DNA of 41,298 nucleotides, from positions 1 through 41,298 of the forward strand of contig JAHDSB010000006.1 of the NCBI GenBank assembly GCA_018433015.1, given 5' to 3'. Of the stretch, positions 1-41,298 are shown piece by piece. Every line of letters begins with the position of its first letter. Within the stretch, counting starts at the first letter, position 1. A model generated the notes under the pieces. It worked only from the letters and a program-made list of their open reading frames with translations, made no database searches and had not been told where the DNA came from. The stretch is from Clostridia bacterium. GTDB lineage: Bacteria; Bacillota; Peptococcia; DRI-13; SV3-B141. A program made the translations under genes and the position numbers.

Positions 1-1233
1 CGGAGCAACTGGTGGTGTCGCTGCACCTCCATACCTTACACTTTCTTTTTTTAAATCATTACCATTGTAATCTTTAAAAGTAACTGTAAATATATCTCTA
101 TCATAATACAGCTTCAGCACTAAAGAACCATCCGGTAAAATATTACCGTTTACAATTCTATCTCCATAAGAAGTGTTTTCACTAAATCCTATATATGTTT
201 TGGCTACTGCAGTAACTGATGTATCTACCGTACCGGTCTTTTCTTCCTTTTCTGCCAGCGTATAGCCGTCTCCGGTCACATCCTGCTGGTAATGTTCTAC
301 GGTATAAGCAGCATCTGAAACTATTTCAAAATCCTTGATAATTCCTTCAACACGGCCTGCTTCGTTAATGGCAACAACTCTGTAACAGTATTCTCCATCA
401 GCTATGTCCGTTATTTCATGTGTATAAACTGATTCAGTTACAGTTTGAGCGTCAGCGGGTACAAAACACCCTGATGTCGATAAATCATGCTCTGTTCCCC
501 ATTCAAAGAACACAGTTGTTTCAGTCCCACCTGTATTTTCCAGTTGACCCCTAAGAGTCACTCCACTTGATGTTACTTCTGGTTCTAAAGTTGCGATTGC
601 AGGCTTATCAAAGTTGGTTTCATACTGAAAACCAAGTCTCGGTAAATTATCAGTAAGTGAATGGATTTTACCAATCAACCCGCTGGGCGCTACGTCATAA
701 TATTTAAATTGAACTGCCTTATTATTATCTCTTGGAAACCAGGTTCCTTCCTTAATACGAGTACTATTCGATTCCAAATCGGAAACATTTATATTTTCGA
801 TAACATAACCCAGCGGCTCACCGTCACCTCCAGGTGACTGCCTACCAGACACGATTAAATAATCAGTTCCAGGAAATAATGTTACATAATCCTTACCGAT
901 AAATGCTGCAACCTGATCAGGCGTAGTTCCGGTAAAGGCTACACTACCCAGCAATTCTTTTGGTTTGATTACTCCATTTACATTTTCTATAGTATAAATT
1001 CCGCCTCCAAATATACCACCGTTCCCACCACCGACCAGTGCTGTTACTTTGGTCTCTTCAGTTACCTGGAATATATAACCACGATACCATCTATAATAGG
1101 CATCCAATCCTGTTCCATAATCAGAGACAAGAAATTCACCTGTGCCAACTGCATATACCGGTTGTCCTATCGGTACTAGCCCTATTATCAAAGTCAAAAC
1201 CAAAACTAAGCTTATAATCCATTTACTCCTCAT
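1..1233 (-). CDS. Secreted surface protein with InlB-type repeat (3' end cut by window edge)
   Basis: I translated the minus strand from ATG at 1233; 411 codons stay open to the window edge, so the C-terminus is missing. The N-terminus is a classical signal peptide: MRSKW, then a hydrophobic stretch, ending near VYA-VG at about residue 28. Residues 30-210 form an unrecognised beta-rich, Gly-rich region. Residues 220-310 look like a fibronectin-like fold with WGTEHDLS and EYCYRVVAINEAG. From about residue 315 comes a MucBP/InlB B-repeat (Listeria-Bacteroides) type unit, with YTVEHYQQ and later LKLYYDRDIFTVTF. Such proteins are usually long, cell-wall-attached or S-layer-associated adhesins; the anchor would lie beyond the edge. 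The start is uncertain: the AGGAAG motif lies 12 bases before the ATG but only 3 before an in-frame GTG at 1242. It lies downstream of the DUF2442 gene on the same strand. Specific ligand unknown. Confidence 0.75.
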   Translation of the reverse strand, partial: MRSKWIISLVLVLTLIIGLVPIGQPVYAVGTGEFLVSDYGTGLDAYYRWYRGYIFQVTEETKVTALVGGGNGGIFGGGIYTIENVNGVIKPKELLGSVAFTGTTPDQVAAFIGKDYVTLFPGTDYLIVSGRQSPGGDGEPLGYVIENINVSDLESNSTRIKEGTWFPRDNNKAVQFKYYDVAPSGLIGKIHSLTDNLPRLGFQYETNFDKPAIATLEPEVTSSGVTLRGQLENTGGTETTVFFEWGTEHDLSTSGCFVPADAQTVTESVYTHEITDIADGEYCYRVVAINEAGRVEGIIKDFEIVSDAAYTVEHYQQDVTGDGYTLAEKEEKTGTVDTSVTAVAKTYIGFSENTSYGDRIVNGNILPDGSLVLKLYYDRDIFTVTFKDYNGNDLKKESVRYGGAATPPVAP

Positions 1234-1280
1234 ATCTGTCACCAGCTTCCTGTATATTAGTTTACACACCTGACTCAAGC

Positions 1281-1514
1281 TCATCGTTCAATGTTATTAA
1301 TAATTTCATCAATCGTTATCTGGCATAGGTCGTCCCATACAAGGGTATTTCCGTTCTCAATCTTAACAGATTTAAATTTATCAAAATCAGCAAGATTAGA
1401 AAATCTAATTGCTTTCAGTCTGGGCTTCATGTCATAAATGATTTTGTGCATATTATCAAGACAAACATGCAAAGTATAATCGTCATTTGGTATAACATTT
1501 AGAATTTTGGGCAA
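1281..1514 (-). CDS. DUF2442 domain protein
   Basis: A 77-residue protein whose PKILNVIPNDDYTLHVCLDN opening, IYDMKP motif, and VWDDLCQITIDEI ending match the DUF2442 family (small proteins often paired with DUF4160, sometimes annotated as toxin-antitoxin-like; biochemical role unknown). The open frame runs up to ATG codons at 1532 and 1529, but these lie before a GGGAGG ribosome-binding site that is itself inside that extension. A TTG at 1514 follows GGAGG by 7 bases and gives the usual family N-terminus (MPKI...), so I place the start there. It sits just downstream of the terminator of the LuxR-type regulator and 38-47 bases upstream of the surface-protein gene. No DUF4160 partner is present in the flanking sequence. 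Confidence 0.8.
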   Translation of the reverse strand: MPKILNVIPNDDYTLHVCLDNMHKIIYDMKPRLKAIRFSNLADFDKFKSVKIENGNTLVWDDLCQITIDEIINNIER

Positions 1515-1547
1515 ACATTTTCCTCCCATCATTACTACTAAAATAAA

Positions 1548-1580
1548 AAAACCCTACTATAAAAATCATAGCAGGGTTTT
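1548..1580 (-). terminator. Intrinsic terminator of the LuxR-type regulator gene
   Basis: Arms 1548-1560 and 1568-1580 pair over 13 bp with one mismatch (AAAACCCTACTAT against ATAGCAGGGTTTT) around a 7-base loop. On the minus strand the stem is followed by a T-run (complement of the A-rich 1541-1548), as expected for termination after the gene ending at 1624. It also insulates the DUF2442 gene, whose start is only about 35 bases further on. Confidence 0.85.
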
Positions 1581-1623
1581 CCAAGGTAGTATATTATCGC
1601 ATACGATACTTTTTTCTAATATT

Positions 1624-4098
1624 CTACAATATTTTTAGTTCTAAAGCTTTCTTTACGGCAATAGTTCTTCCATTCACTCCTATTTTTCTATATATTGAGG
1701 TAATATTTTTTCTGACTGTAACCTCGGCAATAAAGAGTTCTGAAGCTATTTCTCGGTTGGTTTTCCCTTCCACAATGAGTCCAAGTATTTCCTTCTCTCG
1801 ATTAGTCAATATAGGGATTATTGATTCAGCATCTTCCATTTTCTTTATGTTCTCAGAATACTTAGAAGCGTAATATACAAGCTTATCTAAATAATCGTCT
1901 CCCTCAGTCTCTTTTTGTATTTCTTTTAATATTTTCAATATGTAACTACCATATTCCACAATAGGCATTATAATTCTATCAGCTTTGCCAATGTCCAAGG
2001 CAGTAATTAAAACAGTTTTTGCTACTTCCATGCCATAAAGCTTGTATTTAGCAACTGCATCCAATATATAAGTATGCAAATAACCCAACAAGTTGTTAAA
2101 AGATGAAAAGTTCTGCAGCATTTCCTCGCAGAGTACCTCTAGTTTCAGATAATCCTTCTTTAGCAAAAGGTATTTTCCATAAATAATATAATTAAACCCC
2201 ATTCCTTCATACAACACCTCACTGTGTCCCATATCCCCTTCTCTAAGCCATTTGGCAAAACTTGCATCCTTCCCGGTTATGCCTCCCATATAGCCTTCAC
2301 ACAGATCAAAGGCACTACTGAGAATGGTGCTGTTGCAGGAATCCACCTCTTCCCTTAAGTCATCCAAAATTTCCAAAATTTCATTAAACTTTCCTTTAGC
2401 CGCAGCTACCCTTGCCAGTACCAACTGCGCGCATATAATGATTGAGACTTGCTTGAAGCTTCTAGCCTTGTACACGGCTTTGTAAGCATATTGTTCAGCC
2501 TTGGATATATTTCCAGTTTCAAGGTGATACTCCGCTTGCAGTACGCAGTCAAAACCTTTACCACAACCGCTGGCCATTTCACTGTAGTAAGGAAACATTT
2601 CTTCAACACATTTCCTGGTCCATAGTAGTTTTCCTTTTTCACGATAGTAAAGGTATAAAGAATGAGGAGAACCAAAAGTAATAATCTTATCTTTATTGGC
2701 AATAAATGAGCATCCCTTCAGTATCCCGTGAGCTTTTGCAAGCTTTTCTCTCATCAAAGCAGCATCATTAAAACCTGTATAGGCTCTTATCAGCTCTATC
2801 TCCCCACAAATTCGTTTTTTCAATTCAGAAGGAATATGATTATCATTCCGATAATATAGCTCTATTTCTGCTAAAAGATGCACCCCCCTCTTCTTGTCCA
2901 CATTGGTAACATAAAAGCCGATATAGGCAAGATACCCTATAGGGTGGCGGTATTTTACTTCAATAGGTATACGTTCAAATAGTTCTGTTATATACCTGGG
3001 ATTGTTGTCTAACACTAAATTTATACTGTTCTTTGCAAATTCGCAGAGAATAAGATCGTATTCCTTTGCTTTTATAAGATATCTAAATCCTTCTATAATA
3101 TCCTCGTTAAGAACGTGCCACTGACCTGCACGCTTGTATAGTTCATTAATATTTATTTCAGATAGTTGGTCAGTAAACAGTTTCCTTAAATAGCTGTTGA
3201 AAATATTATGAATTCTATACACATCCTCATGCTCATCATAACGTATAAATGAATTCATGCTGCTTATTTTTTGAATTATTTTCTCAGCTTCAATAATACC
3301 TGTCACATATACCGCTTGCTGCGAAGTGAAGCTGTCAAGTATGCTCAGTGATTTCAGCAACATCATCTCGCTATCTGTATAACGTGACATAACCGTCGTT
3401 GCAATCAGTCTCTCTATATTTCGCCCCGGCTCTAGCCTGCCTATTTCTGCATATCTTTGCATTATCAGATATATTGCCGATACCCAGCCTTCTGACATCT
3501 CATAAATCTGTCCTACAATATCTTCAGAAAGATTATAACCATAGAGTTTGAAATACTCTTTTATTTCATCCTTGCTAAACTCAAACAAGTTGCTTTTTAG
3601 CATATAACAATACCCTTTGAGCGTTAATTCCTCAATATTCATTTCGGGTACAGTCCTTGAAATAATAAGAATATGAAATCCGGTTATCTTCGCCCTTACT
3701 ATTTTTTCAATCAGTCTGTCAAATTCCGGGAAATGAGCAAAATGATAATCATCAACTACCAGTATGGTATTAGTCATGTAAACATGATCTTCAATGATTT
3801 TTAATATTCTATCCCTTTGTGGAGTATCAACGGGAAAACCTAGCGCACGCAACTGGCTGCCAAGCTCTGGAATGCATTTTGCCAGCTGACGTGTGAGAGA
3901 ATCCCAAAGGTAATGAAGTGAAGATTGATCACTGTCAACAGATACCCAATTATATTTCACTTTAGTATCAGTGAGAAAATCCCGTATCGATGTGGTTTTG
4001 CCATAGCCCATAGCTGCTACCACAACTGTAAGTGGATATCCAAAAATGTTATTAAGTGCCTCACTTATATGTTTACGCTTTAATATGCGTTGCTGCAT
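1624..4098 (-). CDS. LuxR-family ATP-binding regulator (MalT/LAL type)
   Basis: A large (about 824 aa) transcription activator of the MalT/LAL (STAND ATPase) kind. The N-terminus has a Walker A motif (AAMGYGKTT, residues about 28-36) and Walker B (ILVVDDYHFA, about residue 115). A long helical, TPR-like middle, probably the signal-sensing part, runs from about 330 to 740. The last ~60 residues are a LuxR helix-turn-helix (LTNREKEILGLI, TNREIASELF, VTVRKNITSIYRKI). Family knowledge: such proteins bind ATP and an inducer, oligomerise, and activate promoters. The start is ATG 4098: GGAG lies 7 bases before it, whereas the upstream in-frame ATG at 4104 is only one base from GGAG. The gene has its own promoter region with inverted repeats (4193-4281) and its own terminator. 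The inducer and targets are not visible; the downstream surface protein is one candidate target. Confidence 0.92.
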   Translation of the reverse strand: MQQRILKRKHISEALNNIFGYPLTVVVAAMGYGKTTSIRDFLTDTKVKYNWVSVDSDQSSLHYLWDSLTRQLAKCIPELGSQLRALGFPVDTPQRDRILKIIEDHVYMTNTILVVDDYHFAHFPEFDRLIEKIVRAKITGFHILIISRTVPEMNIEELTLKGYCYMLKSNLFEFSKDEIKEYFKLYGYNLSEDIVGQIYEMSEGWVSAIYLIMQRYAEIGRLEPGRNIERLIATTVMSRYTDSEMMLLKSLSILDSFTSQQAVYVTGIIEAEKIIQKISSMNSFIRYDEHEDVYRIHNIFNSYLRKLFTDQLSEININELYKRAGQWHVLNEDIIEGFRYLIKAKEYDLILCEFAKNSINLVLDNNPRYITELFERIPIEVKYRHPIGYLAYIGFYVTNVDKKRGVHLLAEIELYYRNDNHIPSELKKRICGEIELIRAYTGFNDAALMREKLAKAHGILKGCSFIANKDKIITFGSPHSLYLYYREKGKLLWTRKCVEEMFPYYSEMASGCGKGFDCVLQAEYHLETGNISKAEQYAYKAVYKARSFKQVSIIICAQLVLARVAAAKGKFNEILEILDDLREEVDSCNSTILSSAFDLCEGYMGGITGKDASFAKWLREGDMGHSEVLYEGMGFNYIIYGKYLLLKKDYLKLEVLCEEMLQNFSSFNNLLGYLHTYILDAVAKYKLYGMEVAKTVLITALDIGKADRIIMPIVEYGSYILKILKEIQKETEGDDYLDKLVYYASKYSENIKKMEDAESIIPILTNREKEILGLIVEGKTNREIASELFIAEVTVRKNITSIYRKIGVNGRTIAVKKALELKIL

Positions 4099-4202
4099 TA
4101 ACATACTCCATCACCCTTAGTAAATAATGCTCCATTGTTTTCACTACCACTGCTCATTTTCTCAACTTCTACTTTTGTAGCCAATCTTGTCGAATAATGC
4201 GA

Positions 4203-4249
4203 TTATTGTTAATATATTTTACCATATAATAAATTTAAATTAACAATAA
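4203..4249 (-). promoter_or_regulatory. Promoter with flanking inverted repeat upstream of the LuxR-type regulator
   Basis: On the minus strand an extended -10 (TGG-TAAAAT, 4216-4224) lies 19 bases from a TTGTTA -35-like hexamer (4241-4246). Perfect 10-base inverted arms TTATTGTTAA (4203-4212) and TTAACAATAA (4240-4249) bracket it. A smaller repeat, AATAAT-GCG-ATTATT, sits at 4193-4207, and a perfect palindrome GTTTCGAAAC at 4272-4281. The gene-free stretch 4105-4489 holds these and the leader of the rightward lipoprotein gene; no clear promoter for that gene stood out. The promoter call is from motifs only, and the 19-base spacing is longer than ideal. Confidence 0.45.
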
Positions 4250-4489
4250 GTTTAACTAAAGTTATTCTATAGTTTCGAAACACTCTGCAAAAAACTTAAA
4301 CCGAATACGATATGATAGTGCCTTAAGTAAAATCTTTAGATATTGATAATGAATAAAGCAAGTTCACTATTTTAGTAGGATTTGCCCCTTTTTATATCTA
4401 GACCTAGCTAAACTGGGAAAATTATGCTAAAAATGGAACAAAACAAATATTTTTTCGTCATAAATAACATAAGGCGGAGGTGGAAGAAA

Positions 4490-5026
4490 GTGAGAAAACT
4501 ATTATTAACAACTATGCTAACAGTATTCATAGTCTCTCCAATTATGGGTTGTAATTCCCAAGAAAACACTCTTAATAGTGAAGAGGAACCAAAAGATACA
4601 ACCCAAATAATTAGTTCTGAAGAAAGACAACGAATTGATTTATATACTTCAGTCATGAAATCAGCCTTTCAAGAAGAAAATGGCGGCACTGAGTTCGTTG
4701 CAGTAAAATTAGATACTTTGGAAGGGCTAAGTGATCAAGGAAAAGAAGAAGTTCTAAAGGAACTTAGCAGTTTATCATCAGATGTATATAGCTTTGAGGA
4801 TATAAAAAATGATAAGACTAAATTTAAACTTGATGATAACGGAAGACTGATAAGAACCATAGATGGAGCTCTACTATGGGTAGAAATAAAAGAGTATAAC
4901 AAAAATAAAGCTAAAATCACCGGAGTATCTTGGTTTGGAAATTTGGGAGCTGTTTTTCCGGAATATGAAGCTACCTTTAAAAATGGGACTTGGCAGCTAA
5001 AGCTGATTAATATGGCCGTATCCTAA
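4490..5026 (+). CDS. Lipoprotein of unknown function
   Basis: A 178-aa predicted lipoprotein. The start is GTG 4490, nine bases after GGAGG (4476-4480). This puts a short basic N-terminus (VRKLLL), a hydrophobic segment and the lipobox IMGC (Cys at about residue 21) right at the front, followed by an acidic Ser/Glu/Asp/Thr linker. An in-frame ATG at 4424 exists but would bury the signal peptide behind 22 charged residues and has no good ribosome site. The mature part (about residues 50-178) is soluble and acidic, with a C-terminal beta-like segment (EYEATFKNGTWQLKL) that resembles extracytoplasmic beta-sandwich or NTF2-like domains only vaguely. I do not recognise the family. It is divergent from the LuxR-type regulator and ends in its own terminator, so it is probably monocistronic and located on the outer face of the membrane. 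Confidence 0.85.
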   Translation: MRKLLLTTMLTVFIVSPIMGCNSQENTLNSEEEPKDTTQIISSEERQRIDLYTSVMKSAFQEENGGTEFVAVKLDTLEGLSDQGKEEVLKELSSLSSDVYSFEDIKNDKTKFKLDDNGRLIRTIDGALLWVEIKEYNKNKAKITGVSWFGNLGAVFPEYEATFKNGTWQLKLINMAVS

Positions 5027-5043
5027 TGTAGACATTATGTTAA

Positions 5044-5067
5044 AAAGCACCGATTTCGGTGCTTTTA
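5044..5067 (+). terminator. Intrinsic terminator after the lipoprotein gene
   Basis: AAAAGCACCGA pairs with TCGGTGCTTTT (11 bp, with the central bases forming the loop), ending in TTTTATTA. It lies between two convergent genes and the A-rich left arm makes it able to act in both directions, also ending the leftward ytaF transcript. Confidence 0.85.
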
Positions 5068-5088
5068 TTACGCTAAACAATATTAGGT

Positions 5089-5718
5089 TTACATACCTTT
5101 TAAAATTCCCATAAAAAATATTATAAATCCCGGTAATAAAGAAGTTTTCAAATTAGCTCTATAATTATCAATTTTCTTACCCAATAATAACCCCAAAAAA
5201 ATAGATACCATATTCATACAAAATACTAATGCTAAAAAAATATAAAGATTCATCTCACTTAATGCTATGCCAAAGCCTACTGCTAGCGAGTCTAACGCTA
5301 AAATCATTCCTAAAAATATAGACTCTTTTACACTAATATCCCCCGAAATATCCATATCCGCTTTAGTAAAATCCCAAGCTATGTCAATGATTATACTTAA
5401 TCTAGGAACCCTGATCTTGAGTAAATTGCAATTAGAAGCTTTTCTATTTTGAGCTAGATATTTTATATACCCCTCCATCATAAAAAATAACCCAATAATA
5501 ATTAGAATCGTACAGCTTATTGTAGAGGCCAAAGTTTGTGATATAAAGTGTTTGGCTCCATAACCCAGCATCATTGAAAGACCCAGTATACAAGTTGATA
5601 TTACGTTTATGATCAGGATAGATGTTAAAGGAATTCGTATTTTTTTTATACCATAGGTTATGCCCAAACCTAATGCATCAATACACATAGCTCCTGCTAT
5701 TAGTATGCTCTCTATCAT
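5089..5718 (-). CDS. ytaF: Sporulation membrane protein YtaF (MntP/DUF204-like)
   Basis: A 209-aa membrane protein with two MntP/DUF204-type repeats, each opening with an acidic motif inside a membrane helix: MCIDALGLGITYGIKKIRIP (about residues 12-31) and ALDSLAVGFGIALS (about 142-155). Around six hydrophobic segments are visible, with a charged linker of about 35 residues between the two halves. The GITYG-KKIRIP signature and two-domain arrangement are those of YtaF, a sporulation-associated relative of the MntP manganese exporter. Its transported ion, if any, is unknown. GGAGG lies 6 bases before ATG 5718. The gene stands alone between terminators. It is the main evidence in this window that the organism forms spores. 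Confidence 0.85.
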   Translation of the reverse strand: MIESILIAGAMCIDALGLGITYGIKKIRIPLTSILIINVISTCILGLSMMLGYGAKHFISQTLASTISCTILIIIGLFFMMEGYIKYLAQNRKASNCNLLKIRVPRLSIIIDIAWDFTKADMDISGDISVKESIFLGMILALDSLAVGFGIALSEMNLYIFLALVFCMNMVSIFLGLLLGKKIDNYRANLKTSLLPGFIIFFMGILKGM

Positions 5719-5880
5719 GCTATACCTCCAGTGACAAACTATATATTTCTACATTAGATATGGTATTCTTTTACTCCAGTTATGTGTCTATTTCTAGTCA
5801 ATATAAAAAAACCTCTCGATAAAAGGCAAGAATCATAAGGACAAATTGTGAAACAGCACAAAGGCAAACTGAATTAGAAA

Positions 5881-5926
5881 GAAAACACCTCATTTCTAAA
5901 GAATTCTTTGGAAATGAGGTGTTTTC
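5881..5926 (-). terminator. Long near-perfect palindrome, terminator of the S41 protease gene
   Basis: Arms 5881-5896 and 5911-5926 pair perfectly over 16 bp. The 14-base loop contains a further palindrome AAAGAATTCTTT, so 44 of the 46 bases can pair. On the minus strand it is followed by a T-rich stretch. It lies 20 bases past the stop of the S41 gene. The remaining gene-free sequence 5719-5880 shows nothing else I can support. Confidence 0.8.
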
Positions 5927-5946
5927 TTAATGAAGCAATTACAATT

Positions 5947-7338
5947 CTATTGAACACTGCCGTCATGGATCAACCGCAAACAGGCGTCTAAGGCCGTTTC
6001 GCCCTCTTGGATATAATAATCAGGTTCTGTGCCATATTCCTCGCTGTTTTTCCCATCAGAGGTTACCCCGTATATGGGGCTGTATTGAACAACTAGCCCA
6101 CTGTTTGGAAGGATGATATAAGCTGGATCAATACCGATTCCATCACCACCGGTTTTTTCACCGACAAGTGTTGCAAAGCCGGACCGTTTTGAGAACATAG
6201 CAGCATATTCGGAAGATGAATAATTATTTCCACTAACCAAAAGCCAAACACGCCCCTGGAAGCCTTGTTGATTATGTGGAGTAACAGTGTAATTTTCCTC
6301 CATAAAATAATCCAGTTCGGCTAAATCATTCTGATTCATGTGGGGAAGGGATGGTAAGTTCGAAACGGGCTGCCATGTTCCTTCTTCCAGTCCTTTCGGT
6401 ATCTGGAGAAAATATTTATTATTCTCACCACCTTTAGCAAGCAAAAAGGTGGAAACACGATATGTTTTGTTTGCCAAAGGAGCTACGACAAGCTGATTAA
6501 AGTAATCCATGCCACCACCAGGGTTATTCGAAATATCAATAATGATGTTGTCGTAGTCTTTCATACTTTTATAGAAAGGTAGGAGTATTTCTTTATCTTT
6601 GCTATAACAGCTCATATCAAATGTTTCGATGCTAACATAGGCAATAGTCCCCTTTTGTATAATACTTGTTGTTACATTCTCAAAGGTTTTCGCCCCTTCA
6701 TTGTTTACTTCTCCACTTTCGTTCGTAACAGGATCATTCATATGTTTATTGCATCCATCTGCTACTCGTTGTAGCTCTATATAGAAATTCTTCATAGCTT
6801 TGTAGTTCTTTTCAGATACCGGATTTTCCAGCTTATTAATATACAAAGTAACAGTCTCTGCATACTGAGGATACTCTTGAATAAAGGTTTTTAAACCTTT
6901 CAGTTCAGAAGCATAGCGATATCCCCATGTTTCGATATGCCCTGTGTATTGCAGTTTTTTTACAAAACTTCGGACAAAGCTCCAAAAATCAACATCGTTT
7001 TTACACGTCTCAATTTGCTTACGATACAAGTTGTATTGTGATTCAATACTTACGTTATACTTTCGCTGCGCAACTCCAAAATAAGGGTAATTATTCCGTA
7101 GCTCTTTGTAAAACGCATCAAAGTCTTCCAAATACTGTTCGGGCGTCAAACCCATCCAGCACTTTTCTTGATCAATCATTGTCTTGAGCAAGTCATCCGT
7201 AGTAATTGGTTTCATGCTCTGCTGTGTACTTAAGCCTTGCAAGTCCACAGATGACGTCACGCCCATAGTATAGTTTTCTTGATAGTAGGCAGCTAAAACA
7301 AAAATCAAGGTAACACATAGAATGAGTATCTTTTTCAT
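5947..7338 (-). CDS. Exported S41-family (C-terminal processing) protease
   Basis: A 463-aa protein. The N-terminus MKKILILCVTLIFVLAAYY is a signal peptide or membrane anchor. The C-terminal half (about residues 225-445) is an S41 peptidase domain: IIIDISNNPGGGMDYF (about 265-280), the region of the catalytic serine NYSSSEYAAMF (about 371-381) and the following GEKTGGDGIG, where family members place the lysine dyad partner. I see no PDZ domain, so it is nearer to the tricorn/TSP-like solitary S41 proteins than to CtpA. The N-terminal ~200 residues are helical and lineage-specific. AAGGA lies about 9 bases before ATG 7338. It has its own terminator at 5881-5926 and is probably monocistronic. 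The substrate is unknown; it would act outside the membrane. Confidence 0.85.
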   Translation of the reverse strand: MKKILILCVTLIFVLAAYYQENYTMGVTSSVDLQGLSTQQSMKPITTDDLLKTMIDQEKCWMGLTPEQYLEDFDAFYKELRNNYPYFGVAQRKYNVSIESQYNLYRKQIETCKNDVDFWSFVRSFVKKLQYTGHIETWGYRYASELKGLKTFIQEYPQYAETVTLYINKLENPVSEKNYKAMKNFYIELQRVADGCNKHMNDPVTNESGEVNNEGAKTFENVTTSIIQKGTIAYVSIETFDMSCYSKDKEILLPFYKSMKDYDNIIIDISNNPGGGMDYFNQLVVAPLANKTYRVSTFLLAKGGENNKYFLQIPKGLEEGTWQPVSNLPSLPHMNQNDLAELDYFMEENYTVTPHNQQGFQGRVWLLVSGNNYSSSEYAAMFSKRSGFATLVGEKTGGDGIGIDPAYIILPNSGLVVQYSPIYGVTSDGKNSEEYGTEPDYYIQEGETALDACLRLIHDGSVQ

Positions 7339-7655
7339 ATATTTCCGTCCTTAGTCACCCTATTAAATCATATGTTTACTAAAACAATTATACATTGATT
7401 AAAATGCAATGGCAAAACTAAACTTTTACTGAAAAAATATAATCAGAGTCATAGCCTAACAGTTGAAAAAGACTATCTTGCAATCAGTTTAGACATTATG
7501 GCTGTAGCGATAAAACGAGAAGTATCAGAAGTATCCCTGCTCTACCGAAACTGATCCCACAGCTTGACACAATAAAGGGGCGGACAGTAATCACTGTCCG
7601 CCCCTTACAGGGTTTTTTACCTATGGTTCAAATTTGTATGCGAATTTTTTATATA
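7339..7655. other. Gene-free stretch with a possible coding relic
   Basis: 317 bases between the S41 gene and the M20 gene. The left part must hold the leftward promoter of the S41 gene, but no hexamer pair was convincing. A plus-strand frame is open at 7399-7554 (51 codons to TGA). It ends in a coding-like stretch, AISLDIMAVAIKREVSEVS, yet has no start with a ribosome-binding site and no family I recognise. A terminator hairpin occupies 7575-7606. Confidence 0.4.
7575..7606 (-). terminator. Intrinsic terminator of the M20 amidohydrolase gene
   Basis: A perfect 14-bp GC-rich stem (7575-7588 with 7593-7606, AAGGGGCGGACAGT and its complement) closes on a 4-base loop. Fifty bases past the leftward stop at 7656; on the minus strand it is followed by TTTATTG, a modest T-tract. 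Confidence 0.75.
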
Positions 7656-8819
7656 TTATTCACTGAGGTAATCTAAAGCATATTGGGCGTACAGAGCTGT
7701 ACCATACTCCAGAGCATCTTCATCGATATTAAAATTAGGATGATGGTGAGGATAATTTGCCTGTTTGGCTGGATTTCCGCAACCTACTAAAGCTAAGACA
7801 CCGGGAGCTTTCTCCATAAAGTAGGAGAAATCCTCGCCTCCTGTAACTTTCTCAAATAGAGCAACGCCCTGTTTTCCCATAATTTTTTCCACAGCTTTAG
7901 CTGCTCTGGCAGAACTTACTTCATTATTTGTAACATCGGGAGTACCATAAATATATTCCAGCTCAGCCTCTCCACGATAACTTTTGGCGGTGTATTCAGC
8001 AATACGTTTAATCATTTCCGGCATAGCTTTTCTCACTTCAGGATTAAATGTTCTTACATTACCTTCTAAAATAGCATCTCCTGGCAGAACATTAAATCTA
8101 GAACCTGCTTTTAATAGACCAATGCTGACAACAGCAGGATCAAGAGGATTAATCTCTCTGCTAACGATGCTTTGCAAGTTCATAACAATAGCGGACGCTA
8201 TTACAGCTGCATCTACACCCTGGTGTGGTGCGGATCCGTGTCCACCTTTACCCTGGATTTTTATTTTGATAATATCCGTAGCAGCCATTCTGGGACCAGC
8301 TTCTACAGAGATCTTCCCAACTTCCAGGGGAGACCAAAGGTGCATACCAAATACTTCGTCTACACCCTCCATAACACCTTCATCAATCATGATTTTTGCA
8401 CCTAGAGCTACTTCCTCTCCGGGTTGGAAAAAGAGCTTAACTGTACCTTTAAGCTGGTCTTTCATTTCATTTAAAATTTTAGCAGCACCTAACAGCATAG
8501 CAGTATGTCCATCATGACCGCATCCATGCATATAACCTTCATTTTGTGATTTATATTCTACATCGTTCTGTTCCAGTAATTCTAAAGCATCCATATCGCC
8601 CCGCAAACCCACAGTTTTTCCGGGTTTTGCTCCTTCAACTGTCCCTACTACAGCAGTTTCACCTACAGTAATATAAGGTACACCTATCTTATCCAATTCT
8701 TCTTTAATTCTCTTAGATGTCCTGTACTCCTTCAAGCTAGGTTCAGGATTCATGTGAAACTCTCTGCGCATATCAATGACATACTGCTTATACTTGTTTG
8801 CCAGACTTTTTGCTTCCAT
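7656..8819 (-). CDS. M20 family amidohydrolase (N-acyl amino acid / hippurate hydrolase type)
   Basis: A 387-aa metal-dependent hydrolase of the M20D group, which cleaves N-acyl or conjugated amino acids such as hippurate or indole-acetyl amino acids. Visible motifs: GLRGDMDAL, then MHGCGHDGHT with the metal-binding Cys and His (about residues 100-110), FFQPGEE (about 133), FGMHLWSP (about 160), the dimerisation-domain GGHGSAPHQGVDA, and the C-terminal GGEDFSYF and YPHHHPNFNID. I start at ATG 8819 (MEAKSLANKY), preceded by AAAGAAGTG. The open frame extends 20 codons upstream to 8879, but that stretch is Lys/Ile/Phe-rich, runs toward the terminator and is absent from family members. It is third in the leftward group after the AllC-like hydrolase and the transporter, behind a terminator-like hairpin. 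The exact substrate cannot be read from sequence. Confidence 0.92.
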   Translation of the reverse strand: MEAKSLANKYKQYVIDMRREFHMNPEPSLKEYRTSKRIKEELDKIGVPYITVGETAVVGTVEGAKPGKTVGLRGDMDALELLEQNDVEYKSQNEGYMHGCGHDGHTAMLLGAAKILNEMKDQLKGTVKLFFQPGEEVALGAKIMIDEGVMEGVDEVFGMHLWSPLEVGKISVEAGPRMAATDIIKIKIQGKGGHGSAPHQGVDAAVIASAIVMNLQSIVSREINPLDPAVVSIGLLKAGSRFNVLPGDAILEGNVRTFNPEVRKAMPEMIKRIAEYTAKSYRGEAELEYIYGTPDVTNNEVSSARAAKAVEKIMGKQGVALFEKVTGGEDFSYFMEKAPGVLALVGCGNPAKQANYPHHHPNFNIDEDALEYGTALYAQYALDYLSE

Positions 8820-8886
8820 TTTTAACACTTCTTTCTTTAGAATTTTATATTTAAAAATTTTTTCAAATTTTATTTTCAAAATAAAA

Positions 8887-8925
8887 GCCGCTTAATCCCC
8901 GCTTTTTCAAGGGGTAATAAGCGGC
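8887..8925 (-). terminator. Terminator or attenuator between the transporter and M20 genes
   Basis: GCCGCTTA (8887-8894) pairs with TAAGCGGC (8918-8925), and an inner CCCC/GGGG pair (8897-8900 with 8911-8914) extends the stem. On the minus strand it is followed by TTTTATTTT. It lies 12 bases past the transporter stop at 8938 and 67 bases before the M20 start, so it can end the transcript or lower expression of the last gene. Confidence 0.8.
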
Positions 8926-8937
8926 GCAAAACCTAAA

Positions 8938-10119
8938 TTACAGAAGTTTTACAAAGAAACCGGCCAACACAACGGAAGTAATTGTTACAGTTGTAAAACC
9001 ACCCACTAACATTTGGGGCACGGTGTGACTTGCTATATATTCATATTCTTCATCATTTTCCGCAACAGATTTAGCTGCCTCAATAGTTAGAATATAATCT
9101 GCCGGGAATCCATATAAAGCTGTCATAGCAATAGAAAAAGCCATTTCCTTAGAGTATCCTAACAATTTTCCAACGAGCATGGACATAATCCCCATCCCAA
9201 TTAGCCCAATAATTATCAGACCAAATAAAGGTAAAGCTATTTCAGCCAGCATACTTGGAGTTGCTTTGGCCAGATTGGCAAAGATAAAAGCCATTAAAAC
9301 CGTCATCAGATAACCAAAAGCTCCAGCCTTATTAAGGGCCCGATCTTCCAGAAAACCAATTTCCCTACCAATAACACCAAATATTAAGCATACCACAAAC
9401 TCATTAACATGTATATAAGGAGATACTACAGTAGCTAACCAAGCTATAAAACCAAGCTTTAGAAGAATAACATAAGAGGTCTGGTATCTTTCAGGTAAGG
9501 GAGGGAAAATTCTCATCTTACTTACCTTTTCCTCAGAAGTAGCGGCAACAGCTGTAGCAGCTGCGGCTTCGCCGTTACGGAATTTCTCCACAAGCCTTTT
9601 ACCTTCTTTTTTTAACAAGAGGGCTGTAACAGGATAACCAAAAAATCCCTGAGTAATATATACAGAAGTTGCCAGAACAGCAACAGTAGTAAGTCCTCTT
9701 TCTGTAGCTGCAGTACTCATTAAAATTGATGCCACAACACCACCAGATAGGGGAGGTGTACCGGCAATAACCATTTCCCAACCAAAAAGCACTCTACCTA
9801 AAGTTAAGGCCGTAACACAAATTCCTACTACCCCTGCCATAGCTATTAGTACAGTCCTCCACTGACTTAATAACTCTCGTACACTCATCAAAGTACCCAT
9901 ATGGGTCAAGAGTAAATACATGGACATATACACTACCGGTGTAGCAAAAGAAGCCTGAGTAATAATATCCGGGGGTAAAACGGTCCAAAAACCAATTAGA
10001 AATAAAACAGCTGAAACGAATACTGAAGGAACGAAAGCTTTCGTTTTAATAGATACTATTTCACCAACTGTTAAAATAAATAAAATAATAGCAAATGCAG
10101 CAACAACGCTAAATTGCAT
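8938..10119 (-). CDS. Uncharacterised multi-pass membrane transporter-like protein
   Basis: A 393-aa protein with about 10-12 hydrophobic segments in two halves, separated by a cytoplasmic, charged, Ala-rich loop of about 50 residues (about 165-215, beginning LLLKKEGKRLVEKF). Each half has a glycine-rich break in a membrane segment (TPPLSGGVVAS at about 120; GFPADYILTIEAAK at about 345), as in inverted-repeat secondary transporters such as ESS/GltS-like families. I do not recognise the exact family; DUF3100-type neighbours of amidohydrolases came to mind, but its N-terminus does not fit what I recall. Spacing to the upstream AllC-like gene is 23 bases, so they are surely co-transcribed. By context it imports the substrate of the M20 hydrolases or exports a product; this is inference. 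Confidence 0.8.
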   Translation of the reverse strand: MQFSVVAAFAIILFILTVGEIVSIKTKAFVPSVFVSAVLFLIGFWTVLPPDIITQASFATPVVYMSMYLLLTHMGTLMSVRELLSQWRTVLIAMAGVVGICVTALTLGRVLFGWEMVIAGTPPLSGGVVASILMSTAATERGLTTVAVLATSVYITQGFFGYPVTALLLKKEGKRLVEKFRNGEAAAATAVAATSEEKVSKMRIFPPLPERYQTSYVILLKLGFIAWLATVVSPYIHVNEFVVCLIFGVIGREIGFLEDRALNKAGAFGYLMTVLMAFIFANLAKATPSMLAEIALPLFGLIIIGLIGMGIMSMLVGKLLGYSKEMAFSIAMTALYGFPADYILTIEAAKSVAENDEEYEYIASHTVPQMLVGGFTTVTITSVVLAGFFVKLL

Positions 10120-10142
10120 GTTTTCACCTTCTTTTAATATTT

Positions 10143-11387
10143 TTAATCTTTAACAGTGACAGACATATCTAGTACTGTCTGGAGTACTATTTCCACCCCC
10201 TTCTGGAGGTCAGCATAATCAGTCCACTCTTCTGGGCAATGACTTCGCCCGTCTTTGCTGGGCACAAATACCAATCCCACTTCGGTAATACCGGCCATTA
10301 TCATAGCATCATGTCCGGCTCCACTAAGCATAGTTCTTTCAGAGAAACCTAGCTTTTTACAGTTTTTCTGAATGCTGTTGATAATGTCTTGTGATAATTT
10401 AACAGGTTCTACTTGCAACATTTCAACTATTTCATAATTTGCTTCACTGCCTTGAGTTTCCTTTTTAAGGGCTTCTTGAATGTCTCTGTATACCTTATTT
10501 ATACATTCTGTACTTTTAGACCTTATATCCACTGTAAAGGTAACTTCTTTAGGCACTATATTAGCTGCCCCCGGCATCACCTGTAAAACGCCAACAGTGG
10601 CAACTGTGCCCTCACCGGCATTAACAGCAAATTCACTGATACGTCCTATTACCCGGGCCGCAGCATCCAATGGATTAGCGCGCATATCCATTGGAGTTGT
10701 ACCGGCATGATCCGGCCTGCCTCGCACTATCACTTTAAACTCATGAATACCAACAATATAATCTATAATACCGATATCTTGCTTATTTTTTTCTAATACC
10801 GGTCCTTGCTCAATATGCAGTTCTATAAAACACTTTAAATCTTTAGGATTCCTTTGAGCTTGAGCTATTTTTTCGGGATCAAAGCCAAATTCCTGCATGG
10901 CTTCATACATAGCTATACCATTTTCATCTTTATTATTTATTAGTTGATCTTTTGTAACTTTTCCTGCCATAGCTCTACTGCCGAAAAGTCCTGCGCCAAA
11001 TCTGCCGCCTTCTTCTTCAATCATGGCTATTATTTCAATAGGATGTTTTGTTTTTATATTATTCTCCTTTATTACCCGTGCTGTTTCTAAGGCAGCTATA
11101 ACACCGGCCGGCCCATCAAAATTACCTCCATGTTTTACTGAGTCAAAATGTGAGCCCACCATAACAACAGGAGCATTTTTTTCTGTACCTTCAATTCTGC
11201 CTATTATAGTAGCGGCATCATCTTCATATACTTTCAGACCTATGGCTTTCATTTCAGCTTTTAAATACTCCCTGGCTTTCCTATCCGCCTGGGAAAAAGA
11301 AAATCTAGTAAGCCCTAAATTAGGAGTATCATTACATTTGGCTAGTTCCTCAATATCTCTTTTTATCCTTTGCAATTGAGTTTTCAT
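10143..11387 (-). CDS. M20 hydrolase of the allantoate amidohydrolase / N-carbamoyl-L-amino acid hydrolase family
   Basis: A 414-aa dizinc amidohydrolase of the AllC/HyuC/beta-ureidopropionase group. All the metal-ligand motifs are present in order: GSHFDSVKHGGNFDGPAG (His and Asp, about residues 78-95), IEEEGGRFG (about 125), LHIEQGPVLE (about 190) and SHCPEEWTDYA near the C-terminus. The dimerisation domain has GRPDHAGTTPMD and the active-site loop MLSGAGHDAM is intact. Family members hydrolyse ureido groups of allantoate, ureidoglycine, N-carbamoyl amino acids or beta-ureidopropionate, releasing ammonia and carbon dioxide; motifs alone do not separate these. It is the first gene of a leftward operon, directly opposite the PucR-type regulator with which it shares overlapping promoters (11452-11501). 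No allantoinase, hydantoinase or dihydropyrimidinase is present in the window. Confidence 0.9.
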   Translation of the reverse strand: MKTQLQRIKRDIEELAKCNDTPNLGLTRFSFSQADRKAREYLKAEMKAIGLKVYEDDAATIIGRIEGTEKNAPVVMVGSHFDSVKHGGNFDGPAGVIAALETARVIKENNIKTKHPIEIIAMIEEEGGRFGAGLFGSRAMAGKVTKDQLINNKDENGIAMYEAMQEFGFDPEKIAQAQRNPKDLKCFIELHIEQGPVLEKNKQDIGIIDYIVGIHEFKVIVRGRPDHAGTTPMDMRANPLDAAARVIGRISEFAVNAGEGTVATVGVLQVMPGAANIVPKEVTFTVDIRSKSTECINKVYRDIQEALKKETQGSEANYEIVEMLQVEPVKLSQDIINSIQKNCKKLGFSERTMLSGAGHDAMIMAGITEVGLVFVPSKDGRSHCPEEWTDYADLQKGVEIVLQTVLDMSVTVKD

Positions 11388-11451
11388 AACTTCTAACCTA
11401 CCCTTTGATTAGTTTATGATCATTTAATTCTATTGTATAACAATTAAAATA

Positions 11452-11480
11452 TTGACGTTTTATAGTATATCAATTATAGT
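11452..11480 (+). promoter_or_regulatory. Sigma-A-type promoter of the PucR-like regulator
   Basis: TTGACG (11452-11457), a 17-base spacer and TATAGT (11475-11480); transcription would start near 11487, about 80 bases before the TTG start codon of the regulator. It overlaps the opposing promoter at 11473-11501. Confidence 0.65.
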
Positions 11481-11501
11481 TAATTTAAACTATATTGTTA
11501 A
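11473..11501 (-). promoter_or_regulatory. Sigma-A-type promoter of the M20 hydrolase operon
   Basis: On the minus strand TTAACA (11496-11501), a 17-base spacer and a consensus TATAAT (11473-11478). Transcription would start near 11466. The -10 elements of the two divergent promoters share the same bases, so RNA polymerase cannot occupy both at once. Confidence 0.7.
11475..11494. promoter_or_regulatory. Palindromic operator candidate in the divergent promoter region
   Basis: TATAGTT - 6 bases - AACTATA is a perfect 7-bp inverted repeat. It covers the plus-strand -10 and start region and the minus-strand -10 to spacer. The placement is what one expects of a binding site through which the divergently encoded regulator controls itself and the hydrolase operon; binding is inferred, not shown. 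Confidence 0.5.
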
Positions 11502-11565
11502 CACCAGAATTATATATATTTTTTTGTTGTGTTAACTAAATTCGTTAAATATTAAGGTGATAATA

Positions 11566-13368
11566 TTGCAAAAATACCTAAATAAAATTCAGAGACAACA
11601 AGCAATTCTCAATATTTCAGAGCTCCTTAATTCCACCCAGGAAACCAGCTATATCCTGCAAGCCTTATTAAGCCAAGCCTTAAAATATATTAAGGGTGGC
11701 GATGCAGGTATAATCTTTTTATATAATGAAAAAAAAGGCTATTTGGAAGTTCGTTCTTATGTTGGCTTTGATAAAGAAGTAATAGCCGTAAAACTTAAAC
11801 CTAATGAATCTATTACAGGGATATCCTTTGCTAGAAAAGAACCTCTGCTTTTTGATAATCCTCAGGATATACAAATTACAACTGCTACCATGAGAAAAGA
11901 TAACCAAAAAATAATTAAAAATACTTATGAAAATCTCTTCCCTCAAATTTATAGCACTATTGCCTGTCCCTTAATATTTCAAGGTAAATGCATGGGTATT
12001 ATAGTTGTTGATAATTTCACCCAAGATAATCCTTTGACTCAAGATGATCTAGATTTCTTAAAAGCCATATCTATCCAGGCAGCAATTGCAGTAAACAATG
12101 CTATTAATTACGAAAAAGAACTCAAAAACAATATGAATTTACAGTTTTCAACTAATCTTCATAATAAATTTACTGCCATGGTACTAGAAGGATGTACGAT
12201 TCAAGATATAATCAAGGAACTATCTCTGTTATTAAACAGAGATATCGTTATTGTAGATTTATTTTTTAATATTAAAAATTACATTTTAGAAAGGGACTTA
12301 TCTTATACATTATTGAAAAAACTGCAAATCTCCATCTCTCAACAGTTAGATATCCTTAATCCTACTGTTTATAAAATATCTAATACAGACACCAGTTTGT
12401 TTCTTTACCCTATCATAGTTAGTAAAAGTCCTTTGGGATGGCTTGGTATTATATCTCATTCCCAACTAGACTCGGAAATGGATAACATTACTATCGAACG
12501 TGGTATAACAACCCTGGCTTTGGAACTCCTTAAAGATAGAGAAATGCAAGAAATGGAACAGAAATTAAAGGGCGATTTTCTGGATAATTTAGTAGAAAAT
12601 CAAGACGAAAATTATTTACTAAAATGCTGCCGACACTATGGTTATGACACTAATAAGGAACACCAAATTGCCGTGCTGGATCTGAAACATTCTTTTTCTA
12701 ATGAAAATAATCATGTTTATGATGTAGAGTTTATTAACTGTCAGAAAAAACTATATGACTATCTGTCCAAAGAGTTCATAAAGTATTTTCCAAATACTAT
12801 TTCAATTATTAAAGGCTATAATATCATTTATATTTTGGAATTAAATAAAACTACTAAAAGTCATCTTTCCAAAAACACTATTGAACATATCTTAAACTCT
12901 GAGCAAGTAAAGCACATTGTTCATGATAAGATTAATGGTTATGCTGTGGGGATCAGTAATCCCTTTCAGGATATCTCCCATTTTAAACATTCCTATTCAA
13001 ATGCCTTTCAGGCCCTAAAAATTGGGAAACAAATCGCTGGCCATAATTTTGTTAACTTTTATGATGACTTAGCTATAAAGAAGCTGCTTTTAAATAATCA
13101 TCCGGAAGTTTTAAAAGACTTTGTGGAAAAAACTCTAGGGAACCTTCTTAATTATTCCAAAAACTCCCGCAATGAATTTCTCGATACCCTCATTATTTAT
13201 ATAAAAAGTAACGGTAACTGGTCTTATACCAAGGATCAATTACACATCCACGGTAATACTTTAAGCTACCGTTTAAAACGAATTGAAGAAATATTAAAGT
13301 TAAAACTCAACAACTACAACCACAGGCTTAAAATACAAATAGCCCTGGATATCTTAGAAATACTGTGA
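11566..13368 (+). CDS. GAF and PucR/CdaR-type transcriptional regulator
   Basis: A 600-aa cytoplasmic regulator. Residues about 15-175 form a GAF sensor domain (GDAGIIFLYNEKKGYLEVRSYVG; IACPLIFQGKCMGIIVVDN). The middle (about 320-480) looks like the degenerate GGDEF-like domain of CdaR/PucR proteins. The C-terminus carries the PucR helix-turn-helix: FLDTLIIYIKSNGNW, IHGNTLSYRLKRIEEIL. Family members sense metabolites and switch catabolic genes for purines, sugars or amino-acid derivatives. The start is TTG 11566: the strong Shine-Dalgarno AAGGTGAT (11554-11561) is 4 bases before it, whereas the upstream in-frame GTG at 11557 lies inside that site. It is divergent from the M20 operon and followed, after a terminator, by the NhaC-type transporter, so it is the natural controller of this module. 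Confidence 0.9.
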   Translation: MQKYLNKIQRQQAILNISELLNSTQETSYILQALLSQALKYIKGGDAGIIFLYNEKKGYLEVRSYVGFDKEVIAVKLKPNESITGISFARKEPLLFDNPQDIQITTATMRKDNQKIIKNTYENLFPQIYSTIACPLIFQGKCMGIIVVDNFTQDNPLTQDDLDFLKAISIQAAIAVNNAINYEKELKNNMNLQFSTNLHNKFTAMVLEGCTIQDIIKELSLLLNRDIVIVDLFFNIKNYILERDLSYTLLKKLQISISQQLDILNPTVYKISNTDTSLFLYPIIVSKSPLGWLGIISHSQLDSEMDNITIERGITTLALELLKDREMQEMEQKLKGDFLDNLVENQDENYLLKCCRHYGYDTNKEHQIAVLDLKHSFSNENNHVYDVEFINCQKKLYDYLSKEFIKYFPNTISIIKGYNIIYILELNKTTKSHLSKNTIEHILNSEQVKHIVHDKINGYAVGISNPFQDISHFKHSYSNAFQALKIGKQIAGHNFVNFYDDLAIKKLLLNNHPEVLKDFVEKTLGNLLNYSKNSRNEFLDTLIIYIKSNGNWSYTKDQLHIHGNTLSYRLKRIEEILKLKLNNYNHRLKIQIALDILEIL

Positions 13369-13393
13369 AATTATATTTTTTGTTCACTATTTC

Positions 13394-13427
13394 AAACAGT
13401 CTATTCGCTTAAACGAATAGACTGTTT
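13394..13427 (+). terminator. Intrinsic terminator after the PucR-like regulator
   Basis: A perfect 14-bp stem (AAACAGTCTATTCG at 13394-13407 with its complement at 13414-13427) and a 6-base loop, 25 bases past the stop. The T-tract (CTTTA) is weak, so termination may be partial. The following gene-free stretch to 13643 holds the promoter region of the NhaC-type gene. Confidence 0.75.
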
Positions 13428-13558
13428 CTTTACTGAGCATATGGCAATAGAACGGAATATATTTTCTAAAAGTATTCGTTAATCAAAACACTTATTTTAC
13501 CAGTTAGCATAAAATTTATTCCTATAATACCTAATTTTACTTATTTATCAGCATTTTT

Positions 13559-13590
13559 GCAATAATTAATAAATTAGGCATAATTATTGC
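13559..13590. promoter_or_regulatory. Inverted-repeat operator candidate upstream of the NhaC-type gene
   Basis: Perfect 10-base arms GCAATAATTA (13559-13568) and TAATTATTGC (13581-13590) with a 12-base spacer. The right arm overlaps the -35 hexamer of the promoter at 13587-13615, a position suited to repression or activation. Its sequence differs from the palindrome at 11475-11494. Confidence 0.5.
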
Positions 13591-13615
13591 TACTTATAAA
13601 TATATGTTCTAATAA
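13587..13615 (+). promoter_or_regulatory. Promoter of the NhaC-type transporter gene
   Basis: TTGCTA (13587-13592), 17 bases, TAATAA (13610-13615). A start near 13622 would give a leader of about 22 bases holding the AAGGAGGG ribosome-binding site (13629-13636). Confidence 0.5.
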
Positions 13616-13643
13616 TTATGACTAATTTAAGGAGGGATTGTTT

Positions 13644-15074
13644 ATGGAATACGGTATTTTAAGTATCATACCACCGATTATTGCCATTGTTTTGTCAATT
13701 TGGTCAAAACAAGTATTTATCTCCTTGTTTGCTGGAATTCTATCAGCAGAGTTCATAATGACCAACTTTAGTCCTCTGATGGCTCTAGGTAATTCTATCG
13801 ATGGAATTGTCAATGTTTTCGCAGAAGATTGGATAACTAAAACCATTATGTTTTCCTTTTTAGTTGGTGCTATTATAACCATGATTCAAGCCTCAGGAGG
13901 AGTTACCGGATTTATTGATTACCTAACTAAAAAAACCAAAACTATTAAGAATAAAAAGGGAGCAATGTTATTGTGTTATATTACCGGTATAATTATCTTT
14001 ATAGAATCCTCCATAACTATACTAGTATCGGGAGTTGTAGCTCGTCCTCTTACCGATAAATATAAGATCTCCAGAGAAAAACTTGCCTTTATTTGCGACT
14101 CCACATCTGCTCCTGTCTGTGGACTGATACCGTTAAATTCGTGGGGTGCAACACTTATTGGGCTACTGGGAGTTCAAATTAGTGCAGGTGTTCTTACAGG
14201 TAATCCTGTAGAAATCTTGATAAAAAGCATACCCTATGAGTTTTACTCTATAGTAGCCCTACTATCAGTGTTATATTATATCTTAACTGACAAAGATTGG
14301 GGCCCTATGAAAAAAGCAGAAGAAAGGGCTAGAACTACAGGGCAAGTATTGCGTGAAGGGTCTGTACCCCTTGTCTCAACAGACGCTACTGATGTACCAG
14401 TTAAAGAAGGGGTTAAACCCGATATGATGAATATGCTCTTACCTTTGATCGTCCTTATTGTTATGATGCCCATTAGCCTTTACGTTACAGGAGAGGGTAA
14501 TATCATGCAAGGCTCAGGTTCCACTTCTGTATTCTGGGCTGTATTAACTTGTTTACTGTTTTGTGCCGTTTATTATATGTCCAAGAAAATAATGACTCTT
14601 AATGAATTCATGCAGTATTTATACAGTGGTATCGGCAGCATGGTCCCTGTTGCAACAATACTAATATTTGCTTTTGCTATAGGAAATTCCATTTCAGCCC
14701 TTGGTACGGGTGAATATATGGCAAGTCTAGTTCAAGGAAGAATAAGCGGAACACTAGGACCTGCCATAATATTTATTCTAGGCGGTATTATTGCTTTTTC
14801 TACCGGTACAAGCTTTGGGACATTTGCAATATTAATTCCTATAGCTATGCAAATGGCAGTGGCTATGGACGCTAACATTTATGCCAGTGCTGCAGCCGTT
14901 ATTTCAGGCGGTATCATGGGCGATCACTGTTCTCCCATATCAGATACAACAATTATGGCCTCTATGGCCTCGGCCTCAGACCACATTGATCACGTTAAGA
15001 CCCAATTACCATACGCTCTACTATCCGGTTCCATAGCTTTTGTACTGTACATTTTAACCGGCTTTCTGATTTGA
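13644..15074 (+). CDS. NhaC-family sodium/proton antiporter-like transporter
   Basis: A 476-aa membrane protein with about 11-12 hydrophobic segments. The NhaC family is recognised by the segment with two acidic/serine-rich motifs (IIFIESSITILVSGVVARPL, about residues 115-134; SAPVCGLIPLNSWGATLIG, about 156-174) and the late signature GGIMGDHCSPISDTTIMAS (about 428-446). Members exchange Na+ for H+, or, like MleN, couple ion exchange to an organic anion. The start is ATG 13644, 8 bases after GGAGG; an in-frame TTG at 13638 is only 2 bases from it. Position beside the regulator suggests it works with the M20 hydrolases, either importing a substrate or handling sodium; this is inference. It converges with the next gene with only 7 bases between the stop codons. 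Confidence 0.88.
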   Translation: MEYGILSIIPPIIAIVLSIWSKQVFISLFAGILSAEFIMTNFSPLMALGNSIDGIVNVFAEDWITKTIMFSFLVGAIITMIQASGGVTGFIDYLTKKTKTIKNKKGAMLLCYITGIIIFIESSITILVSGVVARPLTDKYKISREKLAFICDSTSAPVCGLIPLNSWGATLIGLLGVQISAGVLTGNPVEILIKSIPYEFYSIVALLSVLYYILTDKDWGPMKKAEERARTTGQVLREGSVPLVSTDATDVPVKEGVKPDMMNMLLPLIVLIVMMPISLYVTGEGNIMQGSGSTSVFWAVLTCLLFCAVYYMSKKIMTLNEFMQYLYSGIGSMVPVATILIFAFAIGNSISALGTGEYMASLVQGRISGTLGPAIIFILGGIIAFSTGTSFGTFAILIPIAMQMAVAMDANIYASAAAVISGGIMGDHCSPISDTTIMASMASASDHIDHVKTQLPYALLSGSIAFVLYILTGFLI

Positions 15075-15081
15075 CTTGTTC

Positions 15082-15726
15082 TTATGAATTTAAATATTGC
15101 CTAAACCAATTTTTTGCAAGTATTGCTACTTTCTCTAAAGCCCCTGGTTCTTCAAAGAGATGAGTGGACCCTGGTATAATAGTCAATTCTTTTGTTGTCT
15201 CTAACTTTTCATAGGCTTGTTGATTAAGTTGGATAACCCCATCATCGCTACCTCCTACCATAAGTAAGGTGGGGGCAACAACCAGAGGCAATTCCTCTTC
15301 AGCCAGGTCAGGTCGCCCACCTCGTGAGACCACTGCACCAATGGTATTGCCCAAAGCAGCCGCTGCCTTCAATGCAGCGGCTGCTCCTGTGCTTGCTCCA
15401 AAATATCCTATAGCTAAGTTCCTTGGCACATTCGTTTCCAACCACTGTGTTGTTAAGTTTAAGCGGCTAGCTAAGAGATTAATATCAAAACGTCTCTCAT
15501 AATCCAAATCTTCCTCTTCGGTTAAAAGATCCAGCAATAAAGTACCTAATCCTCCTTCACGTAACACCTGGGCTACATAATTATTGCGCGGACTATGACG
15601 GCTACTGCCACTACCATGAGCAAAAAGCACGATGCCCTTTGCATTATCGGGAATTTCTAGGTTCCCTTCCAGCACGATATTATCTACTCCTATATGTACT
15701 AATTCTTCAAGACTATCTGTATTCAT
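15082..15726 (-). CDS. Alpha/beta hydrolase (dienelactone hydrolase-like)
   Basis: A 214-aa cytoplasmic alpha/beta hydrolase. It opens with GNLEIPDNAKGIVLFAHGSGSS (oxyanion-hole strand, about residues 20-41). The nucleophile serine is in the elbow GYFGASTGAAAAL (about 110), the acid is in LMVGGSDDGVI (about 158) and the histidine in IIPGSTHLFEEPG (about 188). The same type of domain is often found fused to, or beside, phosphoribosyltransferases in other bacteria; that domain is absent here. The substrate cannot be inferred. GGAGG lies 10 bases before ATG 15726. The gene stands between the VCBS-type gene's terminator and a convergent neighbour. Confidence 0.85.
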   Translation of the reverse strand: MNTDSLEELVHIGVDNIVLEGNLEIPDNAKGIVLFAHGSGSSRHSPRNNYVAQVLREGGLGTLLLDLLTEEEDLDYERRFDINLLASRLNLTTQWLETNVPRNLAIGYFGASTGAAAALKAAAALGNTIGAVVSRGGRPDLAEEELPLVVAPTLLMVGGSDDGVIQLNQQAYEKLETTKELTIIPGSTHLFEEPGALEKVAILAKNWFRQYLNS

Positions 15727-15811
15727 ACAGTTCCTTCCTCCTTAATATGAATAATTCCTATCATAAAACAGTGTTTCTTAATTTCTTAATATATTTTGCG
15801 CCTTTAAAGCA

Positions 15812-15845
15812 AAAAAAATAGCAGTTATTTCACTGCTATTTTTTT
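15812..15845 (-). terminator. Bidirectional-looking terminator after the VCBS-type gene
   Basis: AAAAAAATAGCAGT (15812-15825) pairs perfectly with ACTGCTATTTTTTT (15832-15845) around a 6-base loop. It lies 20 bases past the leftward stop at 15865. A-runs and T-runs on both sides mean it could act in either direction. Confidence 0.85.
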
Positions 15846-15864
15846 GGCTAAATATTATGCTTTA

Positions 15865-16554
15865 TCATGGATCAACAGTTCTTACATATTGGTCAACAGG
15901 AATGAATTTTGTACCATCCCAAGTTAATATTGTCTCCACATAGCCCAACAAATCGGCATTTGCTATACCTGTTATGCGTTCTTGTGCTAACAGATCATAG
16001 CTTCCTTCCCTTTCATTAACGGGATAAAGCCCAACCAAACCTCCTGCATATCCCTTTACTGGTCTTAGAAGCTTACCATTATTACCATATATGTCTTTGT
16101 ACACTTTTTTCCTATTACTTACATCAATAATAAACTTTTTATTTAGTTTCTTACTATAAACTTGAACTTTATAATTATCTTTATAAGTAACATCGTATTT
16201 GAATTCCTTATTGAACTCCTGAAAATCAAAGAGTTTGGTAATAACATTATTCTTAAAAGAAAAAATATAATAAAACCCGAAGCGTCCAGTTCCTCCTGAA
16301 GCAATAGCTACAAAAATATCCGCAACCTTGTCTTTGTTAAAATCACCTAAAAATAATCTGGGATCATATCCATCATTTACTGGTAATGCTATGGTCGTAC
16401 TATTTTTTGTTTGTCCATCTTCTACTACTATTGTTATATTTTCAATAAATATTGCCTTAGGCTCAGATTTATAACCTGTAAGACATACTTTATCATTTAT
16501 CCCATCACCATTGACATCAGCATATTGACAAGTAATAACAACATTATTATTCAT
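15865..16554 (-). CDS. VCBS/FG-GAP-like protein with calcium-loop motifs, no signal peptide
   Basis: About 229 aa. Two Asp/Asn-rich loops of the DxNxDGxxD kind (ADVNGDGINDKV near residue 13; GDFNKDKVADIFV near 72) are typical of VCBS/FG-GAP beta-propeller blades, which bind Ca2+. The rest is a beta-rich domain ending ETILTWDGTKFIPVDQYV, a segment seen in related Clostridia proteins of unknown role. No signal peptide or lipobox is visible, which is odd for a family that is usually extracytoplasmic. The start is uncertain: ATG 16554 (MNNNVVI) is preferred here, TTG 16560 has better spacing from AAAGGT, and a GTG at 16578 is also in frame. It follows the HD-GYP gene on the same strand after about 120 bases and may be transcribed with it. 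Confidence 0.75.
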   Translation of the reverse strand: MNNNVVITCQYADVNGDGINDKVCLTGYKSEPKAIFIENITIVVEDGQTKNSTTIALPVNDGYDPRLFLGDFNKDKVADIFVAIASGGTGRFGFYYIFSFKNNVITKLFDFQEFNKEFKYDVTYKDNYKVQVYSKKLNKKFIIDVSNRKKVYKDIYGNNGKLLRPVKGYAGGLVGLYPVNEREGSYDLLAQERITGIANADLLGYVETILTWDGTKFIPVDQYVRTVDP

Positions 16555-16673
16555 CAGCAAATCTCTACCTTTATACACATCTATATTTATATCATATGCT
16601 GAATATATTTTTATTGCTTATTTAAAATGGAAAAAGCTAAACTTATTTATGCGCAGTTCCCTCTCTAAATATC

Positions 16674-17924
16674 TCATATTGCACATATTCCTTTAACACC
16701 GTTTATGCTTTCTTGATTTTCTTTATTTTGGAACTGTAAAAATGCATCAACTATTTGGGGTGAAAACTGTTTGCCTTTATTTCTCTTTAATTCTGCCACT
16801 GCCCTCTCTTTAGGTAAGGCTTTTCGATAAGAACGATCAGTAGTCATAGCATCATAAGAATCTGCTACCGCTAAAATTTGGGCATAAAGGGGGATACTTT
16901 CCCCCCTTAATCCTTGGGGATATCCACTTCCATCATATCTTTCATGGTGATATTTAATTCCATCAATGATTTTTTTATTAAATATACTCTTAGCCTGATT
17001 TAAAATCATGGCTCCTACAGTTGAGTGGGTTTGCATTAATTTTCTTTCCGTAAAATCTAATGGGCCCTGTTTATTTAAAATTTTATCTGCTACATTAATT
17101 TTTCCAATATCATGTAATAATCCGCACATTTCTATTTCATTAATCTCATCTTTTGTTAATTCTAAATGCTTAGCAATGCCTACAGCATATTTTGCCACAT
17201 TAGCAGAATGAAAAGCTGTATACTCATCCCTTGCATCTATGATAGTAGAAAGCACCTTTACCATTTCCTGAAATGATTTATGCTCCTCTTTAAGTTTCTT
17301 TAGATTATTTACAGCAATAGAAGCTAGATTAGCAAAAGCCTCCAGCTTTTCAAGTTCTATTAGAAGCTGTTTTTCTTCTTGCTCAGTATAGATACTTAAT
17401 ATACCTATAACTTCTTTATTAACTATTAACGGTAAGATGATAAATGAATTATATAAATAATTATTAAGTAATTCTTCTGGAGGTATAAACTTCTTTTGCT
17501 GTGATTTTTTGCAGTATCTTTTATACGAAGATAATGTAACACAAGTTTTTTCCTTAACACAATAACTGGTAGGACCTATTTTTTTTTCAATATCCTTCTG
17601 TATAGTTTTCTTTATCTTATCGTCTAACTGACCTGCGAAAGCAATAGGTTTAATTCTTTTGCTGTATGGATCTATTAAACCAATCCAAGCCATAGTATAA
17701 CTCCATTTGTTAACTGCAGTTTCACAGATATGATGGGGAACATTTTTCATATGTTCCATATCAAGCAATTCATGTTCTAGCTCATTAATATGGCGTAAAT
17801 TACTAAGATCTTTATGTATTTTATAAAAATACTTTTCAGCATAATACTTGAAATAAAAATTTAAAAATACTAGTAAAACTATTAGAGTAATAATTGTTGA
17901 AAATATAGCTAGATATAGAGTCAT
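16674..17924 (-). CDS. GAF plus HD-GYP cyclic-di-GMP phosphodiesterase
   Basis: A 416-aa membrane-anchored signalling enzyme. Residues 4-26 are a single transmembrane helix, then a coiled linker, a GAF domain (about 55-210, including Cys-rich CVKEKTCVTLSSYKRYCKK) and an HD-GYP domain (about 220-400). The HD-GYP catalytic residues are all present: HSANVAKYA, LLHDIGKINV, THSTVGAMIL, YHHERYDGSGYPQGL and ADSYDAMTTDRSYR. Such enzymes hydrolyse c-di-GMP to pGpG or GMP. TAGGTG lies about 7 bases before ATG 17924, and the gene begins 26 bases after the MCP stop, so the two are co-transcribed. The pairing suggests joint control of motility or attachment. The clustered cysteines in the GAF domain could bind a metal or sense redox state, but I cannot show this. 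Confidence 0.92.
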   Translation of the reverse strand: MTLYLAIFSTIITLIVLLVFLNFYFKYYAEKYFYKIHKDLSNLRHINELEHELLDMEHMKNVPHHICETAVNKWSYTMAWIGLIDPYSKRIKPIAFAGQLDDKIKKTIQKDIEKKIGPTSYCVKEKTCVTLSSYKRYCKKSQQKKFIPPEELLNNYLYNSFIILPLIVNKEVIGILSIYTEQEEKQLLIELEKLEAFANLASIAVNNLKKLKEEHKSFQEMVKVLSTIIDARDEYTAFHSANVAKYAVGIAKHLELTKDEINEIEMCGLLHDIGKINVADKILNKQGPLDFTERKLMQTHSTVGAMILNQAKSIFNKKIIDGIKYHHERYDGSGYPQGLRGESIPLYAQILAVADSYDAMTTDRSYRKALPKERAVAELKRNKGKQFSPQIVDAFLQFQNKENQESINGVKGICAI

Positions 17925-17950
17925 TGATACACCTACTTCTCAAATTAAAA

Positions 17951-19213
17951 TTAAACTCTGAAAAAGTTTATTTCTTCCTTGAGAGCATTAGCCATGGCAT
18001 CAACTTCTTCCGTGTTAGCTTCAATTTCCCTATTCATGTTAACCTGTCTAGTCATACTGCTATCAATCTTTTCTGTTTGTCTGGCTACATGCTGTATTTT
18101 ATCTGTTAAAGATTCAATGGCTCTGGCAATTTCTTCACTTATAGCCGCCTGCTGCTGGGCAGCTGCAGCAATATTTTGTATTCTCCCTGTAACCTTATCA
18201 GTAGCTTCTACTATACTAGTTACCTTCTTATCAGTAACAGCAACTTTCTCATAACCCTGTTGAATTAATTCTTCATCTCTAATAACTAAAGTAGAAGTAG
18301 CTTTTGTTTTATCCTGTACAGTATTAATTAATTCAGTGATATCCTTGGCTGACTTAGCCGATTCCTCAGCTAATTTTCTTACTTCTTCTGCTACCACTAC
18401 AAAACCTTTACCCGATTCTCCTGCCCGGGCAGCTTCTATTGCGGCATTAAGGGCCAGCAGGTTAGTCTGTTCGGCAATATTAGTAATAATATTAACAATT
18501 TGTCCAATATTATTTACGGCTTCTTCCAGATCTCCTGTCATAGCTCTAACCTGCTTAAATGAGCTGACAACCTCCTGGATGATTGACTTAATCTCATTAA
18601 CTGCTTCCCCACCTTCTCTAGCTGCATTATCCACGTAGATGCTTTCATTTGCTATATCACTTGCATTCTTTGCTACTGTTTCTATACTAGTGGATACCTC
18701 CTGTATCCCGGCATTAGTTTCCTCCGATACAGCAGATATCTCCTGTAAAGCCCCAGATATATTATCAACTGCCTGATTTATCTCTTCTTCATCACTGTTA
18801 GCTTCCTGTATACGTGCTACTAATTCATCATTAGAAGCTGATAAAGTGCGTGCGGATTCTTCAATACGACGAATTATTTTCCCCATTTTTACATTTGTTT
18901 CATTTATAACATTAGATAGATGACCTAATTCATTATTACTTGTGTACTCTATTCTCTTGGTTAAATCCCCTTTTTCCATTTCCTTAGTAATTTTTACAAT
19001 ATCATTTAAAGGCTTAGTAAGAATTCTTGTTAAAATAGTTCCCAAGATAAAAGATACCAATAACGCTGCTACAAGATATATATAAAAATCATTTGTGTTT
19101 TTATTAATAGAAAAATAAAAACCCATTGTTAGAATAACAGCTGTTAGCAGAGTATTTATTAAGAAGCTCCCTAAAATTTTTCTTTTAAGCTGTTGATTTT
19201 TAATAAGATTCAT
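17951..19213 (-). CDS. Methyl-accepting chemotaxis protein without an external sensor domain
   Basis: A 420-aa chemoreceptor. Two transmembrane helices (about 15-33 and 43-62) are separated by only about 10 residues, so there is no extracellular ligand domain. A HAMP domain follows (about 60-115; [19 protein letters not shown]), then the long coiled-coil signalling domain. Its hairpin tip ([19 protein letters not shown] and [18 protein letters not shown], about 245-285) is the conserved site for CheW and CheA. Methylatable Gln/Glu pairs flank the tip. The receptor probably senses membrane or cytoplasmic state, not an external ligand. GGAGG lies 8 bases before ATG 19213. It is first in a two-gene unit with the HD-GYP enzyme. 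Confidence 0.94.
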
Positions 19214-19473
19214 GTATATTACCTCCTGAAGTAAATTAATGTAGTGTAAATAAATTATTGTGAATTTTACCTTGTGTTAAATTAAACTTGTATAATATGA
19301 TACATTCCCCTGATTATTTATTGTAACCCTTTCCAGCCCTTGATGCACTTTGTTAAAATCCTGCTCTTTTGTTCTTTCAAGTTATAGCATGTGAAAATCT
19401 CGAGTTTTACCAAGGAAAAGTTACCATATAGATATTTTTCACTCTATTTCAGGGACATCCGGCGCTTGCAGGG
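19214..19473. other. Gene-free stretch between symporter and MCP genes
   Basis: 260 AT-rich bases that should hold the leftward promoter of the MCP operon and the end of the symporter transcript. I see no convincing terminator hairpin after 19474 and no clear sigma-A or sigma-28 promoter. A plus-strand TGTATAAT-like extended -10 exists near 19290 but faces no gene. Confidence 0.4.
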
Positions 19474-20928
19474 CTAATGGTTAAAAATATTGGCTTTTTT
19501 TATAAATTTATCAGCTTTTTGATAATCAGGTTTTGTTAAAAAACTTACTACAACATACAGTACTAGGGACAATCCCATACCTATAATAACTTGTAAGGCC
19601 GATTGTCTTTCCCAGAAGATTGGTACATTAAATCCTATGGTATGGAGAAAATTATAACCACAATAAATAAGTCCTGTAATCATGGACGCTATTGCCCCTT
19701 GGGCCGTACCTCTCCGCCAAACAAATCCCAAGACCAAAGGGAAAAATGCTCCTGTAGAAATTATATCTGAGGCTATCCAAGAGATTTCTAAAATTGAACG
19801 TATTTTTAGAGAAATGAATATTGCTATAATCACAACTATAAGGGTAGCTACTTTTGAATACTGCACAAGTTTTTTTTCACTAGGATTATCCCTAATAATA
19901 TTTTTATGTAAATCTATTACCAGGGTCATTGCTCCCGTATTAATAAGGGAATCCATAGTTGACATAATCGCAGCAGATATTCCAACAAAAACTAAAGCAG
20001 ATAACACGGGATTCATATAATGTAGTACTACATCAGATACAATTCCCCCCGAAGGAAGTTCATCATATAAAACGATGCCTGCCATGCCCGTAAATACTAC
20101 TATAAGATACAAAGGTATATACGCAAAAAAACTCATAACTGTCATCTTTTTAGCATCTTTTTCATTTCGGGTTGCAGATATTCTCTGCCATACATTAGCT
20201 TGTATCATCCACGCACATCCAAAAGTTATAACATAAGTAAAGTATTTTTTTCCCCCACTTATTACAGACATATAATCAGTCCTGCCCAAACTTTGGGCGG
20301 TTTTTGCAATATTTACTAGTCCCCCTGAATGATAGTATGTAACAAAAAATACTATCAGTGCAGATATCACAAGAAGTATAAATTGTATGATATCAGTTAG
20401 TACCACACCTCTAAACCCGCCAAACATGGAATATATCAAAACAATTATTGTTCCTACAATAACGGCTATTTCATAGTCTAAACCTAAGTATGTCCCGAAA
20501 AAATCACCTATTCCCACCATTTGAGAAGCAGCAGTGATGGTCATGAAGAGAAATACCATCACAGCAAGCATTATGGACGCTGTTTGAGAATACCGCTCTC
20601 TCATCATTTTTCCTTGGGTTAAATAACCAATACGCCTAATTGATTTAGAAAATAAAATCATTATAAAAGTTGAAAGTAATACAGGCACACCGTAGTACCA
20701 AAAAGCTCCCATACCATCATAGTAGGCCAAATCAGCCGTAGATAGGGCCGATCCTGCTCCCCACCATGAGGCGATAAAAGTTATGGACATGGCCCAAAAT
20801 GGTAATTTCCTTCCTGCGAAGAAAAATTCTAAAACATTGGTACTTTTCTTTTCTTTTGTTACAGCAAAAAGCAAAATTCCAAAATATATAAGCAATCCCA
20901 CTAAGGAAAAAACCTTTAATAAATCCAT
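19474..20928 (-). CDS. Sodium:solute symporter (SSS family)
   Basis: A 484-aa membrane protein with about 13 hydrophobic segments, the SSS/SLC5 (LeuT-fold) pattern. Family marks: an N-terminal helix followed by FFFAGRKLPFWAMSITFIASWWGAGSAL (about residues 35-62, helix TM2 with the sodium and substrate region), FGGFRGVVLTDIIQFILL (about 167-184), and ISAAIMSTMDSLINTGAMTLVIDLHKNI (about 318-345), the signature around the second sodium site. The family carries sugars, proline, pantothenate, nucleosides or carboxylates; I cannot assign the substrate. AAGGAG lies 6 bases before ATG 20928. A possible -10 (TATAAT on the minus strand, 20977-20982) lies upstream without a good -35. The gene stands alone. 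Confidence 0.9.
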   Translation of the reverse strand: MDLLKVFSLVGLLIYFGILLFAVTKEKKSTNVLEFFFAGRKLPFWAMSITFIASWWGAGSALSTADLAYYDGMGAFWYYGVPVLLSTFIMILFSKSIRRIGYLTQGKMMRERYSQTASIMLAVMVFLFMTITAASQMVGIGDFFGTYLGLDYEIAVIVGTIIVLIYSMFGGFRGVVLTDIIQFILLVISALIVFFVTYYHSGGLVNIAKTAQSLGRTDYMSVISGGKKYFTYVITFGCAWMIQANVWQRISATRNEKDAKKMTVMSFFAYIPLYLIVVFTGMAGIVLYDELPSGGIVSDVVLHYMNPVLSALVFVGISAAIMSTMDSLINTGAMTLVIDLHKNIIRDNPSEKKLVQYSKVATLIVVIIAIFISLKIRSILEISWIASDIISTGAFFPLVLGFVWRRGTAQGAIASMITGLIYCGYNFLHTIGFNVPIFWERQSALQVIIGMGLSLVLYVVVSFLTKPDYQKADKFIKKANIFNH

Positions 20929-21017
20929 TATGCACTCCTTAAAGTTATTATTTGTTGGGCTATAATAGACAATAATATTATATTTTTAAAATATAGAAAA
21001 TTGGCATTTTTAACGAT

Positions 21018-21035
21018 AACAAAGTATTCTTTGTT
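21018..21035. promoter_or_regulatory. Short inverted repeat upstream of the symporter and yigZ
   Basis: AACAAAG (21018-21024) and CTTTGTT (21029-21035) separated by 4 bases, in the 297-base divergent region 20929-21225. It could be an operator for the symporter gene, but arms of this length arise by chance in AT-rich DNA. Confidence 0.3.
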
Positions 21036-21153
21036 TTGCAACTATTTAAGATATCTTGTAAATATATTTTCTAGCTAAATAGGCACCTTTACATATTTTA
21101 AGCACCTTAAATGTCATTTTACAGGATAATTGTTTGTTTTTTAACAACTTGTG

Positions 21154-21182
21154 TTGAAGCCATAATATATGTTAGATACAAT
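21154..21182 (+). promoter_or_regulatory. Promoter of yigZ
   Basis: TTGAAG (21154-21159), 17 bases, TACAAT (21177-21182), with an expected start near 21189. This lies downstream of an in-frame ATG at 21169 and so supports ATG 21226 as the true start of the coding region. Confidence 0.55.
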
Positions 21183-21225
21183 TAAAGTGTTTCTTCTAAA
21201 TATATCTAAAACGGAGTGTAGTTAC

Positions 21226-21873
21226 ATGAAATACTTAACTGTAAAGGATGAGACCAAAAGTGAATTCACAGAAAAAAAATCCCTTTTTATCGGCCATGCT
21301 TGTAGGGTATACAGTGAGGAGGAGGCCATAAAATTTATTGAAAAGATAAAAACTATTTACAAAGACGCAACCCATAATGTGCCCGCCTATATAATAGGGG
21401 AAAATAGAGAAATCCAACGCTACAGTGATGATGGAGAACCCCAGGGAACGGCTGGCATACCCGCTTTAGAAGTTCTGAAAAAAAAGGAACTCACTGATAC
21501 CGTTATTGTGATCACCAGATATTTCGGAGGTACTTTGTTAGGCTCCGGTGGCTTAATTCGTGCTTATTCTAAAGCTGCTTCCCTGGCTGTAGAAGAAGCG
21601 GGTATTGTGGAAAAAGTAAAAGGATGCCCTCTCTTTATCTCTTGTAGCTATGATTTACTGGGAAAAATTCAATACACCTGCACACAAAATTCCTGGTATA
21701 TAGAAAATATCGAATACACAGATAAAGTAAAGATCCTCCTCTTTGTTGCCGAAGATTATTTAGACAAGATAAAAAGTGCTTTTACAGAAATAACTAAAGG
21801 CACCTGTCAATTTGAACAAGGTAAGGTAAAATATTTTTTTAAATTGGATAATCGTCTCTTTCAAGATGTATAG
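21226..21873 (+). CDS. yigZ: YigZ/IMPACT family protein
   Basis: A 215-aa protein of the YigZ (UPF0029/IMPACT) family. Residues 1-130 form the IMPACT N-domain with the highly conserved block RYSDDGEPQGTAGIPALEVL (about 65-84) and VVITRYFGGTLLGSGGLIRAYS (about 92-113). Residues about 135-205 are the DUF1949 ferredoxin-like C-domain. Its cellular role is unsettled; relatives have been linked to translation control and nucleic-acid or proline-peptide binding. I start at ATG 21226 (MKYLTVKDET), 9 bases after GGAG. An upstream in-frame ATG at 21169 would add 19 residues not found in the family and would lie inside the promoter. A 93-base gap separates it from the aminomutase, which has its own likely promoter. 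Confidence 0.93.
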   Translation: MKYLTVKDETKSEFTEKKSLFIGHACRVYSEEEAIKFIEKIKTIYKDATHNVPAYIIGENREIQRYSDDGEPQGTAGIPALEVLKKKELTDTVIVITRYFGGTLLGSGGLIRAYSKAASLAVEEAGIVEKVKGCPLFISCSYDLLGKIQYTCTQNSWYIENIEYTDKVKILLFVAEDYLDKIKSAFTEITKGTCQFEQGKVKYFFKLDNRLFQDV

Positions 21874-21908
21874 CTCCTGGATTTTCCATCAATAACAAAC
21901 GTTAATTT

Positions 21909-21937
21909 TTGAAACACTAATCATAATTAAATAAAGT
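21909..21937 (+). promoter_or_regulatory. Promoter of the aminomutase gene
   Basis: TTGAAA (21909-21914), 17 bases, TAAAGT (21932-21937), followed by AAAGGAG (21951-21957) and the GTG start at 21967. Confidence 0.45.
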
Positions 21938-21966
21938 ACTGTAGCCATCTAAAGGAGCTATTTAAA

Positions 21967-23205
21967 GTGGATATCATGGAAAAGCAACAAATTTCATTAC
22001 AACGGGCACAGGAATTAAAAAGTAAGATAGCCGATTATCTGGCCGTAAAAGATAGTATTTTAACAGGCTTTGATTTGGCTAATATGATTAGTGAAAACAA
22101 AGCTAAAATTTTAGATTTTCTTCAGGGTACCGAGGAAAACTGGCGAGATTGGAAATGGCAAATGACCCATCGCATTACTGATATTAAGACTTTACAGAGC
22201 ATTATTAACTTATCTTCGGAAGAAAAAGAAATTATCGAGAGAATTGGGCAAAAATACCGGTGGTCCATTTCTCCCTATTACGCTAGTTTAATGAACCCGC
22301 AAAATCCCCAGGATCCCATCAGATTGCAAGCCGTTCCCTATGTGTTGGAAGAAGTAGATGAAATAGGGAAAGACGACCCCATGGGAGAAGAAATTACTTC
22401 ACCTGCTGAAAATATCACTCGTAGATATCCCGATAGACTTATTATCAATGTAACTAACCAATGTCCCATGTATTGCCGCCATTGTCAGCGCCGACGAAAT
22501 ATCGGAGAAGTTGATGTTAATAAGACTAAAAAATCACTACAACCAGCATTAGATTATATTAAAAGCTGTCCAGAAATACGCGATGTCTTGATTACAGGTG
22601 GAGATTCTTTGATGCTCTCCAACAGCAGTTTAGATTGGCTCTTATCTGAACTTGATAATATCAAGCATGTGGAAATTAAACGTTTAGGAACTCGTTGCTT
22701 AGTTACATTACCCCACAGGATTACACCGGATTTATGTGAAATGCTGTCCCATCATCATCCCCTCTTTATTAATACGCAGTTTAATCATCCTCAGGAAATT
22801 ACAGCTGAAGCAGCCCAGGCCGCTGATATGCTTTTACGTGCCGGCATTCCACTGGGTAACCAGACCGTACTTTTACGGGGCATTAATAATGATGCCCACG
22901 TCATGAAAAAGCTTTGCCATGAACTCTTAAAAATTAGAGTAAAACCTTATTATATTTTCCATGCTAAAGCTGTGACAGGAACAACCCACTTTATTACAAA
23001 AATAGAAGAAGGCATTGAGATAATGGAAAAGCTACGGGGATACACCTCAGGTTTAGCTATTCCTACGTATATACTCAATGCCCCTTTAGGTCAAGGGAAA
23101 ACACCCATTCTTCCGGAATATCAGGTATCCATGGGGAAGGAAACTATTACTATTCGTACCTGGGAAGGCAAAGTTATAACCTGTTCTAACCCCGACTATT
23201 CTTAA
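21967..23205 (+). CDS. eam: Glutamate 2,3-aminomutase (radical SAM, KamA-like)
   Basis: A 412-aa radical-SAM, PLP-dependent aminomutase. Cluster motif CPMYCRHC has cysteines at 166, 170 and 173. RRYPDRLI, carrying the substrate-carboxylate arginine region, precedes it, and the PLP lysine is K378 in NAPLGQGKTP. Lysine 2,3-aminomutase binds the lysine side-chain amine with two aspartates (in CDL-V and VDAP contexts). Here these positions read K334 (FHAKAVTG) and N371 (ILNAPLG). A Lys/Asn pair with the same spacing of 37 residues is what I recall for the clostridial glutamate 2,3-aminomutase, so the enzyme should make beta-glutamate, a compatible solute. The start is GTG 21967, 9 bases after GGAG; ATG 21976 is too distant. 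No ablB acetyltransferase is adjacent, which also argues against N-acetyl-beta-lysine synthesis. Lysine aminomutase is the alternative. Confidence 0.88.
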   Translation: MDIMEKQQISLQRAQELKSKIADYLAVKDSILTGFDLANMISENKAKILDFLQGTEENWRDWKWQMTHRITDIKTLQSIINLSSEEKEIIERIGQKYRWSISPYYASLMNPQNPQDPIRLQAVPYVLEEVDEIGKDDPMGEEITSPAENITRRYPDRLIINVTNQCPMYCRHCQRRRNIGEVDVNKTKKSLQPALDYIKSCPEIRDVLITGGDSLMLSNSSLDWLLSELDNIKHVEIKRLGTRCLVTLPHRITPDLCEMLSHHHPLFINTQFNHPQEITAEAAQAADMLLRAGIPLGNQTVLLRGINNDAHVMKKLCHELLKIRVKPYYIFHAKAVTGTTHFITKIEEGIEIMEKLRGYTSGLAIPTYILNAPLGQGKTPILPEYQVSMGKETITIRTWEGKVITCSNPDYS

Positions 23206-23261
23206 GGCTTATATTTCGCTAGTAGCACTCAGTACAGAACAAATTAAACTTTTATAATAAC

Positions 23262-23296
23262 AAAAGCTCTGGTATATTCCGTTTACCAGGGCTTTT
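23262..23296. terminator. Bidirectional terminator between eam and the oxidoreductase gene
   Basis: AAAAGCTCTGGTA (23262-23274) pairs with TACCAGGGCTTTT (23284-23296) with one G-T wobble and a 9-base loop. It lies between convergent genes, with T-runs on both strands. Confidence 0.85.
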
Positions 23297-23327
23297 CTTA
23301 TCACTGTTTATTATATCTATTATATAT

Positions 23328-24557
23328 TTATCTATTAAATCTATATAATTCTAACTCCGTCCTTTTGGTACCCAAATGCAAATCCCGGAGAATCTGACCA
23401 GCCTGAATGCCATACAAGATGCCATTAGATCCATAGCACAAACAAAAATAATAGTTAGGATAACCTTCATGTTCCCCGATATAAGGCAGTCCATCCTTTG
23501 TTTCCCCAAATATACCATTAAACTTATACTCTACTTCCAGATCACCAATTTCAGGGAAGTATGATTTTAATTTGTTTCCCAGTAAAACATACTGTTGCTC
23601 AACTACTTCTTCAATATCTTTTAATTGAGCCATGCCACTATTTTTACCGCCAATCCTGATATCTTGCCCCCCGATAATAATGCGATTATCACCTGTATCC
23701 CTTAAGTAGGTATAAGGGCTCTCATTATCACGAATTATGCATCTATGATACCAACCTGCAAAAGCTTTGATAGGCTTGGTAGCTAACGTAAAGGATCTGG
23801 TTAGATTCACTATCCTTTTTTTAAAATATTCTCTTCCTTCATATCCTGTAGCAATGAGGACTTTCTTTGTTTGAATTTTCTTATGATTGTTGGTCTCCAG
23901 TTCAACATAGCCGTTCTTATTCTTTTGCTCTATTATCTCTGTGTTCTCAATGATCCGCAGTCCTTTATCTATTGCTTTGGTGAGCAGGGCATGGACAAAA
24001 CGATAGGGGTCAATTTGGGCAGCACCTTGAGATGAATAAATACCTGCTTCTACTGGAAAAGAAAATCTTCCTTGAGCAGCTTGGTGATCCAGGTATTCTA
24101 CAGGAAACCCTTGTTCCTGGCGCAGCTTATACTCACGCTCAATTTGTCTCACATCAGATTTATTGGCGGTGTAATAGAAACATTCCCTTAAACTAAAATC
24201 GCACTTATCCTCTAGCTGAGAAATTATTTTTTCCAAGTCACTTACAGCTTGGCTACAAAGCTTGAACCCTTGTACTGCCTGTTCCAAGCCGATTTTAACC
24301 TGAAGCTCCGTTAGATCATAATCAACTTCATATTGCAAAATAGAAGTGGAAGCACTGGTACTACCGTAACCAATAATGTTCTTATCCACAAGAATTGTAT
24401 TGATACCAGCTTCTGTAAAGTAATAAGCACAGATAGCTCCTATAACTCCTCCTCCAATAATTGCTACTTCACACTCTGTATTTTCTGTCAGATAAGGATA
24501 TTGCGAAAGTATAGGATTTGTTTGTATCCACAATCTGTTACCGGAAACCAGCTTCAT
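23328..24557 (-). CDS. FAD-dependent oxidoreductase (DadA/glycine oxidase-like)
   Basis: A 409-aa flavoprotein of the D-amino-acid-oxidase/DadA/GlpD-like fold. The dinucleotide-binding motif AIIGGGVIGAICAYYF is at about residues 32-47, followed by ILVDKNIIGYGSTSASTSILQYE. A second conserved region is KKVLIATGYEG (about 230) and a C-terminal FAD-contact segment is FNGIFGETKDGLPYIGEHEG (about 345-364), then CYGSNGILYG. Such enzymes oxidise amines or amino acids; the substrate is unknown. The C-terminal Rieske domain found in one subgroup is absent. GGGAGG lies 7 bases before ATG 24557. It starts 86 bases beyond cobO on the same strand with no clear terminator between, so it may be the last gene of the cobalamin array, though no cobalamin role is known to me. 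Confidence 0.88.
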   Translation of the reverse strand: MKLVSGNRLWIQTNPILSQYPYLTENTECEVAIIGGGVIGAICAYYFTEAGINTILVDKNIIGYGSTSASTSILQYEVDYDLTELQVKIGLEQAVQGFKLCSQAVSDLEKIISQLEDKCDFSLRECFYYTANKSDVRQIEREYKLRQEQGFPVEYLDHQAAQGRFSFPVEAGIYSSQGAAQIDPYRFVHALLTKAIDKGLRIIENTEIIEQKNKNGYVELETNNHKKIQTKKVLIATGYEGREYFKKRIVNLTRSFTLATKPIKAFAGWYHRCIIRDNESPYTYLRDTGDNRIIIGGQDIRIGGKNSGMAQLKDIEEVVEQQYVLLGNKLKSYFPEIGDLEVEYKFNGIFGETKDGLPYIGEHEGYPNYYFCLCYGSNGILYGIQAGQILRDLHLGTKRTELELYRFNR

Positions 24558-24643
24558 AAACGAACCTCCCTGAATTCCTACGTAACAGTATTATTTGAAA
24601 ACCCTCTGCTTTCCATGCATAGAGTTTAGCTATATTTTCCCTA

Positions 24644-25177
24644 CTAGTTTTCAATACCTTCTCTGGCCCATACTCCTTGCTGCAGATAATGCTTTATCGG
24701 CTTCATCTCCGTTACTAAATCAGCTAATTCAACTATTTCCTGGGGAGCATATCTCCCTGTTAAAATTAATTCTACCTGAGCAGGTTTTTCTTTGATGAGC
24801 TGACAAACTTCTGCAGTACTAAGCAACTCATTGTGCAGAGCTCCCATAATCTCATCAAGAATAATAATATCGCCTGTTCCCTTTTTTATATCTTGAGCTA
24901 GCTTTTGAAATTCTATGGCAGTTTTTTTCTTCAACTGCTCTTTTTCTTCCTGGCTAAGCTTCCAAAAAAATTTATCAACCTGGGCAAAACGCCTTATTTC
25001 GAAATCAGGATCTAAACGCTGTACACTTGCTAATTCACCGCTGAAAGTACCTTTTAAGAATTGATACATCTTAACTTTCAACCCCCTGCCTACGCCTCGC
25101 AAGCCAAGACCCAAGGCAGCCGTAGTTTTTCCCTTGCCTTCACCGGTATAAACTTGAACATATCCTCTTTCCAACAT
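24644..25177 (-). CDS. cobO: Cob(I)yrinic acid a,c-diamide adenosyltransferase CobO/BtuR
   Basis: A 177-aa ATP:corrinoid adenosyltransferase of the CobO/BtuR (CobA in Salmonella) type, which transfers 5'-deoxyadenosyl from ATP to Co(I) of cobyrinic acid diamide and later corrinoids. The P-loop VYTGEGKGKTTAALGLGLRG (residues about 9-28) is intact, with GDIIILDEIMGALHNELL (about 95-112) and LILTGRYAPQEIVELADLVTEM (about 136-157). The length is close to the family's usual 180-200. AAGGTGA lies 4 bases before ATG 25177. It is the last recognised cobalamin gene of the leftward array, 75 bases after cbiJ, the largest internal gap. Confidence 0.97.
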   Translation of the reverse strand: MLERGYVQVYTGEGKGKTTAALGLGLRGVGRGLKVKMYQFLKGTFSGELASVQRLDPDFEIRRFAQVDKFFWKLSQEEKEQLKKKTAIEFQKLAQDIKKGTGDIIILDEIMGALHNELLSTAEVCQLIKEKPAQVELILTGRYAPQEIVELADLVTEMKPIKHYLQQGVWAREGIEN

Positions 25178-25252
25178 AAACTCACCTTCTTCTCCTTCAG
25201 AGAGAACAAATTATCCGCTAACCTTCAGATTAATGGAAGTTTCATTTTACCC

Positions 25253-26026
25253 TTAGGTTTCTTCTTTTTCTGTTTGCAACACATATTCAATAAGCTGGTC
25301 TTTTTCTTGCATCACTACAGGATATAGTACAGCAGGCCTCTTGACCATAATCACCGGTATGCCTAATTCCATAGCGGCGGCAACTTTAGCTTCAGTTCCC
25401 CCTATTTTTCCACTATCTTTAGTTACCATCACACCGGCCTGATATTTAAGATATAGCTCTTTATTAAGCTCGAGAGAAAAGGGGCCCTGCAGCGCCACTA
25501 TTTGGGAAGGATGAAAACCTAACTTCTCGCATTTAGCTAGTACCTTGCTCTGGGGTAAAACCCGTGTTCTCAAGCGCTCAACAGGAATAACCTGACAAAA
25601 CTCTTCCAAGTGATTGCTGCCAATAGTTAAAAAAATATTTCCCTGATATTCTAAAGCTTTGTAGGCTGCTTCCGGAAAGGAATCTGCCCAAACTACGCCT
25701 TCCTTTTGTGGTGTTAAAACTGTCTCCTCCCGTTCATAACGAACGTAGTGTATTTTCATGCTACTGCAAATATCAACGGCCATACGCGATACCTGTACTG
25801 CAAAAGGATGGGTAGCATCAACGACAATAGTAATACCTTTTATGATGATCAGTTCCTCCAGATCCTGAGGTTTTAAACCACCATCGATTACTAAAACATC
25901 ATCTTTTTCCTGCAGCAAAAACTTTCCATATTCCGTTACGGTGGAAGCCATCACTTGACAGCCCTTTTGTCTCAAGGCACTCACTATTTCCCGGCCATCT
26001 TGAGTCCCTGATAATACTAAAATCAT
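25253..26026 (-). CDS. cbiJ: Cobalt-precorrin-6A reductase CbiJ/CobK
   Basis: A 257-aa reductase that uses a nicotinamide cofactor to reduce cobalt-precorrin-6A to -6B in the anaerobic pathway. The N-terminal ILVLSGTQDGREIVSALRQKG, the DATHPFA motif (about residues 88-94), GPFSLELN (about 181) and VTKDSGKIGGTEAKVAAAMELGIPVIMVKRP (last third; shown as a family signature) are characteristic. Length matches the family. The start codon overlaps the cbiH stop by four bases (ATGA), so the pair is translationally coupled. Confidence 0.96.
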   Translation of the reverse strand: MILVLSGTQDGREIVSALRQKGCQVMASTVTEYGKFLLQEKDDVLVIDGGLKPQDLEELIIIKGITIVVDATHPFAVQVSRMAVDICSSMKIHYVRYEREETVLTPQKEGVVWADSFPEAAYKALEYQGNIFLTIGSNHLEEFCQVIPVERLRTRVLPQSKVLAKCEKLGFHPSQIVALQGPFSLELNKELYLKYQAGVMVTKDSGKIGGTEAKVAAAMELGIPVIMVKRPAVLYPVVMQEKDQLIEYVLQTEKEET

Positions 26027-26763
26027 AATTTATAACCTCTGGGTGTAATCATTTTACCTTTTGCTATATATGTCTGAGAATTGCCGATTATGACCACAGA
26101 TAGCATATCTATCTCCTGCTCCAGCATTTTCTCTAAAGTTGTCACAACTTTTTCCTGTCCTTCTCGAGCGGCATTGCGCACAATCCCAACAGGTGTTTCT
26201 TTCTTCCTGTACTGCAAGAAAATGTCCCGCGCTTTATTAATATAAAAGGGTCTGCCTTTACTGCGCGGGTTATACAGGGCTGTAACAAAATCACCTTCTG
26301 CCGCACAATGTAGACGTTTTTCGATTATTTCCCAGGGAGTAAGGAGATCACTAAGGCTGATGAAAGCCGTATCGTGCATCAGGGGAGCCCCTAATACAGC
26401 TGCACCCATACTGGCCGCTGTGATGCCCGGCACTACTTCAACTTCCACAGGATTTTCCTCTTTATTGTTTAGTTCCAAGACGGGCCCTGCCATTCCATAC
26501 AAGCCGGGATCACCGCTGCTAACAAGGGAAACTATTTTACCTTCTTTAGCCAGGTCTAAGGCCTTTTGGCAGCGATCAATTTCTTTGCGCATAGAAGATG
26601 CTATAACTTCTTTTCCTGCTAACAGATCCTCAATAAGCTGTACATACAGCTTATAGCCAACTACTACTTGGCTTTCTTCTATAGCCTTTACAACCTGAGC
26701 CGTTAACTGTGCTTGCCCACCCGGTCCCAAGCCTACGATATAGACCTTACCTGCTTTATTCAA
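26023..26763 (-). CDS. cbiH: Cobalt-precorrin-3B C17-methyltransferase CbiH/CobJ
   Basis: A 246-aa SAM-dependent methyltransferase that methylates C17 and drives ring contraction. It has the tetrapyrrole-methylase fold: GLGPGGQAQLTAQ at the N-terminus, VVVGYKLYV, VSSGDPGLYGMAGPVLEL (about residues 80-97) and VEVVPGITAASMGAAVLGAPLMHD (about 103-126). The later ALYNPRSKGRP and GIVRNAAREGQ are specific to CbiH. The start is a TTG at 26763, 8 bases after AAAGGA; no ATG gives a complete fold. It is unfused, unlike CbiH60-type fusions with a ferredoxin-like tail. There is a 44-base gap after cbiG, and the 3' end overlaps cbiJ. Confidence 0.96.
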   Translation of the reverse strand: MNKAGKVYIVGLGPGGQAQLTAQVVKAIEESQVVVGYKLYVQLIEDLLAGKEVIASSMRKEIDRCQKALDLAKEGKIVSLVSSGDPGLYGMAGPVLELNNKEENPVEVEVVPGITAASMGAAVLGAPLMHDTAFISLSDLLTPWEIIEKRLHCAAEGDFVTALYNPRSKGRPFYINKARDIFLQYRKKETPVGIVRNAAREGQEKVVTTLEKMLEQEIDMLSVVIIGNSQTYIAKGKMITPRGYKL

Positions 26764-26807
26764 ACTAAAACATCCTTTCTTAAGAGAAGTAATAAACTAT
26801 ATCTTTT

Positions 26808-27869
26808 TTAGATAATTTCATAATTTTTATCAATAACTACTGCTGTGGTAATTCCAGCAAACTTCCTTTTTTCGCTTACCACCAGCGGATTATCTGCTAT
26901 AAGATAGGCGGCAGGTTCAGCTACAGCTCCTGCTCCCACTTGCTTTTTTACAAATTCAGAGCAGGGAAAATTATGTTCTACTCTTTGTATTTCCTGAGCT
27001 TTTACCCATTTTAGGGGAACTCCCAGCTCTAGTGCTGCCTCTACTAAACCGGGCTCATCCTTTTTTAACTCAATGGTAGCTAGAGCTTGAATAGTGTTTA
27101 TATTTAATCCCGTCTCCTCTACGGTTTGCTGTATAGCTTGTAGTATGTCATCCTTGCTCTTACCTTTACGGCAGCCTACTCCTATAATGACATTGCGGGG
27201 ACGCAGTATTACATAAGGAATTTCCTGGTTCTTTAGCTCACCTAATTCCTTATTTTTTTCTGTAATCAAAATAACACCCTGATAATGCCTTGCTAGTCCC
27301 TCAAGGTCATCTATAATGTCTACATTATCCGGAAACTGCGGCTTGATTTTGACGGTACTACAGAGGGCTACAGGCTTATGCTCGATAAGAGCAACTGCTA
27401 TATCCTTTAAATCTCTAATATTCTCCATGATACAACAATTTCTGCGAGCTAAATCATCCAAGGCGGGAATGCCCTCTACATCCGATGCTGTGGTAATAAC
27501 AGCTTGTCCTCCAATTTCCCGGGCAATTTCCTGAGCCAAAGCATTAGCTCCACCAAAATGCCCCGCTAAAAGAGAAATTACAAAATATCCCTTCTCGTCA
27601 ATTACAAGAACAGCCGGGTCTTCCAGCTTATTTCTGATAAGGGGAGCGATACTGCGGACAACAATCCCTGCAGCCATAATAAAAATAAGATTTGTATATT
27701 TAGGCCATATCTTTTCTATAAATATGGAGAACTTATCTTGAATATAGTTACAGGAAGCAACCTCTCCCTTATGCCGTAAAGGAATAAAAAGGTCCGCCTG
27801 GGGATAAGACTCTTTCAGTTCAAATCCCAGCTTAACAGCATCCTTCGTTAAGGCTATAATGGCTAGCAT
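26808..27869 (-). CDS. cbiG: Cobalt-precorrin-5A hydrolase CbiG
   Basis: A 353-aa CbiG, which opens the delta-lactone of cobalt-precorrin-5A and releases the C20 fragment as acetaldehyde. It is diagnostic of the early-cobalt (anaerobic) pathway. The N-domain shows FIMAAGIVVRSIAPLI (about residues 62-77), VIDEKGYFVISLLAGHFGGANALA (about 88-111) and DVEGIPALDDLA (about 128-139). The C-terminal domain shows VIIGVGCRKGKSKDDI (about 226-241) and the ending QVGAGAVAEPAAYLIA. Start ATG 27869 overlaps the cbiF end by 7 bases. Confidence 0.96.
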   Translation of the reverse strand: MLAIIALTKDAVKLGFELKESYPQADLFIPLRHKGEVASCNYIQDKFSIFIEKIWPKYTNLIFIMAAGIVVRSIAPLIRNKLEDPAVLVIDEKGYFVISLLAGHFGGANALAQEIAREIGGQAVITTASDVEGIPALDDLARRNCCIMENIRDLKDIAVALIEHKPVALCSTVKIKPQFPDNVDIIDDLEGLARHYQGVILITEKNKELGELKNQEIPYVILRPRNVIIGVGCRKGKSKDDILQAIQQTVEETGLNINTIQALATIELKKDEPGLVEAALELGVPLKWVKAQEIQRVEHNFPCSEFVKKQVGAGAVAEPAAYLIADNPLVVSEKRKFAGITTAVVIDKNYEII

Positions 27870-28618
27870 TTGGCACTCCTGTAGCCATGACTGAAGGATT
27901 TATCATAGAGCTTAGAAAGCTCGTATTCATCACCGAGAAAATCACCGACCAGAATTAACGCAGTTTTAGTTATTCCTGCCTCATTCACCTTAGTGGCAAT
28001 ATCCTTAATGGTACCTTTAACAATTTTTTGTTCCGGCCAGCTGGCCTTTTGAATAACAGCCACTGGAGTATCTTCTCTGTAACCCTGTTTCAATTCTTTT
28101 ACTACATCTTCTATCATTCCCACACTGAGAAAGATAGCAAGGGAGGCCTTATGTTGCGCAAGTCCCGCCAGATCCTGACCGGCAGGTACCGGGGTACGTC
28201 CTTCATGTCTCGTGAGTATTATCGTTTGAGAAACACTAGGCAAGGTATATTCCATCTTCAAAGCTGCTGCCGCTGCCACAAAGGAACTTACTCCCGGTAT
28301 AACTTCATAAGGAATACCCTCTTTGTTCAACTCATCCATCTGTTCCCTAATTGCTCCGTAAATACTGGGATCACCTGTATGCACGCGGGCTACTATCTGA
28401 CCTTCCCGTACACCTGTAATCATAGTTTCTACTATTTCTTCTAAATTCATGGAGGCGCTATTGTAAACTTTAGCTTCCGGCCTATGTCCCTCTAAAACTG
28501 CGGGATTTACCAAGGACCCTGCATAGATAATTACTCCTGCTTCTTCAATAATCTTTTTACCTTTAACAGTGATAAGATCCGGGTCACCAGGCCCAGCTCC
28601 AATAAAATATACCTTCAT
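27863..28618 (-). CDS. cbiF: Cobalt-precorrin-4 C11-methyltransferase CbiF/CobM
   Basis: A 251-aa SAM-dependent methyltransferase acting at C11. Signature: VYFIGAGPGDPDLITVKGKK at the N-terminus, GVIIYAGSLVNP (about residue 28), VARVHTGDPSIYGAIREQMDEL (about 74-95) and YEVIPGVSSFVAAAAALKMEYTLP (about 103-126), which together separate CbiF from the other tetrapyrrole methylases. ATG 28618 overlaps the cbiT stop by four bases (ATGA). In many Clostridia cbiL lies next to cbiT and cbiF; here the two are directly joined without it. Confidence 0.96.
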   Translation of the reverse strand: MKVYFIGAGPGDPDLITVKGKKIIEEAGVIIYAGSLVNPAVLEGHRPEAKVYNSASMNLEEIVETMITGVREGQIVARVHTGDPSIYGAIREQMDELNKEGIPYEVIPGVSSFVAAAAALKMEYTLPSVSQTIILTRHEGRTPVPAGQDLAGLAQHKASLAIFLSVGMIEDVVKELKQGYREDTPVAVIQKASWPEQKIVKGTIKDIATKVNEAGITKTALILVGDFLGDEYELSKLYDKSFSHGYRSAKC

Positions 28619-29226
28619 GCTTTTTCCCCTTTCTCTTCCTTACTTCCCCACATAATAAATACAGGATTTAACGGCTTCAAGGCGGTTTTACCTCCCAATT
28701 TGCGACCGCGGGCTACCGATACAGAAATAATATCTTCCTGAATAAAGCCTTCTTTCTTTAGGGCCTGCAGCCCCAAATAAGCAGTTTCCAGCAAGATAGC
28801 ATTTAAAACCAGAATACCTCCCGGTTTTAAGAGTTTCCGTGCTGTACCCACCATTTCCTGTAGATTTCCTCCGCTACCCCCAATCACAATTCTATCCACT
28901 TGCGGAAAATCAGAGAGGCAAGAGGGAGCTTCTCCGGCAATCACTTGTACATTGGTAAGCTTAAATTTATCACAATTCTTCTTGATTAATTCCAAGGCCT
29001 GAGGATTCTTTTCCACTGCATAAACCCGACCTTTTTTAGCTAACAGGGCACATTCCACGGTGATGGAACCTGTTCCTGCCCCTATATCTAAAACAGTACT
29101 ATCCTCCGTCAAGCGCAGCTTTGTTAAAGTTAAAGCTCTGACTTCTTCTTTGGTCATGGGAGCTTCTCCCTGAATAAAACAACAATCAGGCAGGCCCGGT
29201 GTAATTACCTTATTATTTATCATCAT
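28615..29226 (-). CDS. cbiT: Cobalt-precorrin-6B C15-methyltransferase (decarboxylating) CbiT
   Basis: A 203-aa class-I SAM methyltransferase that methylates C15 and removes the C12 acetate carboxyl. The SAM-binding motif VLDIGAGTGSITVECALL (about residues 43-60) and VYAVEKNPQALELIKKNC (about 67-84) are plain; the N-terminal PGLPDCCFIQGEAPMTKEEVRAL is typical of CbiT. It is a stand-alone protein, not fused to CbiE as in CobL. Two adjacent ATG codons (29226 and 29223) can serve as start, and GGTGAT just upstream favours the second slightly. It overlaps cbiE by about 14 bases. Confidence 0.95.
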   Translation of the reverse strand: MMINNKVITPGLPDCCFIQGEAPMTKEEVRALTLTKLRLTEDSTVLDIGAGTGSITVECALLAKKGRVYAVEKNPQALELIKKNCDKFKLTNVQVIAGEAPSCLSDFPQVDRIVIGGSGGNLQEMVGTARKLLKPGGILVLNAILLETAYLGLQALKKEGFIQEDIISVSVARGRKLGGKTALKPLNPVFIMWGSKEEKGEKA

Positions 29227-29839
29227 AAATCACCATCACACATAAATTAGCTACTTCTAAGCTTCTACACTTTTCTAAAGGCAAATCATATATTTTTTCC
29301 TCAGGATAGGAGAGATTTTCTCCTATTAGAGCTCTTTTTCCCTGTATCCTCCGACTTACTAAATAAGCAGCAATTTCTCCTGCCGGGAAACGAGGATCCG
29401 TGAGAAATGCTACTTTGGTCTTTGTTCTAATGAGTTCTTCTAAGTCCTCTATTCTGCGACCGTGAAGGCTGGTAAGCTCCGCATCCTGCCAGGGTAAAGC
29501 CCCTTTAGCAAAAAGATACTGCAAAGAACCAATACCCGGATATACCTCTAGTTCCTCCCTAGAAAAATGTCTTAGTAGAGAGGTAAGGAAGCTATAAAAA
29601 CCAGGATCGCCGGAAACAAGAACTCCTACCTGCTCTGTGGCAGCAAGTTCCTTTATTTTCTCGATTATCTCTGCAATGTTGGACTTAATATATAGCTCTT
29701 GCTTGCCTAAAGCATGAAAAAGTTTCAGATTACGTTTTCCTCCCACTAAAACCTGACACTGCGCGGCCTTTCTATGAATAATCGGCAGAATATACTCGGG
29801 ACTACCGGGTCCTACCCCCAACACATAAATCTTATTCAT
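29213..29839 (-). CDS. cbiE: Cobalt-precorrin-7 C5-methyltransferase CbiE
   Basis: A 208-aa tetrapyrrole methylase. IYVLGVGPGSPEYILPI opens the fold, VLVGGKRNLKLF follows (about residues 35-46), then GVLVSGDPGFYSFLTSL (about 75-91), VYPGIGSLQYLFAKGALPWQDAELTSLHGR (about 99-128, the CbiE-specific region) and a C-terminal VANLCVMVIYDD. It methylates C5 of cobalt-precorrin-7. GAGGAG lies 7 bases before ATG 29839, inside the end of cbiD, which it overlaps by 8 bases. Confidence 0.96.
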   Translation of the reverse strand: MNKIYVLGVGPGSPEYILPIIHRKAAQCQVLVGGKRNLKLFHALGKQELYIKSNIAEIIEKIKELAATEQVGVLVSGDPGFYSFLTSLLRHFSREELEVYPGIGSLQYLFAKGALPWQDAELTSLHGRRIEDLEELIRTKTKVAFLTDPRFPAGEIAAYLVSRRIQGKRALIGENLSYPEEKIYDLPLEKCRSLEVANLCVMVIYDDK

Positions 29840-30950
29840 GGCTAAACTCCTCTAATAATTCTCTCCCATACTGATCTACGGCTAGTAATCCTTTGCTGTT
29901 AGCAAAAAGTACAGTTCCCACTGCTGCTTTTTCTTTGATATATTGTTCTGCCTTGTGACTTACTCGGTTGGCAATAAGTTCATACATTCCGACAATATTT
30001 TCTTCCTCGAGCAGTTCCATAACAGACGTAGTTGTATTAAGTTCCAGTATCTTTCTGATAAGTTCCTGTTCTGCTCCTAAAGCTCCGGCATAAGCTGCCA
30101 TTATTTCTAAACGGGCATCGGCCACACTACTATGAGTATTAAATATCCCGGCAGATACCTTGATTAATTTCCCAATATCACCTATAAGTAAAATCTTAGT
30201 AAAACCCAACTCGGAGGCAGCCTTCAGGGCATATCCCACAAAATTGCTCATCTTAATCATAGGCTTATCTTTAAGTCCTAAGCTTTGGCAAGCAAAGTCT
30301 TCCCCATAGTTTCCAAAAATAAGGATAACTTTTTCAATATTTCGAGCGGCTAAGACTTTTAACTCTAAGTATAATGATTCCTTCCAAGCTTCTTCAGACA
30401 TAGGTTCTACTATACCTGTAGTCCCTAAGATAGATAGACCTCCTTCGATCCCGATCCGAGGATTCAAGGTTTTTTGCGCTATTTTTTCTCCTTCAGGGAC
30501 AGAAATTGTAATTTCTATTCCCTCTCCCCAGGGCAATACTTTAGCCACCTCGTCCAAAATCATTTTATAAGGAACAGGGTTAATGGCCGGACCTCCCACT
30601 TCTACAGGTAATCCCGGTTTTGTTACCCGGCCTACTCCTTTACCACCTTTAATAACGATTCCTTCTTTAGCCTTGCGGGCTGTAGCATAGATTAAAATGC
30701 CATCAGTTATATCGGGGTCATCCCCTGCATCCTTTTTCACAGCACAAGTTACAGTTCCGTTTTGTAACTCTACATCATAAAGCTGGAGCTTAAGGGATTT
30801 TCCTACAGGCAGGGTTACTTCAATTTCCTCTTTCACTTGACCCGAAAAAAGGATCTCCGCTGCGGCTTTAGCTGCTGCTGCCGCACACGTACCAGTGGTG
30901 TAACCTCTGCGCATTTCTTTCCCGTTAACCCAACGGCTTCCTAAACTCAC
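29832..30950 (-). CDS. cbiD: Cobalt-precorrin-5B C1-methyltransferase CbiD
   Basis: A 372-aa enzyme that methylates C1 and is specific to the anaerobic pathway. The family signature RRGYTTGTCAAAAAKAA is at about residues 14-30, with DAGDDPDITDGI (about 74-85), GVGRVTKPGLPVEVGGPAINPVP (about 103-125) and THSSVADARLEIMAAYA (about 270-286). The start is GTG 30950, overlapping the cbiC TGA (GTGA). Length is usual for the family. Confidence 0.97.
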   Translation of the reverse strand: MSLGSRWVNGKEMRRGYTTGTCAAAAAKAAAEILFSGQVKEEIEVTLPVGKSLKLQLYDVELQNGTVTCAVKKDAGDDPDITDGILIYATARKAKEGIVIKGGKGVGRVTKPGLPVEVGGPAINPVPYKMILDEVAKVLPWGEGIEITISVPEGEKIAQKTLNPRIGIEGGLSILGTTGIVEPMSEEAWKESLYLELKVLAARNIEKVILIFGNYGEDFACQSLGLKDKPMIKMSNFVGYALKAASELGFTKILLIGDIGKLIKVSAGIFNTHSSVADARLEIMAAYAGALGAEQELIRKILELNTTTSVMELLEEENIVGMYELIANRVSHKAEQYIKEKAAVGTVLFANSKGLLAVDQYGRELLEEFSHE

Positions 30951-31582
30951 AATTGGCCCTCCTCCACCATATAACAGATGGCATTAACTATAGCGGCAGC
31001 CACATTACTACCACCTTTACGATGTCTAGTAAGAATATGAGGTATATTAGTTTCACCTAAGAGGTCTTTAGATTCTGCTGCTCCCACAAAACCTACGGGC
31101 ACACCAATAATCACTGCCGGATTTATAATTCCGGCTTCTGTGAGTTTTAAAAGTTCTACTAAAGCGGTAGGAGCATTGCCAATAACGAAGATACCGTTTT
31201 TCTTATCTTCAGCGGCTCGCCTCATACAAGCCATAGCTCGAGTAATACCATTTTCCTTGGCAATTTGTGCTGTTTCGCTATCACTCATAAAACATTTAAC
31301 ATCAACTTGATGTTGAGCCGGTACTCGTTTATTGATTCCTGACCAGGCCATTCTGGTATCACTAACAATATGAGCTCCCTCTCGCAAAGCCTGGGCCATA
31401 GCTTGTAGGGGCTGTTGATTAAATTCCAGAATATCGGCATATTCAAAGTCGGCCGTAGTATGAATCACTCTTTTTACTACCTTTAGCTCTTGAGGAGTAA
31501 AATCTACTTTTCCTAAAATTCCTTCAATTATCTCCATACTTTTCTTTTCAATTAATTTAGGATTTGTTATAAATTCGTGCAT
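30947..31582 (-). CDS. cbiC: Cobalt-precorrin-8 methylmutase CbiC/CobH
   Basis: A 211-aa enzyme that moves the C11 methyl to C12 to give cobyrinic acid. Motifs: KRVIHTTADFEYADIL with the catalytic histidine region (about residues 35-50), IVSDTRMAWSGINKR (about 72-86), FVIGNAPTALVEL (about 138-150) and VIIGVPVGFVGAAESK (about 159-174). I start at ATG 31582, 7 bases after AAAGGA; the open frame continues to ATG 31609, but the extra residues are charged and sit on the ribosome-binding site. It follows the pduX-like kinase by 40 bases. Confidence 0.95.
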   Translation of the reverse strand: MHEFITNPKLIEKKSMEIIEGILGKVDFTPQELKVVKRVIHTTADFEYADILEFNQQPLQAMAQALREGAHIVSDTRMAWSGINKRVPAQHQVDVKCFMSDSETAQIAKENGITRAMACMRRAAEDKKNGIFVIGNAPTALVELLKLTEAGIINPAVIIGVPVGFVGAAESKDLLGETNIPHILTRHRKGGSNVAAAIVNAICYMVEEGQL

Positions 31583-31622
31583 CTTTCCATCCTTTCTTTC
31601 CCTCATCATTTAAGGATAAACC

Positions 31623-32507
31623 TTAAAAAATAGAGGGACCGCCCGCTACGGTATGAGTTAAATAGGCTTTTTCGAAATACTGAGACCATTTTTTATGCTT
31701 AAACATGGCTAAGAGTTTTTCTCCATCCTGTTGAGAGCTATCTACCAATACACCTACAACTGTGCCACTATGGGCCACATTAACACCCAAAGCTCCCTGT
31801 TTTAAAGCCACTTCGCTAACCTCTTCCAAGTATTCCTTAGGCAAAATATCCTGATTAGCCCTAGCACTCAAAAGAGCTGCTTTGCCCAGCAATTCATGCT
31901 TTTCATTATCTATTCCCTGTTTTACTAGCTGATAAGCTTGAGCTAGTTCTTCACGCTGGGCATAAATTAGAGTATCGTAATCATTTTTATGAAAATCCAA
32001 GGTATCTACCATACCTCTACCTTCTAATACGATGATTTCTAAGGAAGGGCAAGTTCCCAAAGTCTCCTGATACTTTCCTTCCACATAGTCAAAAAGAGTC
32101 AAAGCTGAAAAAATAATACTGTCTGTAGGCTCCACTGCCAAAGCAATGCGAGCAATTTCCTCATTAGTTAACTCTTGTCCGAAAAAAGCTCCTACAGCTG
32201 CTACTGCCGCCCCAATATCAGCTGTGCTGCTGGCCATACCTTTTCCCACTGGCAGCTGGCTTTCTACGCGAAAATCCAAATTTTCTAGATATCCTAAGGG
32301 AAGCTCCAAATACTGTAAGGTCTTTTCCAGCGCTTTTTGTACTTTAGGATAATAGCTTTTAAAATAATTCCTGTTCCCTTCAGAAATAGTTACTTGGGAA
32401 TATAGGTCAACAGGGTACGACAACAAAAGCTTTTTGCCCCGGATATATCCTTGAATCAATTCACCACAAGATCCCGGACATCTTGCTGATACTTGGCGCC
32501 CCCTCAT
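31623..32507 (-). CDS. pduX: GHMP-family L-threonine kinase (PduX-like)
   Basis: A 294-aa GHMP kinase. CPGSCGELIQGYIRGKKLLLSYPVDLY (about residues 10-36) and the ATP-binding LPVGKGMASSTADIGAAVAA (about 86-105) are the marks of PduX-like proteins, and the C-terminal LGVNVAHSGTVVGVL matches GHMP motif 3. PduX phosphorylates L-threonine to give L-threonine O-3-phosphate, the substrate of the CobD decarboxylase next to it. ATG 32507 overlaps the cobD stop by four bases, fitting coupled function. Other small-molecule GHMP kinases are possible on sequence alone, but the neighbour makes PduX the best call. Confidence 0.88.
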   Translation of the reverse strand: MRGRQVSARCPGSCGELIQGYIRGKKLLLSYPVDLYSQVTISEGNRNYFKSYYPKVQKALEKTLQYLELPLGYLENLDFRVESQLPVGKGMASSTADIGAAVAAVGAFFGQELTNEEIARIALAVEPTDSIIFSALTLFDYVEGKYQETLGTCPSLEIIVLEGRGMVDTLDFHKNDYDTLIYAQREELAQAYQLVKQGIDNEKHELLGKAALLSARANQDILPKEYLEEVSEVALKQGALGVNVAHSGTVVGVLVDSSQQDGEKLLAMFKHKKWSQYFEKAYLTHTVAGGPSIF

Positions 32508-33589
32508 AAAAGTTCCTCCAGGTTTTTGATAAGCCTCATGTTACTACTGCGATCTTTAATAGCTAAGCGAAAATAAGTGTTATCTAAATAGTGAAAGCTT
32601 GCAGCATTACGAATCATGATGCCTCTACTCTCCAATTTTTCTTGCAAAGCTTGCACAGTTGCACCCTTTTCCAGCAATTTTAATAAGATAAAGTTTCCGT
32701 ATGTTTCATACACTTTTAGCTTATTTAACTGAGACAATTGCTCACTAAAATAGGGTCTTTCTTTATTTATCCAGGTTCTCGTTTGCCTGATAAACTCTGT
32801 TTGTTTTAATAAAAGAGGTCCCAACAAAGCAGCCACACCATTAACTGTCCAAGGTTCTTTTCTTTCTGCTAATTTCTCTACCAAAGATGGATGGGCTACA
32901 CAATATCCTAAGCGCAAGCCCGGTAAAGCAAAAAACTTAGTAAAAGCCCGCAACACCAGGACATTTTCAAAACCATCCAGGAAATCAAGAATGCTGGTAC
33001 CGGATACATCCGGTACAAATTCAATAAAGGTTTCATCCAGCAGTACAATAGTATTTGTTTTCTGAGCTTCATTCAGAATAGTCAGCATATCATCTTTATT
33101 GATAAGCTGTCCTGTCGGATTATTCGGATTACAAAGTATTAATAAATCATAACCCTGCTTCAGTACAGACAAAAAATTAGGCAAATCCAGTTTGAACCCC
33201 AACTCTTCCCGCAGCTGATAATGAGTAATTTCACAATTATTGTTCTGTAACGCTCCTTCATACTCGCCAAAAGAGGGTACCGGAAGTAATACACGCTTAG
33301 GCTGCAAAGTTTGTACAGTCAGATATATTAATTCTGTAGCTCCATTACCCATCAGGAGATAATCCAGAGGCATCTTGGTATAAAAGGCCAGCGCCTGCCG
33401 TAATTCTGAATAATCCCGATCAGGATAACGTGTTAGTGTATCAAAATGTTCATACAAATAGTCCTTAACCACCCGAGGAAGGGGAAGGGGATTTATATTA
33501 GAACTAAAATCAAGTATATCGCTAGTATTAAAGCCATAAGTGCGTGCAACTCTTTCTATATCTCCTCCGTGAATTCTTTTGTTATCCAT
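32504..33589 (-). CDS. cobD: L-threonine-O-3-phosphate decarboxylase CobD
   Basis: A 361-aa fold-type I PLP enzyme related to histidinol-phosphate aminotransferase. DFSSNINPLPLP (about residues 26-37), MGNGATELIYL (about 80-90), LCNPNNPTGQLI (about 150-161), LLDETFIEF (about 184-192) and the PLP lysine in RAFTKFFALPGLRLGYCVA (about 213-231) are all present. It yields (R)-1-amino-2-propanol O-2-phosphate, the arm that joins to cobyric acid. Histidinol-phosphate aminotransferase would be the alternative, but the setting in a cobalamin array and coupling to the threonine kinase decide for CobD. AAGGTG lies just before ATG 33589. Confidence 0.93.
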   Translation of the reverse strand: MDNKRIHGGDIERVARTYGFNTSDILDFSSNINPLPLPRVVKDYLYEHFDTLTRYPDRDYSELRQALAFYTKMPLDYLLMGNGATELIYLTVQTLQPKRVLLPVPSFGEYEGALQNNNCEITHYQLREELGFKLDLPNFLSVLKQGYDLLILCNPNNPTGQLINKDDMLTILNEAQKTNTIVLLDETFIEFVPDVSGTSILDFLDGFENVLVLRAFTKFFALPGLRLGYCVAHPSLVEKLAERKEPWTVNGVAALLGPLLLKQTEFIRQTRTWINKERPYFSEQLSQLNKLKVYETYGNFILLKLLEKGATVQALQEKLESRGIMIRNAASFHYLDNTYFRLAIKDRSSNMRLIKNLEELL

Positions 33590-33610
33590 CTCCCACCTTC
33601 TCCCTTTCTT

Positions 33611-34561
33611 CTACCAAAAACCTTTGATAGCAAATAAATAAAAGAACACTAACCCTAAGGCTGAGGTTAAAAGCGTAATTTTAGTAGTCTCTGTAATATC
33701 TTGTACTTCCAAGGGTTTTACTGCATCACCAATGGTGGGCTTCTCTACTGCTTGTCCGAAATAATAATTCGTTCCCCCTAACTGAACTCCTAGAACTCCG
33801 GCTACGGCAGCTTCAGGATATCCGGCATTGGGACTGGTATGCTTCCTACAATCACGTTGCAAAGTCTTATAACCCCTGCGTCCATCTCTTCCTATGATGG
33901 CCCCGATTAAAGGAATCATATAACCTGTTATCCTAGCAGGCAACCAGTTTACTAAATCGTCAAATTTAGCAGCTGCCCAACCTAAATCCTGATACTTTTT
34001 ATTTTTATAACCTACCATGGAATCCAAAGTATTAACGGCCTTATAAGCCATACCCAGAGCAGGTCCTCCCAGGAATATATAAAACATGGGCGCAATGATA
34101 CCATCAGAAATATTTTCCGCTACTGTCTCTACTGTAGCCCTAATAATATCACTCTGTTTTAATTTTTCCGTGTCACGACCTACAATATACGATAGCCTCT
34201 TTCTGGCTAAGTTGATATCCTTTTCAACCAAAGCATAATAAATCTTCTTGGCCTCTTTGACAAGCGATCGGGAAGCTAAAGCAAAATAAATGATAACTGC
34301 ACTGATGATTAAGTGAGCCAAGGGTGAAAAGAAGAGAGCTAAGCGTAAAATACCCCAAGTTATTAAATACGTAAGGCCTACTGTTAAAATTACTAAAAGA
34401 ATTCCCGCCTTTTTCATACCCTCAGCAGAAAGATTCTTCTTGCGCATCTTTTCTTCCATAATACTGATAAACTTACCGATAAGTCTTACAGGATGAGGCA
34501 ACCAGGTAGGATCGCCCAGCAGTAAATCTAAAAGATACCCTATAATAATATCTAGTTTCAT
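33611..34561 (-). CDS. cbiB: Adenosylcobinamide-phosphate synthase CbiB
   Basis: A 316-aa integral membrane protein that attaches aminopropanol (phosphate) to adenosylcobyric acid. GYLLDLLLGDPTWLPHPVRLIG at the N-terminus, RATVETVAENISDGIIAPMFYIFLGGPALGMAYKAVNTLDSMVGY (central conserved region, about residues 142-186), AAAKFDDLVNWLPARIT (about 196-212) and SPNAGYPEAAVAGVLGVQLGG (about 240-260) identify it. About five hydrophobic segments are visible. Start ATG 34561 has only a weak GGGG ribosome site. The 64-base gap to cbiP contains a TGTTAAAAT extended -10-like motif on the minus strand, a possible weak internal promoter. Confidence 0.96.
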   Translation of the reverse strand: MKLDIIIGYLLDLLLGDPTWLPHPVRLIGKFISIMEEKMRKKNLSAEGMKKAGILLVILTVGLTYLITWGILRLALFFSPLAHLIISAVIIYFALASRSLVKEAKKIYYALVEKDINLARKRLSYIVGRDTEKLKQSDIIRATVETVAENISDGIIAPMFYIFLGGPALGMAYKAVNTLDSMVGYKNKKYQDLGWAAAKFDDLVNWLPARITGYMIPLIGAIIGRDGRRGYKTLQRDCRKHTSPNAGYPEAAVAGVLGVQLGGTNYYFGQAVEKPTIGDAVKPLEVQDITETTKITLLTSALGLVFFYLFAIKGFW

Positions 34562-34625
34562 CTTTGTATGCCCCTTTTGAATTTTTTACCTTTATTTTAA
34601 CATGTTGTAATCTTTTTACACAGGT

Positions 34626-36188
34626 TCAACTGATTTTATCGCCGTGTAACCTTTTAATAGACTCTCCCTTTAAAACGGAATAGAGCCAAGGCATATCAAG
34701 ATGAGCTCTCACGTGCTGTGCTAAGCGATCGTACTCTTTTTCTTTAAATTCTCTATAAGACTCGGGTATTTCAGTTATGGGCGCTAAGCCCTTGCTCTCT
34801 CTCACGTTATTTAGTAACTGTCTTGTAAAAGCAGTATTATCAAAAATACCATGCAAGTAAGTACCCCATACGTTGCCCTCTCCATTAGTTACACCGTCTA
34901 CAACCTTTTCTTGCTTGTCTAAACGCTGCACTATTTCTAGGAAGGGATGAGCACCCGGTCCATAGCTATTAACTCCCATATGAATTTCATATCCCGTGAG
35001 TTTGTACTGTCCTAATCCTTCCGCGAAAGGCAAGTTTTCTTGCATTACCTGAGCCTCGGTCTGGGTAGTAACTTTTTCTGTAGCAAAAGTTGTTTCCATA
35101 TCTAAGAGTCCTAAGCCTTGGACATGCTCGCGATTAGACTCAGTATGGGCCGGATCAAAGAGCTCCCTCCCCAACATCTGATAACCACCGCATATTCCCA
35201 GGATAAGTTTTCCTTGTTTATGCAGGTTTATAATTTGTTGATCCAGACCTTTTTCCCGCAAGTATAAGAGGTCTTCAATGGTATTTTTGCTGCCGGGAAT
35301 AATAAGAATATCGGGATCACCCAAGGCTTCTCCCCTTTGGACATAGCGCACGGCAACATCAGAAAAATTATGCAGTACATTGAAATCAGTAAAATTGGAG
35401 ATATGGGGCAGACAGACAATCTCTATCTTGAGATCTCCTTCCTTTTCCTTATCCCGGCGATATAATTCCTCACTAACACTATCCTCATCGTCAATATTCA
35501 CATCAAGATAGGGTATAACTCCCACAACAGGAATTTTAATTAAGTCTTCTAACATTACCAGTCCCGGTTTGAGTATTTCCACATCACCCCGGAATTTATT
35601 TATTATTACGCCTTTAACTCTCTTTCTTTCCTCTTCCGTTAAAAGCATTATCGTTCCCAAAATTGAGGCAAAGACTCCACCCTTATCAATATCTCCAATC
35701 AATAAAACAGGAGCATCGGCTATTTCCGCCATACCCATGTTAACCAGGTCTTTATCCCGTAAGTTAATTTCCGCCGGACTCCCTGCTCCTTCAATGACAA
35801 CTATATCGTGCTCCGCTTCCAGCTTTTGATAAACATCCTGGACTAGTTTTCTTAACTGGGGTTTAAACTCATGATAATCTACCGCAGACATATTTTTATA
35901 TACTTTGCCCTGCAAGATAACCTGAGCTTTCTTATCAGTGGTGGGCTTTAAGAGAATAGGATTCATTTGGGCTGAGGGCAGCAAGCCACAAGCTTCGGCC
36001 TGAACTACCTGAGCTCTTCCCATTTCATGACCTTCTGCTGTTATATAAGAATTTAAAGCCATGTTCTGTGATTTAAAGGGTACCGGTCGATAACCATCTT
36101 CTTTAAAGATGCGACACAAGGCTGCCGTTAACAGGCTTTTACCCACAGAAGAACCGGTCCCCTGCAACATAATACATTTATGGTTCAA
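34626..36188 (-). CDS. cbiP: Cobyric acid synthase CbiP/CobQ
   Basis: A 520-aa ATP- and glutamine-dependent amidotransferase that amidates the b, d, e and g carboxyls. The N-terminal dethiobiotin-synthetase-like domain has LQGTGSSVGKSLLTAALCRI (about residues 8-27), PFKSQNMALNSYIT and VVIEGAGSPAEINLRDKDLVNMGMA (about 128-152). The C-terminal class-I glutaminase has the nucleophile in LILGICGGYQMLG (about 331-343) and a histidine in TYLHGIFDN (about 455). The start is TTG 36188, placed after GGAGGAAGG; the next ATG is six codons on and would trim the conserved N-terminus. Gap to cbiA is 21 bases. Confidence 0.97.
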   Translation of the reverse strand: MNHKCIMLQGTGSSVGKSLLTAALCRIFKEDGYRPVPFKSQNMALNSYITAEGHEMGRAQVVQAEACGLLPSAQMNPILLKPTTDKKAQVILQGKVYKNMSAVDYHEFKPQLRKLVQDVYQKLEAEHDIVVIEGAGSPAEINLRDKDLVNMGMAEIADAPVLLIGDIDKGGVFASILGTIMLLTEEERKRVKGVIINKFRGDVEILKPGLVMLEDLIKIPVVGVIPYLDVNIDDEDSVSEELYRRDKEKEGDLKIEIVCLPHISNFTDFNVLHNFSDVAVRYVQRGEALGDPDILIIPGSKNTIEDLLYLREKGLDQQIINLHKQGKLILGICGGYQMLGRELFDPAHTESNREHVQGLGLLDMETTFATEKVTTQTEAQVMQENLPFAEGLGQYKLTGYEIHMGVNSYGPGAHPFLEIVQRLDKQEKVVDGVTNGEGNVWGTYLHGIFDNTAFTRQLLNNVRESKGLAPITEIPESYREFKEKEYDRLAQHVRAHLDMPWLYSVLKGESIKRLHGDKIS

Positions 36189-36209
36189 TCTTTTCGCCTT
36201 CCTCCCCCA

Positions 36210-37604
36210 TTAATTTTTGCCAGCAAACTTATGATAGTTTAAAGCTGCTTGGAGAAAATTCTCCGCAAACTTAGTATTACTGTAGAGATGAAGATGAGCA
36301 TAGCCTGCTACACCATTACCTTTCAGGTAGCCGCACTCCCACTGCTGTGTAACTTGGCCCTTTCTCTGTTTAATTAAGCTATAAGCGGTAGGTGCATCTA
36401 CCGCCTCTGTTTTAGAACGGTGAAATTCGTGAACTTTAATTTTGTCCCCTGCTTTTCCCCAGATACAATCTTGTCGTAAAGTAAGCTGAGCATAACCAAA
36501 TCTTTGCAAGCGAGAAGTCATGCCACAGTTACCCTGCAACCACCCTACCATTTTATATTTTTCTCCCTCGAAATCTTGCAGAGAATCTGTCAAATACATC
36601 AATCCCCCGCATTCTGCATAGTAGGGCATCCCTTGCGAGAGGGATTTTTTTATATCCATCTTCAATGAGATATTTTGTTCCAATTCTTGAGCAAAAACCT
36701 CAGGAAAACCGCCGCCCCAAATTATGGCATCTATTCCGGAGGGTAACGTTTTATCCTTTAGAGGGCTGAAGAACTCCAGTGTTGCTCCCAGTTCCTCCAG
36801 CAGTTCTAAATTATCCCAGTAATAAAAATTGAAGGCTTTGTCATAAGCTACGGCAACTTTTACGGGATATTCTCTGTTTCCTTGTAATGTATACGAAGGG
36901 TCAGAAAATTCTTGGGGCCAATTTTGCGCCAGTTTCACCAGTTCTTCCACTTCCACGGTTTTTTCAATTAAATTGGCCAGTTGGCTCAACTTTTCTCGTA
37001 AGCTGGCTATTTCTCCGCTGGGAACTAGACCCAAATGACGACTGGGCAACATAACTTCCTTATTTTTAGGAAGATAACCGAAAACCCTGATGCCCGTATA
37101 TTTTTCTACAGCTTCTTTCAAGATTTGATAGTGTCCTTCACCACCAACATTATTAAAAATAACTCCCGCTAAATTTAACTCCGGGTCAAAGCTTTTATAT
37201 CCCAAGACCATGGCCCCTGCACTGGCGGCCATGGCTCTGCCATCTACAACTAAAACTACAGGCGCCCCCAAAACTTTGGCAATCTGGGCCGTACTACCTT
37301 GCTGACTACTAACTTCTGCTCCATCATATAAACCCATAACCCCTTCGATTATACCGATCTCTGCGCCCTGCATGTTTTTTCTAAACAAATAACGAACAAC
37401 ATCTTCTTCCAGCATCCAGCCGTCCAGGTTGCGCGATTTTCTCTCAGTTATGAAGGTATGATAAGCAGGATCTATATAATCAGGGCCTACCTTGAAGGGC
37501 TGTACCCTCATCTTGGCAGATAGAGCTGCCATTAACCCTGTGGCCACGGTAGTTTTGCCTGCCCCACTATGGGTCCCGGCAATAACTAATCTCGGTAGTT
37601 TCAT
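36210..37604 (-). CDS. cbiA: Cobyrinate a,c-diamide synthase CbiA/CobB
   Basis: A 464-aa glutamine amidotransferase that amidates the a and c side chains of cobyrinic acid. The P-loop is VIAGTHSGAGKTTVATGLMAAL (about residues 7-28), then PFKVGPDYIDPAYHTFI (about 37-53), IIEGVMGLYDGAE (about 84-96), IIWGGGFPEVFAQEL (about 291-305) and the glutaminase nucleophile AECGGLMYLTDSL (about 331-343). The closely related CfbB of coenzyme F430 synthesis is excluded by the bacterial cobalamin setting. GAGAGGAT lies before ATG 37604; the gap to hemL is 15 bases. Confidence 0.96.
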   Translation of the reverse strand: MKLPRLVIAGTHSGAGKTTVATGLMAALSAKMRVQPFKVGPDYIDPAYHTFITERKSRNLDGWMLEEDVVRYLFRKNMQGAEIGIIEGVMGLYDGAEVSSQQGSTAQIAKVLGAPVVLVVDGRAMAASAGAMVLGYKSFDPELNLAGVIFNNVGGEGHYQILKEAVEKYTGIRVFGYLPKNKEVMLPSRHLGLVPSGEIASLREKLSQLANLIEKTVEVEELVKLAQNWPQEFSDPSYTLQGNREYPVKVAVAYDKAFNFYYWDNLELLEELGATLEFFSPLKDKTLPSGIDAIIWGGGFPEVFAQELEQNISLKMDIKKSLSQGMPYYAECGGLMYLTDSLQDFEGEKYKMVGWLQGNCGMTSRLQRFGYAQLTLRQDCIWGKAGDKIKVHEFHRSKTEAVDAPTAYSLIKQRKGQVTQQWECGYLKGNGVAGYAHLHLYSNTKFAENFLQAALNYHKFAGKN

Positions 37605-37619
37605 CGGGTATCCTCTCCC

Positions 37620-38912
37620 TTACTTTAAGGACTGCAAAGCTTTCTCCCAGGCTTCCAGAGTGTACTCAATGTCCTCTTCTGTATGAGCTAAAGAAACAAA
37701 CATAGCTTCAAATTGAGAAGGAGCCAAGTATACACCCTGTTCCAGCATGTTCTGGAAGAAAACTTTATATCTTTCCGTATCAGAAGTTACAGCTGACTCA
37801 AAATCAATAACATCCTTTTCCGTAAAGAAACAGGAGATCATAGATCCTACATGATTAACTTTGGCAGGAATTCCCGCTCTTTGTGCAGCATCTTCGATAC
37901 CTTGCGCCAGCCGATCTGTTAATCTTTTTAATATTTCATAAGCACCAGGCTGATAAGCTTCCTTTAAGGTAGCTAATCCCGCACTCATGGCCAGGGGATT
38001 TCCGGAGAGAGTTCCTGCTTGATAAACAGGTCCTGCCGGAGATACTAATTCCATAATTTCTCGTTTACCTCCATAGGCCCCTACAGGTAAGCCTCCACCT
38101 ATGATTTTCCCTAAACAAGTCAGATCAGGTTCAATGTTATAGTGACATTGGGCTCCACCCCAGGCCACACGAAAACCTGTCATAACTTCATCCAGAATGA
38201 GCACCGAGCCATATTGTTTAGTAACTTCCCGCAATCCTTCTAGGAAGCCGGGTTGAGGAGGAACTACTCCCATATTTCCCGCTACCGGTTCTACTATCAC
38301 TGCTGCTATCTCTTCACCTACTTGGGCAAAGATCTCTTTTACTTCTTCCAAGTTATTATAGCCGGCAGTGAGAGTTGTACCTGCTGTTTCTTTAGGTACT
38401 CCGGGGCTGGAGGGCACTCCAAAAGTCAGAGCACCTGAACCTGCCTTGATTAAAAGAGAGTCAGAATGTCCATGGTAACAACCTGTAAATTTGAGAATTT
38501 TATCACGTTTAGTATAAGCTCTGGCTACTCGCAGAGCACTCATGGTGGCTTCCGTTCCGGAATTAACCATACGTACCATATCTACTGAAGGTATGGCCTT
38601 ACAAATAACTTCTGCTACTTTTGTTTCTACTTCTGTGGGAGCACCAAAGCTCACACCCTTGCTGATACAATTATTCAAGGCATTAACAACTTTGGGGTGA
38701 CGATGTCCTAGAATTAAAGGTCCCCATGATCCCACATAATCGATGTAGATATTACCATCAGCATCCACCAAGCGGGAACCCATCCCGTGATCGATGAATA
38801 AGGGATATTCACCCACGGCCTGAAAGGCACGTACAGGGCTATTTACTCCCCCGGGAATATATTTTTTTGCTTCCTGAAAACATTGCTGAGATTTATCATG
38901 AATTAATCCCAT
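37620..38912 (-). CDS. hemL: Glutamate-1-semialdehyde 2,1-aminomutase HemL
   Basis: A 430-aa PLP enzyme of the class-III aminotransferase fold that makes 5-aminolevulinate by the C5 route. [17 protein letters not shown] at about residues 18-34, [22 protein letters not shown] (about 115-136), [18 protein letters not shown] (about 235-252) and the PLP lysine in [19 protein letters not shown] (about 261-279) are all present. GGAGG lies 7 bases before ATG 38912. It is in the same array as hemB and cobA-hemD, feeding uroporphyrinogen III into cobalamin; a downstream haem branch is not seen in this window. Confidence 0.97.
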
Positions 38913-38937
38913 GTAAAACCCTCCTTTTAATAAGGGA

Positions 38938-39924
38938 TTAAAAATTCTCTTCTTTAAGCCATTTTGCTACATCCAAAGCGTGATAAGTGATAATTAAATC
39001 GCTCCCCGCCCGTTTCAAACCTGTCATCATTTCCAAAACCGTTTGTTTTTCATCCAGCCATCCTTTTTCTGCAGCAGCTTTAATCATGGCATATTCACCA
39101 CTCACGTTATAGCTAACTACAGGGCACAAAAATTCTTCTTTTACTCTGCTGATAATATCCAGATAAGCTAAGGCCGGTTTAACCATAACCATATCTGCTC
39201 CTTCTTCTACATCTAGAGCTGTTTCCAACAGAGCCTGCTGCCAGCTGGCTTTTGTATCCATCTGGTATGTTTTTCTATCACCGAACTGAGGAGCAGATCC
39301 GGCCGCATCCCGAAAAGGCCCATAAAAAGCTGAAGCATATTTAGCGGAATAGGCCATAATGGCAGTCTCACTAAAACCTGCCTTATCCAAGGCTTGACGA
39401 ATAGCCCCTACTCTACCATCCATCATGTCTGAAGGAGCAACTATGTCCGCTCCGGCCTGGACATGGGAAAGGGCTGTCTGGGCTAGCAGCTCCAAAGTAG
39501 GATCATTTAATATTATTCCATCTTTGACCACGCCACAATGTCCATGATCTGTATACTCACATAAACATACATCGGTAATTACCACTAACTCCGGAAACTC
39601 TTGCTTTATTACATACACTGCTTGCTGAATTATTCCCTCTGAGCTGTAAGCTCCTGTACCTTGTGCATCTTTACTAGCAGGAATACCAAAGAGAATTACA
39701 GCTTGTATCCCGGCTTTAACAACTTTTTCAATTTCCTCTCTTACAAGATCAAGGGAAAACTGGTAAATTCCCGGCATAGAAGGAATAGGATTCTTCTTAT
39801 TTTTCCCCATAGTAACAAATACAGGGTATATTAAATTCTCTGGTAAAACATGATTAGTTTGCAACATTTTTCTAATACCGGCCGATTTTCTCAACCTGCG
39901 CATTCTAGTAATTGGAAAACTCAT
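38938..39924 (-). CDS. hemB: Porphobilinogen synthase HemB
   Basis: A 328-aa delta-aminolevulinate dehydratase that condenses two 5-aminolevulinates. The cysteine-rich metal site [14 protein letters not shown] (about residues 118-131) indicates a zinc-type enzyme. The two Schiff-base lysines lie in [18 protein letters not shown] (about 193-210) and [13 protein letters not shown] (about 247-259). GGAGG lies 6 bases before ATG 39924, 12 bases after the cobA-hemD stop. Confidence 0.98.
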
Positions 39925-39936
39925 GGGGTTCCTCCT

Positions 39937-41298
39937 TTAATGGCCGAAATATGCTGTAACTGCTTCTACGAGGCCGCCACAGGTATATTCCTGAGCTACA
40001 ATATCAACTTTAAGACCTAAAGATCTGGCTGTTTCTTGAGTAATAGGACCAATACAAGCCACAGAAGCATGCTGAGTAATTTTAGACAAGTCCTCTCCTA
40101 AAATCTCCACAAAATTTTTGACTGTGGAAGAACTGGTAAAAGTAATAACGTCTATATTTTTTTCTTGCAGGGCCTCCAACAAGGCCTTTTTATCCACGGT
40201 CTCAGGAACAGTCCTGTAAGCAGCAACTTCCTCTACTTCCAGGTCTAATTCTCTCAGCTTATCCACCAGGATAGTGCGAGCTACCGCTGCCCGCGGTAGC
40301 AGTATTTTCTGACCTTTTTTTAGTTGTGGTCCTAATTCTGCAATGATTCCTTCTGCATAATATTTTTCCGGAAGGCAATCTACTATCAACCCTTTGTTTT
40401 GCAAAGCTTCTGCTGTTTTAGGTCCGATAGCACAAATTTTTCCTCCACCTAAACTGCGAATATCCAATTTTAACTTTTGCAGGCGCCGGAGAAACTGTTC
40501 CACGCCATTTACACTGGTAAAGACAAACCAATCATATTCTGGAGCTTTTTGCAAGGCTTTGTCTAAAGGACCGTAATCCTGAGGTTCTGCAATACGTATC
40601 ACCGGGAATTCCCAGGCTTCTCCCCCCAGTTCCTCGATAATTTTCACTAACTCTCCGGCCTGTTTACGAGCCCTGGTTATCAACACCCTCTTGCCGAAGA
40701 GGGGTTGTTCTTCTCGCCATTTCAGGATTTCCCGCAGATTTACTACCTGACCCACGATAATTATCGCGGGAGAAGTTAAATTCTCTTTTCTTAGTTTTTC
40801 TACAATATCTGCCAATATTCCTGTAACTGTTTTTTGTTCTGCCCTGGTACCCCAGGAAACTAACGCCACAGGTGTATGAGGGTCCTTCCCATTAGTTATA
40901 AGCTTAGCTACTATTTTAGCAAGATTTTCTACGCCCATTAAAAAAACTAAAGTTCCCGAATCTGTTGCTAATTTTCCCCACTGTATCATGCTTTCGGGCT
41001 TGTGGGGATCTTCGTTGCCGGTAATTACTGTGAAACTGACCGCTACCCCGCGATGAGTAACAGGTATTCCCGCATAAGCCGGTACGGCCAGTGCGGAAGT
41101 AATCCCAGGCACTATTTCAAAAGGAATTCCTTCTTCCTTTAAACGTTCAGCTTCTTCACCGCCCCGTCCGAATACAAAGGGGTCTCCCCCTTTGAGGCGT
41201 ACTACAGTTTGTCCCTTAAGGGCCTCTGTAACTAAAACCTCATTTATTTCCTCCTGCTTGAGGGTATGCTTCTCCGGAGATTTACCTACATAAATAAG
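39937..41298 (-). CDS. cobA-hemD: Uroporphyrinogen-III C-methyltransferase / uroporphyrinogen-III synthase fusion (5' end cut by window edge)
   Basis: The frame is open to the right edge; 453 residues are present and about 45-50 N-terminal ones are missing. The first visible residues read LIYVGKSPEKHTLKQEEIN, followed by VVRLKGGDPFVFGRGGEEAE and PFEIVPGITSALAVPAYAGIP, which is the SUMT (CobA/SirA) domain that makes precorrin-2. From KRVLITRARKQAGELV onward (about visible residue 200) comes a HemD domain (FVFTSVNGVEQFL; ILLPRAAVARTIL; ITFTSSSTVKNFVEILG) that closes the tetrapyrrole ring. ATG 41112, in PGITSALAV, is internal and not the start. Fusion of these two activities is common in Clostridia. 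hemC, hemA and a precorrin-2 dehydrogenase probably lie just to the right. Confidence 0.96.
   Translation of the reverse strand, partial: LIYVGKSPEKHTLKQEEINEVLVTEALKGQTVVRLKGGDPFVFGRGGEEAERLKEEGIPFEIVPGITSALAVPAYAGIPVTHRGVAVSFTVITGNEDPHKPESMIQWGKLATDSGTLVFLMGVENLAKIVAKLITNGKDPHTPVALVSWGTRAEQKTVTGILADIVEKLRKENLTSPAIIIVGQVVNLREILKWREEQPLFGKRVLITRARKQAGELVKIIEELGGEAWEFPVIRIAEPQDYGPLDKALQKAPEYDWFVFTSVNGVEQFLRRLQKLKLDIRSLGGGKICAIGPKTAEALQNKGLIVDCLPEKYYAEGIIAELGPQLKKGQKILLPRAAVARTILVDKLRELDLEVEEVAAYRTVPETVDKKALLEALQEKNIDVITFTSSSTVKNFVEILGEDLSKITQHASVACIGPITQETARSLGLKVDIVAQEYTCGGLVEAVTAYFGH

Follow-up and report, generated by a model that had tools for sequence, protein, structure and literature searches.

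A recurrent carrier and M20 hydrolase gene module in a Clostridia bacterium, with a proposed role in the import of N-blocked hydrophobic amino acids

What is taken up and broken down by a locus in which two M20 hydrolases accompany a membrane carrier without a named family is the question raised by this stretch of a Clostridia bacterium genome (assembly GCA_018433015.1, contig JAHDSB010000006.1). The window, that is, the whole stretch of DNA analysed, is 41,298 nucleotides long, and the five open reading frames of interest were all confirmed as real. The reverse strand encodes a carbamoylase/allantoate-group M20 hydrolase (10143–11387, hereafter the ErtE-like enzyme), the carrier (8938–10119), and an M20D amidohydrolase of the YxeP/IAA-amino-acid hydrolase/CpsA type (7656–8819), for which the ATG at 8819 is a more likely start than the TTG at 8879 that opens the reading frame. 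On the forward strand lie a divergent GAF-PucR type regulator (11557–13368), which may alternatively start at the TTG at 11566, and a neighbouring NhaC-type transporter (PF03553; 13638–15074). The sequence-only reading had proposed that these genes form a catabolic module which would be expected to recur in other genomes.

Recurrence was assessed in the best 80 carrier loci in named genomes among the matches listed, obtained with the carrier alone as query; this set is biased to closer relatives, with at least 48% identity. A gene was counted as linked when tblastn placed it no more than 4.5 kb from the carrier and in the same orientation. By this measure, M20D adjoins the carrier in 78/80 loci and the ErtE-like gene in 49/80; either hydrolase is present in 79/80 and both in 48/80, so that M20D is the only hydrolase beside the carrier in about 30 loci, and the carbamoylase-type enzyme the only one in 1. 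The latter arrangement, without M20D, is also that of two alphaproteobacterial plasmid loci, and in Enterococcus faecalis the carrier is accompanied by M20D only. Most of the 80 loci belong to Bacillota, with others in Synergistota, Aminicenantes and one Lokiarchaeota MAG, and the carrier is present in 85 of the 395 genomes of one order. The genes are closely packed, with median gaps in relatives of 26.5 nt between carrier and ErtE-like gene, −4 nt between ErtE-like gene and M20D, which usually overlap, and 43.5 nt between carrier and M20D. Their order is ErtE-carrier-M20D in the window and in its order relative L042, and carrier-(ErtE)-M20D in most other loci. The predicted co-occurrence was thus found, and the gene neighbourhoods support a recurrent module of carrier, M20D and carbamoylase-type enzyme. 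In six loci (L105, L108, L111, L099, L102 and L107), an inserted OsmC-family gene separates the carrier from the ErtE-like gene.

Both hydrolases belong to broad families. The ErtE-like enzyme belongs to TIGR01879 (446 bits, cut-off 204) and exceeds the cut-off of PRK09290.1-5 as well (534 bits, cut-off 399); its top PDB match is the L-carbamoylase 3n5f (E 3.6e-98), and the metal-site motifs GSHFDS, FDGPAG, EEEG, ELHIEQ and RSHCPEE are kept. Two exact identities were rejected, as the score is 447.7 bits against the ErtE model (NF058540, cut-off 520) and 299 bits against the allantoate deiminase AllC (TIGR03176, cut-off 597.75). M20D belongs to TIGR01891 (382.9 bits, cut-off 153.75), resembles YxeP (PDB 1ysj, E 5.5e-87) and contains the motifs GCGHDGH, PGEE, GMHL and HHHP, while the CpsA carboxypeptidase (NF040868) was rejected as its exact identity (409.4 bits, cut-off 500). 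In the tree, 92 carrier-linked M20Ds group in one clade (support 0.96), to which the window M20D belongs and from which all five of the own-genome paralogues included are absent; 10 further carrier-linked M20Ds fall outside it. Families of this breadth do not point to one particular cap for either hydrolase.

The similarity to AllC, together with the PucR-type helix-turn-helix of the regulator, could suggest ureide or purine catabolism, with the enzyme acting as an allantoate amidohydrolase and PucR answering purine breakdown products. We regard this as highly improbable, given that the AllC score reaches only half of the equivalog cut-off, that the closest solved structure is an L-carbamoylase, that M20D is the only hydrolase in about 30 of the best 80 carrier loci, and that the T-box leaders treated below indicate amino acids. 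In addition, the open reading frames of 4–19 kb, all of which were read and eight of which were scanned with Pfam, include no recognisable ring-opening enzyme and specifically no cyclic amidohydrolase, in agreement with the sequence-only reading, which had noted this absence.

The carrier had been described from the sequence as an unrecognised transporter, and this description holds: the product of 8938–10119 has no Pfam, NCBIfam or PDB-sequence match, and hence falls outside every named family. A Pfam scan of 58 family members gave zero matches, PF03616 and PF03390 included, and in the public records examined the protein is a hypothetical protein or, once, DUF819. The latter family was rejected, its profile match being weak and partial (P 7e-4 over 106 columns); the DUF819 annotation, to which this match lends little support, is that of the carrier in Enterococcus faecalis (L156:7986-9185). 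An AlphaFold2 model made with 58 homologues as input (pLDDT 88.5, pTM 0.84) has the Na+/citrate carrier CitS as its top Foldseek match (E 3.9e-5, TM 0.63), ahead of Na+/H+ exchangers, and the best CitS chains reach TM 0.60–0.63. In hhalign comparisons, its profile aligns collinearly with that of GltS across 356 columns (P 2.8e-6), and there is a further match to 2HCT (P 1.1e-5), whereas NhaC, used as a control, gives P 0.12. Because of the CitS match of the model and the collinear GltS and 2HCT profiles, the carrier is best described as a predicted distant relative of the Na+-coupled elevator carriers CitS/2HCT and GltS/ESS. It is not filed as an ESS or 2HCT member, because the Pfam test failed and because GGXG was not found in both re-entrant loops: the first hairpin keeps an invariant GG, whereas the second has GFP instead. 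GltS and CitS themselves share topology, and no GltS structure existed (PMC12344293).

The neighbours of more distant carriers (23–46% identity) are varied. Several adjoin Xaa-Pro-dipeptidase-like amidohydrolases, gamma-glutamyltransferase, or PatB-like genes together with M20D, and others have no obvious amide-cleaving gene adjacent. That distant carriers, too, have enzymes for amide-bond cleavage as neighbours counts in favour of the reading preferred below. The pairing with Xaa-Pro-dipeptidase-like enzymes, as well as M20D proteins that score close below the CpsA carboxypeptidase model (409–425 of 500), would fit a module whose substrates, taken up and then cut, are dipeptides or other small peptides and not N-acyl or N-carbamoyl amino acids. 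We consider this unlikely, since the carbamoylase-type enzymes of TIGR01879 are not known to act as peptidases, and since the fold of the carrier is one known for small organic anions.

The amino acid that is released can be approached through RNA leaders in relatives. Rfam T-boxes lie directly 5' of the carrier-M20D pair in four loci, L093:8715-8951 (124.7 bits), L262:1217-1453, L085:8691-8925 and L288:1194-1427, and the ErtE-like gene is missing from all four. The specifier was read at model positions 91–93, calibrated on T-boxes of known genes in the same genomes, which gave AUC for ileS, UCC for serS, UUC for pheS, GCA for alaS, UGG for trpS, UAC for tyrS, CUC/CUU for leuS and CUC for leuA (we presume these gene names from reading the N-termini). 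At this position, L093 and L085 carry CUC (Leu), L262 carries UUC and L288 UUU (Phe), so that C/U changes in the specifier switch between Leu and Phe codons. Since folding of stem I alone was not significant, the specifier rests on alignment to the Rfam model. The specifier loop of the four carrier leaders is non-canonical, without AGUA/GAA, as is that of the leuA leader L347, which reads CUC. Two bases upstream, positions 89–91 give Tyr codons in all four carrier leaders; a Tyr reading is possible and less likely, and the leaders suggest that Leu or Phe is released in the relatives that carry them. A remnant T-box, with its middle deleted and its terminator kept, is found at about 8860–8960 of L084. 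ThiC/TPP riboswitches upstream in L084, L085 and L093 were set aside as thiamine-gene elements ahead of a separate T-box. The window itself contains no T-box, and no riboswitch was found at the gathering threshold between 5 and 17 kb.

These leaders bear on the possibility that the module belongs to an N-carbamoyl-glutamate pathway, a side branch of ergothioneine or histidine metabolism, in which the enzyme would be a functional ErtE. ErtE is indeed its second-best model, glutamate carriers are among the distant relatives of the carrier, and the relatives L059 and L154 lie near histidine-degradation genes. However, the score stays below the ErtE cut-off, a histidine-gene neighbourhood was noticed in those two loci only, and the T-box codons are not those of Glu, which makes this pathway quite improbable. 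A similarly small chance is given to the idea that the carrier does not import the substrate at all and that its role is to export or exchange the freed amino acid or the cap: the direction is not readable from sequence, but starvation-driven T-box control would make export counterproductive.

The reading that we prefer, with a probability of roughly 0.55, is that the module imports N-blocked hydrophobic amino acids and unblocks them inside the cell, where each hydrolase probably acts on different caps. As a predicted elevator-type secondary transporter with the broader ESS/2HCT fold, the carrier would bring in N-acyl, N-carbamoyl or dipeptide-like amino acids; M20D and the carbamoylase-type enzyme would each strip a different cap class in the cytosol, and a hydrophobic amino acid (Leu, Phe) would be set free by cap removal. 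This reading draws on gene linkage, family placement, the operator with its spacing, and the T-box leaders of relatives; from it we infer the transport direction, the coupling ion, the substrate class and the amino acid released in this organism. An N-blocked amino acid, as the earlier reading had supposed, is the substrate class with the best support. That reading had also left the two hydrolases to act either in sequence or on two classes of conjugate. Either hydrolase can be found as the carrier's sole partner, which makes it unlikely that they must act in sequence; action in parallel on different caps fits better and is probably the case. A wider claim, which we put forward tentatively as slightly short of an even chance, is that the carrier is the first member of a family, so far undescribed, within the ESS/2HCT superfamily that imports N-blocked hydrophobic amino acids, each member with its own cytosolic cap-remover, and that in some bacteria is T-box-induced by Leu or Phe starvation.

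In the window, control would instead lie with the divergent regulator, whose product shows HTH_30 (PF13556, 62.5 bits), GGDEF_2 (34.4 bits) and GAF domains and belongs to the PucR type. A divergent PucR gene lies within 1.5 kb upstream of the carrier module in 12/80 of the best loci, while in the other loci the regulators are sigma-54 activators or none was recognised. Where the regulator is linked, the region upstream of the operon contains a motif, TTGGTGTTANCAAYATRG, first spotted by eye. Scored by a leave-one-out matrix in 16 regulator-linked loci against 96 others, it is high in the former (Mann-Whitney p 5.6e-10, a value that is partly circular because some of the scored loci had served to define the motif); one unlinked locus, L105, also carries it. 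Among six held-out loci with the regulator, five have the motif (L266, L270, L285, L289 and L290, of which L266 and L290 possibly come from genomes identical or nearly identical to those of earlier loci) and L284 lacks it, and at the 20-nt spacing it is absent from all regulator-free loci of the held-out set. In the window, the predicted operator CTGGTGTTAACAATATAG is at 11490–11507 on the reverse strand, the sole match in its own genome with at most one mismatch, and an extended −10, TGA-TATACT, recognised from sequence and promoter alignment at 11464–11472 (reverse strand), serves the hydrolase-carrier operon. In most sites, that of the window included, the extended −10 follows exactly 20 nt past the operator, which would centre the latter near −41, where class II activators bind. 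The regulator would probably sense an effector and activate the operon by binding CTGGTGTTAACAATATAG, which lies immediately 5' of the promoter; we favour activation over repression. According to a review that cites Beier 2002, PucR activates when the PucR box is upstream of −35 (PMC10242094). A regulon beyond this locus was considered and dropped, the two-mismatch hits in the own genome (12 against 5 in the control) being too near to tell. Membership of the regulator in the module, as supposed earlier, therefore stands in part: since the operator is conserved at a fixed distance from the −10, the regulator is supported as a genuine partner where it is present, but this concerns a minority of loci.

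Transcription of the window genes may be subdivided by hairpins. An intrinsic terminator with a 14-bp stem of 9 GC pairs (7575–7606, reverse strand, fold z −5.8) lies 3' of M20D, and a terminator-like hairpin (8887–8925, reverse strand, fold z −3.0), followed by TTTTATTTT, occupies the gap between carrier and M20D. The latter weakens the case for expression of the window genes as a single operon; it is possibly an internal attenuator, and because of it the expression of M20D may be in part separate from that of the ErtE-like and carrier genes. Another hairpin with a 14-bp stem (13394–13427, no strand assigned, z −5.5) separates the regulator from the NhaC gene, which is therefore probably a separate transcription unit. 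The NhaC transporter had been counted in the module, and this part of the proposal was given up: an NhaC gene is near the carrier in 3/80 of the best loci, and its nearest relatives (64–79%) occupy other sites in four genomes, with one Halanaerobium having it next to the carrier. One close relative elsewhere adjoins what we take, by reading, to be a D-cysteine desulfhydrase-like gene; the own-genome paralogue, 69% identical (G000:C41, L161, 4670–6100), lies between genes that we likewise presume to be PatB-like and Met/Cys-lyase-like, and is possibly a sulphur amino acid transporter. With two close relatives beside enzymes of sulphur-amino-acid type, the NhaC gene is judged to be an unrelated neighbour.

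Several known systems invite comparison. AbgA-AbgB-AbgT is a p-aminobenzoyl-glutamate utilisation system, and the present module resembles it in that a carrier is encoded with M20D-type amidohydrolases and an amide-linked amino acid would be imported and cut in the cytosol. It differs in the carrier, which has an ESS/2HCT-like fold and is not AbgT by Pfam, and in the addition of a carbamoylase-type enzyme and PucR. The carrier shares its predicted fold and collinear profile with GltS (ESS) and CitS (2HCT), from which it is set apart by the missing Pfam match and the GFP hairpin. The ErtE-like enzyme is like HyuC (e.g., 3n5f) in its TIGR01879 score and metal-site motifs, but its locus has no recognised hydantoinase and links it to a carrier and M20D. 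The regulator has the C-terminal helix-turn-helix of Bacillus subtilis PucR but differs from it by the N-terminal GAF domain, by a pathway-specific single site, and by a locus in which purine genes were not recognised. No description of the module, of its carrier or of amidohydrolase genes under T-box control was found in the open literature searched, from which most subscription papers are absent. The T-box and operator evidence leads to specific predictions, namely released Leu or Phe, a regulator site at 11490–11507, and the carrier fold; if they are true, a new transporter family could be named, together with a route by which gut and environmental bacteria reclaim capped amino acids. Elsewhere in the same genome, other M20Ds (L164, L165, L166 and L167) adjoin AbgT-like, NhaC-like and TRAP-like carriers, with the presumed AbgT-like genes, named by reading, at L164 and L167, and these pairings form a general theme of carrier and M20D.
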